This document shows, piece by piece, positions 1-64,000 of a DNA stretch of 64,000 nucleotides; the stretch's first letter is position 1, and each line of letters begins with the position of its first letter. The notes under the pieces are model-generated. The model saw nothing but the letters and a program-made list of their open reading frames with translations. It did no database searches and was not told the origin of the DNA. The stretch is from assembly GCA_947501555.1 (NCBI GenBank), contig CANMWG010000001.1, positions 186,001-250,000 of the forward strand. The letters run 5' to 3'. This DNA is from an uncultured Paracoccaceae bacterium. GTDB lineage: Bacteria > Pseudomonadota > Alphaproteobacteria > Rhodobacterales > Rhodobacteraceae. Made by a program: the position numbers and the translations under genes.

Positions 1-1095
1 TGTGCCCAATTGCCCCATATTGCTGATCATGTCCTGCCGCAGGATGTCTAAAACATGGGCGGCACCGGGTTCCCCGAGTGCCCCCAAACCATAATGAAAC
101 GCGCGGCCCAACATGACAAAGTCAGCACCGAGTGCTAGTGCGCGCAGCACATCAAGCCCGCCTTCAATGCCGCTGTCAAAGATCACCGGCAAAGTGGTTG
201 CGGCCCGCACACCTGGCAGCGTTTCAATCGTTGCAGGTCCACCGTCAAACTGCCGGCCCGCGTGATTGCTGACCCAGATGGCATCCGCCCCTTCATCCGT
301 CAAACGGGCGGCATCATCGGGCCGGTTCACGCCCTTCACGATCAGCGGTCCGTCCCAAACATCCCGAAGCGCCTTGAAATAATCCCAATCCGGCGAGGTC
401 CGCATCAGATAGCCAATATGCTGGTTCGAGGGCAGTGCGCTGCGGTTCTCGGAATAGCTCTCCATGAGGCGTAACCGGGGCATGCCGGTCTTACGAATGC
501 CATTCAACCAAGCAGGGCATTGCGCTGCCTGCATCGCCAACCGGGGCGTCAATTTCGGCGGGTTGGTCAGCCCGCCACGGGTCTGACGTTCGCGGCGCGA
601 GGCAACGGGGACATCCACCGTCAAAGCAAGTGTCGTGAACCCTGATGCCTTTGCGCGCTTCAAAATATCATCGCGAATATCCGGATCACGGGGTGGATAA
701 AGCTGGAACCAGGCGTGCTCACCGGCATGCGGGCCGACGTCCTCGGGCAACTGGCTGGCCACAGTGGACAGGGTGTAGGGGATGTTCTCAGTTGCTGCGG
801 TCCGGGCCAACATCTGCTCGGCACCTGGCCAGATCAGACCTGACATACCAACAGGTGCTATGCCAATGGGCAGCGGAAAGGTCTTGCCCAGAAATGTGGT
901 CGACAAATCCGGCTCAAATTCTCCATGCAAGATGGATGGGTCCAGCATGACCTGATCCAACATCGCACGGTTGCGGGCCTGCGTGGCCTCGATCCCGGTC
1001 GCACTATCCAAGTATTCCCAAACAAAATGCGGAATCCGGCGGCGGGCGCGGGCTTTGAGGTCGGAAATGGCGGGGTAGCGGCTGTGCAAAGTCAT
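1..1095 (-). CDS. FMN-dependent alpha-hydroxy-acid dehydrogenase (LldD-like), 3' end cut by window edge
   Basis: Flavin enzyme that oxidises an L-2-hydroxy acid such as lactate to the 2-oxo acid. The ATG at 1095 opens 365 codons that run off the left edge. The sequence matches the family throughout: an N-terminal helical part with WEYLDSATGIEATQARNR, a mid-chain TLALTVDVPVASRRERQTR block, and the catalytic segment WVSNHAGRQFDGGPA with the proton-accepting His near residue 278 and substrate-binding Arg near 281. The end in view, IFDSGIEGGLDVLRALALGA followed by GRAFHYG, is the FMN phosphate site, so only a short tail should be missing. It is divergent from the helicase gene 97 bp away. The exact substrate cannot be told from sequence; mandelate or glycolate oxidase activity is possible. 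Confidence 0.9.
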   Translation of the reverse strand, partial: MTLHSRYPAISDLKARARRRIPHFVWEYLDSATGIEATQARNRAMLDQVMLDPSILHGEFEPDLSTTFLGKTFPLPIGIAPVGMSGLIWPGAEQMLARTAATENIPYTLSTVASQLPEDVGPHAGEHAWFQLYPPRDPDIRDDILKRAKASGFTTLALTVDVPVASRRERQTRGGLTNPPKLTPRLAMQAAQCPAWLNGIRKTGMPRLRLMESYSENRSALPSNQHIGYLMRTSPDWDYFKALRDVWDGPLIVKGVNRPDDAARLTDEGADAIWVSNHAGRQFDGGPATIETLPGVRAATTLPVIFDSGIEGGLDVLRALALGADFVMLGRAFHYGLGALGEPGAAHVLDILRQDMISNMGQLGT

Positions 1096-1192
1096 AGGCG
1101 CGACGTTACCTTGGGAAAGGGCGAAGTCAACGTGGGGAACATTAGAAGAACAAGGGGTTTTCCTGCCCAAGATTTCGGGCTAAGTTTGCACG

Positions 1193-3571
1193 ATGAGCAA
1201 TTTCTCCGAAGATGATGCCTTCGAGGCCGCCGTCCCGCTAAGCCAACAGGCCATGGCGCGGCCTGCCATGACCCATCTCGAGGGGCTGAACCCGGCGCAA
1301 CGCGAAGCCGTTGAGACGCTGAGCGGTCCGGTTTTGATGCTGGCCGGGGCAGGGACCGGCAAAACCAAGGCGCTGACATCGCGTATTGCCCATTTGCTGG
1401 CGACAGGCACTGCAAGGCCGCATGAAATTCTGGCCGTGACCTTCACCAATAAGGCCGCGCGCGAGATGAAGACGCGGATCGGCAGCCATATGGGCGAAGC
1501 GGTTGAAGGGATGCCGTGGCTGGGCACCTTTCACTCGGTTTGCGCGAAATTGCTGCGGCGGCATGCCGAACTGGTTAATTTGAAGTCTAACTTCACTATC
1601 CTGGACACCGACGACCAAATCCGGCTGATGAAACAGCTTATTCAGGCGACCGGGATTGATGAAAAACGCTGGCCGCCGCGCATGCTGTCGGGCATCATCG
1701 ATGGCTGGAAGAACAAGGCTTACACGCCCGACAAGGTCCCTGTTGCCGATAGCGGGGCATTTGATCACAAAGGGGTGGAGCTTTACGCGGCCTATCAATC
1801 CCGCCTGCGCGACCTGAACGCCGTGGATTTTGGCGACATCCTGTTGCACATGGTCACAATCTTCCAAACCCACCCGGACGTGTTGGAGCAATACCAACGG
1901 TGGTTCCGCTACATCCTCGTGGACGAATACCAAGATACAAACGTCGCCCAATATTTGTGGCTGCGGTTGCTTGCGGGCGGGCACAAAAATATTTGCTGCG
2001 TGGGCGATGACGACCAATCCATCTACGGCTGGCGCGGGGCCGAAGTGGGGAATATCCTGCGGTTTGAGGCAGATTTCCCCGGTGCTCATGTCGTTCGGCT
2101 GGAGGAAAACTACCGTTCGACGCCGCATATCCTCGCCGCCGCCTCTGGGGTGATTGCGGCCAACAAAGGCCGGCTCGGCAAGACCTTGTTCACCAGCCGC
2201 GAGGACGGGGAAAAAGTCCGCCTGATCGGTCATTGGGACGGAGAAGAAGAGGCGCGCTGGATTGGCGAAGAGGTCGAGGCGATGCAGCGCGGTACGCGCG
2301 GCATGCACCCGATGAGCCTTGATAACATGGCCATCCTTGTCCGGGCATCGCACCAGATGCGCGCGTTTGAAGATCGGTTCCTGACCATCGGGCTGCCCTA
2401 CCGGGTCATTGGCGGGCCGCGTTTCTACGAACGCATGGAAATTCGGGACGCCATGGCCTATTTCCGGCTGGCCGTCAGCCCCGAGGATGATCTGGCGTTC
2501 GAGCGGATCGTCAATACGCCCAAGCGTGGCCTCGGCGACAAGGCAGTGCAAAAGATTCACGAAACTGCCCGCTCCAATGGTGTGTCCTTGGTCGAAGGCG
2601 CGCGGCTTGTCTGTCTGGGCAAACTGTTGGGCGGTAAGGGGCTGAAAGAACTGACCATTCTGGTTGACGGACTTGATCGTTGGGCGGCGCAGGTTCGGTC
2701 CGAGGCAGACACCCATGTCGAACTGGCCGAGATGATATTGGACGAATCCGGCTACACCGGTTTCTGGCAAAATGACAAAACGCCCGAGGCACCTGGGCGG
2801 CTCGAAAACCTCAAAGAACTGGTCAAAGCGCTGGAAAACTTCGAAAACCTGCAAGGGTTCCTCGAACACGTCAGCCTGATCATGGACAACGAACAAGAAG
2901 AGCAGGGTGAGAAGGTCAGCATTATGACCCTGCACGCGGCCAAGGGCCTCGAATTCCCCGCCGTGTTCCTTCCTGGCTGGGAAGACGGGCTGTTCCCGTC
3001 GCAACGATCCATGGATGAAAGCGGGGTCAAGGGGCTCGAGGAAGAACGACGCTTGGCCTACGTGGGCATCACCCGGGCAGAGGAAATCTGCACGATATCA
3101 TTCGCCGCAAACCGACGGGTCTACGGGCAATGGCAATCGCAAATGCCATCGCGCTTCATCGACGAATTGCCGCAAGATCATGTTGAGGTACTGACGCCCC
3201 CGGGACTGTACGGCGGCGGCTACGGGGCAGCGGCAGCCTCACCCGCGACACAAGGTATGATGGGATCAGACCTACATGAAAAGGCGCATAAGGCAGATGT
3301 CTATAACTCGCCGGGTTGGAAACGGCTGCAAAGCAGAAGCCAGCAACGGGGCATGTCGATGCCTTCTGAAGCGCGGAATATGACCATCGATCTAGATGCG
3401 GTCAGCGCCTTCACCGAAGGCGACCGGGTGTTCCACCAAAAATTCGGCTACGGCGAAGTGATGGGGATCGAAGGGGACAAACTGGTCATCGAATTCGACA
3501 AGGCGGGGTCAAAACACGTGGTGGCGCGATTTATTGTCAGCGCTGAGCAGGCGAACGACGTGCCGTTCTAA
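1193..3571 (+). CDS. uvrD: UvrD/PcrA-type superfamily 1 DNA helicase
   Basis: ATP-driven 3'-5' DNA helicase for nucleotide excision repair, mismatch repair and removal of RecA or stalled complexes. At 792 residues it has the usual size. Walker A AGAGTGKT lies at residues 51-58, the Walker B/motif II VDEYQDTN near 243-249, QSIYGWRGA (motif III) near 276-284, and motif VI YVGITRAEE near 622-630. The C-terminal GDRVFHQKFGYGEV... segment near 743-781 is the Tudor-like RNA-polymerase/DNA-binding domain seen in PcrA and UvrD. The first 25 residues before MTHLEGLNPAQREAV are an acidic extension, so the ATG at residue 26 is an alternative start. It converges on the hydroquinone reductase gene with a 4-bp tail overlap. 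Whether it is better called PcrA or UvrD is not decidable here. Confidence 0.95.
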   Translation: MSNFSEDDAFEAAVPLSQQAMARPAMTHLEGLNPAQREAVETLSGPVLMLAGAGTGKTKALTSRIAHLLATGTARPHEILAVTFTNKAAREMKTRIGSHMGEAVEGMPWLGTFHSVCAKLLRRHAELVNLKSNFTILDTDDQIRLMKQLIQATGIDEKRWPPRMLSGIIDGWKNKAYTPDKVPVADSGAFDHKGVELYAAYQSRLRDLNAVDFGDILLHMVTIFQTHPDVLEQYQRWFRYILVDEYQDTNVAQYLWLRLLAGGHKNICCVGDDDQSIYGWRGAEVGNILRFEADFPGAHVVRLEENYRSTPHILAAASGVIAANKGRLGKTLFTSREDGEKVRLIGHWDGEEEARWIGEEVEAMQRGTRGMHPMSLDNMAILVRASHQMRAFEDRFLTIGLPYRVIGGPRFYERMEIRDAMAYFRLAVSPEDDLAFERIVNTPKRGLGDKAVQKIHETARSNGVSLVEGARLVCLGKLLGGKGLKELTILVDGLDRWAAQVRSEADTHVELAEMILDESGYTGFWQNDKTPEAPGRLENLKELVKALENFENLQGFLEHVSLIMDNEQEEQGEKVSIMTLHAAKGLEFPAVFLPGWEDGLFPSQRSMDESGVKGLEEERRLAYVGITRAEEICTISFAANRRVYGQWQSQMPSRFIDELPQDHVEVLTPPGLYGGGYGAAAASPATQGMMGSDLHEKAHKADVYNSPGWKRLQSRSQQRGMSMPSEARNMTIDLDAVSAFTEGDRVFHQKFGYGEVMGIEGDKLVIEFDKAGSKHVVARFIVSAEQANDVPF

Positions 3572-4482
3572 GGCAACGACCAATCAATCGCAGGCGGCTG
3601 GCTGACAATACCGCGCGGATTGTGATCGCCATCGTTCAGAAAGTACCCACGCATGATTTCGTCAAAGTCGACAGTGTCTGCAACCCCGGGCATGTTGTAG
3701 ATCCTGCGTGTGTGCAGCCAAAGGTTTTCAAATTCAGTCAGGCGGTGGCGGGTGCAGCGAAAATGCGTGACATAGACCGTATCAAAACGGACAAGCGTTG
3801 CGAAAAGGCGCAGGTCGGCCACGGTAAGAGATTCGCCCAGTAAAAATCGGCGATCAGAAAGATGCCTGTCCAGATCAGCCATGGTCTCAAAAACCTGATC
3901 GACGGCTGTGTCATATACATCCTGTCGTTGGGCTAGCCCGGCACGGTAAACCGCGTTGGACAGGCCGTCATATATTTTGGATAAATAGACCGATAGCGCA
4001 GGTGCCGCATTGTCTGGGCACAGCTTTGGACCTTCCCCGAATGCGTCCAATGCTTTGATAATATGTGTAGATTCGTTGCAGATAATGCGCTGCTCGGGGA
4101 TATCCCAAAGGATGGGAACCGTGACGCGTCCGGTATAGTCTGAACGGGTCGCCGTATAAAGTTGGTGCGCATGTGCTGCCCCTAATGATTGTGCGACAGG
4201 CCCCGTAGGATCAAGCGCATAACCTTGGACGCGGGGGCCGATGGCGCGCTGATAGGTGATCTTATCGGACAATCCTTTCAAGACCCAAGTAAGCGTCGCG
4301 GCATGCGACCAAGGGCAACTTGGGGATGCAATAAGCGCAAACGCATCAGGCGCGTCTAACAACCGGCTTTGGGTCGTCTGGTCAATGGCCGCGCCAAACG
4401 TAACTTTTGTTCGGACAAACGCACCGCGCTTGATCTCATTATCGGTGGTGTTTTCCCATTGGCCATTTATCAACAGACCCAT
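3568..4482 (-). CDS. Glutathionyl-hydroquinone reductase (Xi/YqjG-like glutathione transferase)
   Basis: Cytoplasmic thioltransferase that removes glutathione from glutathionyl-hydroquinones. The active-site Cys56 sits in SPSCPWSH (residues 53-60), the counterpart of the ACPWA motif of the family. The C-terminal half carries typical family blocks: YVTHFRCTRHRL, LWLHTRRIYNMPGVADTVDF and the end NPRGIVSQPP. Length of 304 residues is slightly shorter than the usual 310-330. It lies 4 bases after the LysE-type exporter gene on the same strand, so the two may be cotranscribed, although no functional link is known. Its stop overlaps the uvrD stop region. Confidence 0.88.
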   Translation of the reverse strand: MGLLINGQWENTTDNEIKRGAFVRTKVTFGAAIDQTTQSRLLDAPDAFALIASPSCPWSHAATLTWVLKGLSDKITYQRAIGPRVQGYALDPTGPVAQSLGAAHAHQLYTATRSDYTGRVTVPILWDIPEQRIICNESTHIIKALDAFGEGPKLCPDNAAPALSVYLSKIYDGLSNAVYRAGLAQRQDVYDTAVDQVFETMADLDRHLSDRRFLLGESLTVADLRLFATLVRFDTVYVTHFRCTRHRLTEFENLWLHTRRIYNMPGVADTVDFDEIMRGYFLNDGDHNPRGIVSQPPAIDWSLP

Positions 4483-4486
4483 CAGG

Positions 4487-5086
4487 TCACCCTTTCAGCA
4501 TTGGATAGAGCGACAAAACCAATAACACGGCCATTGTCACGTTAAACACGCGCAGGCGCCCGGCAGAGCCCAACCAGCGACGCACTTGAACGCCTAGCCA
4601 AGCCCAGACTGTCACTGACGGAAGGTTTGTTGCCGAAAACACCGCAGCCACGATCAACGAGCCCACCCAAATACCTTGCCCTTGCGGGGCGTATGCACTG
4701 ATGGCCGTGATCGCCATAAACCACGCCTTGGGGTTGACCCATTGAAACGCCGCCGCCTGCAAAAAGGTAAACGGTTTACCAGTCACCTCTTTCGCCTCAG
4801 GGGCGACGGCATTGGCGATTTTCCAAGCGAGCCATAGCATATACGCGGCGCTCAACACTTTCAGGGCGATGTTCAAAACCGGATAGGCCTCAAACACGCG
4901 GAGCAAGACAACACCAACCATCACCACCATAAATGCATGACCCAACGATATCCCCAACATATGTGGGACAGTGCGCCACAGCCCGTAATTCGCTCCCGAT
5001 GCCATGAGCATCAGGTTATTGGGGCCGGGTGTGATCGAACTGGCAAAGGCAAAGCCGATCAACGCAATGAGGATTTCATAAGTCAT
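4487..5086 (-). CDS. LysE/RhtB-family amino-acid exporter
   Basis: Inner-membrane exporter of amino acids or derivatives. The family signature FASSITPGPNNLMLMASG is at residues 12-29, followed by several hydrophobic segments (about 39-61, 68-86, 108-130, 140-165, 175-195). I chose the ATG at 5086 because MTYEILIALIGFAFASSITPGP is the normal N-terminus; the ATG at 5137 would add 17 residues and run into the Lrp operator. The gene is divergent from an Lrp/AsnC regulator with an inverted repeat between them, the classical arrangement for Lrp-controlled LysE exporters. The transported amino acid is unknown. Confidence 0.9.
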   Translation of the reverse strand: MTYEILIALIGFAFASSITPGPNNLMLMASGANYGLWRTVPHMLGISLGHAFMVVMVGVVLLRVFEAYPVLNIALKVLSAAYMLWLAWKIANAVAPEAKEVTGKPFTFLQAAAFQWVNPKAWFMAITAISAYAPQGQGIWVGSLIVAAVFSATNLPSVTVWAWLGVQVRRWLGSAGRLRVFNVTMAVLLVLSLYPMLKG

Positions 5087-5110
5087 TGCGCAATAATAGG
5101 CGGCAAATGA

Positions 5111-5133
5111 CACAATGAAATTGCCAAATTGTG
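5111..5133. promoter_or_regulatory. Operator-like inverted repeat between lysE-type exporter and lrp-type regulator
   Basis: CACAAT (5111-5116) and ATTGTG (5128-5133) are exact reverse complements separated by 11 A/T-rich bases. The repeat sits between divergent start codons at 5086 and 5159. Lrp/AsnC proteins usually bind such A/T-rich dyads near their own gene, so this is the likely binding site. Assignment is inference. Confidence 0.5.
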
Positions 5134-5158
5134 CCATGCTGAATTAAGATCGCAATCA

Positions 5159-5611
5159 ATGACGAAGATTGATCAATTGAACGACAAAATATTGCGCGAA
5201 CTGTCCCATGATGGACGGATCAGCAATCTGCAACTGGCCGATAAGGTTGGACTATCGCCCTCCGCCTGCCTGCGACGGGTGCAAGAGCTGGAGCGGGCAG
5301 GAGTGATCAAAGGTTATCGCGCCCGGTTGGATCCGGGGCAGACCGGGCGGGCCTATGTTGTTTATGTGGCTGTGGGGTTGGCAGAGCACACCAAGGACGC
5401 TCAGCTTGGATTTGAAACTGCCATGCAGCGGGCGGATCAGGTGACCGAATGCCACAATGTGGCGGGGGCGTTTGAATATATGCTGCGGGTCGAAGTGGCG
5501 GATTTGCCCGCGTATAAGGCTTTCCATACAGATATCTTAGGCACCGTACCGCATGTGCGGTCGATCACCAGCTATATGGTGATGGGGTCACCTAAAGATA
5601 CGCGGGGGTAA
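5159..5611 (+). CDS. Lrp/AsnC-family transcriptional regulator
   Basis: DNA-binding regulator that senses amino acids. The N-terminal winged helix-turn-helix is clear: MTKIDQLNDKILRELSHDGRISN..LADKVGLSPSACLRRVQELE (residues 1-47), followed by GVIKGYRARLDP and a C-terminal RAM ligand-binding domain with VTECHNVAGAFEYMLRVEV (about 93-112). At 150 residues it has the standard length. The ATG at 5159 was preferred over 5129 because it gives the family N-terminus and leaves the upstream dyad free. Its probable target is the divergent LysE-type exporter, plus itself. Confidence 0.92.
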   Translation: MTKIDQLNDKILRELSHDGRISNLQLADKVGLSPSACLRRVQELERAGVIKGYRARLDPGQTGRAYVVYVAVGLAEHTKDAQLGFETAMQRADQVTECHNVAGAFEYMLRVEVADLPAYKAFHTDILGTVPHVRSITSYMVMGSPKDTRG

Positions 5612-5669
5612 GAATTTGAGAAATGGCCGTTCTCGATGGGCTTCAGACGCAGCGCTACTTCTATAACGC

Positions 5670-6131
5670 TCACCCTCTGCCACGATAAGGTGGTACGCCT
5701 TGGTCGGGGATCCACACGCCTTCGGGCATCGAGCCGGTTTGCCAGAACACGTCGATTGGAATGCCGCCACGCGGATACCAGTAACCGCCGATCCGCAACC
5801 ATTGGGGATTTAGTAAATCGACCAATCGCCGCGCAATAGATATAGTGCAGTCTTCATGGAAGGCCCCATGATTACGGTAGGATCCTAAGAACAGCTTGAG
5901 CGATTTGGATTCGACCAAAAATTCGCCCGGTACATAATCAAGCACCAGATGGGCAAAGTCAGGTTGACCAGTCATGGGACAAAGCGACGTGAACTCAGGC
6001 GCCGTGAAACGTACGCAATAGGCCACGTCGGCTTGAGGATTTGAGACACGTTCAAGCACCGCATCTTCGGGCGACGTCGGCAGGTCGGTTTGGCCGCCCA
6101 ATTGTTTTAAATCACTGTAAATCGTTTCCAT
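5670..6131 (-). CDS. queF: NADPH-dependent 7-cyano-7-deazaguanine reductase
   Basis: Reduces preQ0 to preQ1, the last free-base step before tRNA insertion in queuosine synthesis. It is the short, YkvM-type QueF of 153 residues. The catalytic Cys51 and Asp58 lie in [13 protein letters not shown], and the QueF motif [22 protein letters not shown] follows at 73-94. The ATG at 6131 is chosen because upstream codons, though open, read through the end of queE and match nothing in the family. Last gene of a queC-queD-queE-queF operon, 19 bases after queE. Confidence 0.96.
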
Positions 6132-6150
6132 CGCTGTCTCCTTGAGCGGG

Positions 6151-6861
6151 TCAGACCCCGCGTTTGTTTCCCCAAAGCAGGACGTGCAACTGCGGCAAAA
6201 TTCGCGGTGCGAACCAGCCATCGTGCATTGTCTTATCGACCAACCACAACAGCTTGTCCGCCAGAACCTGAGGATGAAGCGCGACTTCGGGATCGAACTC
6301 AAGATTGCCGGGTTGTAGGAACAGAGGCAATTGGGGGTATTTGCCCGCCGCCTCTTGCGCCCAAGCGTAATCCGTCTCGTCGAAGATCACGATCTTCATG
6401 ACGGTGCTGTCTGCCTCTTTGGCCGCGCGCAGGCATGCATCAAACGCGTCCCAAACAACGACTTCGCCGCTTGAAGGTGGTTTTGGGCTTAGAACCAACA
6501 TGTCGAGATCGCCAAACCATGGCTTTGCAATCGACCCTTGGGTTTCGCAGGCAAAGCGGTAGCCGTCTGCATGGCCAAGCGCGATTAATTGCGTAAAATC
6601 TTGGATGGCTGGATTGCCACCCGACAGTGACACAGTCAGTGGCCTGCCCTTGGACAAGCGCTGTACTTCGGCCCAAACGGCATCGGTGCCCATCGCGGCC
6701 CAAGTGTGGCGATAAGCGGAATCCACCGCATGCAGACTATCACACCATGCGCAGCGATAATCGCAACCGCCTGTGCGCACAAAGACAGTGGGTTCGCCGA
6801 TCAAGGCGCCCTCGCCTTGTATCGTTGGACCGAAAATTTCTGCGATGCGTAACTGGCTCAT
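6151..6861 (-). CDS. queE: 7-carboxy-7-deazaguanine synthase (radical SAM)
   Basis: Radical SAM enzyme that ring-contracts 6-carboxytetrahydropterin to 7-carboxy-7-deazaguanine. The iron-sulfur cysteines are Cys33, Cys37 and Cys40 in [13 protein letters not shown], the CX3CX2C motif of the family. The N-terminus [24 protein letters not shown] is typical, and [11 protein letters not shown] supplies the SAM-binding glycines. The start at 6861 overlaps the queD stop by 4 bases (ATGA), so translation is probably coupled. Length 236 residues. Confidence 0.96.
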
Positions 6862-7211
6862 GGGCGGTACTCGGCCCAAGTTTTGGGTGTCTCGCTCACC
6901 TTTACCGCGGTTGTTTCCGGCCAAATGGCGGCACACCAATCATAGAAATGGCGGGCCATATTTTCGCCGGTTGAAGGCACGTCCAGAACGTCATTCAGAT
7001 GACGATGATCAAACGTGTCGTCGATATAGGTCTTGAGCGGTTTCAGCTCTCCATAGTCGCGTATAAACCCATCGCTATTGAGCGTCGTTGAGGCGAGTTC
7101 CACAATAACAATGTAGTTGTGCCCATGCAGTCGCGCGCACTGGTGATCATCGGGCAGATGGGAAAGTTGGTGGGAGGCTGAGAAGTGGAATTCTTTTGTG
7201 ATCCGATACAT
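6858..7211 (-). CDS. queD: 6-carboxy-5,6,7,8-tetrahydropterin synthase
   Basis: Converts 7,8-dihydroneopterin triphosphate to 6-carboxytetrahydropterin. The zinc ligands are His14 (SASHQL), His29 and His31 (CARLHGHNY), and the catalytic Cys25 stands just before them. A second His-rich block, [23 protein letters not shown], matches the family. At 117 residues it is a normal QueD. It overlaps queC by one base and queE by four. Confidence 0.96.
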
Positions 7212-7912
7212 TAGCCACGATCCTTCTTAGCGATCGCCGCAACCCAGAAATCAGGGTCAGCATAAATCGTGGGGTCCATGACATCCGCTAGATGAAACGC
7301 TTCGCGCCGTTCCACGCAAGTGCCACAGCGACCGCAATGGGTGTCGCCACCTTTGTAACAGGACCACGTTTCTGCAAAGGGCGTGTCGTGAAGCGCCCCT
7401 TGTGTGACGATGTCAGCTTTTGTGCGATGAACGAAAGGCGTATAAAGCGACACATCCGCATAGCCATCAAGGGCGGCTTTTTGCATGGCGTCAAAGGCTT
7501 CGGTAAAAGCAGGCCGGCAATCGGGATAGATAAAGTGATCACCGCCATGCACCGCCGTCGCCACGGCTTGATCGTCGTTTGCAGCCGCTACGCCAAAGGC
7601 CACTGCCAGCATGATCGCATTGCGGTTTGGCACGACGGTGACGCGCATGCTGTCTTCTTCGTAATGCCCATCGGGGACATCAATATCATCGGTCAGGGCA
7701 GAGCCAGTAAGCGCCGCACCAATCCCGCGCAGATCAATAACATCGTGAGGGACATCAAGCCGTTTCGCACACATCGCGGCATAGTCCAATTCCTTGCGAT
7801 GGCGTTGGCCATAGTCGAAGGACACAAGGCGGGTCAGTTGCTGTTTCTGCGCAACCATATGCGCAAGTGACACTGAATCGAGCCCGCCGGAGCAGATGAC
7901 AATCGTTTTCAT
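7211..7912 (-). CDS. queC: 7-cyano-7-deazaguanine (preQ0) synthase
   Basis: ATP-dependent enzyme that turns 7-carboxy-7-deazaguanine and ammonia into preQ0. The PP-loop SGGLDS is at residues 8-13 and the structural zinc site is made by Cys185, Cys193, Cys196 and Cys199 (CYKGGDTHCGRCGTC). Length 233 residues is standard. It is the first gene of the que operon and has a plausible promoter with an overlapping dyad about 50-80 bases upstream. Confidence 0.96.
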   Translation of the reverse strand: MKTIVICSGGLDSVSLAHMVAQKQQLTRLVSFDYGQRHRKELDYAAMCAKRLDVPHDVIDLRGIGAALTGSALTDDIDVPDGHYEEDSMRVTVVPNRNAIMLAVAFGVAAANDDQAVATAVHGGDHFIYPDCRPAFTEAFDAMQKAALDGYADVSLYTPFVHRTKADIVTQGALHDTPFAETWSCYKGGDTHCGRCGTCVERREAFHLADVMDPTIYADPDFWVAAIAKKDRG

Positions 7913-7960
7913 TTTGAACCCTTGTTTTGATATCCGGGTAGGCTGCGACCGGAATGAAGC

Positions 7961-7989
7961 CGTTTAGAATAGTTTTGGTACAGTGCCAA
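7961..7989 (-). promoter_or_regulatory. Candidate promoter of the que operon with overlapping dyad
   Basis: On the minus strand TTGGCA (7989-7984) is followed after 17 bases by TAAACG (7966-7961), giving a leader of about 40 bases before the queC ATG. The imperfect dyad TTGGTACAGTGCCAA (7975-7989 on the plus strand) covers the -35 hexamer, so a repressor may act here. I see no preQ1 riboswitch fold in the leader. Prediction only. Confidence 0.35.
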
Positions 7990-8169
7990 GTGCACGACCG
8001 AAAGCCAGATGCAAAATATACATAGTAGCGCTTGATTGTAGACGGAAAGCCCTGTTCGGATTGTGATTTCAGAGGCAACTTTGTCGTTTCCCGAAAGCCG
8101 AGTTTAGCTCCCGCACGGAAAATCGGCAGATCGGGGGCAAACCGGTCAAGCGCTCCGTAGCCCAGACAT

Positions 8170-8208
8170 AAAAAAACGGTCATGCCCGGGAGGAGGTGGG
8201 CATGACCG
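8170..8208 (-). terminator. Last array hairpin plus T-tract: intrinsic terminator
   Basis: On the minus strand an 11-bp perfect stem, CGGTCATGCCC with GGGCATGACCG, encloses the loop ACCTCCTCCC and is followed at once by seven T (8176-8170). This is both the seventh small-RNA unit of the array and a strong Rho-independent terminator for the whole transcript. Confidence 0.8.
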
Positions 8209-8470
8209 CTTTTATTATCAGCGCCCCCTTGCGTCTCGGGAGGAGAAGAAGCAAGGCGCGTCCTCGCTGACATTGCTCGGGAGGAGGTGAGCGCTGCCTG
8301 CGGTATAATCGGTTCCAACCCGGGAGGAGGTGGGCGGTTCCGAAACTGTTAAAAAGTGGCGACATCCGGGAGGAGGTGGATGCCGCCACCTTATTAATGA
8401 CCCTTTGCTCAGGGAGGAGGAGAGAGCGCGGGGTCGGTCAAATCTGCCCTACTGGGAGGAGGAGGCAGAT
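8170..8470 (-). ncRNA. Array of seven cuckoo/CcsR-like small RNA hairpins with CCUCCUCCC loops
   Basis: Read on the minus strand, seven consecutive hairpins follow the DUF1127 gene. Unit spans are 8442-8470, 8399-8435, 8356-8389, 8311-8342, 8275-8292 (core), 8221-8259 and 8177-8208. Each has a different stem but the same loop, CCUCCUCCC (CUCCUCCC only in the 8221-8259 unit). The stems at 8356-8389, 8442-8470 and 8177-8208 are near perfect; those at 8275 and 8311 are weak. This matches the CcsR1-4 RNAs of Rhodobacter sphaeroides, which are cotranscribed with a DUF1127 protein gene, processed from that transcript and induced by stress; the loop is an anti-Shine-Dalgarno sequence. R. sphaeroides has four copies, so seven is a larger set. 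The 8356-8389 unit is followed by TTTTT and may terminate part of the transcripts. Family membership is strong; stress induction here is inferred. Confidence 0.88.
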
Positions 8471-8483
8471 CCGATTCTTGAAT

Positions 8484-8699
8484 TCAGTGACCATACGCAG
8501 CTTCGATTGCGACGGATTTGATCATTGCCCGGCTCATGCCAAGGTCTGAAAGATCACGGTTTGACAAGCTTTCCAGCTCAGCCAGCGTTGTACGGTAAAC
8601 TTTGCGCTTTTCGGCTTTCTCGGCCCAGACAGCGCGAAGCGCTGCGAAACGGTCAACAAAGGAAGAGCCTGCAAAGGATGTATCGGTATTAAAAGCCAT
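8484..8699 (-). CDS. DUF1127 small protein (CcaF1-like), leader gene of the CcsR array
   Basis: Small basic protein of 71 residues. The C-terminal DUF1127 block is clear: RKVYRTTLAELESLSNRDLSDLGMSRAMIKSVAIEAAYGH (residues 32-71), with the Arg-rich start and the LSNRDLxDLG core. In Rhodobacter sphaeroides the homologue next to the CcsR RNAs, CcaF1, is an RNA-binding protein that affects their maturation; the same role is inferred here. The stop codon is only 13 bases before the first hairpin of the array, so both are surely on one transcript. The start has only a weak purine-rich ribosome site (GAGAAAG). Confidence 0.9.
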   Translation of the reverse strand: MAFNTDTSFAGSSFVDRFAALRAVWAEKAEKRKVYRTTLAELESLSNRDLSDLGMSRAMIKSVAIEAAYGH

Positions 8700-8752
8700 T
8701 TGCTCTTTTCTTTCTCAATTCGGCGGAACCATTCTGTTCCTGTTGCAACGAA

Positions 8753-8780
8753 TATGTATGATTATGCTGCAGTTGCACAA
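8753..8780 (-). promoter_or_regulatory. Candidate promoter of the DUF1127-CcsR transcript
   Basis: On the minus strand TTGTGC (8780-8775) and TACATA (8758-8753) are 16 bases apart, about 50 bases before the DUF1127 start. The Rhodobacter counterpart is read by the heat-shock sigma factors RpoHI/RpoHII; the sequence here does not prove which sigma factor is used. A perfect 7-bp dyad, TTCCGCA/TGCGGAA (8788-8794 and 8804-8810), lies just upstream. Confidence 0.3.
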
Positions 8781-8825
8781 TGCTCGTTTCCGCAATGCTG
8801 CTATGCGGAATTTGCATAAGCACTG

Positions 8826-8854
8826 TTGACCTATTGTCACCAATTCGCCGTAAT
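8826..8854 (+). promoter_or_regulatory. Candidate promoter of mrp
   Basis: TTGACC (8826-8831) and CGTAAT (8849-8854) are spaced by 17 bases, which would give a transcript starting about 85 bases before the mrp ATG. It is divergent from the DUF1127 promoter. Prediction from sequence only. Confidence 0.4.
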
Positions 8855-8945
8855 CGTGCCCGCCGATGCGCGAACACTTGCGCTTTGCCCAAATCATGCC
8901 AGTTATTGGCTGGAATTTGATCATTTTTCAAAAAAAGGGCCAGGA

Positions 8946-10028
8946 ATGCCAATAACGCGTGATGAAATTTTAAGCACACTATCCCGACTCACTTTGCCGG
9001 GTGGGGATGATTTGGTTGCGCGCGATATGATCCGGGCCTTGCAAATTGAAGACGGGGCGGTGCGGTTTGTTATCGAGGCTGCTGATCCCGGCGAAGCTGC
9101 CAAGATGGAAGGTGTTCGCCGCGCTGCAGAACAGTTGGTCTGTGACCTGCCGGGGGTGCAAAGCGTGTCAGTTGTCTTAACCGCCCACGGCCCTGCACCA
9201 AAAGCACCTGCACCTTCGGAACCACCATCCCTCAAGATCGGCCGCCACCCCACGCCGCAGTCGGGTCCGGCCCCGGTTGCCGGTGTTGACCGGATCCTGG
9301 CTATTGGGTCCGGCAAAGGGGGGGTGGGCAAATCGACCGTATCCTCAAACCTCGCGGTGGCGCTGGCACGCGAAGGGCGGCGGGTCGGCCTGCTTGACGC
9401 GGATATCTACGGGCCCAGCCAGCCGCGCATGATGGGTATCAACAAACGCCCCGGCAGCCCGGACGGCAAAACGATCATTCCACTACAGGCCCACGGCGTG
9501 ACGGTTATGTCCATCGGCTTCATGGTGGACCCGGACAAGGCCGTGGTCTGGCGCGGCCCGATGCTGATGGGGGCGTTGCAACAGATGCTGGGACAGGTGC
9601 AATGGGGGGAACTCGACGTGCTGATCGTCGATCTGCCGCCCGGGACCGGGGACGTGCAGCTGACGCTCTGCCAGAAAACCCATCTGACCGGGGCCGTGGT
9701 GGTCAGCACTCCGCAGGATGTGGCGCTGATTGATGCGCGCAAAGCGCTCGATATGTTTGCAACGCTCAAAACCCCGGTTCTGGGGCTGATCGAGAATATG
9801 TCGACCTTCTGCTGCCCCAACTGCGGGCATGAAACGCATATCTTCGGCCAAGGCGGTGTCGCAGCCGAGGCGGAAAAGATCGGCGCACCCTTCCTTGGCT
9901 CGCTCCCCATCGATTTGGACACGCGGCTGGCCGGGGACGGCGGCACACCTATCGCGGCAGGCGACAGTCCGATGGCCGAAAGCTATCGCCAGCTGGCGCG
10001 CCGCTTCATCGAAGGCGGTATGGCGTGA
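8946..10028 (+). CDS. mrp: Mrp/ApbC iron-sulfur cluster carrier ATPase
   Basis: P-loop scaffold protein that carries 4Fe-4S clusters to target apoproteins in the cytoplasm. The N-terminal 90 residues form a MIP18/DUF59 domain, a Pro-rich linker follows, and the ParA-like ATPase begins with the deviant Walker A GSGKGGVGKST near residues 121-131. The cluster-binding CxxC is in CCPNCGHETH near residues 288-297. Length is 360 residues. The ATG at 8946, preceded by GGCCAGGA, was chosen because upstream codons match nothing and contain the probable promoter. It overlaps the next gene by 4 bases. Confidence 0.95.
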   Translation: MPITRDEILSTLSRLTLPGGDDLVARDMIRALQIEDGAVRFVIEAADPGEAAKMEGVRRAAEQLVCDLPGVQSVSVVLTAHGPAPKAPAPSEPPSLKIGRHPTPQSGPAPVAGVDRILAIGSGKGGVGKSTVSSNLAVALAREGRRVGLLDADIYGPSQPRMMGINKRPGSPDGKTIIPLQAHGVTVMSIGFMVDPDKAVVWRGPMLMGALQQMLGQVQWGELDVLIVDLPPGTGDVQLTLCQKTHLTGAVVVSTPQDVALIDARKALDMFATLKTPVLGLIENMSTFCCPNCGHETHIFGQGGVAAEAEKIGAPFLGSLPIDLDTRLAGDGGTPIAAGDSPMAESYRQLARRFIEGGMA

Positions 10029-10504
10029 TCAGAAAGGCCGGGCCAGAGGACTTTGATGCCATCTGGCCGCTTTTACGTGGTGTGTTTCGCGCGGGCGAAA
10101 CCTATGCCGTCGACCCCGCCATCACGAAAGAAGAAGCGCTGACCTACTGGATCACCACCGCCCGTGCCACCTATGTCGTCGAAAAAGACGGTCAGACCTT
10201 AGGTACCTACTATATTCGAACCAACCAGCCCGGAGGTGGTGCGCATATCTGTAACTGCGGGTACATCGTAGCGCCCGAGGCGAGGGGGCAGGGGCTGGCC
10301 GCACAAATGTGCGAGGCCAGCCAGGAACAGGCCCGCGCATTGGGCTATAGTGCCATGCAGTTCAACTTCGTCCTGGCCAGCAACGCGGGGGCGGTGCGGC
10401 TATGGCACAAACTGGGATTTCAAACGGTGGGGACGATCCCCGAGGCATTCAAGCACCCGCAGTTGGGGATGGTGGATGCATTTGTAATGCATAAGGCACT
10501 ATAG
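10025..10504 (+). CDS. GNAT-family N-acetyltransferase
   Basis: Acetyl-CoA-dependent acetyltransferase of 159 residues with unknown substrate. The acetyl-CoA site is the segment CGYIVAPEARGQGLAAQMCEASQEQA (about 79-104), with the R/QxxGxG/A pattern, and the C-terminal NAGAVRLWHKLGFQTVGTIPEAF is the usual beta-bulge end. The GTG start at 10025 overlaps the mrp stop (GTGA), which indicates translational coupling; the same frame has no better start. Confidence 0.85.
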   Translation: MIRKAGPEDFDAIWPLLRGVFRAGETYAVDPAITKEEALTYWITTARATYVVEKDGQTLGTYYIRTNQPGGGAHICNCGYIVAPEARGQGLAAQMCEASQEQARALGYSAMQFNFVLASNAGAVRLWHKLGFQTVGTIPEAFKHPQLGMVDAFVMHKAL

Positions 10505-10514
10505 GGATTTGGCG

Positions 10515-11360
10515 CTAGTCAATCAAAGCATCTTCCCGCTGCCCGGCCCGTTCGTGGTGGATCGGTAGGGTCCGGCCGTATAGCTGCTGCGTCCTCTCTA
10601 CGCTGCCAACCATGCCCGGGGCCTCGACATAGGAAAAGATCGCGACATAACGCGGGGTCGGGCCTTTTAGCGGGGCGACGCGGTGCAGGGAATAGCGGCC
10701 TTTGAACAACTGCAGATCACCCGGCTCTAATGCGATTGAGACAATGCGATCAGACGACCCATCCAGCACCTTGGACACCTCGCTGAAATTCTCATCCGTC
10801 GTGCTGCGGATCATCGGCGCATATTCAAACGCGCCACCTTCATCCGCATTCTGCAAGGCCAGCGTGACCGTGAAATTATTCGTATCAAAATGCCAGGGAA
10901 AGCCGTTGCCTTCGTCAGCTGCATTCACAATCACATCGGCCAGCGGGTCGGCGTAGCGGAAAAAGCGATCTTTCGGCTCCTGTAGGCAGTCGCGGATAAA
11001 TGGATCAAATCCATCGCTATCAAAGACGGTGCGCAGCGGGCCGTCGTGGGTAAAATGATCTGCCGCGATAAATGCGTTTGAGCGGTCAAAGAATGCGCGG
11101 CGGGGGTCATCCTCTGGCAGGCTCGGGTCCTCGGCGGTGAAATAGGCGTTGGTGCGGGAATAGCTGCGATGGCCCTGATCTGCGACCGCATCCGCCTCGG
11201 CCACAGCCGCCGCAACACCAGCCGGGGTCAGGAAGCGCTTAATCACCGCGCAACCATCGCGGGCCAAATCGGCGCGTACCGACGCCAGCAGCGCGTCGCG
11301 GGCTGGACCCGGGGTAGCAATGGGGTAACGGTCTAGATCAATCAGGTCTTGAACAAGCAT
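10515..11360 (-). CDS. Fe(II)/2-oxoglutarate-dependent oxygenase-like protein
   Basis: Cupin-fold oxygenase of 281 residues. The putative iron triad is His157 and Asp159 in FPWHFDTNNF and His226 in GRYSLHRV, with Arg237 (TPRYVAIFSY) as the candidate 2-oxoglutarate ligand. It resembles the HalD/ArpA-type group, but because the HxD aspartate is intact it should hydroxylate or desaturate rather than halogenate. The substrate is unknown. The ATG at 11360 (MLVQDLIDLDRYPI) is preferred to the more distant ATG at 11603, whose extra 81 residues look non-coding. It faces away from the dcw cluster and converges on the acetyltransferase gene with a 10-bp gap. Confidence 0.75.
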   Translation of the reverse strand: MLVQDLIDLDRYPIATPGPARDALLASVRADLARDGCAVIKRFLTPAGVAAAVAEADAVADQGHRSYSRTNAYFTAEDPSLPEDDPRRAFFDRSNAFIAADHFTHDGPLRTVFDSDGFDPFIRDCLQEPKDRFFRYADPLADVIVNAADEGNGFPWHFDTNNFTVTLALQNADEGGAFEYAPMIRSTTDENFSEVSKVLDGSSDRIVSIALEPGDLQLFKGRYSLHRVAPLKGPTPRYVAIFSYVEAPGMVGSVERTQQLYGRTLPIHHERAGQREDALID

Positions 11361-11798
11361 GCGGTTGGCCTTTCGGTTGCGGGACTGGGTCCAGTCAATC
11401 GAAGCGCCGTGGCCTGATCTGGCCGCTGCGCGACATTCTTGGGGTCGATTTTGGATTTGTGGGTGCGGGGCTCGAATTCGCTCAGACCTTTCGGGTAACG
11501 GGGCAACACCTACCGCTCTTGGGAAAACATGGAATCTATGTGGCAACCGAATCACATTTGCGAAGATTTGGGCGGGATTCTCTGGTAATTTCTGCTGCGG
11601 CAACGCAGTTTGAGGGGGCGGTGAGCAAAAAACAGCAAAAAAATGGGATTTTCTGGAACGCCCAAGTATGCGCTACATATTGTGGTGAAAATAAGATGAT
11701 CCGCTACAATTATTGAAAATTTGGAGTTGTTCAGCCCATATCTTGTCTTGCCGACCCTTAGAAAACACCATGTAGTTCCATGAATTCCCAGAAAGTTG
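11361..11798. other. Gene-free stretch before the dcw leader
   Basis: No convincing coding frame on either strand. The part from about 11590 is A/T-rich (runs of A near 11628-11642). A TTGTGG...TACAAT pair at 11680-11710 resembles a promoter but has a 19-base spacer, so I do not call it. The far end leads into the predicted promoter of the mraZ leader RNA. Confidence 0.5.
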
Positions 11799-11827
11799 TT
11801 GATCGGTGAGCCAAGTGGTGCGACAAC
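11799..11827 (+). promoter_or_regulatory. Candidate promoter of the mraZ leader RNA / dcw cluster
   Basis: TTGATC (11799-11804) and GACAAC (11822-11827) are 17 bases apart. A start near 11833 would give a leader RNA of about 205 bases up to the attenuator-like hairpin, close to the 206 bases known for Rhodobacter UpsM. The -10 hexamer is weak. Confidence 0.35.
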
Positions 11828-11832
11828 TGTCA

Positions 11833-12040
11833 CACGGTAAGGCGAACAAGACTTCAAATCGGGGCGCTAAGAACCCCAACCGGCAAAGCCAGGTTTCATA
11901 CAGGCTTCGCTCTTACCGAAACAAGATCCGGCGCGTGAGCGAGCAGACATCCCCCCAGGTGGCACGCGCAGTCGGACTTCCCAGTAAATGGGACGAAGGC
12001 GGCGGGTTGATCAGTGGCAGCAGATCAATCCGCCGTTTTC
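11833..12040 (+). ncRNA. upsM: UpsM-like structured leader RNA upstream of mraZ
   Basis: This stretch before mraZ holds four nested or consecutive stems: CGGTAAG-GCGAA with TTCGC-T-CTTACCG (11835-11846 and 11906-11918, one bulge) enclosing GGGG/CCCC (11861-11877); GCGCGTG/CACGCGC (11931-11937 and 11963-11969); TCCCA/TGGGA (11979-11993); and a final 12-bp hairpin at 12001-12034 followed by GTTTTC. In Rhodobacter sphaeroides the dcw 5' leader yields the abundant sRNA UpsM by premature termination at such a hairpin and is cut by RNase E under stress. Position, length and end structure fit. No base-level comparison was possible, so homology is inferred from synteny and fold. Confidence 0.6.
12001..12038 (+). 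terminator. Attenuator-like terminator in the mraZ leader
   Basis: GGCGGGTTGATC (12001-12012) pairs with GATCAATCCGCC (12023-12034) with a single G-U, around a 10-base loop, and is followed by GTTTT. The short T-tract suggests partial read-through, as expected if some transcripts continue into mraZ, 49 bases downstream. Confidence 0.6.
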
Positions 12041-12086
12041 ACATCTAAAGCAAAGTTTTTGGGGGTCAGGTAAGGGCCGAGGGACA

Positions 12087-12581
12087 GTGGTTCTGAGTTT
12101 TACAGGCGAACACACCCAAAAGGTGGACGGCAAGGGGCGCATGTCGATCCCGGCCGATTTTCGTCGTGTGCTCGAAGCAGGTGATCCCGAATGGACCACC
12201 GGACTGTCCCCACGCATGTACCTTCTCTATGGTGATCATCTGAAAAATGAACTGCACGGTTATACCGTGGATGAGTTCAACAAGGTTGTGGCCCAGATCA
12301 ATGCCATGCCGCGCGGGTCTGCAAATAAGAAGAAATTGCAGCGCCTGATCATTGGCCAATCCATCAAGTTGGATGTTGATAAAGACGGACGCACTGTGAT
12401 GCCGCTTAAACAGCGGCAAAAGTTGGGTATCACCGATGGAGAGCTGACATTCGGCGGGCTTGGTGACCACTTCGAGATCTGGAAAGCAGACGTCTTTAGT
12501 GAAGAGGTCTCAAGCGATTTGAACGCATGGCTGGACACACAGGAGGATGGCTTTGATCCGCTCATCCTATTGGACGAGTAG
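12087..12581 (+). CDS. mraZ: MraZ, regulator at the head of the dcw cluster
   Basis: AbrB-fold DNA-binding protein that represses its own dcw operon in other bacteria. The N-terminal motif is VLSFTGEHTQKVDGKGRMSIPADFRRVL (1-28) and the second half repeats the fold at SIKLDVDKDGRTVMPLKQRQKLGI. I chose the GTG at 12087, preceded by GGCCGAGGG, because it gives the normal family N-terminus; an ATG at 11988 would lie inside the leader RNA hairpins. At 164 residues it is slightly longer than the 140-150 typical of enteric MraZ. TCCCA-N5-TGGGA at 11979-11993 contains a TGGG half-site like those MraZ binds. rsmH follows after 3 bases. Confidence 0.93.
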   Translation: MVLSFTGEHTQKVDGKGRMSIPADFRRVLEAGDPEWTTGLSPRMYLLYGDHLKNELHGYTVDEFNKVVAQINAMPRGSANKKKLQRLIIGQSIKLDVDKDGRTVMPLKQRQKLGITDGELTFGGLGDHFEIWKADVFSEEVSSDLNAWLDTQEDGFDPLILLDE

Positions 12582-12584
12582 ATC

Positions 12585-13559
12585 ATGACTGTCGCTGCCG
12601 CGCCCCACATTCCTGTTCTGATTAGACCGCTCATCGCAGCGGTCTCGCCCGTTTCGGGGGTCTGGCTTGACGGGACCTTCGGAAACGGCGGCTACACGCG
12701 TGAATTGCTGGCCGCGGGGGCGGAAAAAGTCATTGGCGTTGATCGCGATCCACTGGCCTTTGAGATGGCAGCAGATTGGATCGGCGACTTTGGCGACCGG
12801 ATTGAGACGGTTGCGGGTGTGTTTTCCAAGCTTGATGAATACGCTTCTGATCTCGACGGCGTCGTTCTCGATCTTGGTGTCAGCTCCATGCAGCTCGACA
12901 TCGCCGAACGCGGCTTTTCCTTTATGCGGGACGGCCCGCTGGATATGCGCATGAGCCAGAATGGTGTGTCTGCTGCAGATTTATGCAATGACGCGGATGA
13001 GAATGAACTGGCCGATATCATTTATCTCTACGGGGAAGAACGTGCCTCACGTCGGATCGCCAAGGCCATCGTTGCGGCACGCCCGGTGACAACCACAGGC
13101 CAACTGACCAAGATCGTCGAAGGCTGCCTGCCACGTGCGAAGCCCAACCAATCACATCCTGCGACGCGGACGTTCCAAGCGCTGCGTATCGCCGTCAACA
13201 ACGAATATGGCGAATTGGCAGAGGGTCTGATGGCCGCCGAACGCGCGCTGAAACCCGGTGGGCAACTGGCTGTCGTGACGTTCCATTCGGTCGAGGACCG
13301 GATGGTCAAACGGTTCTTGCAAGCGCGCTCGGGCAACACGGCCAACGCCAATCGCTATGCACCCGAGGTCGAACAGATCACCCCGGCCTGGCGGATCGAA
13401 AAGCGCAAGGCGATCGGGCCTGATGCAACAGAACTTGATGAAAACCCGCGGTCACGGTCGGCCAAATTGCGGGTTGCGATCCGGACCGATGCACCTGCGG
13501 AAAACATTGATCCGGCAGCCTTGGGGATGCCAATGAAAAAGAAGAAGGGGGGCAGGTAG
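12585..13559 (+). CDS. rsmH: 16S rRNA (cytosine1402-N4)-methyltransferase
   Basis: SAM-dependent methyltransferase (MraW) that modifies C1402 in the ribosomal P site. SAM-binding [13 protein letters not shown] is near residues 29-41 with the acidic VDRDPLA after it. [18 protein letters not shown] (about 97-114) and [15 protein letters not shown] (about 197-211) are the signature blocks, and [15 protein letters not shown] the catalytic-side end. Length 324 residues fits. Its stop directly abuts the ftsL ATG. Confidence 0.96.
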
Positions 13560-13919
13560 ATGCGTGGTTTGTTTTATGTAATGGCCGCTCTTGCAGTCAT
13601 GGGGCTCGCGTTTTGGGCCTATCAGGAAAACTATAAGACACAGGCCGAGATCAAAGAAGTCCGGATATTGCACGCCCAGATCGGCGCGGCGCATGAGCGG
13701 CTGGGCATGTTGCGGGCGGAATGGGCTTATCTGAACCGGCCCGACCGGCTGGCTGACCTTGCGGATTTGAATTTCGACCGGCTTGGCTTGCTGCCGTTGA
13801 TGCCCGATGCCTTCGCCGGCGTTGACCAGATCATCTATCCAATCCCGCCCATAGCACCCATCACGAACCCGATTGAGCTCTCCTCTGACGATCTCGAAGC
13901 GTTGGAGAACGACCTATGA
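13560..13919 (+). CDS. ftsL: Cell division protein FtsL
   Basis: Small bitopic divisome protein that works with FtsB, FtsQ and FtsI. It has one N-terminal membrane segment (about residues 5-20, YVMAALAVMGLAFWAYQ), followed by a heptad-like periplasmic coiled coil (KTQAEIKEVRILHAQIGAAHERLGMLRAEWAYL) and a Pro-rich, acidic tail. At 119 residues it is a typical alphaproteobacterial FtsL. Identity rests on topology and on position between rsmH and ftsI. It overlaps ftsI by 4 bases. Confidence 0.9.
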   Translation: MRGLFYVMAALAVMGLAFWAYQENYKTQAEIKEVRILHAQIGAAHERLGMLRAEWAYLNRPDRLADLADLNFDRLGLLPLMPDAFAGVDQIIYPIPPIAPITNPIELSSDDLEALENDL

Positions 13920-15700
13920 CGCGCGCACCACTACGACCACTTGCCCGTATCCTCAAGGCACGGGCCAAGGGGGAAAACCCCGATGCGATTGAAGCCGAGA
14001 ACCGGCGCAAACGGCACGAAGAAATGGCCGACAAGCAACGCCAACGTGCAGAAGGGCGGCTGTTGGTGCTGGGGCTTGCGTTCTTCATGGCGTTTGGCGC
14101 GATTGGGATGCGGATGGGGGCGTTGGCATCGTCAGTGCCGGAAGAGCCGCGGGCCTCTGCGGCAGGTAACCCGATCATCGGGCAACGTGCTGATATCGTT
14201 GATAGAAACGGGCGTATTCTAGCGACAAATCTCGCTACACACTCACTCTATGCGCACCCGCGCGAGATGATCGACCCGGCCCATGCGGCCCGGGGTCTGG
14301 TTGAAATCTTCCCCGAACTTGATGAAGAGGAACTGCTCAAAGACTTCACTGGCGAGCGTAAATTTCTTTGGATCAGACGGCAGATTAGCCCCGAACAAAT
14401 GCAAGCGGTGCACGACATCGGCAGCCCCGGGCTGCTGTTCGGCCCGCGTGAGATGCGGCTCTATCCAAACGGACCCATTGCAGCGCACATCCTTGGAGGG
14501 GCCAGCTACGGGCGCGAAGGGGTGGCCAGCGCGGAAGTCATTGGCGTGGCGGGTGTTGAACGGCAATTCGATGGGTTCTTGCGCGATCCGGCCAATGAAG
14601 GCGCGCCGCTTGAGCTTTCGCTTGATTTGACGGTGCAAGCCGCCGCCGAACAGGTGTTGGCAGGCGGCATGTCGATCATGAACGCCAAAGGGGCGACCTC
14701 GATCCTGATGGACGTGAGAACGGGCGAAATTATCTCAATGGTGTCACTGCCCGACTTTGATCCGAACAACCGGCCCCGGGTGCTGACAGAGGGGGACCAA
14801 TCCGACAGCCCCCTGTTCAACCGCGCGGTGCAAGGGGTTTATGAGCTTGGGTCTACCTTTAAGATCTTCGCGGTGGCACAGGCAATGGAACTGGGGCTCG
14901 TCAATCCGAACACCATGATCGATACGCAAGGGCCGCTGACATGGGGACGTTTCCGGATCCGTGATTTCCACGACTACGGACCAGAGCTGTCAGCAACAGA
15001 CGTCATCGTGGAATCGTCAAATATCGGGACCGCGCGGATCGCGATGCTGATCGGGGCCGACCGGCAAAAGGACTTCCTCGGCGCGCTCGGGTTCTTCCAG
15101 CCAACAACCGTCGAAATGGTCGAAGCACCCACCGGCAAGCCGCTCCTGCCGCCCAATTGGTCCGAGATTTCGGCGATGACCATTTCCTACGGACACGGGC
15201 TGTCGGCATCACCACTACATTTGGCAGGGGCCTATGCAACCATCGCCAATGGGGGCGAACTGGTCACACCAACACTGTTACGGACTGAGGCCCCAACGCC
15301 CGGCCCACGCGTCATGTCGGAAACTGTGGCGCGGCAATCGGTGTCCATGTTGCGGCAGGTGGTGTCGCGGGGGACGGCGTCATTTGGGGACGTGCCGGGC
15401 TACTTGGTTGCGGGGAAAACCGGGACGGCGGATAAACCCCGCGCAGCGGGCGGCGGATACTATGATGACAAGGTCATTTCGACCTTTGCGACGATGTTTC
15501 CGGCGAATGATCCCGAATACGTGCTGGTCGTGACCTTCGATGAACCTGAAATTCACACATTGGGCGAAGACCGGCGAACAGCGGGTTGGACAGCCGTGCC
15601 TGTGGCCGCCGAAATGATCCGGCGCGTCGCCCCTTTGCTGGGGCTCAGACCACAGATGGACAGGCCTCAATCGGTCGGTGTAACACTCACCTCAAACTGA
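13916..15700 (+). CDS. ftsI: Penicillin-binding protein 3 (division transpeptidase FtsI)
   Basis: Membrane-anchored D,D-transpeptidase that cross-links septal peptidoglycan with FtsW. A basic cytoplasmic tail (residues 1-50) precedes one membrane segment near 52-70. The pedestal domain contains IGQRADIVDRNGRILATNL. Active-site motifs are STFK near 312-315, SSN near 366-368 and KTGT near 502-505. At 594 residues it is of normal size. The start overlaps the end of ftsL (ATGA). The C-terminal end is close to murE (11 bases). Confidence 0.96.
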   Translation: MTRAPLRPLARILKARAKGENPDAIEAENRRKRHEEMADKQRQRAEGRLLVLGLAFFMAFGAIGMRMGALASSVPEEPRASAAGNPIIGQRADIVDRNGRILATNLATHSLYAHPREMIDPAHAARGLVEIFPELDEEELLKDFTGERKFLWIRRQISPEQMQAVHDIGSPGLLFGPREMRLYPNGPIAAHILGGASYGREGVASAEVIGVAGVERQFDGFLRDPANEGAPLELSLDLTVQAAAEQVLAGGMSIMNAKGATSILMDVRTGEIISMVSLPDFDPNNRPRVLTEGDQSDSPLFNRAVQGVYELGSTFKIFAVAQAMELGLVNPNTMIDTQGPLTWGRFRIRDFHDYGPELSATDVIVESSNIGTARIAMLIGADRQKDFLGALGFFQPTTVEMVEAPTGKPLLPPNWSEISAMTISYGHGLSASPLHLAGAYATIANGGELVTPTLLRTEAPTPGPRVMSETVARQSVSMLRQVVSRGTASFGDVPGYLVAGKTGTADKPRAAGGGYYDDKVISTFATMFPANDPEYVLVVTFDEPEIHTLGEDRRTAGWTAVPVAAEMIRRVAPLLGLRPQMDRPQSVGVTLTSN

Positions 15701-15711
15701 TCGAGGGTACG

Positions 15712-17208
15712 ATGAAATCACTGACGGAATTGGGGTTGCGGGCACAAGGTGGGGCAGAAGCACAGGTCACCGGATTGGCGGTCGACAGTCGCGATGTGAA
15801 ACCGGGATATCTGTTTGCAGCGCTGCCAGGGGCACAGGTGCATGGGGGCGAATTTATCCAATATGCACTGCGGATGCAGGCCGCGGCCATCCTGACGGAT
15901 GCACAAGGGGCGCAGATCGCGAAGGCCGAACTTGCCGTGTCAAATGCGGCTGTGATCATTGCCGAAGACCCGCGCCAGACGCTGGCGCAAACCGCCTCGC
16001 TTTGGTCCGGGTCTCACCCAAGCACGGTCGTCGCTGTAACCGGGACCAACGGGAAAACGTCCGTCTCCACGTTCTGCCGGCAAATCTGGGAAGAGATGGA
16101 GATCGCGGGCGTCAACCTTGGCACCACCGGGGTTGAAGGGGCCTGGCCCCATGCGATCAAAAGCACGACACCGACGACACCCGAACCGATTACCCTGCAC
16201 CGGGTTCTGGCCGCAGCGCGCGACAACAATGTAACGCATGTGGCGATGGAGGCATCGTCCCACGGGCTCGACCAACGCCGCCTTGACGGTGTGATGCTTG
16301 CCGCCGCCGGATTTACGAACTTTACGCGGGATCACCTAGATTACCACGGCACATTCGAGGCATATTTTGACGCCAAAATGGGGCTGTTCAAACGGGTCCT
16401 GTCGGAAGACGGAACCGCTGTGGTCAATATCGATGACCCAAAGGGGCCAGAGGTCGCAGACATCTGTACCGCACGCGGACAGGAGGTAATCAGCGTTGGC
16501 CGCGACGCAGACGCGCGGCTGCGGCTGAATGCACAGCGTTTCGATGCCACCGGACAGGATTTGCTGTTCACGTGGCAAGGCAAATCCCATCAGGCCCGGC
16601 TGAACCTGATTGGCGGGTTTCAGGCCGAAAACATCCTTCTTGCAGCGGGGCTTGTCATTGCGGGCGGGGCTGACCCGGATGAGGTGTTTGATACGCTGCC
16701 GCATCTCAGCACCGTCCGGGGCCGGATGGAACTGGCGGCCACACGCGAAAACGGGGCGGCGGTATTTGTCGACTACGCGCATACGCCCGATGCTGTGACA
16801 ACGGCACTTGCGGCCATGCGCCCGCATGTTTTGGGACGGATCATTGTGGTCGTCGGGGCAGGCGGTGATCGTGATCCTGTCAAACGCCCGTTGATGGGGG
16901 CGGCTGCGGCACAAAACGCCGATATTGTCATCGTAACAGATGATAACCCAAGGTCCGAGGACCCCGCGTCAATCCGTAGTGCTGTGATGGCAGGTGCTGC
17001 GTCCGCGGGTGGCTCGGACAGCCTCACCGAAGTGGGCGACCGGGCCGAGGCCATCCTGCGGGGCATCGACATGCTGGCCCCGGGCGACGCGCTTTTGATT
17101 GCGGGCAAAGGGCATGAAACGGGCCAGATCGTCGGCGACGCCGTGCTGCCCTTTGACGATGTGGAACAGGCCAGCGTTGCGGTCGCCGCTTTGGAAGGCA
17201 AGATATGA
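15712..17208 (+). CDS. murE: UDP-MurNAc-tripeptide synthetase (meso-DAP adding)
   Basis: Cytoplasmic ligase that adds meso-diaminopimelate to UDP-MurNAc-L-Ala-D-Glu. The ATP loop VTGTNGKTS is near residues 109-117; TTPTTPE and the substrate Lys region DHLDYHGTFEAYFDAK follow; the DNPR motif (VTDDNPRSEDP, near 409-419) marks meso-DAP rather than lysine specificity. Length 498. The ATG at 15712 has GAGGG upstream; codons before it overlap ftsI and are not family-like. It overlaps murF by 4 bases. Confidence 0.97.
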   Translation: MKSLTELGLRAQGGAEAQVTGLAVDSRDVKPGYLFAALPGAQVHGGEFIQYALRMQAAAILTDAQGAQIAKAELAVSNAAVIIAEDPRQTLAQTASLWSGSHPSTVVAVTGTNGKTSVSTFCRQIWEEMEIAGVNLGTTGVEGAWPHAIKSTTPTTPEPITLHRVLAAARDNNVTHVAMEASSHGLDQRRLDGVMLAAAGFTNFTRDHLDYHGTFEAYFDAKMGLFKRVLSEDGTAVVNIDDPKGPEVADICTARGQEVISVGRDADARLRLNAQRFDATGQDLLFTWQGKSHQARLNLIGGFQAENILLAAGLVIAGGADPDEVFDTLPHLSTVRGRMELAATRENGAAVFVDYAHTPDAVTTALAAMRPHVLGRIIVVVGAGGDRDPVKRPLMGAAAAQNADIVIVTDDNPRSEDPASIRSAVMAGAASAGGSDSLTEVGDRAEAILRGIDMLAPGDALLIAGKGHETGQIVGDAVLPFDDVEQASVAVAALEGKI

Positions 17209-18632
17209 GCCTTTGGACCGCCGCCGACGCCGCCGCTGCAACGGGCGGGCAGACAACCGATTGGCTGGCATCAGGCGTATCGATCGACACACGCACGATC
17301 CAACCCGGCGATCTCTTTGTGGCGCTCAAAGACATTCGGGACGGACATGAATTTGTGGCGACAGCCTTGGAAAAAGGGGCGGCCGCAGCACTGGTGACAC
17401 ATCGGCCCGACGGGGTCAGCGCGGATGCACCGCTGCTGATCGTGCCGGATGTGCTCAAAGCACTTGGCGATCTCGGGATCGCAGCACGCGCCCGCACAAA
17501 TGCTCGGATCGCGGCGATTACAGGGTCGGTGGGCAAAACCTCAACCAAGGAGATGCTGCGCGCGGTCCTTGAAAGGCAAGGCAAATGCCACGCGGCAGAG
17601 GCCTCATATAACAACCATTGGGGGGTGCCGCTGACGCTGGCACGCATGCCTGCCGATACGGATTACGCCGTGATCGAAATCGGGATGAGCAACCCCGGCG
17701 AGATCAGCCCATTGTCGCAAATGGCGCGGCCGCATGTGGCGATGATCACAACCGTGGCGGCGGCCCACCTTGCATCCTTCGATAACCTGGCCGGGATCGC
17801 CGTGGAAAAGGCATGCATTCTTGATGGGCTGGAACCCGGTGGGATTGCGGTGCTGAACGGCGATCTGGAAACATCCGACATCCTGCAAAACCACGCCAAG
17901 ACTAAGGGCGCACAGGCGGTCCTCTTTGGGGAAAGCGGGCCTGATTGGACGCTCTGTGACGTACGGATCACCGGCGACGTCACTGTAATCACAGCAAAAA
18001 ACGCAGGCGAGGATTACCTGTTCAAGCTCTCCGTCCCCGGGCGGCATTTCGCCATGAACGCCGTTGGAGTGTTGGGCGTGGCACAAGCGCTGGGCGCTGA
18101 CCCAATTGCCGCAGCGCTGGATATCGCAACATGGGTGCCACCGGCGGGGCGCGGCACACGCGAGATTATCGTCACAGACGCGGCCAACGACGGCGAAAGC
18201 CTGGAATTGCTCGACGACGCCTTCAACGCAAACCCCACCTCACTGGAAGCCTCGCTTGAGGTTCTCGCGGCCTCGACCCCGACAGACAACGTCGGGCGGA
18301 TCATCAAGGGGCGGCGGGTGGCTATCCTCGGGGATATGCTTGAGCTGGGGGATGAAGCGGTGCAAATGCACCGGGACATCGGGCAAAACCGGCATCTGCA
18401 AACACTCGACCTGATCCACTGCGCTGGACCGCTGATGCATCACCTCTGGCAGGCATTGCCGGATGAACAGCGGGGGGCATGGGCCGAGACTGCGGGCGAA
18501 TTGGTCAGCCAAGCAGCTCGGCTCGTAGACGCGGGCGATGTGGTGCTGGTGAAGGGGTCAAAAGGCAGCAAAGTCAGCCTTGTCGTTGACGCCATCCGCA
18601 AATTGGGGCATCGGCGCCCCCAAGAAAACTAA
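17205..18632 (+). CDS. murF: UDP-MurNAc-tripeptide:D-Ala-D-Ala ligase
   Basis: Adds D-Ala-D-Ala to complete UDP-MurNAc-pentapeptide. The N-terminal [18 protein letters not shown] is the substrate-binding part, [14 protein letters not shown] (about 105-118) the ATP loop, and the end-domain carries [18 protein letters not shown] and [14 protein letters not shown]. Length 475 residues fits. ATGA overlap with murE suggests coupled translation; mraY starts 10 bases after its stop. Confidence 0.97.
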
Positions 18633-18642
18633 AGGAACAGGC

Positions 18643-19725
18643 ATGTTATATTGGCTTACGGCACTCTCAGACGGTGGTGATTTCTTTAACCTGTTTCGAT
18701 ACATTACATTCCGGGCCGGGGGGGCGTTTATGACGGCGCTGTTCTTTGGGTTCATCTTTGGGCCACCGCTGATCAACGTGCTGCGGCGCAAACAAGGCAA
18801 AGGCCAACCGATCCGGGACGACGGGCCCGAGGGGCATTTCGCCAAAGCAGGCACGCCTACAATGGGCGGGCTCTTGATTGTCGGGGCGCTGACGTTCTCA
18901 ACCCTGATGTGGGCGCGGCTGGATAACCCGTTCATCTGGATGGTGCTGTTTGTAACGCTGTCTTTCGCAGCAATCGGTTTCGCGGATGACTATGCTAAAG
19001 TATCCAAACAAAATACGGCAGGTGTATCCGGTAAGATACGGATTTTGCTGGGGATATTGATTGCAGCGATTGCGGGATACTGGGCGGCACAATACCACCC
19101 CGACGACCTGAGCAACCAATTGGCCCTACCCATTTTCAAAGACACGCTGATCAATCTGGGTGTGCTGTTCATCCCCTTCGCGATCATTGTGATCGTGGGG
19201 GCGGCGAATGCGGTGAACCTGACAGACGGACTGGACGGGCTGGCAATCATGCCGGTGATGATCGCGGCGGCGACCTTCGGGATCATCGCCTATGCGGTGG
19301 GGCGAACCGACTTTACGGAATACCTGGACGTACATTACGTGCCGCAAACGGGGGAAATTCTGATCTTCTCAGCAGGGTTGATCGGCGGTGGGCTTGGGTT
19401 TTTGTGGTACAATGCGCCCCCGGCGGCGGTCTTCATGGGGGACACGGGATCACTCGCCTTGGGCGGGGCACTCGGGGCGATCGCCGTGGCAACAAAGCAT
19501 GAAATCGTGCTGGCCATCGTCGGCGGGCTCTTCGTGGCCGAAGCCCTCTCGGTTATTATCCAAGTGCTTTATTTCAAACGGACCGGCAAGCGGGTGTTCC
19601 TGATGGCACCGATCCACCACCACTATGAGAAAAAGGGCTGGGCGGAGCCGCAGATCGTGATCCGGTTCTGGATCATCTCACTGATCCTCGCAATGATCGG
19701 ACTGGCAACGCTCAAGGTGCGATAG
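18643..19725 (+). CDS. mraY: Phospho-MurNAc-pentapeptide translocase
   Basis: Polytopic membrane enzyme that makes lipid I from UDP-MurNAc-pentapeptide and undecaprenyl phosphate. Signature parts: [11 protein letters not shown] (about 68-78), FADDYAK with the catalytic Asp pair (about 112-118), [13 protein letters not shown] (about 188-200), [12 protein letters not shown] (about 264-275) and the HHHYEKKGW loop (about 325-333). At 360 residues it is standard. ATG 18643 follows an AAAGGAA ribosome site and gives the normal N-terminus MLYWL. Confidence 0.97.
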
Positions 19726-19731
19726 CACCGG

Positions 19732-20460
19732 ATGGGCATCATTTTGAATGTGCTGCCGCGGCCATTGGCCGGGCACGAGGCGGAATTTGAACAGCTGGTG
19801 GATTGGATAGACACCAGCCACTATGGCAACCCAGCGCAGCCGCACCCCTATACAATACGCCAATCAACGGGCCTATTTGGCTGGGGGCGAAAGAAGGACG
19901 TGTTTGATACAGAGGCAGCCGTCGCGCGGTTTCACAAGATCTCAGAACACCCTGGCGTGACACTCAAGGCACCGATTGTCGGGCGTGACGCAGATGCCAA
20001 CGAATGGGCGCAACAGGCCTATGAAAAAGGCTGGCTGGCGGCCGACAATGCACGCGATGTCGTGACAAAATACAACGGGCTCTTCGTCTTTGACCTGCTG
20101 CCAATCGGCGACGGTTTTCCGGTCTACTCACCCAGCTTTTGGGACAAAGGGTACGACCGGCCAAGCTTTTATGGCGCCGTCATTGACGCGTTTGACGAGC
20201 TGCTTGGCGCGGAATTGGTGGCATACCTTCACGGCCCGCTGCTGGCCTCCGAGCTTGCGGAATGGGCGGGCAAACTCCGCCGCTGGGCCGACGAATATGC
20301 GCGGACACATCAACGCGACGCGATCTTGGGAGACCGTGATTTTGTCTCGCCTGATGATGGGGGGGCTGACACATGTTTGCATATCGTCGATCAAGCCGCA
20401 CGCTGGGCTGCGTTTTGGTCGGATTTAGGGCATGGGGCTGAACCTGTTTTTGAGCCATGA
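19732..20460 (+). CDS. Uncharacterised 242-residue protein inserted after mraY
   Basis: I do not recognise this family. The protein is soluble-looking, without signal peptide or membrane segment, rich in Trp/Tyr and acidic overall, with a mixed alpha/beta appearance (GIILNVLPRPL start, LFVFDLLPIGDGFPVYSPSFWDKGYDRPSFYGAVIDAF in the middle, CLHIVDQAARWAAFWSDLGHG end). It starts 6 bases after the mraY stop, so it is probably cotranscribed with the dcw genes, and its own stop overlaps the next short frame. Codon use matches its neighbours, so recent transfer is not indicated. Genuine coding status is likely from length and spacing; function unknown. Confidence 0.75.
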   Translation: MGIILNVLPRPLAGHEAEFEQLVDWIDTSHYGNPAQPHPYTIRQSTGLFGWGRKKDVFDTEAAVARFHKISEHPGVTLKAPIVGRDADANEWAQQAYEKGWLAADNARDVVTKYNGLFVFDLLPIGDGFPVYSPSFWDKGYDRPSFYGAVIDAFDELLGAELVAYLHGPLLASELAEWAGKLRRWADEYARTHQRDAILGDRDFVSPDDGGADTCLHIVDQAARWAAFWSDLGHGAEPVFEP

Positions 20461-20582
20461 CGGCATATGTCATTCTGGGCTATTTGCGCTGTCCACAAGC
20501 AAACAAGATCAGGCCGCTTGCCCGCGACCCATATGAACCGGGCCGCGACGGGGTGTTCCAAGTTTTTCGCAAAATGGTCTAA
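20457..20582 (+). CDS. Possible 41-residue small protein
   Basis: An ATG overlapping the preceding stop (ATGA) opens 41 codons, MTAYVILGYLRCPQANKIRP at the start and VFQVFRKMV at the end. The short hydrophobic N-terminus is followed by a basic, Pro/Arg-rich part. No family recognised. The overlap is what one expects from translational coupling, but the frame is short enough to be chance. Confidence 0.35.
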   Translation: MTAYVILGYLRCPQANKIRPLARDPYEPGRDGVFQVFRKMV

Positions 20583-20648
20583 AGGGCGTATTCCCTCTTT
20601 TTGCCACAGTTCGCTGGTGTTAATTGGGCATCAATGAAAGGGGGCATC

Positions 20649-21164
20649 ATGCCAATCGTCATTTTGATTCTGACAACACTGGGCGGTGCACTCTGGTTAT
20701 GGGCGCGGCAGAACCCTGGGGATGCGGTGAATGCCGCACAAGATATCGTCACGACCGCGCGCAATGCACCACGCAAAATGGCGTTTCGCAAGCAAACCAA
20801 GGCGCATCCGGTCGAAGGGATCGATGACCCTCGGATCGCCATCTGTGCTTTGGGACAAGCGTTTATAGAGCTGGACGATTTGCCCACGGCGGAACAGCGG
20901 ACACATCTGAACACGCTTCTGCGGACCAAACTGCGCTGCGACGCGGAAGAGGCCGAAGAGATGGTGGTGCTGGGGCGTTGGCTTGTTGCGCAATGCAATA
21001 CGGCGGATGCGGCGGTGACACGGCTCGCCCGCAGGCTTTATAAGATCGACGGGGATAAATCTTGGGACCAGCTACAAGAGATCTTCATGGCCTTGGTTGA
21101 TGGCGAATTGAATGGGTCTCAACTGAATGCAATTGATGATATCAGACGGGCTTTCCGGCGCTAA
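20649..21164 (+). CDS. TerB/DjlA-like membrane-anchored protein of unknown function
   Basis: Protein of 171 residues with one N-terminal membrane segment (PIVILILTTLGGALWLWA, residues 2-19) and a helical cytoplasmic or periplasmic domain of about 110 residues. The latter, with PRIAICALGQAFIELDDLPTAEQRTHLNTLLRTKL and KIDGDKSWDQLQEIFMALVDGELN, looks like the tellurite-resistance TerB fold, but key metal-binding acids are not clear, so the match is tentative. ATG 20649 is preceded by GGGGG; an ATG at 20634 is an alternative. It stands between mraY and murD, where most bacteria have no gene. Confidence 0.65.
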   Translation: MPIVILILTTLGGALWLWARQNPGDAVNAAQDIVTTARNAPRKMAFRKQTKAHPVEGIDDPRIAICALGQAFIELDDLPTAEQRTHLNTLLRTKLRCDAEEAEEMVVLGRWLVAQCNTADAAVTRLARRLYKIDGDKSWDQLQEIFMALVDGELNGSQLNAIDDIRRAFRR

Positions 21165-21405
21165 ACTCTCAGCCGAAAGAGCCCGCAGCATTAACTGGGC
21201 CCAAAACGCCAAAACATATGGACGGTTTCTGTACGCCCTCTGTACGCAAAACATAAGGCGCAGAGTGGCGCAAATGCCTTTTTAAAAAGCTGATCAAGCC
21301 AGCTTGCGGACGCTAGCCTTGGGCGACCTTAAGACTTCATTTACCTCTCTTGCACGCGGGCGGGCCAAGCGGCACTCTGCGGCGACGATCAAAAAGGGGC
21401 AGATC

Positions 21406-22803
21406 ATGATTCCAGTGCAGGGCTACGCCGGGCAAACCGTGGCGGTTCTTGGCATGGGCCGGACGGGCAGGGCCGCTGCTGCGGCTTTGCAGGCAGGCGG
21501 AGCCGAGGTGGTCGTCTGGGATGACGGCCCCGGCGGGCGCGCGGCGGCCGAGGACGCCGGATTTAATTTGCGGAACATGACAAAAGCACAGTCTTTTGAG
21601 GGTGTTACGGCACTCATTGTGAGCCCTGGCATCCCGCATCTCTACCCCGCACCGCACCCGGCAATTGCTGCAGCTTGGCGCGCGCAGGTCCCCGTCGACA
21701 ACGATATAGGGCTGTTTTTTCGTAGTTTTGCGACCCCAGACTGGAATAATTTTGATACCAGCCCGCGGGTGATTGCAGTGACGGGATCAAACGGAAAATC
21801 GACGACAGCGGCGCTGATCCATCATATTTTGGTCGAAAACGGGCGGCCCGCGCAGCTTGCCGGGAACATCGGACGGGGCGTTTTGGATATTGATCCGGCT
21901 CATGACGGCGAGGTTGTGGTGTTGGAACTGTCCTCCTACCAAACCGACCTCGCCCGCAGCATGACCCCGGATGTCGCTGTTTTTACAAACTTTTCTGAGG
22001 ATCACCTGGATCGGCACGCGGGGCTCGGCGGGTATTTTGCAGCCAAGCGCAGGCTGTTTGCAGAAGGTGGGCCGGACCGTGCCGTGATTGGCGTGGACGA
22101 GGACGCGGGCTGCTACATCGCCAATCAGCTCACTGAAGGTCCGGGCGATGACCGCGTCATTCGCGTGTCATCGGGTCAGAAAATCACCGAAGGTTGGTCC
22201 GTTTTTGCGCGCAAAGGCTATCTGTCAGAATACCGCAAGGGGCGTCAGATTGGATCTATAGATATGCGCGAAATCAAAGGGTTACCGGGTGCGCATAACC
22301 ATCAGAATGCCTGTGCGGCCTATGCAGCCTGCCGGACCTTGGGGTTGGGACCCAAAGGGATTGAAGCGGCGATGCGCAGTTATCCGGGTTTGCCACATAG
22401 ATCGCAGTTAGTGGCAGAGAAAGACGGGGTGCGTTTTGTGAATGATAGCAAAGCCACCAATGTGGATAGTGCCGCTAAGGCGTTGCAAGCATTTGATAAA
22501 ATAAGATGGATTTGCGGAGGCCTGCAAAAGGAAGGCGGGCTTGACGCGCTTCTGCCGCATCTGGGCCATGTGGTGAAAACATATGTGATCGGCCGTGAGG
22601 CGGATGATTTCGCGCGACAATTGATCGGCACAAATTGCGAAGTCTGCGGTACGATGGACACGGCCGTCGCACGCGCTGCAGCAGATGCACAACCGGGCGA
22701 GGTGGTGCTTTTGGCACCAGCGGCTGCGTCCTTTGACCAATACGACAGTTTCGAAAAACGCGGCGAGGATTTTATGAAAAATGTCGGTAACATCACTAAG
22801 TAA
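21406..22803 (+). CDS. murD: UDP-MurNAc-L-alanine:D-glutamate ligase
   Basis: Cytoplasmic Mur ligase that adds D-Glu. N-terminal Rossmann part [16 protein letters not shown] (about 12-27), ATP loop [13 protein letters not shown] (about 125-137), [10 protein letters not shown] (about 195-204), and the C-terminal [19 protein letters not shown] block. Length 465 is normal. The start at 21406 has AAAAAGGGGC upstream; earlier codons are not family-like. Its stop codon lies inside a perfect 26-bp palindrome shared with the end of the facing gene. Confidence 0.97.
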
Positions 22804-22825
22804 GATGGGTTTAAACCCATCTTAC
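22800..22825. repeat. Perfect 26-bp palindrome at converging murD and flavoprotein stops (family B)
   Basis: GTAAGATGGGTTT (22800-22812) is exactly followed by its reverse complement (22813-22825). It contains the stop codons of both converging genes. It can act as a bidirectional terminator stem, though no T-tract follows. A close copy lies at 58577-58602 after glcB. Confidence 0.8.
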
Positions 22826-24000
22826 GCAGCTTTGATCGCTTGTCCTGCGGCCCAACCGGATGACCAAGCCCATTGAAAGTTATACCCACCAAGCCAACCT
22901 GTCACGTCAACGCATTCCCCTATAAAATATAGGCCGGGCACATCTTTTGCCATCATGGTTTTTGAAGACAGAGCATCCGTATCAACTCCGCCCTTTGTGA
23001 CTTCAGCCGTCCGATAACCTTCGGATCCCGTCGGCGTGACATTCCAGTTTTCCAAAGCCCGGCAAACCTCGGCCAAACGCGCGTCGCTTTGATCTGCTAG
23101 GTTGCCAACCAGTCCAAGATCAGGTGTCAGATGCTCAACCAAGCGGGCGGGTAAATATTGGGCCAGTATGGTGGTCACCGCCCTTCGCCCATTGCTTTGC
23201 CGCTGTGTTTTCAAAGCAGCGAACAACGCGGCGGTCGGTGACAGATTAATGCTAATCGCTTCACCCAACTCCCAATAAGAGGATGCCTGCAAGATCGCCG
23301 GTCCTGAAAGACCCCTGTGGGTGAATAGAATAGCCTCGTCAAAGCTAGCGTGGCCTGCCTGCACCCGGGCCTGGGTGGCGACCCCGGCCAGCGGTTTGAA
23401 CTTTTCGTCTGCGAAGGTCAACGGCACAAGGGCGGGGCGTGGATCGATGATGGGGAGGCCAAATTGCATGGCAATTTGATACCCAAGGCCTGTTGCCCCC
23501 ATCTTAGGTATGGATTTTCCACCACAGGCCACGACCAGATGCCGGGCATTCACAGTTGTGCTTTTGCCATCTTTGATTAGCGCGACGCGGAAATGGTTGC
23601 CGTCATGGCTGATCTCTCCGACGGCGGTTTGGAGCCAAAGCTGGGCCTTGGCTTTGTCCATTTCTGTACGGAGCATCGTGATGATGTCTTTTGCGGATAT
23701 GTCGCAGAACAACTGTCCCAGCGTTTTTTCATGCCAGCCGATCCCATAGTGATCGACCAGGCCAATGAAATCCCATTGCGTATAGCCCGCCAAGGCAGAT
23801 TTGCAGAAGTGTTTGTTCTGGCTGATGAAATTGGCAGGCTCAGTGTGCAGGTTCGTAAAATTACAGCGGCCTCCGCCTGAAATTCGGATCTTTTCGCCGG
23901 GTGCCTTCGCATGATCGACGACAAGAACGTTTGGCCCTGCATGCGCAGCACACATCATGCCAGCGGCGCCTGCACCTATGATTAGTGTTTCGATATTCAT
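22822..24000 (-). CDS. HI0933/BaiN-like FAD-dependent oxidoreductase
   Basis: Flavoprotein of 392 residues. N-terminal dinucleotide site LIIGAGAAGMMCA (about 6-18), the second block GEKIRISGGGRCNFTNL (about 33-49), and the C-terminal TKGGVDTDALSSKTMMAKDVPGLYFIGECVDVTGWLGGYNFQWAWSSG (about 333-380) define the HI0933 family; some members are annotated as flavin reductases or BaiN-type dehydrogenases. The ATG at 24000 is preferred to 24072 because the latter would extend through a palindrome. It runs opposite to the dcw genes and splits murD from ftsW. Its substrate is unknown. Confidence 0.88.
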   Translation of the reverse strand: MNIETLIIGAGAAGMMCAAHAGPNVLVVDHAKAPGEKIRISGGGRCNFTNLHTEPANFISQNKHFCKSALAGYTQWDFIGLVDHYGIGWHEKTLGQLFCDISAKDIITMLRTEMDKAKAQLWLQTAVGEISHDGNHFRVALIKDGKSTTVNARHLVVACGGKSIPKMGATGLGYQIAMQFGLPIIDPRPALVPLTFADEKFKPLAGVATQARVQAGHASFDEAILFTHRGLSGPAILQASSYWELGEAISINLSPTAALFAALKTQRQSNGRRAVTTILAQYLPARLVEHLTPDLGLVGNLADQSDARLAEVCRALENWNVTPTGSEGYRTAEVTKGGVDTDALSSKTMMAKDVPGLYFIGECVDVTGWLGGYNFQWAWSSGWAAGQAIKAA

Positions 24001-24030
24001 GACCCCGCATATGGCCCAGCTGCGGGGGGA

Positions 24031-24054
24031 GATCAAATTTCTAGAAATTTGATC
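24031..24054. repeat. Perfect 24-bp palindrome (family A), copy 1
   Basis: GATCAAATTTCT (24031-24042) is followed by its exact reverse complement. It lies between the divergent flavoprotein and ftsW genes, 31 bases before the flavoprotein ATG, with partly pairing G-rich and C-rich flanks. The inner 22 bases recur at 43187-43208. Confidence 0.8.
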
Positions 24055-24185
24055 GCGCCCTCGACAAAACACCGTTTGGACAAAGAAGGTGACTGGCGTT
24101 GTTTTCTGTGGAATCGGTGGAAAAGGCCCGCTATGCTGACTTCAGACCCGGAAAACGGGCGTAAGAGGCAAATAGGCGGTGATCC

Positions 24186-25355
24186 ATGACAGAAATGGTC
24201 TATGGAACGGTTCCGGTTAATTCTGGTGACCCGGTTCTTCCACGGTGGTGGCGGACAATTGATAAATGGACGATGTCCTGCATTCTAATGCTGTTTGGGG
24301 TCGGCCTGCTGCTAGGGCTTGCGTCTTCGCCGCCTTTGGCTGCCAAGAACGGGTTGGAGCCTTTTCACTATGTAATCCGTCAAGCGATCTTTGGCGGGAC
24401 CGCGATGACCGTGATGTTGATCGTTTCGATGATGTCGCCCACTTTAGTGCGTAGGCTGGCTGTCCTTGGGTTTTTGTGCGCTTTCGCAGCGTTGGCGTTC
24501 TTGCCGGTCTTTGGGACAGACTTTGGCAAAGGGGCCACCCGCTGGTATTCGCTGGGCTTTGCGTCGGTGCAACCTTCCGAGTTTCTCAAGCCCGGATTTG
24601 TTGTGATGACGGCTTGGCTTTTGGCGGCAGGCCAGCAGTTGGGTGGGCCACCCGGCAAGACATATTCCTTTGTCTTGACTGTTGTGATTGTCTTGATTCT
24701 CGCCTTGCAGCCTGACTTTGGGCAGGCAGCGTTGATCCTGTTTTCTTGGGGTGTGATGTATTTCGTCGCAGGCGCGCCAATGCTGATCCTAATCGTTCTG
24801 GCCGGACTTGTGATCGTTGCAGGCAGCTTTGCCTATGCCAACTCTGAGCATTTCGCCCGCCGGATTGATGGGTTTCTGTCACCTGATATCGATCCAAATA
24901 CCCAGCTTGGCTATGCCACCAATGCGATCCGGGAAGGCGGATTTTTCGGTGTGGGCGTGGGGGAAGGTCAGGTCAAATGGTCGCTTCCGGATGCCCATAC
25001 TGATTTCATCATCGCCGTTGCGGCTGAGGAATATGGTTTGATCTGCGTCCTCGTCATCATCGCACTTTATGCGGTGATCGTGGTCCGCTCGCTGCTGCGT
25101 TTGATGAAAGAACGCGATGTATTTATCCGGCTGGCTGGCACCGGTCTGGTCTGCGCCTTTGGTGTGCAAGCCATGATCAATATGGGTGTGGCTGTCCGCT
25201 TGTTGCCCGCCAAAGGGATGACCTTGCCGTTTGTGTCATATGGCGGATCGTCTTTGATTGCGGGGGGCATTGCGGTGGGCATGCTTCTGGCCTTTACCCG
25301 GTCGCGCCCGCAGGGCGAGATGGAAGATATTCTGCTACGTAGGGCTAATCGATGA
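24186..25355 (+). CDS. ftsW: Lipid II polymerase of the divisome (SEDS glycosyltransferase)
   Basis: Polytopic membrane protein that polymerises septal glycan with FtsI. The SEDS motifs [26 protein letters not shown] (about 117-142), [11 protein letters not shown] (about 177-187) and [24 protein letters not shown] (about 346-369) are present, with about ten hydrophobic segments. Length 389. The N-terminus carries a 30-residue cytoplasmic part. Overlaps murG by 4 bases, so the second half of the cluster probably starts from a promoter in the 185-bp gap before it. Confidence 0.96.
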
Positions 25356-26449
25356 AAGAACCGCTGCTGATTATTGCCGCCGGAGGGACGGGTGGCCATA
25401 TGTTTCCCGCCCAGGCACTGGCCGAGGCCATGCTTGCCAAAGGCTGGCGTGTGCGCCTGTCAACAGATGCCCGTGGCGCGCGCTATACCGGGGGCTTCCC
25501 GGATGCGGTTGAGGTCAATGTCGTTGGTAGTGCCACTTTTGCCCGCGGTGGGGTTTTCCAAAAGCTCTTGGTGCCGTTTCGCATTTTGGGGGGCATCGGT
25601 GCCGCAAAATGGCGTATGTTCCGGGATCGTCCAGCCGTTGTGGTGGGCTTTGGCGGCTACCCTGCCATTCCCGCTATGGCAGCCGCCTGGGCCTTACGCA
25701 TCCCGCGCATGATCCATGAACAAAACGGCGTGCTTGGCCGCGTGAACCAGCTGTTTGCCAAACGGGTGCATCGCATCGCCTGCGGCACGTGGCCTACGGA
25801 ACTGCCCGGCGGGCTTGAGGGCACACATACTGGCAACCCTGTGCGCGCTGCCGTTCTAGAACATGCAGGGTCCCCTTATATCGCGCCAGGTGACTACCCG
25901 ATGTCGCTTTTGGTTTTAGGTGGCTCGCAAGGGGCGAGGATCATGTCGGACATTGTCCCCCCGGCCATTGCAGCTTTGCCCGAGCATATTCGCCGGAATA
26001 TCCGCGTCAGCCATCAGGCCCGCGCCGAGGATCTGGAACGTGTACAAGACTATTACGCGGCCGAGTTGATCACCGCCGATGTGCAGACATTCTTTGATGA
26101 TGTCCCGCGACGCATGGTGGACGCGCAGCTGGTAATTTCACGTTCTGGTGCGTCAACCGTCGCAGATGTCAGTGTCGTCGGTCGCCCGGCGATCTGGGTG
26201 CCGCTGGCCAGTGCTATCCGGGATGAGCAAACCGCCAATGCCCGTCAATTGGTTGAGGCCGGAGGCGCGGTTGTGATGACGGAAGCTGAGTTCGAAGTGG
26301 GTCCATTGACCCAAAGGTTGACGGATCTTTTGTCGGACGAAGCGGGTATGTTGAAAATGTCGCAAATCGCGACCTCTTGTGGTGTTCCAGATGCGACGGA
26401 GCGCCTTGTTGATTTGGTGGAAGACTTGGCAGAGGCGGGCACAAAATGA
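25352..26449 (+). CDS. murG: Lipid II synthase (UDP-GlcNAc transferase)
   Basis: Peripheral membrane glycosyltransferase that adds GlcNAc to lipid [16 protein letters not shown] (about 9-23) is the first G-loop, [14 protein letters not shown] (about 124-137) the lipid-side loop, [11 protein letters not shown] (about 187-197) the second G-loop, and [13 protein letters not shown] (about 262-274) and [15 protein letters not shown] (about 284-298) the nucleotide sugar site. Length 365. ATGA overlaps at both ends. Confidence 0.97.
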
Positions 26450-27864
26450 TGGATGGGAACCCTGTGATGAATGCAGCAACTAAACTGCCCCTTGATGTGG
26501 GCCCAATCCATTTTGTGGGCATTGGCGGCATTGGGATGTCGGGCATTGCAGAAGTGCTTTTGAATCACGGCTATACGGTGCAAGGCTCTGATCTGAAGGC
26601 GTCGAAAATTACCGATCGGCTGAAATCGCTCGGTGCTGTAATCTACGAAGGCCAACGCGCTGAGAACCTGGATGGGGCTGAGGTTGTCGTGATCTCCTCG
26701 GCCATCAAGCCGGGCAACCCCGAGCTGGACGAGGCCCGTGCGAAGGGCCTGCCTGTTGTCCGCCGGGCCGAGATGTTGGCCGAATTGATGCGTCTGAAAT
26801 CCAATGTCGCTGTCGCAGGCACCCACGGCAAGACCACCACCACCACCATGGTCGCCGCCCTTCTGGACGAGGGCGGCATTGATCCGACAGTGATCAATGG
26901 CGGGATCATCCATGCCTATGGCTCAAACGCCCGCATGGGGCAGGGCGAATGGATGGTCGTAGAAGCGGACGAAAGCGATGGAACGTTCAACCGTTTGCCC
27001 GCGACCATTGCTATTGTGACCAATATCGACCCCGAACATATGGAGCATTGGGGCACTGAAGAAGCCTTGCATAAAGGCTTTTATGACTTCGTGTCGAACA
27101 TCCCGTTCTATGGTTTGGCCGTGTGCTGTACCGATGATCCTGACGTGCAATCCTTGGTGGGCAAGATTACGGACAGGCGCGTCGTTACCTTCGGTTTTAA
27201 CGCCCAAGCGGATGTCCGGGCGACCAATGTAAGCTTTAGCGGCGGCAGTGCCTTTTTTGATGTCATCTTGCAGAACGAAGACATGATGATCGAAGGCTGC
27301 GAGTTGCCGATGCCGGGTGATCATAACGTATCAAACGCCCTGTCGGCGGTGGCTGTGGCCCGTCATCTAGGCATGAAGCGTGACGAAATTCGGGCTGCCC
27401 TGAAAGGCTTCGGCGGGGTAAACCGCCGCTTTACCCGCGTGGGTGAGGTGGGTGGTGTCACCATCATCGACGATTACGGCCACCACCCCGTGGAAATTGC
27501 CGCCGTGCTGAAAGCCGCGCGTCAAGCAACGAATGGCCGGGTGATTGCAGTGCACCAACCACACCGGTTTTCGCGCTTGTCGCATCACTTTGATGAGTTT
27601 TGCGCCTGTTTCAACGACGCCGATGTCGTTGGTATTTCCGAAGTTTTTGCTGCAGGTGAGGCGCCAATCGCAGGGGCTAGCCATGTAGACTTGGTGGCGG
27701 GTCTGATCCGCCACGGCCATCGCCATGCGCGCACCGTCGAATCTGAGGATGATCTGGAGCGGATCGTGCGTGAACAAGCGCGGCCGGGCGATATGGTCGT
27801 CTGTCTTGGGGCCGGGACGATCAGCGCCTGGGCCAATGGGCTGCCTGCCAGATTGGAAGAGTGA
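26446..27864 (+). CDS. murC: UDP-MurNAc:L-alanine ligase
   Basis: First Mur ligase. [19 protein letters not shown] (about 22-40) is the Rossmann loop, [18 protein letters not shown] (about 123-140) the ATP loop, EADESDGTF (about 173-181) and [19 protein letters not shown] (about 342-360) follow. Length 472 from the ATG that overlaps the murG stop; the ATG at 26467 (MNAATKLP) is an equally common family start, so the first seven residues are uncertain. Confidence 0.97.
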
Positions 27865-27928
27865 CTGTTCTTTCTGCCATAGACGGGTGGCCCTTAGTTT
27901 TCGGCGTTTCGCTGCTGGATGACCAACT

Positions 27929-28183
27929 ATGACAGTTTCTGTATTGCTGCTCTGCGGCTGGGTATGCCTCGCATTTGTGATGGCCGCAATCCCGTCAAAC
28001 GATAACCATTGGCGGCGGGCATATGTGCTGATGGTGCTGGGCGTGCCCTTGTTGATTTTTCTGGTCTGGGAAAACGGCCCGTTGATGGGGCTCATCGGGC
28101 TCGCCATCGGATGTTCTGTATTTCGTTGGCCGGTGCTGTATCTTTGGCAGTGGGTGCGCAAAAAGCTAAAGCGCGAGCCATGA
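27929..28183 (+). CDS. DUF2484 small membrane protein
   Basis: Protein of 84 residues with three hydrophobic segments (about 4-20, 31-46, 50-72). It matches the DUF2484 family, which in Rhodobacterales sits between murC and murB, so synteny supports the call. A role in envelope growth is only suggested by position. It ends with a basic tail (RKKLKREP) and overlaps the next gene by 4 bases. Confidence 0.8.
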   Translation: MTVSVLLLCGWVCLAFVMAAIPSNDNHWRRAYVLMVLGVPLLIFLVWENGPLMGLIGLAIGCSVFRWPVLYLWQWVRKKLKREP

Positions 28184-28470
28184 CGGGGCTGGTCATACTC
28201 GGCGGCATGGTATTTGCGGCCCTTGTGCCATTTGGGATCTTGGTCAAACTTGTGCGCGGCGGGCACGCGGGGTGGTCCATGACGCTGCTGTCAGTAATAG
28301 GCGCATTGCTGTTGGTGTTGCTGTATGCCACTGGCCGCCCCCTTGGAATCAATCCGGTTCTGGCGATGTCACTTGCGTTGCTGGTGGTACTACCGGCGGT
28401 GCTGGGGGGGGGGGCAGGCGCGGTGCTTGGGTGGCTTTTGCGTAAGAGGGATGATCAAAGTGTGAAATAG
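28180..28470 (+). CDS. Small hydrophobic protein, unknown, between DUF2484 and murB
   Basis: Protein of 96 residues with three predicted membrane helices (about 2-22, 31-50, 57-85) and a charged C-terminus LRKRDDQSVK. The ATG overlaps the DUF2484 stop (ATGA), which is the reason for choosing it over earlier starts in the same frame. No family recognised. A run of ten G at 28406-28415 could be prone to slippage. Confidence 0.65.
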   Translation: MTGLVILGGMVFAALVPFGILVKLVRGGHAGWSMTLLSVIGALLLVLLYATGRPLGINPVLAMSLALLVVLPAVLGGGAGAVLGWLLRKRDDQSVK

Positions 28471-28531
28471 GATTGAATGCCGTTCATGGATTTAATAGAG
28501 ATTGAACATCGTTCATATATGGAGACGAATC

Positions 28532-28822
28532 ATGCTTTTGGAAAACCTAGTCCTTTACGGGGTCCCTGCCGGTTCATTTGCCGCGACTGTCTTTTTGAGC
28601 TTCTATTTGGCAAAGTTGCGCAGCCTGATAGGGCTTTGCGCTTTGAATGTCCTTTGGATTGGCTTTACAGCGGCGATGTTATTTGGTCTTGACCAGGCCA
28701 ACAGCTGGGATGGCCTTGTGTTCATGGCGGCATTACTTGGTATTAGTGCGCCAGTCGGTGTTGGATCGATGATTGGGTGCACCTTTGGTTTGGTGAAAAG
28801 GAACGACACGATACATGCTTGA
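28532..28822 (+). CDS. Small hydrophobic protein, unknown, just before murB
   Basis: Protein of 96 residues with three membrane segments (about 7-26, 33-51, 59-85) and a short basic-polar tail. ATG 28532 has a good GGAG ribosome site. It overlaps murB by 8 bases, so it is probably cotranslated. No family recognised; it and the previous gene are alike in size and topology, but the sequences do not look alike. Confidence 0.65.
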
Positions 28823-29738
28823 CTTACCACAGGTGCGCGGCACGTTGACCGCGCATCGCTCATTGGCCGATTTGACGTGGATGCGTGTTGGTGGACCGGC
28901 CGAGGTTCTTTTTCAGCCTGCAGATATCGCGGATCTGTCAGATTTCTTGGCAGCGCTGGATCCTGCCGTGCCGGTCTTCCCGATGGGTGTTGGCAGCAAT
29001 TTGATTGTGCGCGATGGTGGGATATCGGGCGTTGTTGTGCGCTTGGGGCGGGGGTTCAACGATATCACGATTGCCGATGATCAGGTGAACGTCGGAGCGG
29101 CGGCACTTGATGCGCATGTGGCACGAAAGGCTGCAGATGCGGGGCTAGATTTGACGTTCTTGCGCACGATCCCGGGAACGATTGGTGGGGCGGTCTGTAT
29201 GAACGCAGGGTGTTATGGCACCTATGTCGCCGATGTTTTAACATCGGCCACCGCTGTTTTGTGTGATGGAACGGTCACTGAACTTACCGCAGATGCGCTG
29301 CAGTTTGCTTATCGTCAAAGTAGCTTGCCTGCAGGGGCGATCATCGTTGCTGCGACATTCGTGCCGCCCAAAGAGGACAAGGATGCCTTGGTTCAGCGTA
29401 TGACAGATCAACTGGTCAAACGCGATGAAACCCAACCTACCAAGGATCGCACCGCCGGATCGACCTTTCGCAATCCTGCCGGGTTTTCCTCTACTGGCCG
29501 GGCGGATGATGTGCATGATCTGAAGGCGTGGAAGGTGATCGATAACGCCGGGATGCGTGGGGCCATACGTGGCGGGGCCGTCATGAATACCAAACATTCG
29601 AATTTCCTGACCAATGCGGGTGATGCCACGGCGGCTGATCTTGAGGATTTGGGCGAAGACGTGCGGAAAAAGGTTTACGCTAGCCAAGGGATCGCGCTAG
29701 AATGGGAAATTATGCGGGTCGGCACACGGTCGTCCTAA
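28815..29738 (+). CDS. murB: UDP-N-acetylenolpyruvoylglucosamine reductase
   Basis: FAD enzyme that reduces enolpyruvyl-UDP-GlcNAc to UDP-MurNAc. FAD-binding [14 protein letters not shown] (about 56-69) and [19 protein letters not shown] (about 117-135); catalytic-region GSTFRNPAG (about 216-224) and [19 protein letters not shown] (about 249-267). Length 307, type without the extra Tyr loop. The serine of GSTF is the proton donor in the family. Confidence 0.97.
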
Positions 29739-29768
29739 ATAACCAAAAATAATCGGCCGAATGGCCAC

Positions 29769-29811
29769 GACCCAAGGCAAGGGTCAGATAAATGACGGAC
29801 CAAAAGGTCCG
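29769..29811 (+). promoter_or_regulatory. Two small hairpins in the murB-ddl gap
   Basis: GACCC/GGGTC (29769-29785, 7-base loop) and CGGACC/GGTCCG (29796-29811, AAAA loop) sit 19-61 bases before the ddl start. They could protect or expose the ddl ribosome site or process the long transcript. No T-tract follows, so termination is unlikely. Confidence 0.3.
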
Positions 29812-29829
29812 CGAAGAAGGCGGTAGGGT

Positions 29830-30744
29830 ATGTCGAGCAGGGCAAACCCGAAAGTTGTTGTCCTAATGGGCGGCCCATCGGCTGAACGGGAAGTCTCGCT
29901 CAGCACGGGTCGCGAATGTGCATCGGCTTTACGGGAAGCGGGATATAACGTGATTGAGGTCGATGCAGACCTCAACGTTGCTGCGCGCCTGCAAGAGATT
30001 GCACCTGATGTCGTTTTTAATGCTCTGCATGGTCGTTGGGGCGAAGATGGCGCTGTCCAGGGTATCCTGGAATGGCTCCGCATTCCTTATACGCACTCCG
30101 GTATTCTCGCCTCGGCCCTTGCTCTAAACAAGCTGCGGACCAAAGAGATTTACCGCAAAGCAGGCTTGCCCGTGATGCAAAGCGTGCTGGCGAGCGCGGA
30201 TGAAGTGCGCGCCGCCCATGTGATGGCGCCGCCTTACGTTGCCAAGCCATATAACGAGGGTTCCAGCGTCGGTATCTATATCGTGCACGAGAGCGCAAAC
30301 GGCCCGCCACAACTGTCTGCCGACATGCCACAGCAAGTGATGGTCGAAGCGTTCGCCCCCGGACGCGAATTGACGACAGCTGTTATGGGTGATCGGGCGC
30401 TGACAGTAACCGATATCATCACCGATGGCTGGTACGATTACGACGCCAAGTACAAACCTGGTCGGTCGCGTCATGCCTTGCCTGCCGATATTCCGGCCGA
30501 CGTTTTTGATGCTTGCATGGACTATGCATTGCGGGCGCATCGGGCCATTGGCTGTCGCGGTATGTCGCGCACCGACTTCCGGTGGGATGAGACGCGTGGC
30601 CTGGATGGCCTGATCCTACTTGAAACAAATACCCAGCCCGGCATGACCGCCACGTCACTTGCGCCTGAACAAGCGGCTCATGTGGGTATTGATTTTCCAA
30701 GACTGTGTAGCTGGCTCGTGGAGGATGCATCATGCGATCGTTGA
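29830..30744 (+). CDS. ddl: D-alanine:D-alanine ligase
   Basis: ATP-grasp ligase that makes the D-Ala-D-Ala dipeptide for MurF. VVLMGGPSAEREVSLSTGRE (about 10-29), HGRWGEDGAVQGILEWLRIPYTHSG (about 68-92) and the C-terminal ETNTQPGMTATSLAPEQA (about 274-291) are the family blocks. Length 304 is like DdlB. Overlaps ftsQ by 13 bases. Confidence 0.97.
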   Translation: MSSRANPKVVVLMGGPSAEREVSLSTGRECASALREAGYNVIEVDADLNVAARLQEIAPDVVFNALHGRWGEDGAVQGILEWLRIPYTHSGILASALALNKLRTKEIYRKAGLPVMQSVLASADEVRAAHVMAPPYVAKPYNEGSSVGIYIVHESANGPPQLSADMPQQVMVEAFAPGRELTTAVMGDRALTVTDIITDGWYDYDAKYKPGRSRHALPADIPADVFDACMDYALRAHRAIGCRGMSRTDFRWDETRGLDGLILLETNTQPGMTATSLAPEQAAHVGIDFPRLCSWLVEDASCDR

Positions 30745-31631
30745 TCCGCCGCCATACCCCGGACGCGGGCCCGCGTGATCCAGCCCCGTCCAAGCTGGGC
30801 TACCGCTTTCAGCGCTTGATGCTGACCCCGGGCTTTCGGGCGAGCGTCCGCATCGGCATGCCTATCCTGCTGATCGCTGCCATTGTCGGCTCTTGGTATT
30901 CCAAGGAAGAAAACCGCACTGCCTTTGCTGCCACAATCGCCGAAACCAAGCGCAGCTTTCAAGAACGTCCGCAATTTATGGTGCAGTCTTTGGCGGTTAC
31001 CGGGGCAGATGATGCCACCATGGCCCGCGTCGTGGAAATGTTGCCGTCTGACTATCCGGTGTCCTCATTTGATCTGGAGCTTGAGGCTATGCGCGCTGAG
31101 ATTGAGGCGCTTGACCCGGTGAAATCCGCAAGCGTCCGTGTCGGTGAGGCGGGCACCTTAGAGGTCGTGTTGACCGCCCGTGTGCCCGCTGCACTTTGGC
31201 GCGATGGGTCCACGCTCCGTTTGATCGATGGTGAGGGCGTGCCGTCGGGCAGCGTGTCATCACGCGCGAGCCGGTTGGATTTGCCGCTGATTGCGGGCGA
31301 TGGCGCTGAACAACATATTGAAGAGGCCTTGGCGCTTTATGCCGGTGCCGGCCCTTTGCGCGAACGTGTCCGGGGGCTGGTCCGCATGGGCGAACGGCGC
31401 TGGGATATCGTGCTGGACCGTGATCAACGCATTCTTTTACCGGGCGACGGGGCTGTTCCGGCGCTCGACCGCGTCATCGCATTGAATGACGCACAAGACA
31501 TGCTGAGCAGGGATGTCGTGGTTGTCGACATGCGCAACACCGAGCGGCCAACCCTGCGCATGAATGAAGAAGCGGCGGCAGCCATGCGCCGTGTCAGTGC
31601 AACAATTAATAATAATGAGGCGGGCAACTAA
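30732..31631 (+). CDS. ftsQ: Cell division protein FtsQ
   Basis: Bitopic divisome protein of 299 residues. A basic cytoplasmic tail (about 1-37) precedes one membrane helix (VRIGMPILLIAAIVGSW, about 38-55). A POTRA domain begins with QFMVQSLAVTGADDATMARVVEML (about 78-101) and the beta domain contains RVPAALWRDGSTLRLIDGEGV. Position between ddl and ftsA supports it. One-base overlap with ftsA. Confidence 0.95.
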   Translation: MRSLIRRHTPDAGPRDPAPSKLGYRFQRLMLTPGFRASVRIGMPILLIAAIVGSWYSKEENRTAFAATIAETKRSFQERPQFMVQSLAVTGADDATMARVVEMLPSDYPVSSFDLELEAMRAEIEALDPVKSASVRVGEAGTLEVVLTARVPAALWRDGSTLRLIDGEGVPSGSVSSRASRLDLPLIAGDGAEQHIEEALALYAGAGPLRERVRGLVRMGERRWDIVLDRDQRILLPGDGAVPALDRVIALNDAQDMLSRDVVVVDMRNTERPTLRMNEEAAAAMRRVSATINNNEAGN

Positions 31632-32965
31632 TGGGCGATCTTTACGACAGCCAAAGGGCGATGCGGCAAATGCGCAAGGCGGCCATGCAACGGGGTGTCG
31701 TCGCAATTTTGGATGTGGGTACATCAAAGATTGCTTGCCTCGTGTTGCGTTTTGATGGGCCAGAACAATTCCGCGGTGTGGATGGTGTGGGCTCGATGGC
31801 TGGCCAATCCCAGTTTCGGGTGATCGGTGCGGCGACCACCCGGTCGCGTGGCGTCCGTTTTGGTGAAGTCGATGCGATGCAGGAAACCGAACGCGCCATT
31901 CGTACGGTGGTGCAGGCCGCGCAAAAGATGGCAAATGTCCGTGTCGATCACGTTATTGCCTGTCTGTCCGGCGCCCGCCCACGGTCGTACGGTTTGGACG
32001 GCGTTCTTGATGTGGCTGGCGGCATGGTGACCGAGCAGGACATCAGTCAAGTAATGGCCTCTTGCGATGTGCCCGACTATGGGTCTGACCGCGAGGTTTT
32101 GCATGCTCAGCCTGTAAACTTCGCCTTGGATCATCGCTCGGGTCTGGCCGATCCGCGTGGTCAGGTTGGCAACAAGCTGACCACGGACATGCATATGCTG
32201 ACCGTCGATGCGACCGCGATCCAGAATCTGTTTTACTGCATCAAGCGCTGCGATCTGGAGTTGGCGGGCTTGGCATCTTCGGCTTATGTGTCGGGGATGT
32301 CGTCGCTTGTTGAGGACGAACAAGAACTGGGTGCCGCCTGCATCGATTTGGGCGGTGGTTCGACCGGTATTTCGGTCTTCATGAAAAAGCACATGATCTA
32401 TGCGGATTCGGTGCGCATGGGCGGAGAGCACGTCACTTCTGACATTTCAATGGGTTTGCAGGTGCCCGGGTCTATCGCGGAACGGATCAAGACCTTCTAC
32501 GGCGGTGTTGTCGCAACGGGTATGGACGATCGCGAGATGATCGAAATCGGTGGGGATACTGGCGATTGGGAGCATGACCGGCGCACGGTGAGCCGGGCAG
32601 AGCTGATCGGTATCATGCGTCCGCGTGTTGAAGAAATCCTTGAAGAGGTGCGCGCGCGACTGGATGCGGCGGGTTTTGAACATCTTCCAAGTCAGCAGAT
32701 TGTACTGACTGGTGGCGGCAGCCAAATCCCCGGACTTGATGGATTGGCGAGCAAGATCCTGGGCCAACAAGTGCGGCTTGGTCGCCCGCTGCGTGTGCAA
32801 GGTCTGCCACAGGCGGCGATCGGCCCCGCGTTCTCTAGTGCGGTTGGCCTGACGCTTTTTGCGGCGAATCCGCAGGATGAATGGTGGGATTTCGAAATTC
32901 CAGCCGACAGATACCCGGCGCGGTCCCTGAAGCGGGCCGTAAAATGGTTTAAAGACAACTGGTAG
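31631..32965 (+). CDS. ftsA: Cell division protein FtsA
   Basis: Actin-like ATPase that tethers FtsZ to the membrane. Phosphate-1 loop VAILDVGTSKIACLVLRF (about 24-41), SHS2-type 1C domain around residues 95-180, phosphate-2 CIDLGGGSTGISVF (about 237-250), adenosine motif VLTGGGSQIPGLDGLASKIL (about 357-376). The C-terminal end SLKRAVKWFKDNW is the amphipathic membrane-targeting helix. Length 444. Confidence 0.97.
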   Translation: MGDLYDSQRAMRQMRKAAMQRGVVAILDVGTSKIACLVLRFDGPEQFRGVDGVGSMAGQSQFRVIGAATTRSRGVRFGEVDAMQETERAIRTVVQAAQKMANVRVDHVIACLSGARPRSYGLDGVLDVAGGMVTEQDISQVMASCDVPDYGSDREVLHAQPVNFALDHRSGLADPRGQVGNKLTTDMHMLTVDATAIQNLFYCIKRCDLELAGLASSAYVSGMSSLVEDEQELGAACIDLGGGSTGISVFMKKHMIYADSVRMGGEHVTSDISMGLQVPGSIAERIKTFYGGVVATGMDDREMIEIGGDTGDWEHDRRTVSRAELIGIMRPRVEEILEEVRARLDAAGFEHLPSQQIVLTGGGSQIPGLDGLASKILGQQVRLGRPLRVQGLPQAAIGPAFSSAVGLTLFAANPQDEWWDFEIPADRYPARSLKRAVKWFKDNW

Positions 32966-33139
32966 TGCGCAACATCTTGCCCAACCTTCGATATCCACGC
33001 GGCCACGCAAGTTTTTTGTCCATATTTGGTGGCTTTTTTGTGTTTTTCCCGTGACCTTTCGGCATCACTTGGTTATTGTCGAACCTAATAAACAGCAGGC
33101 GCCCGCAGGCACGGGCTATAATAACAGGCGGATCGAGTT

Positions 33140-34714
33140 ATGACTTTGAACCTATCCCTTCCGGGGCATGAAGAACTGAAACCACGGATCACCGTATTCG
33201 GTGTGGGTGGCGCTGGCGGCAACGCGGTCAATAACATGATCGAACAGGCGCTTGATGGTACTGAATTTGTGGTTGCAAACACGGATGCGCAGGCGCTCCA
33301 GCAATCGCGCGCTGATGCAAAGATCCAAATGGGTCTGAAAGTCACCGAAGGTTTGGGCGCAGGTGCCCGTGCGACGGTGGGTGCAGCGGCCGCTGAAGAA
33401 AGCATCGAACAGATCGTCGATCATCTGGCAGGCGCGCATATGTGCTTTATCACCGCTGGCATGGGTGGGGGCACAGGGACAGGTGCCGCACCGATCATCG
33501 CACAGGCCGCCCGTGAATTGGGTGTGCTGACTGTTGGTGTCGTAACCAAGCCCTTCCAGTTCGAAGGCGCCAAGCGCATGAAACAAGCCGAAGAAGGTGT
33601 TGAAGCCCTTCAGAAAGTTGTGGATACGCTGATCATTATTCCAAACCAGAACCTGTTCCGGTTGGCCAATGAAAACACCACATTTACCGAAGCCTTCGCG
33701 CTGGCTGATGATGTGCTGTACCAAGGTGTGAAGGGCGTGACTGACCTGATGGTTCGTCCGGGCCTGATCAACCTCGACTTTGCCGATGTACGTGCCGTCA
33801 TGGACGAGATGGGCAAGGCGATGATGGGCACAGGTGAAGCTGAAGGCGATAATCGCGCGATCCAAGCTGCAGAAAAAGCTATCGCGAACCCACTGCTTGA
33901 TGAAATCTCGCTTGAAGGTGCCAAGGGCGTTCTAATCAACATCACCGGTGGTTACGACCTGACATTGTTTGAATTGGATGAAGCCGCCAATAAGATCCGT
34001 GAAAAGGTCGATGGCGAAGCGAACATCATCGTTGGCTCGACGCTTGATACGGGCATGGAAGGCAAGATGCGCGTTTCTGTTGTGGCCACGGGTATCGATG
34101 CGGTGTCCAGCCGTGCAGATGCGCCTTTGCCACGTCGGACGATGGCGGCCCCTTTGACGCCCTCTGTCGCGACAGAAACGCCGCAGCCTGAAATCGTTGC
34201 ACAAGAAGCGCAGCCCGCAGCCGATCCGCGCAGCTTGTTTGAAGACCTTGACGTGCCAGCTGCACAGCCTCGCGTGCAGGAACCTGCCGCGTTCCAGCCA
34301 CAGCCTGAGCCACCGGTCGCGCAGCCTGCAGTCGATGAACTGCCAGCACCTGCATATACGCCGCGGCCTGAGCCAACAATGACAGAGGCTGACGCCTTTG
34401 TGGCTCCGCGCGCGCCCGCACCTGGGACGCCTTCACCTGAGGCGTTGGCCCGTTTGCAAGCCGCTGTAAGCCGGGCCCCACGCCCTGTCGAGCAGCCGCA
34501 ACATGCCGCACCCGAAGTGGCGGAAGCAGACAAGCCACGGTTTGGCATAAACTCTCTGATCAATCGGATGACCGGTGCGCAGGCCGATGGTGCTGCGCCG
34601 CAGCAACCAGCGCGCGCGCAGCCACAAGTTACCGCATTGCATCAGGAGCCCGAGGCGGCAGAAGATCAAGAAAAGATCGAAATCCCTGCATTTCTGCGCC
34701 GTCAAGCAAACTGA
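33140..34714 (+). CDS. ftsZ: Cell division GTPase FtsZ
   Basis: Tubulin-like GTPase that forms the Z ring. [15 protein letters not shown] (about 21-35), the tubulin signature [10 protein letters not shown] (about 109-118) and [11 protein letters not shown] (about 210-220) are intact. After residue 320 there is a long Pro/Ala/Gln-rich intrinsically disordered linker of about 180 residues, then the conserved tail [11 protein letters not shown] that binds FtsA. Length 524 is typical for alphaproteobacteria. A 174-bp gap from ftsA leaves room for its own promoter; a strong terminator follows. Confidence 0.98.
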
Positions 34715-34757
34715 TCTTGTAACGTTCTTGAAGTAAGACGTCAGGTAAGCGTTATTG

Positions 34758-34784
34758 AAAAGACCGCATTTATGCGGTCTTTTT
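34758..34784 (+). terminator. Intrinsic terminator of the dcw cluster
   Basis: AAAAGACCGCA (34758-34768) pairs with TGCGGTCTTTT (34773-34783) around a TTTA loop, and the right arm runs into a T stretch. It stands 44 bases after the ftsZ stop. Confidence 0.85.
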
Positions 34785-34935
34785 CATTTGAAAACAATGA
34801 CATACCGGGGTTGCCGTATTGCTGCCTTATTGTTGCCGGGTCATGTTTCAGACGGTTGTAAAGAGTGAGTTGAGGCTACGGGTGAGGGGCGTTACTTGCT
34901 GTTAGTTAGAACAGAAACGCAAAGGTACGCCCCTC

Positions 34936-35853
34936 GTGCAAACCACATTAAAGAGCTCAGTCGTCTTTGAAGGTACTGGATTGCATTCCGGTATGCCTGT
35001 GCGCGTGACTGTAAATGCTGCAGCCGCAGGGTCAGGTATTATATTTCGGCGGACAGATGTGGCGGGGCAGCCGGAACTGCCGGCCCGCTGGGACAACGTG
35101 ATCGTTTCACCTTTGAACACGCGGTTGACCAATGCGGACGGCGTCAGGGTTTCGACAATCGAGCACCTGATGGCAGCCTTGGCTGGATGCGGTGTGCACA
35201 ACGCGCGAATTGACATTGATGGGCCCGAGGTTCCAATTCTGGACGGCAGTGCCGCTGTTTTCGTGAAAGGTATCGTGCGGGCTGGGCTCGCCCGGCTTTC
35301 CGCGCCTTTACGTGCGATTGAGATTGTAAAAGAAGTGTCCGTCGTCGATGGTCCCGCCTTCGCAAAACTCTCACCTGCCACCACACTGCAGATCGATTTT
35401 GCGATTGATTTCGAAGACGCAGCGATTGGCCGTCAGCATAAGACATTGAACATGGCAAACGGGTCGTTTGTGCGCGAGTTATGCGACAGCCGGACGTTTT
35501 GCCGCGCGGCAGATGTTGATGCCATGCACGCAAATGGTCTGGCGCTGGGTGGAACCGTTGAGAATGCAGTTGTTGTGGATGGTGCTAAGGTTCTGACACC
35601 TGGCGGATTGCGGCACAGTGATGAAGCTGTGCGCCATAAGATGCTTGATGCGTTGGGCGATCTTTATACAGCCGGCGCTCCGATCCTGGGCCGCTACACC
35701 GGCACGCGCTCGGGACATGCCATGACCAATAAGCTGCTGCAGGCCTTGTTTGCAGACAAAACGGCTTGGCGCTGGGTGAATTGTGATGCAAAGACCGCCG
35801 CGCGTCTGCCTGGAGTTGGTGTAAGTTTGGCCGATCTAGACGCCGTGGCCTAA
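34936..35853 (+). CDS. lpxC: UDP-3-O-acyl-N-acetylglucosamine deacetylase
   Basis: Zinc deacetylase for the committed step of lipid A synthesis. FEGTGLHSG (about 11-19), EHLMAALAGCGVHNA with the first zinc His at 77, LDGSAAVFV (about 105-113) and HSDEAVRHKMLDALGDL with further ligands near 233-243. Length 305. The start is a GTG at 34936 following AAAGG; no ATG gives a better N-terminus. It follows the ftsZ terminator and so should have its own promoter in the 150-bp gap. Confidence 0.96.
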   Translation: MQTTLKSSVVFEGTGLHSGMPVRVTVNAAAAGSGIIFRRTDVAGQPELPARWDNVIVSPLNTRLTNADGVRVSTIEHLMAALAGCGVHNARIDIDGPEVPILDGSAAVFVKGIVRAGLARLSAPLRAIEIVKEVSVVDGPAFAKLSPATTLQIDFAIDFEDAAIGRQHKTLNMANGSFVRELCDSRTFCRAADVDAMHANGLALGGTVENAVVVDGAKVLTPGGLRHSDEAVRHKMLDALGDLYTAGAPILGRYTGTRSGHAMTNKLLQALFADKTAWRWVNCDAKTAARLPGVGVSLADLDAVA

Positions 35854-35855
35854 CG

Positions 35856-35872
35856 CAACTGTTAAACAGTTG
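35856..35872. repeat. Small dyad after lpxC
   Basis: CAACTG and CAGTTG are exact reverse complements around TTAAA, three bases after the lpxC stop. No T-tract follows; it may slow 3' exonucleases or be an operator for bamD. Confidence 0.3.
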
Positions 35873-35976
35873 ATCACGCATCGTTCAAAAGGCATTTTGC
35901 CCCCCATTTTTCTATGCTAGACCCGGTGCAATCGCGGGTGAACCGCTCGCATGCAGTTACAATGAGGACGACAATC

Positions 35977-36816
35977 GTGTCAGGCAGCAGTGATCGAAAT
36001 CGCCGGCGGTATGGCGCTGTCTTGGCTTTGGCGCTTTTGGCCGCGTGTAGTGGTAATCGTGAAGGCGAACCGCTGGACGAACTGAGCGCCCAACAGATTT
36101 ATGAGCGTGGTGAACGACAGGTGTCACAAGGCGACGCCGATGATGCAGCATTCACTTTCGGCGAAATTGAACGGCTCTATCCTTATTCGGAGTTCACCCA
36201 ACGCGCATTGATTATGCAGGCGTTCTCATATCACCGGGCCGAGGATTATCCGAACAGCCGTGCCGCTGCACAACGCTATCTTGATTTCTATCCAGCGGAA
36301 GAGGATGCCGCCTATGCGGCCTACTTGCTGGCTTTGTCTTACTATGACCAGATCGATGAAGTGGGCCGTGATCAGGGTTTGACATTTCAGGCTTTGCAAT
36401 CCTTGCGCCGGGTCATCGAGGTCTACCCTGAGAGTGAATACGCACGTGCTTCGGTCTTGAAGTTTGATTTGGCGTTTGACCATCTGGCCGCAAAAGAGAT
36501 GGAAATCGGGCGCTACTACCTGAAGCGCGGGCAGTATGCGGCGGCTGTGAACCGGTTCCGCACCGTTGTTGAGGATTTCCAGACAACAACACATACGGCA
36601 GAAGCGCTGCACCGTCTGGTCGAATCCTATCTCACCCTCGGGTTGTTGGCCGAGGCGCAGACTGCGGGTGCGATCCTTGGGCATAACTATCGCTCAACCG
36701 AGTGGTATGAAGCCAGCTTCATCCTTTTGACCGGCGAGGGTCTTAATCCAAACGCAACGGGCGACAACTGGCTTGCCTCGATCTACCGCCAGGTTCTGCG
36801 CGGTGAGTGGCTCTGA
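35977..36816 (+). CDS. bamD: Outer-membrane assembly lipoprotein BamD
   Basis: TPR lipoprotein of the BAM complex that inserts outer-membrane proteins. From the GTG at 35977 the signal peptide is RRRYGAVLALALLAAC, with the lipobox LAAC and lipidated Cys24. TPR repeats follow (IYERGERQVSQGDADDAAFTFGEIERLYPYSEFTQRALIMQAFSYH and onward), with the family block RYLDFYPAEEDAAYAAYLLALSYYDQ. The GTG has GAGGA eight bases upstream; the ATGs at 35962 and 35914 lack a ribosome site, but 35962 cannot be excluded. Length 279 residues. Confidence 0.93.
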   Translation: MSGSSDRNRRRYGAVLALALLAACSGNREGEPLDELSAQQIYERGERQVSQGDADDAAFTFGEIERLYPYSEFTQRALIMQAFSYHRAEDYPNSRAAAQRYLDFYPAEEDAAYAAYLLALSYYDQIDEVGRDQGLTFQALQSLRRVIEVYPESEYARASVLKFDLAFDHLAAKEMEIGRYYLKRGQYAAAVNRFRTVVEDFQTTTHTAEALHRLVESYLTLGLLAEAQTAGAILGHNYRSTEWYEASFILLTGEGLNPNATGDNWLASIYRQVLRGEWL

Positions 36817-36852
36817 GCATGGTGAGGCGTCCGATCACCAGCAGGACCTGAC

Positions 36853-38502
36853 ATGCTTCGTGGTCTCAACATCCGCGATATGCTCATTATCGACCGGCTT
36901 GAGCTGGCGTTTCAGCCTGGACTGAACGTGCTGACTGGCGAGACAGGGGCGGGTAAGTCCATCTTGCTTGATGCGCTCGGGTTTGTCCTGGGATGGCGTG
37001 GCCGTGCGGAACTGGTGCGCCAAGGTGCCGATCAGGGCGAGGTGACCGCCTGGTTTGATCTTGCGCCAGATCATCCGGTCGCCGCAGTCTTGGAGGAGGC
37101 GGGCATTCCCTTTGAAGATGAACTGATCCTGCGCCGGATCAACACCCGTGATGGTCGTAAGACCGCATGGGTCAATGACCGGCGCGTCAGTGGCGAGGTG
37201 CTGCGTGCCTTGTCCGACCGGCTGATTGAACTGCACGGACAACATGATGATCGCGGATTACTGAATGCCCGCGGGCACCGACAGATGCTGGATACCTATG
37301 CGGGCCTTGCGTCCGATGTGGCAAAGACACGCGCTGGCTGGCAAGAGCTTGGCCGCGCGCGCAAGGCCTTGGAGGCCGCTGAGGCCCGGATCGCAGAGGT
37401 CCAGTCGGAAGAAGAATACCTGCGCCATGCTGTTGCGGAATTGGATGCATTGGGTCCAGAATTTGGTGAGGAGGCCACGCTTGATACCAAGCGCCGCCTG
37501 ATGCAGGCCGCCGAGAAGATCCGCATGGATATCGGCAAAGCTGGTGAGGCGCTTGGCCTGCAAGGTGCAGAAGGGCTGATCAACGACGCATCGCGTTGGC
37601 TGCAGGGTGTTGCGGATAAAGCCGAGGGGCAGCTTGATGCGCCGCTTAGTGCGATTGAGAAGGCCTTGCTGCCGCTTGATGAGGCGCAGCAGGGTATTGT
37701 CGCCTGTCTGGATGCATTGTCCTTTAACCCAGCCGAGCTGGAAGAGGTTGAAGAGCGCTTGTTTGCGATCCGTGGTTTGGCGCGGAAACATGGTGTGTTG
37801 GCGGATGAGCTGAGCGCATTTGCGGATGACCTGAGAACCCGGCTGTCTGTTCTGGACGACAGTACCGGCGATTTGCGCCACCTGTCAGAGGCGGTCGGTG
37901 CGGCCCAGAGCAGATATGATGCGCTTGCCGCGAAACTGTCGCAGCGCCGGATAAAGTCCGCCAAAGCGCTCGATGCAGCCATGGCCGCTGAGCTTGCGCC
38001 CCTCAAGATGGAGCGCGCGGTTTTTGAAACGCAAGTTGTCGCCATTAATGCCGGGCCGGAGGGTGCAGATGATGTGGCCTTTCGGGTTGCCACCAATCCC
38101 GGCGCACCTGCTGGGCCGCTGAACAAGATCGCATCCGGCGGTGAACTAAGCCGGTTTTTGCTGGCGCTGAAGGTTTGCCTGACCGGTACCGAGAGCGGTT
38201 TAACGATGATTTTCGATGAGATCGATCGCGGGGTAGGTGGGGCCACTGCAGATGCGGTTGGGCGTCGTTTGGCTGCCTTGGCTGATCAAGGCCAGGTCTT
38301 AGTGGTGACGCATTCGCCACAAGTGGCCGCATTAGGTCGCCATCATTGGCGGGTCGAGAAACACCAGACAGCGGATCGAACGACATCAACCGTGGTGGCT
38401 CTGGATGAGGATGCGAGGGTGGATGAAATCGCTCGGATGCTGGCGGGGGATACGGTCACGGATGCTGCGAAAGCGGCAGCGATTGAGTTGATCCGGGCCT
38501 AG
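36853..38502 (+). CDS. recN: DNA repair protein RecN
   Basis: SMC-like ATPase acting in recombinational repair of double-strand breaks. N-terminal LNVLTGETGAGKSILLDALGFVLG (about 24-47) with Walker A; a long coiled-coil middle (about 150-370); the ABC signature IASGGELSRFLLALK (about 425-439) and Walker B MIFDEIDRGVGGATADAVG (about 451-469). Length 549. No LexA box was recognised in the 36 bases before it. Confidence 0.96.
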   Translation: MLRGLNIRDMLIIDRLELAFQPGLNVLTGETGAGKSILLDALGFVLGWRGRAELVRQGADQGEVTAWFDLAPDHPVAAVLEEAGIPFEDELILRRINTRDGRKTAWVNDRRVSGEVLRALSDRLIELHGQHDDRGLLNARGHRQMLDTYAGLASDVAKTRAGWQELGRARKALEAAEARIAEVQSEEEYLRHAVAELDALGPEFGEEATLDTKRRLMQAAEKIRMDIGKAGEALGLQGAEGLINDASRWLQGVADKAEGQLDAPLSAIEKALLPLDEAQQGIVACLDALSFNPAELEEVEERLFAIRGLARKHGVLADELSAFADDLRTRLSVLDDSTGDLRHLSEAVGAAQSRYDALAAKLSQRRIKSAKALDAAMAAELAPLKMERAVFETQVVAINAGPEGADDVAFRVATNPGAPAGPLNKIASGGELSRFLLALKVCLTGTESGLTMIFDEIDRGVGGATADAVGRRLAALADQGQVLVVTHSPQVAALGRHHWRVEKHQTADRTTSTVVALDEDARVDEIARMLAGDTVTDAAKAAAIELIRA

Positions 38503-39255
38503 GTTTTTTCACCCTATAAATAAACAGGACGGTGGAAATCCTGCGCAAGCGCAGATCCTCCACCGCCCATTTAACATACGGGTTACCCAACCCACTCTTT
38601 ACGCCTGTCCGTTCGGCCACTCACCTCCGAAACGTCCAGTAATCACAAGCAGAGAAATTCGCAAACGTCTTTCTCTTTTAACTTCCGGTTTGCTTATCCG
38701 AAAACGGCGCAACCCCGGCCACTCTCTAACAAAACGAGGCCTCACATGCCTCGCAGTCTTTTTAGACGATATAGGCCGCTCTAATCAACCTATACCAAAG
38801 TATGTCAGCAATGCTGATATAACTATTCAGAGTTGAAGAATTTCTTGCCTGTGCTGAGGTGGATTAGGTGTCCGAGAATAATGGAAATTTGCCCTACTTC
38901 TTTTCATTTGTGGGGTTTTTGTTCGCTGATTTATTCCTTTTCCAATCAGTGTTTTGTGAAATTCTTACCCATCTTTTTTGCTCCATTCGAAGCCAAAAAA
39001 ATTTGATATTCAATTTAAGATTGTACAAAAATTGAGAAATAAAGATGCATTTTTGCCGTTATTGTTTCTTATTTTTGCCAGATTTTCGCATGCCGAATTC
39101 TTATGATCTCGAATTTGGCTCCCGTTTGCTTGTCGTGTCAATAGAACGGGCTTGGACTGCCGTTCCTGTTCCCCTAGAAAAGACTAAGCGTGGGAGGTGT
39201 ATTGCTAACAAGTAGCCGAGCCCCGCGATGACAAGGCAGCCGGGAAGCGAGCGGT
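38503..39255. other. Long non-coding gap with stacked inverted repeats, then A/T-rich DNA
   Basis: The first part holds a long hairpin at 38527-38568 (arms of 20, about five mismatches). Then 38735-38817 carries four consecutive dyads described separately. A 48-codon frame on the minus strand (38599-38745, GTG start, basic, ending GRFGGEWPNGQA) is possible but unsupported. From about 38880 to 39110 the DNA is markedly A/T-rich and probably holds the promoter of the ClC gene; I could not settle on one. Confidence 0.55.
38735..38817 (-). ncRNA. Candidate small structured RNA downstream of recN
   Basis: Four dyads follow one another: TCAGCA-A-TGCTGA (38805-38817), TATAGG/CCTATA (38770-38794), GTCT-TTTT-AGAC (38756-38767) and CGAGGC/GCCTCG (38735-38753). 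On the minus strand the last is followed by TTTTGTT, the layout of a short RNA ending in an intrinsic terminator. On the plus strand CAGTCTTTTT follows it, so it might instead terminate recN. Strand and function are uncertain. Confidence 0.3.
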
Positions 39256-40944
39256 ATGGGCAACCCAGTCAAGACAATGGCGCAGCAAGGTATCGCCGAT
39301 TTATCAAAGGCTTGCCGCAATGCGGTCTACGTGATGAAAACACGTGGTCCCAGTCAAATCCAATTTTGGTTTATTGCCCTCGCGATTGGTATCTGCGCTG
39401 GAGGGGTCGCCGTCTTGTTCCGCCTTGGTGTCGAGGCATTACAAACGACTGTATATGGCACGGACAGTATTCGGTTCTTGCATTCCTTTGCCGCGGGATT
39501 GGATTGGTACCAGATATTACTGATTCCCATCTGCGGTGGGTTAGCCGTTGGTTTGATTCTGGACCGCTTTACCGACGACGGTCGCGTCCGCTCGGTCGCT
39601 GATGTCATTGAGGGGGCTGCCTTGTCGGAAGGGCGGGTTGAAGTGCGGCGCGGACTGGCTTCTGCGGTTGCTTCGATGATTACACTGTCAACCGGCGGAT
39701 CAAGCGGCCGTGAAGGCCCTGTGGTGCATCTTGCTGCTGTGGTGTCGACCTGTATTTGTCGGTGGATCCGTGCAAATGGCATCACAGGACGGGATCTATT
39801 GGGATGCGCTGTGGCCGCGGCGGTGTCTGCGAGCTTCAATGCGCCAATCGCGGGCGCGCTTTTCGCACTTGAGGTCGTGCTGCGTCACTTCGCCGTCCAT
39901 GCCTTTGCGCCCATCGTTGTTGCATCAGCGGCGGGCACGGTGATCAATCGGCTGGTGTTTGGCGATGTGACCGAATTTGTATTGCCGGTCCAAAATGCTT
40001 TGGCGTTTTACGTCGAGCTGCCGGCGTTCTTGATCTTGGGCCTTGTCTGCGGACTAGTGGCCGTTGCGTTGATGAAGTCAATTTTCTGGGCAGACGACTT
40101 TGGATCACGCCTACAAGAGAAAGTTGGTTTGCCCCGGTTTTTGCGACCAGCGATAGCAGGGGCACTGCTGGGGTGTTTGGCAATCTGGTGGCCGCATATT
40201 ATCGGTGTGGGCTATGAGACTACATCGGCTGCGCTGACGGGCGAGTTGATGCTTTATGAAGCGATTGTCTTTGTGATCCTCAAGATTATTGCGGTCGCGA
40301 TAACCATGGGCGGGCGCATGGGCGGTGGTGTGTTCTCGCCCTCGCTCATGGTTGGCGCATTGACGGGGCTTGCCTTTGGCATCATCGCCACGGCGATTTT
40401 CCCGACGGTGTCTGGTGAGGGCACACTTTACGCGCTGGCGGGCATGGGGGCTGTGGCAGCGGCCGTCTTGGGGGCGCCGATTTCAACGACATTGATCGTC
40501 TTCGAATTGACGGGTGACTGGCAAACAGGTTTGGCGGTGATGGTGGCGGTGTCCCTGTCAACAGCACTGGCCTCGCAATTGGTCGATCGGTCCTTTTTCC
40601 TGACGCAGTTGGAACGGCGGAACGTGCATTTGGCGGCGGGGCCACAGGCCTACCTGCTTGCGACGTTCAAAGTGGCCAATATTATGCGAGAAACCGGATC
40701 AGAAGGCGCGGCTTTGGATGAAGCCTGTTGGGACCTCATGCGGGATGGCATTTACATTGATGGCAACGCAACGCTTGAACAGGCGATGCCACTCTTTGAG
40801 CAGGGGGGGCACGCCTTCATCCCCGTTGTCACACTCGGGGGCGAGGATAGCCCACCAGAGCTTTGGGGGGCATTGTTTCAGGTCGATGCACTCAAGGAAA
40901 TGAATAAAGCTTTGTCAGCTACTGCTGCCGAAGAGCATTCTTAA
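39256..40944 (+). CDS. ClC-family chloride channel/antiporter
   Basis: Polytopic inner-membrane anion channel or Cl-/H+ antiporter of 562 residues. The gate region is STGGSSGREGPVVHLAA (about 136-152), with the gating Glu in GREGP; GGRMGGGVFSPSLMVGALTG (about 351-370) carries the second ion-path block, and GMGAVAAAVLGAPISTTLIVFELTG (about 396-420) the third. The C-terminal 100 residues are soluble and look like a single degenerate CBS-like domain. The start has only a weak GGAAG site. It is preceded by a long A/T-rich leader and converges on the DUF427 gene. Confidence 0.9.
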   Translation: MGNPVKTMAQQGIADLSKACRNAVYVMKTRGPSQIQFWFIALAIGICAGGVAVLFRLGVEALQTTVYGTDSIRFLHSFAAGLDWYQILLIPICGGLAVGLILDRFTDDGRVRSVADVIEGAALSEGRVEVRRGLASAVASMITLSTGGSSGREGPVVHLAAVVSTCICRWIRANGITGRDLLGCAVAAAVSASFNAPIAGALFALEVVLRHFAVHAFAPIVVASAAGTVINRLVFGDVTEFVLPVQNALAFYVELPAFLILGLVCGLVAVALMKSIFWADDFGSRLQEKVGLPRFLRPAIAGALLGCLAIWWPHIIGVGYETTSAALTGELMLYEAIVFVILKIIAVAITMGGRMGGGVFSPSLMVGALTGLAFGIIATAIFPTVSGEGTLYALAGMGAVAAAVLGAPISTTLIVFELTGDWQTGLAVMVAVSLSTALASQLVDRSFFLTQLERRNVHLAAGPQAYLLATFKVANIMRETGSEGAALDEACWDLMRDGIYIDGNATLEQAMPLFEQGGHAFIPVVTLGGEDSPPELWGALFQVDALKEMNKALSATAAEEHS

Positions 40945-40945
40945 G

Positions 40946-41287
40946 CTAGACCTGCTCGACCGCCACCTTGGATGTATAGAAGGCCAAATAGTCCTTGATC
41001 TCGGACACATCCGTGATGGGGGTTTCATAAGACCATGCGGCATCCGCGATCACGCCGCTTTTGGCGACGATCGAAAAATACCGGGCGTCGCCCTTGTGGG
41101 GGCAATGGGATGTCTTGTCGCTTGGATCAAGGAATGTCATCGCGATGTCCGCGCGGGGAAAGTATATGACCGGGGGGTAGTCACCCTCGATCAATTCCAA
41201 AGCATTGACGCTTTCACCTAGGACAGCACCTGCAGCTCGTACAACCCAAGTACCAGTTGCAGGGCGAATTTTGATATGATCAGCCAT
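40946..41287 (-). CDS. DUF427 domain protein
   Basis: Small soluble protein of 113 residues. The motifs VVRAAGAVLGESVNALEL, PVIYFPRADI, HCPHKGDARYFSI and AAWSYETP are typical of the DUF427 fold, a beta-barrel-like domain of unknown function widespread in proteobacteria. Its stop is one base from the end of the converging ClC gene. Role unknown. Confidence 0.88.
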   Translation of the reverse strand: MADHIKIRPATGTWVVRAAGAVLGESVNALELIEGDYPPVIYFPRADIAMTFLDPSDKTSHCPHKGDARYFSIVAKSGVIADAAWSYETPITDVSEIKDYLAFYTSKVAVEQV

Positions 41288-41366
41288 CTGGCGATCCTTT
41301 CCTCGAAGCCGCGATCAATTGGCCGCAGTTAAATTTATCTTAGTGGTGCCGGGTAACGCCTTGATG

Positions 41367-43151
41367 TCATAGCGGTGCACAGGCCTCTGTGAGCCAAGTT
41401 TGAACGAACGCGTCTAATCGCGGACGGATCTGCTCGAGTGTATCTGCATGATACCGATCAATCCAGTCCCGTTCTGGTTGGCTTAGAATATCCGTGTCAA
41501 TTAATCGGCGATCAAAGGGCACATGGGTCAGCGTTTCAAAATCCAACATCGCGCGGTTATCGCCGCCTTCAATCGGCGGCGCGTCACGTACGACGATCAG
41601 ATTTTCGATACGAATGCCAAACGCACCCTCGCGGTAATAGCCCGGTTCATTGGATAAAATCATACCGGCTTGCAAGGCGGTCTCAGACCGGCGCGAGATC
41701 CCTTGCGGGCCTTCGTGGACACAAAGGTAGCTGCCGACGCCGTGCCCCGTGCCATGATCATAATCCATGCCCGCCATCCAAAGTGGGGCACGGGCGAGTG
41801 CATCCAGATGCTGACCTCCCACGCCTTTTGGAAAACGCGCGCGGCTGATTGCGATCATACCTTGCAGGACACGTGTGTAGCAGGCGCGCTGCTCGTCAGT
41901 CGGAGTGCCGATGACAACTGTGCGGGTGATATCCGTGGTGCCATCCACATATTGACCGCCGCTATCAACAAGCAGCAATTCATCTTGACCGATCTGCCGA
42001 TTTGTCTTTTCGTTGACCCGGTAGTGGACAATGGCCCCGTTCGGGCCCGACCCGCAAATCGTATCAAAACTGATGTCGCGCAGTGCGTTTGTCTGGGCGC
42101 GAAACCCCTCCAGGGCCTTTACGACATCTATTTCAGTCAGCGCGCCTTTTGGGGCTTCAGTGTCCAGCCAAGCCAGAAACTGAACGACGGCGACAGCGTC
42201 CCGGGCGTGGGCGGCCCTTGCGCCCGCGATCTCGGTTTCGTTCTTGAGCGCTTTGGGCAAGATACAGGGGTCGCGGCCTTCGACAACCGGGATTTCGGCT
42301 TCCTTTAGCGAGGTTGCGATAATCTCAGGGCAGGTATTTGGATCGATACGCACAGGGCCAGTCAGTGTGTCTATGGCGTCTAGAAACTGACTGGCGGCAC
42401 CAATGTACACATCCGGTCCCAGATGCGCGGAGATATCAATTGCCTTGCCGTCTTGGACAAAAAGATCGACTTTCCCGGTGTCATGCAGAATCGCGAAGGC
42501 CTGCGGGACCGGGTTGCGGGGAATATCATCCCCCCGGATATTCAACAGCCATGCGATGCTGTCGGGCAGGGTGATGATGGCACAAGCCTCATCCATGCTT
42601 TCGACGATCCGCGCGCGTTTGTTGTCATGGCTTTCACCTGACTGTTCCAAGGGATGCTCCCGAAATGGGGCGGTCGGTGGGCCCGGCTGATCTGCCCATA
42701 TGGCGTCAACAAGGTTGTCGCAGGGCGTCAGCGTCATTGTGTCCAGCTTTTTGCGAAGCTGTTTGATTTCGCGCACCGTATGTAGCCAAGGGTCAAATGC
42801 AACGGTTGCTTCTTCGGGAAGCTGGTCTTTCAACCAGTCCGCCAGCTGCTGTTCGGGCCAGTGGACGGGCGTGAACTCTGTGGCGACTTCGGCGCGAACT
42901 TGGACACGGTAGCGCCCATCGATGAAAATACCTGCAATCTGGCTGGTGACCGCACAAAAACCAGCGGAGCCCGTAAAGCCAGTGAGCCATTCCAAACGGG
43001 CATCACGAGGGGCAACATATTCGCCCTGATGTGCGTCAGCGCGAGGGATCAAGAAGCAATCTAAATCTCGTTCGAACATCAGCTGGCGCATCGCGGCCAA
43101 GCGAGGAGGACCTTGTTCGGGTGAAGATTGGGTTTCAAAGCTCTGAAACAT
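41367..43151 (-). CDS. Aminopeptidase P-family (M24B) Xaa-Pro peptidase
   Basis: Cytoplasmic dinuclear metallopeptidase of 594 residues that removes N-terminal residues before proline. Two creatinase-like N-terminal domains (about 1-310) precede the pita-bread catalytic domain. Metal ligands are in LLVDSGGQYVDGTTDITRTV (two Asp, near 401-420), GTGHGVGSYLCVHEGPQ (His, about 485-501), NEPGYY (Glu, near 519) and GIRIENL (Glu, near 530). The extra N-terminal domain makes it like eukaryotic-type XPNPEP1 rather than E. coli PepP. It follows cobT by 62 bases across a palindrome. Confidence 0.92.
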   Translation of the reverse strand: MFQSFETQSSPEQGPPRLAAMRQLMFERDLDCFLIPRADAHQGEYVAPRDARLEWLTGFTGSAGFCAVTSQIAGIFIDGRYRVQVRAEVATEFTPVHWPEQQLADWLKDQLPEEATVAFDPWLHTVREIKQLRKKLDTMTLTPCDNLVDAIWADQPGPPTAPFREHPLEQSGESHDNKRARIVESMDEACAIITLPDSIAWLLNIRGDDIPRNPVPQAFAILHDTGKVDLFVQDGKAIDISAHLGPDVYIGAASQFLDAIDTLTGPVRIDPNTCPEIIATSLKEAEIPVVEGRDPCILPKALKNETEIAGARAAHARDAVAVVQFLAWLDTEAPKGALTEIDVVKALEGFRAQTNALRDISFDTICGSGPNGAIVHYRVNEKTNRQIGQDELLLVDSGGQYVDGTTDITRTVVIGTPTDEQRACYTRVLQGMIAISRARFPKGVGGQHLDALARAPLWMAGMDYDHGTGHGVGSYLCVHEGPQGISRRSETALQAGMILSNEPGYYREGAFGIRIENLIVVRDAPPIEGGDNRAMLDFETLTHVPFDRRLIDTDILSQPERDWIDRYHADTLEQIRPRLDAFVQTWLTEACAPL

Positions 43152-43183
43152 ATTTGAAATCCTAATTCTCAGGCGACGGTGCA

Positions 43184-43211
43184 GGTATCAAATTTCTAGA
43201 AATTTGATACC
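43184..43211. repeat. Perfect 28-bp palindrome (family A), copy 2
   Basis: GGTATCAAATTTCT (43184-43197) is followed by its exact reverse complement. It begins two bases after the cobT stop on the minus strand. Together with 24031-24054 it shares an identical 22-base core. Lacking a T-tract, it may be a transcript-end stabiliser or a protein-binding site. Confidence 0.8.
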
Positions 43212-43213
43212 GC

Positions 43214-45097
43214 TCAGCCCGCTTTTCGCAAGCCTAAAACACGTGCCCGTTTGCGCGGATCTGTGTCGAAAAGGCTCGCCAATTGTTCGGTCATGGCACC
43301 GGCAAGCTGCTCGACGTCCGTGATTGTCACGGCGCGCTCGTAATACCGGGTCACATCATGCCCGATCCCAACCGCGACGAGCTCAACCGCTTTGCGCTTT
43401 TCGACCATCTCAATCACGTCGCGCAGGTGTTTTTCCAGGTAATTTGCGGGGTTAACATTTAAAGTCGAGTCGTCAACTGGTGCCCCATCTGAGATGACCA
43501 TCAGGATTTTGCGTTGTTCACCGCGCGCCGTCAGCCGACGGTGCGCCCATTCCAAAGCCTCGCCGTCGATATTCTCTTTCAGCAGACCTTCTTTCATCAT
43601 CAGTCCAAGGTTAGGTCTGGTACGCCGCCAAGGTGCGTCTGCAGATTTATAAATGATATGGCGCAGGTCGTTCAGGCGGCCCGGCATGGCCGAACGGCCC
43701 TCTGCCAGCCATTGTTCACGCGATTGCCCACCTTTCCATGCCTTCGTCGTAAAACCAAGAATCTCAACCTTCACGTCACAGCGTTCCAATGTGCGGGCCA
43801 TCACATCAGCGCAGATTGCCGCAATTGAAATCGGTCTTCCGCGCATGGAGCCGGAATTATCCAGAAGCAAGGTGACGACGGTATCCCGGAAATCAGTGTC
43901 CTTTTCGACCTTGAAGGACAAAGGAGTGGTTGGGGACGCAACGATCCGGGCGAGCCTGCCTGCGTCAAGAATGCCTTCTTCTCTGTCGAATTCCCATGAC
44001 CTGTTCTGTTGCGCCTGCAAGCGGCGCTGCAGTTTGTTGGCCAACCGCGACACGGCCCCTTTGAGCGGCTCAAGCTGCTGATCAAGGTAGGCGCGCAGCC
44101 GTTCCAGCTCAACCGGTTCTGCAAGATCTTCGGCCGAGACCTCTTCGTCATAATCGGTTGTGGATACCTTATAATCCGGGTCCGCATCTGACACGGGTTG
44201 TGGCGGCGGCGGGTCAAGCGGTGCCTCACCTTCTGGCATTTCTGCCTCTTCGCCCATTTCGGCATCGGCCTGATCGTCTGTGCTGACCTGCGCCTGGCTA
44301 GCGTCTTGTTGTTCTTCCTGACTTTGCTCTGGCGTGCCTTCGGCCTCGTCGCCTTCGCTGTCATCTTCGCCGGTGCTATCGGGTTCATCCTGTTCGTCGT
44401 CTTGGCCCTCTTCGGCCTCGTCGTCTTGATCATCATCCAGATTGTCAGGATCGTCGCCCAGTTGGTCGCCATATCCCATGTCGCTGATCAATTGCCGGGC
44501 AAACTTTGCAAAGGCTTGCTGGTCATCGAGCGTATTTGACAAGCTTTCCAAGGTTCCGCCGCAATGATCCTCGATAAAGCCGCGCCACAATTCCATGACG
44601 TTCTCTGCACCCTTAGGCAGGTCGCGCCCGGTAGCGAGATGCCGGATCAGATAGCCTGCCGCGACGGCCAGGGGCGCATCGGAGGCCTGAGTGATTTGTT
44701 CATATCCCTTGCGCAGGGCTTCATTGCCGATCTTGGCGTCAATATTTCCTGCTGTGCCAGGCATATATTTTGCACCGACGGCTTCGATCCGGGCTGTCTC
44801 CATTGCATCATAGAGGTCTTGGGCCATTTGGCCTTGTGGCATATACCGCGCGGACACCTTTGGGTCGTGAAACTTGTGCCGCAAAGCAAAGGCATCAGCG
44901 GTTCCGCGGGCCAGCAAAACCTCATCGCGGGTCATGCGGCGGCTGACCTGCGGCAGGCGGATCGTGTCTGATGTTTGTCCTGCAGGGTCGATGGAATACG
45001 TCACCGCGAGTTCGGGATCATCGGCCATGACTTTTGTGGCCTCTGCCAAAGCCTTTTTGAACGGATCGGCGGGATTGTCAGAGGGTTTCTTCATCAA
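43214..45097 (-). CDS. cobT: Aerobic cobaltochelatase subunit CobT
   Basis: Part of the CobNST complex that inserts Co2+ into hydrogenobyrinic acid diamide during aerobic B12 synthesis. An N-terminal helical part (about 1-215) is followed by a strongly acidic stretch (about 220-320, long runs of Asp/Glu) and a C-terminal von Willebrand A domain with the MIDAS motif [13 protein letters not shown] near residues 406-418. Length 627. The gene product works with the AAA+ ATPase CobS, encoded upstream on the same strand. CobN is not in the window. Confidence 0.95.
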
Positions 45098-45172
45098 CGG
45101 GCGTCCAGTCTGCAGCGATAGTCTGGAAACTAATCCTGTTGGACCGCAATGACCAGTGCCAGCGCTCGCAAT

Positions 45173-45559
45173 TCAGCTAAGCAAAAAACCGGTACAGTCC
45201 TGGGTCAAGCGAACGGCCTGCGTTTCTGCCCAAGCCGCATCATCAGGGTCATCATTGAAGGTGGCCCGGGTTAGCAAAACGGATTGCGCGTGTTTCGCCA
45301 TCAATCGCCAATGTAGAACATCCCGCCCTTGCGCGGGTTCCATGATTGCATTGATCAATTCAATGACTGCTGCGCGTTGGGCTTTGGTGCGTTCAGAGGC
45401 TGCACCATCAAACATCCATTGGTGTTCCATCATCGCGGAAAGGCGGCCAGCGCAGGCCGCAAAACTGCGCAATTGGCTGTCGGCAGCACCGGGCGAGCCA
45501 GATGCCGCCGTGGTCCAGGCAGACCCTAGAAGAACGATTGTAATGGCAATTGTTTTCAT
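45173..45559 (-). CDS. Secreted protein of unknown function, paralogue 1, between cobS and cobT
   Basis: Protein of 128 residues with a Sec signal peptide (MKTIAITIVLLGSAWTTAASG) and a mature part of about 107 residues. It is clearly related to the next gene upstream, 45635-46033: QLRSFAACAGRLSAMMEHQW against QLRTFAACVGRLSAVLEHEW, then KAQRAAVIELINAI against KAQRDAVVEIVAAI. Each has one Cys in FAAC and one close to the end, so an intramolecular disulfide is possible. The ATG at 45559 is selected because it gives a clean signal peptide. Family not recognised. Confidence 0.75.
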   Translation of the reverse strand: MKTIAITIVLLGSAWTTAASGSPGAADSQLRSFAACAGRLSAMMEHQWMFDGAASERTKAQRAAVIELINAIMEPAQGRDVLHWRLMAKHAQSVLLTRATFNDDPDDAAWAETQAVRLTQDCTGFLLS

Positions 45560-45634
45560 AATGCCCATTTTTGCATCATGAATGCTAAAAAACTGCCAAT
45601 CAATAGGGCAAATTTGAAACAATTTGTTTTATGG

Positions 45635-46033
45635 TTAAAGTGTCAACAGTGCCGTGCACTCATGTTCGTAGCGTTTCGCCTGCGCATCGGCCCAGGCCGC
45701 ATCGGCACCATCAGTTGCAAAATTTGCACGGGCAAGCAGGCTTGACTGGGCTTGTTTCGCGGCGTTGCGCCAATACAGAACGTCCCGGCTGCGATCCCGG
45801 GGAACAATGGCGGCCACGATCTCGACCACGGCATCGCGCTGAGCCTTGGTGCTTTCGGAAATTGAACCGGCAATGTTCCACTCGTGTTCTAACACAGCGC
45901 TCAGCCTGCCAACACATGCAGCAAAGGTTCTTAGCTGCGCCTCGGGGCCAGCGGGCTGTGATTGCAACGCAGGTGCGGCGAATAAAAAAAGGGACGTCAG
46001 ACAGACGGTAATAGTTCTTACAAAATACATCAT
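45635..46033 (-). CDS. Secreted protein of unknown function, paralogue 2, between cobS and cobT
   Basis: Protein of about 132 residues with a signal peptide (MMYFVRTITVCLTSLFLFAAPALQSQ). The mature domain is about half identical to the neighbouring 45173-45559 product, so the pair arose by tandem duplication. Shared marks are the FAACxGRLSA helix, the SxxTKAQR segment, RDVLxWR and A-W-A-(E/D)-(T/A)-Q-A near the end. Two start codons stand side by side (46033 and 46030). It lies 195 bases after cobS on the same strand; a link to cobalt metabolism is only positional. Confidence 0.75.
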   Translation of the reverse strand: MMYFVRTITVCLTSLFLFAAPALQSQPAGPEAQLRTFAACVGRLSAVLEHEWNIAGSISESTKAQRDAVVEIVAAIVPRDRSRDVLYWRNAAKQAQSSLLARANFATDGADAAWADAQAKRYEHECTALLTL

Positions 46034-46228
46034 CAACACCACACCTGCTTGGTACGACTGCAGCCCAAGCTTGCGTATGCATTCTGCCGACAATGTGACA
46101 AAAAACGGTTAATGCGGCGGTGATCTCGCGGCAAAACAGGCGATATGAATCGCTAGGTGATGTCAGCCTTTGATGGTGCCGGCATGAGGTGCGTTAGTGG
46201 GGGAACCTCACACCACAGCATCAACCGC

Positions 46229-47215
46229 TCACCCCAAGCTTAAGCTTGCCGCGCTCTCGGGCAGTTCCTCGTCAAAGCATCGCTGATAGAACTCGGCAAC
46301 GGTCTGGCGCTCAAGTTCATCACATTTGTTCAGGAACGATAGGCGGAACGCGTAGCCGACGTCGTTGAAGATGCGGGCGTTTTCGGCCCAGGACAAAACC
46401 GTCCGCGGAGACATGACCGTACTCAGATCGCCATTCATAAAGGCGGTGCGGGTCAGATCAGCTACGGTGACCATCTGGCTGATGCTCTTCCGGCCATGCT
46501 CAGTATTGAAATGCGGAGACTTGGACAGAATGATCGCGGCTTCGGCGTCATGGCTAAGGTAATTCAGTGTAGCAACAAGCGACCAGCGGTCCATCTGGGC
46601 CTGGTTGATTTGTTGCGTACCGTGGTAAAGACCCGTTGTGTCACCAAGTCCAACAGTATTGGCAGTCGCGAAAAGTCTGAAGAAAGGGTTCGGGGTGATG
46701 ATCTCGTTTTGATCCATCAAGGTCAGCTTGCCGTCTGTTTCCAGTACGCGCTGAATGACAAACATCACGTCTGCCCGGCCCGCATCATATTCATCGAACA
46801 CAATTGCAACTGGGTTCCGGAGGGCCCAAGGCAAAATACCCTCGTGAAATTCGGTGACCTGAACACCATCGCGCAGCTTGATTGCGTCTTTCCCGATCAG
46901 ATCGATCCGGCTGATATGGCTATCAAGGTTCACGCGAACAGCAGGCCAATTCAGGCGGGCCGCGACCTGTTCGACGTGGGTTGATTTCCCGGTGCCGTGA
47001 TATCCTTGGATCATCACGCGGCGATTGTAACCAAACCCTGCAAGGATCGCGAGCGTCGTGTCCGGATCAAACTTATAGGTGCTATCGATTTCAGGCACGC
47101 GGTCAGTGCGGTCTGCGAAGCCTTTGATCTTCATGTCACTATCAATGCCGAAGATTTCCCGGACCGAAATTTCTTCGGTGGGTTTTGCGTGCATATCGGT
47201 CATTCCGTCGGCCAT
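46229..47215 (-). CDS. cobS: Aerobic cobaltochelatase subunit CobS (AAA+ ATPase)
   Basis: MoxR-like AAA+ ATPase that powers cobalt insertion with CobT and CobN. Walker [10 protein letters not shown] (about 70-78), Walker [12 protein letters not shown] (about 137-147), sensor-1 LFATANT (about 182-188). The N-terminal [28 protein letters not shown] is family-specific. Length 328; the ATG four codons in (47203) is an alternative start. No cobalamin riboswitch was seen upstream. Confidence 0.96.
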
Positions 47216-47422
47216 GAGATCTTGCCTTCTTGTGGTGTCTGGTCGGTTCCCTCAGGGGATGCAACATAACGCCGTGGGCTGCAAGGGGAAGGGGCCGCGT
47301 GGCGAATTGATCCAACGAAAAGATTTGTCGTTACTGTTCCTCATTCATCCGTGCAATCGTGCTGATTTATTAGGCGGAATATTTGTGGTTGCTAACGTCG
47401 CAGTCGAACTTGGGGGACGTTG

Positions 47423-47617
47423 ATGATGAGCTGTCGTACCTATTCACTTAGCGTTCTGGCAATATCTGAGGTTTCCGCCAAACTGCAGGCGCAATTGTTC
47501 GAGGGCACATACTTTGCCGGGGAAGTGGTTTGGCAGTCTATTCGTTGGTTGCAAATACGGCAGCGGCACAGGCTGACCGAGCTTGAACGACAGTCTTCCA
47601 CATGCAAGCGACGCTAA
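47423..47617 (+). CDS. Possible small protein, faintly DUF1127-like, perhaps damaged
   Basis: Two adjacent ATGs (47423, 47426) follow a strong GGGGGA ribosome site by 6-8 bases and open about 64 codons, MMSCRTYSLSVLAISEVSAK... ending in LRQ-type basic sequence WLQIRQRHRLTELERQSSTCKRR. The Trp/Arg-rich middle and the RLTELERQ segment recall DUF1127 proteins, but the usual LSDxxLxDIG end is missing; a frameshift near 47595 could explain this. Low certainty. Confidence 0.35.
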   Translation: MMSCRTYSLSVLAISEVSAKLQAQLFEGTYFAGEVVWQSIRWLQIRQRHRLTELERQSSTCKRR

Positions 47618-47904
47618 ATCGGACCGTAAGTTGCCACGCGTGCGGACCGAAATACGCAGTCGTCGGCGCAGAAGCCGCTTCGGCCAAATTTTTTGACGAC
47701 GGTCCGCAACCAAAAGAAAGACGGCATTGTCTGAACGGTGTGAGCCTTGTTTTTAGGGCTGTCTAAGGTGGTTTTGCACCGGTTTCGCTATGATTTTGTG
47801 GGACGGTTTTTGATTCTTGGAGTGATTGTTCATGAAGTTTTAACAATTGCAGCTGCAATACGCGTTTTGGTTGTGCGAAAAGTTTTCAAGGAAATCTTAA
47901 GCTT

Positions 47905-47936
47905 AACGGTTTATAGGCGGTTTCATGCCGTTTTTT
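47905..47936 (+). terminator. Terminator-like hairpin in the cobS upstream gap
   Basis: AACGG (47905-47909) and CCGTT (47928-47932), with inner GGC/GCC, are followed by further T. The stem is short. It could end a transcript starting near 47423. Confidence 0.35.
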
Positions 47937-48063
47937 GTTGTCGATGTCGGCCAAATATGGCAAAAATTTGATCAGATTTAACGTTTCGTGTGAGTTTTGA
48001 CACATACCCCGTCACGACCGCATGCGAAGGACCTGATATTAGTAGTTGGTGGGAGTAGGCGCA

Positions 48064-48618
48064 ATGTGGGCGCGATTATTACAACATTTTAGTTTGAGCC
48101 GCGCTGAGAAGGCGACGGTGGCGGCCTATGCAGCAGTTGTTGCGATGACGGCTGGAATGACAATCCTAATCATGTCCGGCGTGGAAGGTGATCTTCTAAT
48201 CTGGGGCGACAAGAGCTGGTTCAGCTACTGGGTGATCTTTGCCGGTGCTTTGAGCGGCGCAATCAGCCTATCGCTTGCACGTGGTTGGATGGGTGGCGAA
48301 GGTTTTCTGGGTAGTTTGCGGGCCATCGTAGGCGGCGTCGCAATCGCGGTCATGTCGGCAATGATTGCTGGCCTTTTGATTGACCCGCTTTTGGGTGTTG
48401 TTCATGGGCCAGTGCTGGCGATGACTGAGTTTATCGATAAGCCTTGGCTGGCTCTCACCTGGTTTATTGGTATCGCCGGTGCGCATGCGCTCTTGGTTTT
48501 TGCGAGACGCGAACGCGAAGACGACTTTATCCGCTTGGGCGGAGGTCGGGCTGTCGGTCAGCTAAGTCGGTTATCCCAGGAAAACCTGTACCGGGCGACA
48601 AGCAGAAACTGGCGTTAA
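48064..48618 (+). CDS. Conserved-looking inner-membrane protein of unknown function
   Basis: Protein of 184 residues with about four hydrophobic segments (near 17-40, 53-75, 85-113, 128-152) and a polar C-terminal tail, ERREDDFIRLGGGRAVGQLSRLSQENLYRATSRNWR-like, that probably lies in the cytoplasm. ATG 48064 has a GGGAG ribosome site. No family recognised. A perfect terminator follows, so it is a single-gene unit. Confidence 0.7.
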   Translation: MWARLLQHFSLSRAEKATVAAYAAVVAMTAGMTILIMSGVEGDLLIWGDKSWFSYWVIFAGALSGAISLSLARGWMGGEGFLGSLRAIVGGVAIAVMSAMIAGLLIDPLLGVVHGPVLAMTEFIDKPWLALTWFIGIAGAHALLVFARREREDDFIRLGGGRAVGQLSRLSQENLYRATSRNWR

Positions 48619-48647
48619 CGCTTGACTGGCATGGTATGAGTAAAATG

Positions 48648-48673
48648 GGCGCGCCGGTTGGCGCGCCTTTTTT
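48648..48673 (+). terminator. Intrinsic terminator
   Basis: GGCGCGCC (48648-48655), GGTT loop, GGCGCGCC (48660-48667), then six T. It ends the membrane-protein transcript before the converging J-domain gene. Confidence 0.88.
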
Positions 48674-48720
48674 CATGGTTAAGTCGGTTGGATTGGTTGC
48701 ACCAACCTTAGGAGGGCGGC

Positions 48721-49368
48721 TTAATCTTTCTCGCGGAAATTCCGACTAACTTTGATCTGGTCCCACGCCCAGACGACTTCGGACAATTGTTCTTCTTGGC
48801 TGCGATCACCGCCATTCATGTCCGGGTGCAGAACTTTGATCAGTGCTTTGTAAGCTTTGCGAATTTCAGGCTTTGACCAATTATCCTTGGCTTCAAGTAT
48901 CTCTATTGCACGGCGTTCTGTTGGCGGCAGTTTCCGACCCACAGCCGCGCCGCGACCGGGATTTTGTGTGGCATTGGCGCCGAGGACCTGATGCGGATCA
49001 TCAACGCCCAAACGCGCCCAGGCCCGTTCTTCCACACTACGCTTGAAAGGTTTTGTGGGGCGTTCCCAAACACGATCTTGATCCATCTGAGCGGCCAGTT
49101 CCGCTTCGGAGGTCGTGTCGAAGAAGTTCCATTTCAAATTGTATTCGCGGACGTGTTGTTGGCAAAACCAAAAGAAATCATCCAAGATATCAGGGGACTT
49201 AGGGGCCCGGAACTTGCCAGCTTCCTGACACCCTTCATGATCACAAACCCTATTTGACGTCTCCGAGGCACCTGACATTCCACGCCGCCCGCGTGGGTTC
49301 TTTTTCTTCGAGCTCGACACTGACATGTCAAAACCAAAAGGATCATCTTTTTTCATGACGCGACTCAT
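48721..49368 (-). CDS. J-domain (DnaJ-like) co-chaperone
   Basis: Protein of 215 residues with a C-terminal J domain: HQVLG near 146, then EAKDNWSKPEIRKAYKALIKVLHPDMNGGDR (about 172-202) with the HPD tripeptide that activates DnaK. The N-terminal half contains two Cys-rich or His segments (VCDHEGCQEAGKFRAP and FFWFCQQHVREYNLKWNFF) that recur in alphaproteobacterial proteins of this type. Divergent from bolA with 66 bases between, an arrangement common in Rhodobacterales near cobS. The ATG at 49356 is an alternative. Confidence 0.9.
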   Translation of the reverse strand: MSRVMKKDDPFGFDMSVSSSKKKNPRGRRGMSGASETSNRVCDHEGCQEAGKFRAPKSPDILDDFFWFCQQHVREYNLKWNFFDTTSEAELAAQMDQDRVWERPTKPFKRSVEERAWARLGVDDPHQVLGANATQNPGRGAAVGRKLPPTERRAIEILEAKDNWSKPEIRKAYKALIKVLHPDMNGGDRSQEEQLSEVVWAWDQIKVSRNFREKD

Positions 49369-49434
49369 CTTTCCGTTGCGGACGTTAGACCTTAAACCAC
49401 TGAACGAGAGATTGAAGAGGGTAGAGACAGAATT

Positions 49435-49686
49435 ATGGCTCTGGAGACAGAAATAGTTGAAGCGCTGCAAAAACTTTCACCAACATCACTGAATGTGTTG
49501 AATGAAAGTGCCTTACATGCCGGACATGCGGGCGATGATGGGTCGGGGGAAAGCCATTGGCGCATAGTAATTTCGGCACCACAGCTAAGTGACTTGTCGC
49601 GGATCGCCAGACACCGGGCCATACACAGCGCGCTTGGAGAGGACATCATCGGGCGTGTTCACGCCCTTGCGATTGAAATCAAATAG
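49435..49686 (+). CDS. bolA: BolA-family protein
   Basis: Small protein of 83 residues that usually pairs with a monothiol glutaredoxin in iron-sulfur cluster handling. It has the BolA helix-turn core: ESALHAGHAGD..GESHWRIVISAPQLSDLSRIARHRAIHSALG, with the conserved His residues and the final GRVHALAIEIK. The length fits BolA1-type members. Its stop abuts the stop of the converging DUF4177 gene. Confidence 0.93.
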   Translation: MALETEIVEALQKLSPTSLNVLNESALHAGHAGDDGSGESHWRIVISAPQLSDLSRIARHRAIHSALGEDIIGRVHALAIEIK

Positions 49687-50085
49687 TTATTCGGCCGCCA
49701 GATCGGGTGGCGAAGGTGGTTTTGCGGTAGTGAGGGGTTTTGGCGGTGCAACGACCGTCTTTCTTTCCGCGACACGTTCCTCACCGGTTTTCTCTGTCAC
49801 AACAGGCGGTGTCGGCGTCTTCAGGATCGGTTGTAGTGCAGCCTTTTGCACGGGCTCACGCTCTCGGCGGAAAACCAATACGTTTTGATAAACAGTTGTC
49901 TTGCCCATCAAACCTTCGCGCTGTTCAGCGGGCAGAGTATCTGTACGCAAATATTCCCAACCATCGGTGGCAAGCGTGTTCATTTCCGTTTCCAAGGCAT
50001 GCGCAAAACGGTCTTCGGCGGTCTTGACGCCCTTGGCTTTCAAGCCGCGCGTCGGCGCAGGCACAACTTTGTATTCGTATGACAT
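49687..50085 (-). CDS. DUF4177-like protein with Pro-rich tail
   Basis: Protein of 132 residues. The N-terminal 75 residues (MSYEYKVVPAPTRG, then LATDGWEYLRTDTLP and YQNVLVFRRE) match the DUF4177 fold of small beta proteins of unknown role. The C-terminal 55 residues are Pro/Lys/Thr-rich and disordered. No function known; ATG 50085 gives the usual N-terminus. Confidence 0.75.
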   Translation of the reverse strand: MSYEYKVVPAPTRGLKAKGVKTAEDRFAHALETEMNTLATDGWEYLRTDTLPAEQREGLMGKTTVYQNVLVFRREREPVQKAALQPILKTPTPPVVTEKTGEERVAERKTVVAPPKPLTTAKPPSPPDLAAE

Positions 50086-50192
50086 CGCGTCACCCCTGTT
50101 TCCACCCGAAGGTCTCTAACAAATCCGCGGAACGAATCCAAGGATTTGCAACTTAGTTGTGTTCATGCACAAGAGCGCACCAGTTAGGGACG

Positions 50193-51704
50193 TCAAAGCC
50201 CCAGTTTGGCAGACACAATTTGGTTTACTGCCGCAGGGTTAGCCTTACCGCCGGTCGCTTTCATGACCTGCCCGACAAACCAACCCGCAAGTTTTGGATT
50301 GGCCTTGGCCTTTTCAACCTGCGCGGGGTTGGCCGTGATGATCTCGTCCACGGCTGCTTCAATCGCACCGGTATCGGTCACCTGCTTCATGCCTTCGGTC
50401 TCAACAATCTCTGCCGGGTCGCGGTCGGATGTGTAGGCGATTTCAAACACTTCTTTGGCGATTTTTCCCGAGATGTCGCCGGATTTGATCAGGCCAATGA
50501 TTTGGCCAAGGCGGGCCGCAGAGATTGGGCTATTTTCGATATCCGTGTCATCTTTCTTGAGGCGGCCAAACAATTCGTTGATCACCCAGTTCGCGGCCAA
50601 CTTGCCGTCACGGCCTTCTGCCACCTTCTCGAAGAAAGCGGCGTTCTCGGCCTCGGCAGTCAGCACGGATGCATCATAATCCGACAGACCAAAGTCGCTG
50701 ATAAAGCGGTTTTTTTTCTGATCCGGCAGTTCTGGCAAAGATGCCTTGATATCGTCCACCCAGCCTTGCTCAATTTCCAGCGGCAGCAGATCGGGATCGG
50801 GGAAATAGCGGTAATCATGTGCTTCTTCTTTTGAGCGCATGGACCGCGTTTCGTTCTTGTCTGGATCGTAAAGCCGGGTTTCCTGAACGACCTCTTTGCC
50901 ATCCTCCAGCAGCGCAATCTGGCGCCGCGCTTCGATATCAATCGCCATCTGGATGAACCGCATGGAGTTCATGTTCTTGATCTCACACCGCGTACCCAAA
51001 TGCGCAAAGTCCTGCGTGGCTTGGTATTTTTCGTAGTCGCCCGGTTTGCAAATCGACACGTTGACGTCAGCACGCAGGTTACCGTTTTGCATGTTCCCGT
51101 CACAAGTCCCCAAATAGCGCAGAATTTGGCGCAGTTTCAGGACATAGGCCGCAGCCTCTTCGGGTCCGCGAATATCGGGGCGACTGACGATCTCCATCAG
51201 CGCAACGCCGGTCCGGTTCAAATCCACGAAGGACATGGTCGGATCCATATCGTGGATCGATTTCCCCGCATCCTGTTCCAGGTGAATACGTTCAATCCGG
51301 ACAACCCGTGCTTTGCCGTCGCCCATTTCAACCAAGACTTCGCCTTCACCCACAATCGGATGATAGAGCTGCGAAATCTGATAGCCCTGTGGCAGGTCAG
51401 GATAGAAATAATTTTTGCGATCAAAGGCTGAGGTCAGGTTGATCTGCGCGTTCAGGCCAAGCCCCGTGCGCACGGCCTGCGCCACGCAAGCCTCGTTGAT
51501 CACGGGCAACATGCCGGGCATGCCTGCGTCAACAAAAGCTACGTTGCTATTAGGTTCGGCCCCGAAAAGCGTGGACGCACCCGAGAACAGTTTCGCATTT
51601 GTCGCGACCTGCGCGTGTACCTCAAGCCCGATGACAAGCTCCCAGTCGCCTTTAGCACCGGCAATCACTTTGGGGGCAGGGGTTTCGTAGGTCAGATCAA
51701 GCAT
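50193..51704 (-). CDS. gatB: Asp/Glu-tRNA amidotransferase subunit B
   Basis: Kinase/transferase subunit of GatCAB, which converts Glu-tRNAGln (and Asp-tRNAAsn) to the amides. [23 protein letters not shown] (about 21-43) and [21 protein letters not shown] (about 94-114) are family signatures; EDAGKS-type [11 protein letters not shown] and [29 protein letters not shown] follow. The tail is the YqeY-like tRNA-binding domain. Length 503. ATG 51704 is preferred over 51764, whose extra codons lack the family pattern. Confidence 0.97.
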
Positions 51705-51847
51705 CTGGCACATCCTTTGGTCAGCGTTTGATCGGGGTTTAAAAGAACCCGCGGCCAGCATCAAGAGAACATGCCGTTTGGCTGAAAACTGCCGTTGATG
51801 CCGTTTGTCAGTTGAGCGCAGCAGATTTGCCGTGCAACCTTCTGGTC

Positions 51848-52549
51848 ATGAAAATTCTGCCGCTGATTGCTACGCTGCTTCTGGCACCGCTTCCGGTCGT
51901 TGCACAAGATGCGCCAACCGCGACCGAGGCCCCTGTTTTGCGCCCTGTCGCCCGGACCCGATTTTTGCCGCGCGCCCGTTGGGATTTCCAAGACGGCGCT
52001 TATCTTTGGACCCGGGCCGCCATGTCGGCGGTCGCCACCCATGCGGATGTCTTGACCTCAATTGTACCGCGGGACGTGGATAACTGGTGCCCGGGGTATG
52101 AGTCCGCGTCTGAGCAAGAGCGCCGCGCGTTTTGGGTCGGAATGATGTCGGCCCTGTCGAAACACGAAAGCACCTATAACCCGCGCGCGGTTGGGGGTGG
52201 CAACCAATGGTACGGCTTGCTGCAAATCTATCCTGATACCGCACGACGTTATGGTTGTTATGCGCAAACGGGTGAGGCGTTGAAGAACCCTGCAAACAAC
52301 CTCAGTTGTGCCGCCCGTATCATGGCAGTGACTGTTGAGCGGGATCAGGCCGTGGCCTTGCATGACGGGCGTTGGCGGGGCGTTGCGGCGGATTGGGGGC
52401 CGATGACCAGCCAGTCCAAACGCAATGAAATGTCGGCTTGGACCCGTGCGCAGACCTATTGCAGCGTACCTGGAAGTCTCCGGCCCGTCGCTAGATCCCG
52501 CTTGCCCGACGCGGTTTCAACACTGACCGTGACGCCGCCACAAGATTGA
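51848..52549 (+). CDS. Periplasmic lytic transglycosylase-like protein (SLT fold)
   Basis: Secreted protein of 233 residues with a signal peptide MKILPLIATLLLAPLPVVAQ (cut after about residue 20). The SLT-type site is SALSKHESTYNPRAVGGGNQWYGLLQIYPDTARRYGC with catalytic Glu107; the GLLQI strand follows as in soluble lytic transglycosylases. Two Cys pairs may form disulfides. It probably cleaves peptidoglycan glycan chains. Its 3' end overlaps the converging acyltransferase by 59 bases. Confidence 0.85.
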   Translation: MKILPLIATLLLAPLPVVAQDAPTATEAPVLRPVARTRFLPRARWDFQDGAYLWTRAAMSAVATHADVLTSIVPRDVDNWCPGYESASEQERRAFWVGMMSALSKHESTYNPRAVGGGNQWYGLLQIYPDTARRYGCYAQTGEALKNPANNLSCAARIMAVTVERDQAVALHDGRWRGVAADWGPMTSQSKRNEMSAWTRAQTYCSVPGSLRPVARSRLPDAVSTLTVTPPQD

Positions 52550-53366
52550 CGGTAGGGGCATGTTTGCCGCCCAATGCCAAGGTAGCTTTGCGCAGCATCT
52601 CAATGCCTTCTTCTGAATTCTTCGGCATAGAGGCGGCTGAAATCGGCTCTCCCACGGTGACGCGGAAGGGTTGTTTGGCCTTGTTCAACGTCTCGTGGAA
52701 CAGTGTGATGTCGCGCAGGGTCGGGTGGATCAGGTCAAACAGATAAAACAGGGCTGAATTGCGAGCCTGAATATTCACGGGAATCACAGGTAGATCAAAC
52801 TTCCGGGCAAGCATCGCGGCTGAGGCCATCCAAGGACGCTCATAAAGCCGTAAGCCGCGCCTTTGCGCCAAGCGTCCAGATGGAAAGATAACACCCAGCC
52901 GCCCTTCATCCGTGGCGGTACGGACATAAGCCATCGTCTCGCGGGTTTTGGCATGGCTGCGCAGTTCCTGCCGCCATTCGACGGCAGCGATCATACTTTC
53001 CATTTGTGGCAAGACGCGCAGGATATCGCGGTTAGCGAAGAAATAAGCATCAGGCCGGGCTTTGGTGATCAGATGGTTCAGGATAATGCCATCTGCGATA
53101 CCAGTAGGGTGATTGGCGACAATCAATGCAGGGCCATGAGCAGGGATATGGCCCAGCCCGGTTGCCGTCACAGATTTTGCCAGACGGGCGGCCATTTCAT
53201 CCATGATCTGGGCAGAGGTGGCTTGCTCAAGCGATTTGGCAATCTCAACGGTAGTGTCATAGCCAAGCAACTTGTGCAGGGCGCGTTTGGCAAGTGCTGT
53301 GCCGGGGCAGTCACGGTAAAGCCACGGTGCGCGCTCGGCGATCAGCGGTGTAATACGATGTTCCAT
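52491..53366 (-). CDS. Lysophospholipid acyltransferase-family protein
   Basis: Membrane-associated glycerolipid or ornithine-lipid-type acyltransferase of 291 residues. The catalytic block is ANHPTGIADG (about 84-93) with His86 and Asp92, an HX5D spacing rather than the usual HX4D; the second block FPSGRLAQRRG (about 169-179) and third IPVNIQARNS follow. Such spacing occurs in the putative hemolysin/OlsA-like branch. Substrate unknown. The ATG 53366 is the only reasonable start. Confidence 0.85.
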   Translation of the reverse strand: MEHRITPLIAERAPWLYRDCPGTALAKRALHKLLGYDTTVEIAKSLEQATSAQIMDEMAARLAKSVTATGLGHIPAHGPALIVANHPTGIADGIILNHLITKARPDAYFFANRDILRVLPQMESMIAAVEWRQELRSHAKTRETMAYVRTATDEGRLGVIFPSGRLAQRRGLRLYERPWMASAAMLARKFDLPVIPVNIQARNSALFYLFDLIHPTLRDITLFHETLNKAKQPFRVTVGEPISAASMPKNSEEGIEMLRKATLALGGKHAPTVNLVAASRSVLKPRRASGI

Positions 53367-53469
53367 AAGCCCTTAAATGCGCAGCGACGTGTAACGTTAC
53401 CACGACAGATTAGCATTTTTGGCGCAGAGGCAAAAGACTGCAGTAATCACCCCATCGCGTCGGCAAAGA

Positions 53470-56067
53470 CTAGCCGAGAATGCGCGTTACCATCTCGGTT
53501 GTATCGCGTGACAGACCGGGGACATCCGCAATTCGGTGCAAGGCCGCGCGCATTTTGGTTTGGCGGTCCTGATCGTAGCGATGCCATGTATCGAAGGAGG
53601 CGCTCATCCTTGCGGTCGTTTGTGGGTTCAGCGCATCAAGCTTGATCAGCCAATCGGCCAGCAGATTATATGCGGCACCGCTGGGGTCATGAAACCCAGC
53701 ACTATTGGCTTTGAGCGATCCGAATACGGCCCGGAACCGGTTGGGGTTCTTCATCGTGAAGGCAGGATGTTCCGTCAGTTTTGCAGCTATCTGGGCGGCC
53801 GATTCGGGCGCCGCACAAGCCACCTGCAGTCCAAACCATTTATCCATCACCAAACGATCACCTTGCCATTGCTTTTCAAAGGTAGCGATTTCCGCCTCGC
53901 CTTTCCCGATCCGCAACAGGGCCGTCAGTGCGGCCAACTGCTGGGTCATGTTGTCGGCGGATGCGTATTGCTGGACAGCTTGCCGTCCGCCATCAATCTT
54001 TGACATCAGCGATAGCATCGTATTGCCCAAGGCACGTTTGCCGGCTGGTTCCGCATTCGGCGTGTAGGGGCCCGCGACGGTCATATCCGCGTAGATGCGT
54101 GGGGCGATGTCCTGCAGATGCTGGGATATGCTCAGCTTTAAGGCCTCATGTGCGCGGTAGATTTCGGTAGGGTCGGGGACATCACCCGCATCAACCAACG
54201 CTTGGGCCGTGTCATCTTCACTGGGCAGGGCTAGCACACGGGCACGGAACGCGGGTTCTAGACTGTCATCGCGCAGCACAGAAGCCAGCCCATCTAAGTA
54301 GGCCGCATCGGGCGCCACATCATCTCGGACCATGGCCACCAGGACGTCCTGAGCCAATGTCCGGCCCGCGTCCCATTTGTTGAACGGATCCGTGTCATGC
54401 GCCAAAAGAAACGCGCGCTGGGCGTTGGTTTGGTCACGTTCCAGGATCACCGGGGCCGAGAAGTCGCGCAAAATGGATAAGGTCGGTTTGCTGGATAGGT
54501 CGGGGAAAGCGAAGCTTTGGCTGGCTTCCGTCAGCTCAAGCATGGTTGTGGGCAGCACCTCGCCCCCATCGGTATCAAGCAAGCCAATCGCCACAGGAAT
54601 GACCATTGGGTCTTTATCGGTTTGGTCCGGTGTCGGGGGCGTGTGTTGGGACAGGTGGAGCGTGTAAACACCATCTGCATAGTCTTCAGATACGGTCAGC
54701 CGCGGTGTACCAGCCTGGCTGTACCATTTTGCAAATTGGGTCAGATCGCGCCCAGTGGCATCGGTGAAGACCTGCAGCCAATCCTCAATCGTGGCGGCGT
54801 CGCCGTCGTGGCGTTCAAAATACAAATCAAGCGCTCGCCCGTAGGCATCGTCACCGACAAGACGCTTGAGCATACCGATGATCTCTGCCCCTTTTTCGTA
54901 CACGGTGACGGTGTAGAAGTTGTTGATTTCCACAAAGCTGGCGGGACGGACGGGATGGGCGAGCGGGCCGTTATCTTCACGGAACTGATGGGCGCGCAGG
55001 ACAACTGCGTCATCAATACGCTTGACCGCATGGCTACGCATATCGCCCGTGAATTGCTGGTCTCGAAATACCGTCAGTCCTTCCTTAAGGCAGAGCTGAA
55101 ACCAATCCCGACAGGTGATCCGGTTACCCGTCCAGTTGTGGAAATACTCATGGGCGATGATCGCCTCAATCCGTTCGAAATTCGCATCCGTTGACGTCTC
55201 GGGTGAGGCCAGAACAGCGGAAGAGTTGAAAATGTTCAACCCCTTGTTCTCCATCGCGCCCATGTTGAAGTCGTCAACGGCGACGATGTTGAATATTTCC
55301 AAGTCATATTCACGGCCATAGACCTCTTCATCCCACGCCATAGACTTTTTCAACGCCTCCATCCCGAAGGCGCATTTGCCTTCATCGCCGGGGCGGACCC
55401 AGATGTTCAGTGTGACGGGCGCGCCAGACATCGTGGTAAAGCTGTCTTGGTGATTGATCAGATCGCCTGCGACCAAGGCAAACAAATAGGCAGGTTTGGG
55501 CCAGGGATCATGCCATTCAGCCCAGCCGTCGCCTTTCCCCGTGGGATTGCCATTGGACAAAAGAACGGGATGCGGTCCGTCTCCTGGGACCTTGTGACCA
55601 TTGGACATGGTGGCCGGGGCGCCGCTTTCGATCCGGACGGTAAATGTGGCCATCACATCGGGGCGGTCTGGGTAATAGGTGATCTTGCGAAACCCCTCGG
55701 CCTCGCATTGGGTGCAATACATGCCGTTGGACATGTAAAGCCCTTCCAGTGCGGTATTGGCAGAGGGGTTGATCTCGACCTCGGCCTCCCAAATGAATGG
55801 CTCATTCGGCGCGCCTGCAGTCAGGACCCCATCGCGTGTGAACGGCTTCCAGTCCTGTCCGTTGATCCGCGCCCACAACAAGGTCAGATCCTCACCGTGT
55901 AGAACAAATTGACCGTCGGGGTTATCCGGGTTCGGGCGAAAGGCAATGCGCGAGATCACGCGGGTTTTTGTGGGATGCAGCTTGAACGTCAGATGTACAT
56001 CGTCAACCAGATAGGCAGGCGAGGTGTAGTCTTTCAGATAGATCGTCTGCGGGCTGGCGTCTTTCAT
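53470..56067 (-). CDS. pepN: Aminopeptidase N (M1 family)
   Basis: Zinc aminopeptidase of broad specificity, 865 residues, E. coli PepN type. The substrate-recognition motif GAMENKGLN is near residues 268-276 and the zinc site [31 protein letters not shown] (HEXXH-18-E) near 303-333. The N-terminal [28 protein letters not shown] is typical; 55 upstream codons in frame from 56232 are not family-like. The C-terminal helical domain ends [12 protein letters not shown]. Confidence 0.96.
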
Positions 56068-56180
56068 CGGGCGATCCTTTGGCTGTTGGTGTGAAAGTTG
56101 TAGGGCGCAGGGCGGGGATGTTCCACTGTTGTCCAAACAAAGTTTTTGAAAACCAATCACAACGAGATAGCTTCTGCCCC

Positions 56181-56330
56181 ATGCCAAAAATGCGCCGCAA
56201 GGCTGATCTGCCGCAAAAGACATGTGCCACATGTGGCAAACCCTTTGCCTGGCGCAAGAAATGGGCCAAGGTTTGGGATGAGGTGCGCTATTGCTCTGAG
56301 CGCTGCCGCGAGAGCCGGGGAAAAGATTAG
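56181..56330 (+). CDS. DUF2256 zinc-ribbon-like small protein
   Basis: Protein of 49 residues. It has the DUF2256 pattern: [31 protein letters not shown], with four Cys in two CxxC-like pairs for zinc, and a Trp/Lys-rich centre. In other genomes it is often next to photolyase or cryptochrome-like genes, none of which is here. Function unknown. Confidence 0.85.
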
Positions 56331-56427
56331 ATGTCTGTTTCGTTGCCTATCGGAAACTTCTGCTCTAAATCGAGTTGCAACCGGTGCCTGTGTGCCGACG
56401 CATACCAAGCCAGATGGGGGATACTGC

Positions 56428-58575
56428 ATGACTGACCGGATCACAAAACAAGGCCTGCAAGTCGCGACGGAACTTGCAACTTTTATTGATGAACGCGCCC
56501 TACCTGGCACGGGCATCACACCTGACACGTTCTGGGCCGGGTTTGCAGAACTGGTGGCCGAAATGACCCCGCGCAATAAGGCCATGCTTCAGAAACGGAC
56601 TGATCTGCAGTCCACAATTGACAATTGGCACGTGCAGCACCGTGATACGACGATGGACCGCTCGGCCTACGAGGCCTTCTTGCATGAGATTGGTTATCTG
56701 GTCGAAGAGGGCGCAGATTTTGACATCGAGACGACAAATGTCGACCCCGAAATCGCAACCATCCCTGGTCCGCAGTTGGTTGTGCCCATCACAAACGCGC
56801 GCTTCGCGCTGAATGCCGCCAACGCGCGCTGGGGCAGTCTTTATGACGCGTTCTACGGAACTGATGCAATGGGTGTGCAGCCCCCCAAAGGCGGATATGA
56901 GCAAGGACATGGCGCCCGGGTTGTTGCCCGCGCACGGGTCTTTCTGGACGAGGCATTTCCGATTGAAGGGGCCAGTCATGCGGATGTGTCCAAATATCAT
57001 ATCCAAGACGGGGCGCTGCTGATCGACGACAAGCCATTGCGTCAGCCAGAAAAATTTGTGGGTTATCGTGGTGCGTCTGATGCGCCAGACACAGTGTTGC
57101 TTGTGAGTAACGGGCTTCATGTGGAACTGGTGTTTGACAAGGATCACCCCATCGGTAGCACGGACCGTGCCGGGCTGGCGGATGTGCGGCTGGAAAGTGC
57201 CATCACCGCGATTATGGATTGCGAAGACAGTGTGGCCTGCGTTGACGCAGAGGATAAAGTGCTCGCCTACAGCAACTGGCTGGGTCTGATGCAAGGCGAT
57301 CTGACGGCAGAGCTGACCAAAGGAGGCAAGACGATCACCCGTCGTCTGGCAGATGATCTGGCCTATACAGCCGCTGACGGCAGTCCAATAACATGCAAGG
57401 GCCGCGCGCTGTTGTGGGTCCGGAACGTTGGCCATCTGATGACCAATCCTGCCATCTTGAATGCGGATGGCGAAGAGGTGTTTGAGGGGCTGATGGACGC
57501 GATGTTCACAGTGCTGATCGCCATGCATGATCTCAAGCGGGATGGCGGCAACTCAGCGCTGGGCTCGGTCTATGTTGTGAAGCCGAAAATGCATGGGCCG
57601 GAAGAGGTGACATTGACCTCAGACATCTTCGCAAAGGTCGAAGATGCACTGGGCTTGCCACGGGATACGGTCAAGATCGGTATCATGGATGAGGAGCGCC
57701 GCACGACGGTGAACCTGAAAGAATGTGTGCGGGCGGCCAAATCGCGTGTGGCCTTTATCAACACTGGTTTTCTTGATCGCACGGGCGATGAGATTCATAC
57801 ATCGATGGAGGCGGGGCCCTTCAGCCGGAAGGACTTTATCAAGCGCAAACAATGGATAGGCGCTTATGAGGATCAAAACGTAGATGTTGGTTTGGCCTGT
57901 GGGTTCTCAGGCAAAGCGCAGATCGGCAAAGGCATGTGGGCCATGCCGGATATGATGGCCGCGATGCTGGAACAGAAAATCGGCCATCCGCAATCGGGCG
58001 CGAATTGTGCCTGGGTGCCGAGCCCGACGGCGGCGACCTTGCATGCGTTGCACTATCATAAGGTGGATGTGATGGCCGTGCAGGATAAGCTGCGCAAGGG
58101 CGGGCGGCGCGCCTATGTGTCGTCCATCTTGGATATACCGCTGGCCCAATATCAGCGCTGGACCGATGCGCAGAAAATCAAAGAAGTTGAGAATAATGCC
58201 CAAGGGATATTAGGCTATGTGGTCCGTTGGATTGACAGCGGCGTCGGCTGCTCAAAAGTGCCTGATATCAATAACATAGGCCTGATGGAGGACCGTGCGA
58301 CTTGCCGGATCTCCAGTCAGGCCTTGGCCAATTGGTTGCATCATGACGTCGTGACCGAGGCCCAGGTGATGGAAGCCATGCACAAAATGGCGGCTGTTGT
58401 GGACGGGCAGAATGCAGGTGATCCGGGATATCGCCCGATGGCCCCGAATTTTGACGGCATTGCATTTCAGGCCGCCTGTGATCTGGTGTTCAAGGGACGT
58501 GTTCAGCCGTCGGGTTATACTGAACCGGTACTACATAAGCGCCGGCTCGAGCTGAAAGCACAACGCAATCATTAA
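56428..58575 (+). CDS. glcB: Malate synthase G
   Basis: Condenses glyoxylate and acetyl-CoA to malate in the cytoplasm; the G isoform is used for growth on glycolate and other two-carbon compounds. Length 715 residues is that of the G type (A type about 540). Signature stretches are [28 protein letters not shown] (about 261-288), [11 protein letters not shown] with the active-site Arg and metal-region Glu after it (about 390-430), and [21 protein letters not shown] 56428 follows GGGGG at a good distance. A palindrome abuts its stop, then glcG. Confidence 0.96.
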
Positions 58576-58576
58576 C

Positions 58577-58602
58577 AAGGATGGGTTGAAACCCATCTTA
58601 CG
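58577..58602. repeat. Palindrome of family B, copy 2, between glcB and glcG
   Basis: AAGGATGGGTT pairs with AACCCATCTT around GA (one G-T). It begins just after the glcB stop. The right half, AAACCCATCTTACG, is identical to the murD-side copy. The stem may dampen read-through from glcB into glcG. Confidence 0.7.
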
Positions 58603-58613
58603 AGGAGACAGAA

Positions 58614-59042
58614 ATGGCAGAGATTTCAGCAAGTAAGGCCCGTGCGATCATTCGTAAGGCAATGGCTAAGGGTGAAGAGATGGGGTTCAAGCCACTGTCG
58701 GTTGTGGTCTTGGATGCCGGTGGTCACGTCAAAGCCTTTGAACGCGCCGATGGTGCCGCGCCTGGCCGTTTTGGTATTGCACATGGTAAGGCCTATGGGT
58801 CGATTATGTTGGGCATGGCCGGTACTGCACAAATGGCGCGTGCTGAGCAGCAGGCGTATTTTATGGCTGCCGTGAATGGTGTTTATGGTGGTCAGGTTGT
58901 CCCTGTCCCGGGCGGCATTCTGGTGCGCGACAAGCGCGGCAATGTCATCGGTGCGGTTGGTGTGACCGGCGATACATCCGACAATGATGTCATTGCGGCG
59001 ATGGCAGCTATCGAATCTGCGGGACTGATTGGCGAGGCCTAG
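58614..59042 (+). CDS. glcG: GlcG/HbpS-family haem-binding-like protein
   Basis: Small protein of 142 residues of the GlcG/DUF336 family. Sequence blocks KARAIIRKAMAKGEEMGFKPLSVVVLDAGGHVKAFERADGA, GKAYGSIMLGMAGTAQ and VVPVPGGILVRDKRGNVIGAVGVTGD fit the fold throughout. In E. coli glcG lies with glcB in the glycolate operon; the same pairing here supports the call. No signal peptide is seen, so it is cytoplasmic as far as can be judged. Exact role unknown. Confidence 0.9.
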   Translation: MAEISASKARAIIRKAMAKGEEMGFKPLSVVVLDAGGHVKAFERADGAAPGRFGIAHGKAYGSIMLGMAGTAQMARAEQQAYFMAAVNGVYGGQVVPVPGGILVRDKRGNVIGAVGVTGDTSDNDVIAAMAAIESAGLIGEA

Positions 59043-60241
59043 GCCAGGGTCAGTCGGAGCTGAGACAGGCCATGCATGCCCACCTGTCGTGTATAGACGG
59101 GTGGTGCTTGCGGGTCCGCCAAACGGGTGTTTGGAAACCGGGTAAAGAGCCGTTCTAATGCCACCTGCGCCTCGGTCCGCGCAAGCTGCATGCCAAGGCA
59201 GACATGGGGCCCATGCCCAAACCCAAGATGTGGGTTGGGCCGTCTATCGGGGATGAACGCGTTTGGCTTTTCAAAGCGCAATCCATCATGGTTTGCCGCG
59301 ATCAAAAGCGCTGCCACCTGTTCCCCTTTCTTAAGCGAAACACCTTCAAGAACTGTATCTTGCTGGACGAAATGCGGTTTTGTCATCATCACGGGGCTGT
59401 AGAACCGCATGAATTCTTCGATCAACAAAGGCAGCTTATCCGGCCGTTCAATCATCGCAGCACGCGCGTTCGGATTGGTTAACAACGCGTAAATGCCCAT
59501 GTTGAGCAGGTGCACGGTTGTCTCATGACCGGCCATGAAAAGCATCACGACCATCGCCAGCAGTTCATTATCACTGAGCGTGTCGCCACTGTCCTCGGCC
59601 TGCACCAGATCTGTGATCAGGCCCGGGCGTGGGGTCTGACGCACCCGCTCAAAATCTTGCTGAAAGTACCGCATGATCCGCCAGAGCCCCGGAAATCCGC
59701 GCAACATGCTCCATGCGCTGGTGGGCCCCGATAGGGGCGATATCCATCTGGCGACCTTGTCATGTTCGTCTTGCGGCACCCCAAGCAGGTGGCAAATCGC
59801 CATCAGCGGCAAGGGTCGCGTGTAACTGCCAATGATATCGACCGTTTCCCCCGTGGCGGCGTCTAGCAGGTAATCCGCAGTCTGTTCCAGACGCGGGCGC
59901 AGATCTTGGGTTGAAGTCTTGGTGAAAGCTTGGTCGACCAAGCAGCGCAACCGACGGTGTTCGGGGCCGTCGTAGGCCAGCATGTTTTGGAACAAGGGCC
60001 GCATGAACGGCGGGAAGAACCAGTATTTCTGGGCCAAGGTCTTGCCCGTGCCCTTTGTCGGGTCTCTTGCGAAAAGATCCGGTGATTTTAGCAGGGCGCG
60101 CGCCGCGGCATCGGTTGTTGTCATCCAAATGTGCCCGATGATGGGCAGTTTGACCCGCACCAGTGCAGCCTCATCGCGCATTTGCGCCAATTGTGGCGCG
60201 GGGTCCGTCAGAAATTCAGGACTGCTTAAATCATAGGCCAT
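59039..60241 (-). CDS. Cytochrome P450
   Basis: Soluble haem monooxygenase of 400 residues. I-helix oxygen motif AGHETTVHLL near 232-241, ExxR in EEFMRF near 274-279, and the haem-Cys loop FGHGPHVCLGMQLA near 341-354 (FxxGxHxCxG). Redox partners are not encoded nearby. Substrate is unknown. It converges on glcG with a 4-bp overlap and is divergent from the amidotransferase gene, with a perfect TGCACC/GGTGCA palindrome between the starts. Confidence 0.93.
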   Translation of the reverse strand: MAYDLSSPEFLTDPAPQLAQMRDEAALVRVKLPIIGHIWMTTTDAAARALLKSPDLFARDPTKGTGKTLAQKYWFFPPFMRPLFQNMLAYDGPEHRRLRCLVDQAFTKTSTQDLRPRLEQTADYLLDAATGETVDIIGSYTRPLPLMAICHLLGVPQDEHDKVARWISPLSGPTSAWSMLRGFPGLWRIMRYFQQDFERVRQTPRPGLITDLVQAEDSGDTLSDNELLAMVVMLFMAGHETTVHLLNMGIYALLTNPNARAAMIERPDKLPLLIEEFMRFYSPVMMTKPHFVQQDTVLEGVSLKKGEQVAALLIAANHDGLRFEKPNAFIPDRRPNPHLGFGHGPHVCLGMQLARTEAQVALERLFTRFPNTRLADPQAPPVYTRQVGMHGLSQLRLTLA

Positions 60242-60283
60242 AGGTTGAGTTTGAAAGCATGTGCGATGGTGTCAAGATGATTG

Positions 60284-60295
60284 TGCACCGGTGCA
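60284..60295. promoter_or_regulatory. Perfect 12-bp palindrome between divergent P450 and amidotransferase genes
   Basis: TGCACCGGTGCA is its own reverse complement and lies 43 and 56 bases from the two start codons. A shared regulator may bind here; no regulator gene is adjacent. Confidence 0.35.
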
Positions 60296-60350
60296 TCTTT
60301 GACAGTGCTGATTTAGAAGGTAGTAAAGGGAAAGATTAAAAGGAAGTTTC

Positions 60351-61118
60351 ATGCGCCGCCCGGTCATTGGTATCATCGGCAACAGCCACCTGATCAACGA
60401 TGAGTACCCGGCCTTTGCCGCGGGGGAAATGAATGCGCAAGCCGTGGCAGAGGTTGCGAATGCGCTGCCGCTGATCGTGCCCCCAGATCCGAACATGGTG
60501 TGTCTTGATGCGCTGATGGCGACATGCGACGGATTTTTATTCACGGGCGCGCGGCCCAATGTGCACCCCGAAGAATATGGCGAAGATGAAACCGAAGCCC
60601 ATGGCACCTTTGACCGGGCGCGCGATCGGGTGGCATTGCCGCTGATCCGTGCCTGCGTCGCGCGTGGCCAACCTATCTTTGGGGTTTGCCGGGGATTTCA
60701 AGAGGTTAACGTGGCGATGGGCGGCACGCTTCACCCTGAAATTCGGGATCTGCCGGGGCGTGATAATCACCGCATGCCACCGGACGGCACCTTGGAAGAG
60801 AAGTTCGCCCTGCGCCATCCGGTGACCTTCTCCGAAGATGGCCCGTTTGCGCAGATTTTGGGCCAGAGCCAGATGATGACAAACACATTGCATGGCCAGG
60901 GCATTAATGCGCCGGGTCCCCGTGTTGTGATTGATGGGCATGCCCCTGATGGGACGCCAGAGGCGATCTATATCGCGGATGCGCCTGGGTTTACGTTGTC
61001 GGTGCAGTGGCATCCGGAATGGAATGCAGCCGAAGATCCGGTGTCGCGTCCGCTGTTTGAAGCCTTTGGCGCGGCCTGTCGTGCTTGGTCTGTTGGGGCG
61101 CTGCGCAAGGCAGGATAA
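60351..61118 (+). CDS. Class-I glutamine amidotransferase-like hydrolase (PuuD-like)
   Basis: Gamma-glutamyl hydrolase fold enzyme of 255 residues. Catalytic Cys113 in FGVCRGFQEVNVAMGGTL, and His and Glu in QWHPEWN near 220-226, complete the triad. The closest known type is gamma-glutamyl-gamma-aminobutyrate hydrolase of putrescine breakdown, but the partner puu genes are absent, so the substrate is open. The ribosome site AAGGAAG precedes the ATG. Confidence 0.88.
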   Translation: MRRPVIGIIGNSHLINDEYPAFAAGEMNAQAVAEVANALPLIVPPDPNMVCLDALMATCDGFLFTGARPNVHPEEYGEDETEAHGTFDRARDRVALPLIRACVARGQPIFGVCRGFQEVNVAMGGTLHPEIRDLPGRDNHRMPPDGTLEEKFALRHPVTFSEDGPFAQILGQSQMMTNTLHGQGINAPGPRVVIDGHAPDGTPEAIYIADAPGFTLSVQWHPEWNAAEDPVSRPLFEAFGAACRAWSVGALRKAG

Positions 61119-61153
61119 AGCAGTTTTTTGGCGTATTGATCGCGTACAGAACC

Positions 61154-61174
61154 TGTACATATTCCGTATGTACA
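61154..61174. promoter_or_regulatory. Perfect operator-like dyad upstream of the lyxose-isomerase-like gene
   Basis: TGTACATA (61154-61161) and TATGTACA (61167-61174) are exact reverse complements around TTCCG. The site is 150 bases before the ATG at 61326, within the 207-bp gap after the amidotransferase gene, where a promoter is expected. Confidence 0.45.
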
Positions 61175-61325
61175 AGCCAAATTGGCAAGGCTTTCGAATT
61201 GAGCCCGAATTATCTTTTTGCTGCATTATGAGAGGTGCGTTTTGGCGTCGTGGCTTTTGGCCGAGGTCTGAGCTTGGCAAGCCGGTCTTCATGCCACATG
61301 CTGCCCGCAAGAGGTGGGGGGTAGC

Positions 61326-62015
61326 ATGAAAAGATCACAGATCAACGCGATCATGGCTGAGGCGGATGAGATGATCCGGTCTTATGGCTTTGTCTTACCG
61401 CCATGGGCCTATTGGACACCTGCCGTATTCCAAGAACGGGCCGATATTGCGCAGGCGGTGATTTCGGCCCGCTGTGGTTGGGATATCACCGACTATGGTG
61501 CGGGTCGCTTTGACGAAATGGGGCTGTTCTTGTTTACCCTGCGCAACGGTCGCTTGGCTGATCTGCAGCGGGGTGGCGGCATGTGTTATGCGGAAAAGCT
61601 GCTAATTTCAAAGCAAGATCAGCTGTCGCCAATGCATACGCATGTGGTCAAAGCCGAAGACATCATAAACCGCGGCGGGGCTCGTCTGGTGATCGAGCTT
61701 TATGGATCGGACGCTGATGGTCGTTTCGACGACACAGCCGGTGGGGCCGTCATGAGCGACGGGATCCGCCGTGACTTTGCACCGGGTGACAAGCTGAAAC
61801 TGGCACCGGGCGAAAGCGTAACCCTGATGCCCGGCGATTGGCACGCGTTCTGGGGCGAGGGGGGCGATGTGCTGATTGGTGAGGTGTCGACCGTGAATGA
61901 CGATGAGACCGATAACATCTTTCGCGATCCGATCGGGCGTTTTGCGGACGTTGAAGAGGATGTGGCGCCGATGCATTTGCTGGTGAGTGATTATGCGACT
62001 TGGCTGTCGGAATGA
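61326..62015 (+). CDS. D-lyxose ketol-isomerase-like cupin
   Basis: Cupin-fold metalloenzyme of 229 residues, similar to the D-lyxose/D-mannose isomerase family. The start MKRSQINAIMAEADEMIRSYGFVLPPWAYWTP is typical. Metal ligands appear as His104, His106 and Glu111 in MHTHVVKAEDIINRGG and a His in PGDWHAFWGE near 176. ATG 61326 was preferred for this N-terminus; the frame is open a few codons before it. It probably isomerises a pentose or hexose; transporter and kinase genes are not next to it. Confidence 0.85.
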   Translation: MKRSQINAIMAEADEMIRSYGFVLPPWAYWTPAVFQERADIAQAVISARCGWDITDYGAGRFDEMGLFLFTLRNGRLADLQRGGGMCYAEKLLISKQDQLSPMHTHVVKAEDIINRGGARLVIELYGSDADGRFDDTAGGAVMSDGIRRDFAPGDKLKLAPGESVTLMPGDWHAFWGEGGDVLIGEVSTVNDDETDNIFRDPIGRFADVEEDVAPMHLLVSDYATWLSE

Positions 62016-62356
62016 ACCTGCTGGTTGTGTTTGGTCCGAAAGGGGTGGGTTTGCGTTGAGTTGCAAACATTTTTTTGCCAAAGCGGACGTCTAAGCAAAA
62101 CATTTTTAAGGGCAGGATTGAGTCCTAAGGAGAGGTCTAGGGCGGGGTCGTTGCGAGGCTACCATCACCCATCGAAATCGTTTCTTGCGCCGGGCTGTTC
62201 CATGGCAAGAAACGCCTTCGTCAACCAAAAACAGCCCCAGGCTCTCGCACGTCCAGCGACATCGCTTTGAGGAGAAACAGCGGATCAGTCTTTCGGGGCG
62301 ACGCTCCGGACGGACCACTTCGATCTACAGTGTCGCTTCCGCAAGTGTAGCCAAAA
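62016..62356. other. Gap with no supported gene
   Basis: Six-frame reading shows only short, unrelated frames. The stretch 62140-62340 has G/C-richer composition than its flanks and contains self-pairing pieces (AAACGATTTC-like segments), but no transposase motif or terminal repeat that would mark an insertion sequence. Confidence 0.4.
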
Positions 62357-62893
62357 TTACTGCTCCGCTGTAAGTCTACCGGTTGACTGTCGGCCTGGTG
62401 ACGAATCATCAATGCAACCGTAGTGCGTGTTGCCATCGGGAGATTCGTACGAACTGGGAATCCAGACCATCTGTCCGTTGAAGCTATTACGTACCAGCTC
62501 ATCGGGTGGATGATGATGGCCGGTGCAATCGTACACAGCCGCACCAAGTACCGGCAGCACAGAAAATAGATTGACTTCAGTGGTATAACTTATGAATTCA
62601 TCGCTCAGCCACACATCACAATCTACCAGATACGCCTCTTCCAACTCAATTAAGAGTTTACACCTTATCCTATTCCCAACAGTCAGTGCTTCCAGGATAT
62701 GGGTATCGGTGACGCGAAGCCCCCAAAGCTCTAGCGGCTTGTCGTCATGGGACAGCAAGATACGCCCATCTTCTAAAACAGATTGAACGGTCCCATCCCG
62801 TGGGCTGCCCAATACCAAAGTAGGTGACAACGTCCAAACACAAAGCGCTGATACCGTTGGCAAAACAAATTTACAGAATTTCATTTTTGACAT
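62357..62893 (-). CDS. Secreted protein with SNase-like segment, unknown function
   Basis: Protein of 178 residues. A signal peptide (MSKMKFCKFVLPTVSALCVWTLSPTLVLGS) is followed by a stretch like the start of staphylococcal-nuclease barrels: DGTVQSVLEDGRILLSHDDKPLELWGLRVTD. The catalytic Arg/Asp/Glu set of thermonucleases is not clearly present, so it may be a non-catalytic relative. Cys residues (RCK, DC, DCTG, GC) suggest disulfides. The gene lies in DNA that is poorer in G/C than its neighbours, so horizontal origin is possible. ATG 62893 gives the signal peptide. Confidence 0.6.
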   Translation of the reverse strand: MSKMKFCKFVLPTVSALCVWTLSPTLVLGSPRDGTVQSVLEDGRILLSHDDKPLELWGLRVTDTHILEALTVGNRIRCKLLIELEEAYLVDCDVWLSDEFISYTTEVNLFSVLPVLGAAVYDCTGHHHPPDELVRNSFNGQMVWIPSSYESPDGNTHYGCIDDSSPGRQSTGRLTAEQ

Positions 62894-63290
62894 AAGTTTC
62901 CGTCTCGGGTCCGATTGTAGAACACCATCGTAATTCCTTGGCATAATCACACAACAGTAAACGACCACACATTAGGACAGTCCACGACAGTTCCATATTC
63001 CGACCTATAATCTCTAAACTGCAGCTATGTCGGCTAAGCAGATACCGAGGTTGGCTACGATGACGGTCCAACTTGTCTTGGAATGCCTAACGTGCAGGCA
63101 AATGTTCTTGCCCCTGTGTGACCAGCATTGAACCTACTGTTACGCCACGAAAATATGCAGCTTTGCATATTTGTACCTTTGTTGCATCGACGCCTACTTC
63201 CCATCCAGCAAACTAATCCCTATAGATATAGTCAGGAAATGGATCGATGGGATTCTTATGCCCCTCGTTGCACAGTAGGAAGGTCGCGGC
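62894..63290. other. A/T-richer gap with an operator-like dyad
   Basis: No gene seen. It includes the dyad AAATATGCA/TGCATATTT at 63151-63172 and further A/T-rich sequence before the gene at 63291. Confidence 0.4.
63151..63172. promoter_or_regulatory. Operator-like dyad before the gene at 63291
   Basis: AAATATGCA (63151-63159) and TGCATATTT (63164-63172) are exact reverse complements around GCTT. Nine-base arms with a four-base spacer are a common operator layout. Confidence 0.4.
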
Positions 63291-63719
63291 ATGATGCCTC
63301 TCCCACTTCTAAAAGAGATACCTACCGCACCGGCAGCGGCCCCAGAGGTTCACCATGAATGGCGCAGCGCATTGAATTCTTTGCGGATGATTGCGCTTGA
63401 TTGCAGAGTGGCGGCGCAAACCGATTTGTTCGAAGCTTGCGCACTTTTGTCCAACAAACAAGAGACCGCCCAAGATGCCCATGCCCGTGCGCTGCTGAAG
63501 TGTTTGCGCCAAGCGGTCAGCAATAAGCCAATTTTTTACCGCCCCGGCACAAAAGAGGTGTCCTTTGATGAGGCGTGGTTGATGCGTGCGCTTGTCGCTG
63601 TGAAATCCGGCGATACGGATAGTTTTATGTTCCTGCTGCGCTCGCGCGTGCCCAAGCAACATCAGCGCCATGTGGCCTTTTTGATTAAGGGAATTTCTGA
63701 GCAATTTTCTCAAGTTTAG
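63291..63719 (+). CDS. Unknown 142-residue protein upstream of dps
   Basis: Cytoplasmic-looking, mainly helical protein without signal or membrane segment. It has a Pro/Ala-rich start (MMPLPLLKEIPTAPAAAPEV), a central helical part with two Cys (ALDCRVAAQTDLFEACALL), and a basic end (SRVPKQHQRHVAFLIKGI). Ribosome site AGGAAGG precedes two ATGs, 63291 and 63294. No family recognised. dps starts 105 bases downstream on the same strand. Confidence 0.65.
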   Translation: MMPLPLLKEIPTAPAAAPEVHHEWRSALNSLRMIALDCRVAAQTDLFEACALLSNKQETAQDAHARALLKCLRQAVSNKPIFYRPGTKEVSFDEAWLMRALVAVKSGDTDSFMFLLRSRVPKQHQRHVAFLIKGISEQFSQV

Positions 63720-63823
63720 AATTATTCTAAAAAGGTCTTGCCTCCAGCTTCAGGTGGCTTATGTATCTCGTTGCAAGCCAGCAAGATGCCAGCCAGCCTA
63801 TTGGAAATTGATGGAGATGAGAC

Positions 63824-64000
63824 ATGACTCAGACTGCAGTCGCCCTGAACACCGACGCAAAAGCTGCAATCGCTGAGGCGCTGAACCAGTCAGTCGCTGA
63901 GACAGCTGTAGCAACAATGCTGGCGCAGAATTTTCATTGGAATGTGAAAGGCATGGCCTTTGGTCCGTTGCACGATCTGTTCCAGAAGATTTATGAAGAC
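63824..64000 (+). CDS. dps: Dps/ferritin-like DNA-protection protein, 3' end cut by window edge
   Basis: Dodecameric iron-storage protein that binds DNA and detoxifies peroxide with iron. The 59 codons in view include LNQSVAETAVATMLAQNFHWNVKGMAFGPLHDLFQKIYED, where the His in FHWNVKG and the Asp in LHDLFQ are ferroxidase ligands of the Dps family. A good ribosome site, GGAG, stands before the ATG at 63824. The rest lies beyond the window. Confidence 0.92.
   Translation, partial: MTQTAVALNTDAKAAIAEALNQSVAETAVATMLAQNFHWNVKGMAFGPLHDLFQKIYED

Follow-up and report, generated by a model that had tools for sequence, protein, structure and literature searches.

What kind of element is a row of hairpins that present nearly one and the same anti-Shine-Dalgarno (anti-SD) loop behind a small DUF1127 gene, and why are there seven of them? 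In the window (the whole stretch of 64,000 nt that was analysed, from an uncultured Paracoccaceae bacterium), an earlier note had read such a row as a cuckoo/CcsR small-RNA array of seven minus-strand hairpins, six with like loops and one variant, directly behind a DUF1127 gene. Count, loops and position all hold, over a slightly larger extent (8170-8474): from 8474 to 8170 on the minus strand, seven consecutive hairpins follow each other at inter-loop distances of 41-50 nt, with CCUCCUCCC as the loop in six and CUCCUCCC in one (near 8246), and hairpin 1 starts 9 nt past the stop codon of the DUF1127 gene (PF06568).

Layout and family membership

Two sets of loci were used for comparison. The 24 genus loci are those of the window genome, most likely that of a marine Yoonia, and of 23 of the 24 Yoonia-type congeners searched; the remaining congener (G001), with a 33-bit match and one motif (L034), was excluded. 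Two further matches (L036 and L038) were repeat matches on arrays already included, and L037 (G003:C5), an additional ar14 locus with three motifs from a congener whose genome carries a seven-motif array as well, was excluded. The 76 named Rhodobacteraceae loci were found via the DUF1127 protein; related species are repeated among them, several genera occur many times, and the set has four loci in common with the genus set. The features of the operon are as follows, with counts referring to the genus loci.

8793..8816, minus strand: VtlR/LsrB-like box, by sequence match only, with TGCA-N6-GCAT (8803-8816) overlapping a 15-mer (8793-8807)
8764..8777, minus strand: TGCA-N6-GCAT again, 39 nt downstream of the first copy; overlaps the presumed -35
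8752..8760, minus strand: presumed -10, CATACATAT, placed by position; its CAT is largely conserved in the genus alignment
8484..8699, minus strand: DUF1127 gene, 71 aa (PF06568, E 2.8e-9), in the ccaF1 position
8438..8474, minus strand: hairpin 1, loop CCUCCUCCC, exact in 17/24 loci; both-side changes in 9/12 pairs of helix 1
8398..8435, minus strand: hairpin 2, loop CCUCCUCCC, exact in 19/24 loci and shortened to CCUCC in 4; lowest conservation
8351..8392, minus strand: hairpin 3, loop CCUCCUCCC, long stem; T5 tract in 1/24 loci (the window genome)
8309..8343, minus strand: hairpin 4, loop CCUCCUCCC
8265..8302, minus strand: hairpin 5, loop CCUCCUCCC, intact in 24/24 loci
8261..8265, minus strand: GAGGA 3' of hairpin 5, complementary to the loops; kept in 22/24 loci
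8221..8259, minus strand: hairpin 6, loop CUCCUCCC
8170..8213, minus strand: hairpin 7, loop CCUCCUCCC, long stem followed by T7; doubles, by sequence, as an intrinsic terminator

The core motif is concentrated at this place: CCTCCTCCC matches six times in the window, on the minus strand only and between 8188 and 8462 (mean of 0.42 in 100 shuffles, none reaching 6), and the whole genome holds 12 exact motifs, six of them inside the array. Upstream lies a divergent ParA/NUBPL-type gene (here labelled mrp/apbC) and downstream queC; an mrp-type neighbour is present at 23 of the 24 genus loci and 61 of the 76 named loci (divergent to the array at 59), and queC occurs within the 3-kb genus loci in the window genome only. 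The tblastn search that detected the DUF1127 gene at 23 of the 24 genus loci found none at the remaining one, that of G007 (L016), although box and seven motifs are in place there beside the divergent mrp-type gene; by this case, the array is separable from the DUF1127 gene. A queuosine cluster extends downstream on the minus strand (about 5670-7912), with QueC and QueF assigned by Pfam and, presumably, QueD and QueE as further members. Elsewhere in the same genome, a second small DUF1127-like gene (G000:C1:1056674-1056909; L176, L198) scored 22.5 bits, below the cut-off, and has a similar palindromic promoter box.

The covariance-model check that the earlier note had proposed was run with the Rfam ar14 model (RF02344) and was positive for one part of the array: hairpins 1-3 (8352-8479) scored 61.6 bits, above the gathering cut-off of 58.8, and hairpins 4-7 (8172-8308) scored 54.0 bits, below it. 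Among 41 genomes searched (25 of this genus and 16 of other families), 27 match and 10 pass the cut-off, and no ar14 match was obtained in the 14 control genomes. For ar15/AbcR (RF02345), a search of the entire own genome with E values up to 0.1 gave no match. The ar14 trait of CCUCCUCCC hairpins with variable stems is seen here as six exact loops and one CUCCUCCC on covarying stems, and the cuckoo traits (adjacent hairpins, a loop motif, divergent stems and proximity to DUF1127) are all present. On the ar14 match, the DUF1127 link and the compensatory stem changes described below, the assignment of the array to the ar14/cuckoo/CcsR kind is well supported, the earlier note having proposed cuckoo/CcsR.

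RS0680a of Rhodobacter sphaeroides is a member of the CcsR1-4 set. The cuckoo RNA family, attributed to Reinkensmeier and Giegerich 2015, reportedly has 2 to 4 hairpins, a number that the seven found here exceed; adjacent hairpins, a common loop motif and an association with DUF1127 (the 'CIN1 locus', cited in PMC10253847) are shared with it. The arrangement also resembles that of CcsR1-4 and ccaF1 (RSP_6037) in R. sphaeroides, described as a DUF1127 gene followed by homologous RNAs and a Rho-independent terminator (PMC10253847), with CcsR1-4 processed from the ccaF1 3' UTR with RNase E (PMC10253847, PMC8625941). It differs in having seven hairpins where four RNAs are named, the R. sphaeroides set being taken from its published description. 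The contrast of seven with four that the earlier note had drawn is a weak argument for novelty, as hairpins were there set against RNAs: CcsR1-4 are four processed RNAs (PMC10253847), and four CcsR RNAs should not be equated with four hairpins because RS0680a is described with two anti-SD stem-loops, compared with three or four hairpins in the anti-SD loop family of Rhizobiales (PMC3927594). In PMC10746234, ar14 is described as three CCUCCUCCC hairpins, with NfeR1 of Sinorhizobium meliloti as founder; NfeR1, which requires LsrB, silences ntrB as well as two ABC substrate-binding proteins. Our array shares with NfeR1 the loop CCUCCUCCC per hairpin, variable stems, a TGCA-N6-GCAT box and transport targets (predicted here), and differs in that NfeR1 is a 123-nt RNA with three hairpins and here seven lie behind a DUF1127 gene. 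AbcR1/AbcR2 (ar15) and SisA-D are likewise sRNAs with an anti-SD motif, AbcR controlling nutrient uptake (PMC8844928, PMC12559287), but have another architecture, and the own genome has no ar15 match.

Folding, covariation and termination

Folding of the 324-nt region gives -131.4 kcal/mol (z = -5.6), a stability that none of 100 shuffles attains. Taken singly, the stems of hairpins 1, 3, 6 and 7 are beyond chance (P 0.001, 0, 0.005 and 0; 4000 shuffled flanks) and the inner stems of hairpins 2, 4 and 5 are not (P 0.23, 0.34 and 0.23; 4000 shuffled flanks); for these three, the support is comparative and comes from the alignment. All seven positions could be aligned across the 24 genus loci, and the window's own sequence provided the reference structure for the covariation test. 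Pairing under this structure is retained in 89.9% of pair cells and is weakest in hairpin 2, whose two helices are 70 and 61% paired. Both sides have changed in 41 of 84 pairs; shuffles gave a mean of 21.3, with none of 500 reaching the observed value, and slid controls gave 11-16. Compensatory stem changes in relatives, the lack of which the earlier note had named as counting against its reading, are thus present. RNAalifold, applied to the same alignment, yielded 67 pairs with both-side changes in 34.

In the predicted fold of the combined DUF1127-array mRNA, loops 4 and 5 are unpaired with probabilities of 0.63 and 0.47 and the remaining loops with 0.81-1.00. The GAGGA at 8261-8265 is able to pair with loop 5, with a maximum pair probability of 0.41, and on this model it might be a self-target. 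A tract of at least five T follows hairpin 7 at 24/24 genus loci; the terminator scan, which accepts loops of up to 8 only, did not list hairpin 7 on the minus strand. A second terminator at hairpin 3, giving transcripts of three and four hairpins, was considered and dropped, the T5 tract occurring at only 1/24 loci.

Promoter box and predicted targets

Across the genus the DUF1127 gene has a conserved upstream region, whose most upstream element resembles a VtlR/LsrB-type LysR site. The 15-mer at 8793-8807 agrees at 12 of 15 positions with the VtlR motif printed for Brucella, taken as its reverse complement, and TGCA-N6-GCAT is the LsrB form published at NfeR1 (PMC10746234); in Brucella, activation by VtlR is reported for AbcR2 and for three DUF1127 genes (PMC12595884). 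The control windows, mostly coding DNA, were drawn from these same loci, and against them both forms stand out: TGCA-N6-GCAT lies upstream at 22/24 genus loci and 69/76 named loci versus 11/2483 control windows, and the VtlR motif with at least 12/15 matches at 23/24 genus loci and 70/76 named loci versus 7/927 (at least 13/15: 57/76 named loci versus 0/927). At L016, one of the two loci missed for TGCA-N6-GCAT, the box is present nearer the array, the scanned stretch lying too far upstream there. The presumed -10 was not reported by the sigma-70 scan. LsrB, which adjoins trxB, was sought beside that gene in the own genome; the neighbouring genes look, by eye, like those for an Lrp-type regulator and an acetyltransferase, and the search gave no VtlR/LsrB orthologue. 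For the R. sphaeroides ccaF1 operon an RpoHI/RpoHII promoter is reported, in contrast to the VtlR/LsrB-like box here. Neither a VtlR/LsrB-like box over the DUF1127-array operon family-wide nor CcsR together with LsrB or VtlR was found in the literature searched, which omitted key CcsR and cuckoo papers and leaves novelty unproved. Another published VtlR form, GCAT-N3-TG-N3-T (PMC7486931), was compared by eye with the window's block and set aside as a misfit, the Brucella 15-mer and the LsrB form being the ones that fit.

Perfect complements of the loop were sought at ribosome-binding sites. GGGAGGAG lies 3-11 nt before an ATG at 13 places in the own genome, the reversed pattern at none; ten of these places precede genes, two are antisense to the array and one is not a gene. 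Two of the six exact motif copies outside the array recur among these predicted target places. Transport components account for six of the ten genes (DctQ, DctP, TctC, TctB, Peripla_BP_6 and SBP_bac_8), and the other four comprise two AMP-binding acyl-CoA synthetase-type genes, one luciferase-like monooxygenase and one DUF2147. With the control Shine-Dalgarno sequence AAGGAGA (first 30 of 101 places, 29 located, 23 frames of at least 60 aa; spacer 3-9 as against 3-11 for targets), transport components were found in 4 of 23 frames (one-sided Fisher P 0.023 versus 6/10), and omission of three control frames without a family match gave P 0.039. As a prediction only, the perfect sites lean to uptake systems, a modest tendency over ten genes (P 0.02-0.04), and the predicted targets resemble the transport targets of NfeR1 and AbcR. 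A search of 15 congeners and 9 out-of-family genomes supplied 47 listed places from five congeners, 42 of them with at least 60 aa. Among these 42 genes the same types recur, Peripla_BP_6, AMP-binding, DctP, DctQ and luciferase-like leading the best 25 of 35 families (in a tally of 43 members, one of which is from the window genome); the recurrence is partly inheritance.

Array size, copy number and working model

The size of the array across Rhodobacteraceae was counted from motifs behind DUF1127 genes, because the hairpin score, with a threshold of at least 9, lies near its null (mean 8.6) and also admits matches without CTCCTCCC (L068, L079). The motif counts are rough and low, as loops with a mutated core are missed and some contigs end early. 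On these counts the 76 named loci hold 0 motifs in 6 cases, 1-4 in 13, 5-9 in 47 and 10-26 in 10. The earlier note had set seven, as a larger set, against the known four; it is ordinary in the family, 57/76 named loci exceeding four and 44/76 having 6-8. R. capsulatus has 8 motifs at each of two loci (L113, L117), Thioclava has 10, and a single locus, in Alexandriicola marinus LZ-14 (L135, about 3238-4420), has 26, the array being made up largely of a 140-bp three-hairpin unit that is repeated 6.5 times at 97% match. By sequence, growth there is in tandem three-hairpin units and Yoonia is the opposite, with fixed positions. Three motifs in a row were found in 165/295 family genomes, some of them (e.g. 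L068, L079, L087, L096) not of the CTCCTCCC kind; the backward-read control of this search is an unclean null, because the reversed motif also fits arrays.

To account for seven copies, the earlier note had offered dosage or specialised members. Loop exactness over the 24 genus loci is 24 at position 5, 22-23 at positions 3, 4 and 7, 19 at position 2 and 17 at position 1, and at position 6 CUCCUCCC is kept in 19/24 and the full motif found in 4/24. The stems are position-specific: the nearest hairpin elsewhere is that of the same position in 163 of 168 cases, and the overall nearest hairpin is a same-genome sister in 0 of 168. By this alignment, seven is an old, frozen number in Yoonia. Such stems would suit seven separate RNAs with different targets or decay rates, as would their uneven conservation, mean orthologue identity running from 0.65 (position 2) to 0.88 (position 7), with hairpins 7 and 3 highest and 2 lowest. 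All of these values lie above the fourfold-site identity of the DUF1127 gene (0.45 in 21/24 loci, L009, L010 and L016 being left out, the last without the gene), but the two measures are unlike and pairing itself slows stem change, which leaves constraint beyond pairing unproved, and the conservation of hairpin 7 is probably at least partly due to its role as terminator. Moreover, the loops vary little, and experiments on NfeR1 showed its three loops to be redundant (PMC10746234). Specialised members are therefore judged unlikely. Because the loops are conserved and those of NfeR1 redundant, dosage is favoured over specialised targets, and the seven copies would mainly provide dosage and redundancy, with stems tuned for stability, processing and termination. 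The position-specific, fixed stems leave room for differing decay rates, and to that extent this part of the earlier suggestion survives.

From the hairpins, covariation, positional orthology, family match, box and perfect target sites that the sequence contains, the locus probably encodes a CcsR/ar14-type anti-SD small-RNA array in the 3' UTR of the DUF1127 mRNA, for which we infer transcription, regulator, processing, repression and dosage as follows. The operon would be turned on by a LysR regulator of the VtlR/LsrB-like kind, perhaps together with a stress sigma factor; a single transcript carrying DUF1127 and the seven hairpins would terminate at hairpin 7, and RNase E would cleave it to stable fragments that hold one or a few hairpins each. 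The common loop of each fragment would pair with GGGAGGAG-type ribosome-binding sites and block translation, mostly that of uptake systems and of enzymes that form acyl-CoA, the number of copies acting mainly through dosage and redundancy and the fixed stems through stability, processing and termination. The hairpins could instead serve mainly to protect, process or terminate the DUF1127 mRNA or to bind a protein, the loop being a protein site or decoy and not a seed; the terminator-like hairpin 7, the position of the hairpins immediately behind the gene and the RNA binding of CcaF1, a DUF1127 protein (PMC10253847), are in keeping with this. However, G007 retains the box and seven motifs with no DUF1127 gene at the locus, and NfeR1 works via base pairing (PMC10746234), which makes such a role quite improbable. 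Chance repeats or a mobile palindromic repeat, with no RNA function, could likewise give repeated hairpins with a shared core and the tandem expansion seen in one relative, but are scarcely credible for an array that contains half of the 12 exact motifs of its genome, has covarying stems and keeps a fixed site beside the divergent mrp/apbC-type gene at 23/24 genus loci.

If the small-RNA reading holds, a wider one may tentatively be proposed: Rhodobacteraceae might share a DUF1127-anti-SD module, an old operon usually beside mrp/apbC and under a redox regulator of the VtlR/LsrB type, with the length of the array (1 to 26 same-loop hairpins) serving as an evolvable dosage dial, frozen at seven in Yoonia, grown by tandem three-hairpin units in Alexandriicola, separable from DUF1127, and with the GAGGA self-target limiting the active dose. 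The additions made here are the size range, the frozen order, the case without DUF1127 and the VtlR/LsrB-like box. With them, the question of family size no longer rests on a single model species but on a range that can be measured over a bacterial family, and the frozen seven, the tandem 26 and the missing DUF1127 gene offer natural contrasts for copy number as dose versus division of labour. The box would tie these arrays to the LysR regulators by which NfeR1, AbcR and DUF1127 genes are driven in Rhizobiales. At some family loci (such as L049, L065 and L090) the motif spacing alternates between about 40 and 65 nt, which suggests two-hairpin units; the spacing is more even in Yoonia.
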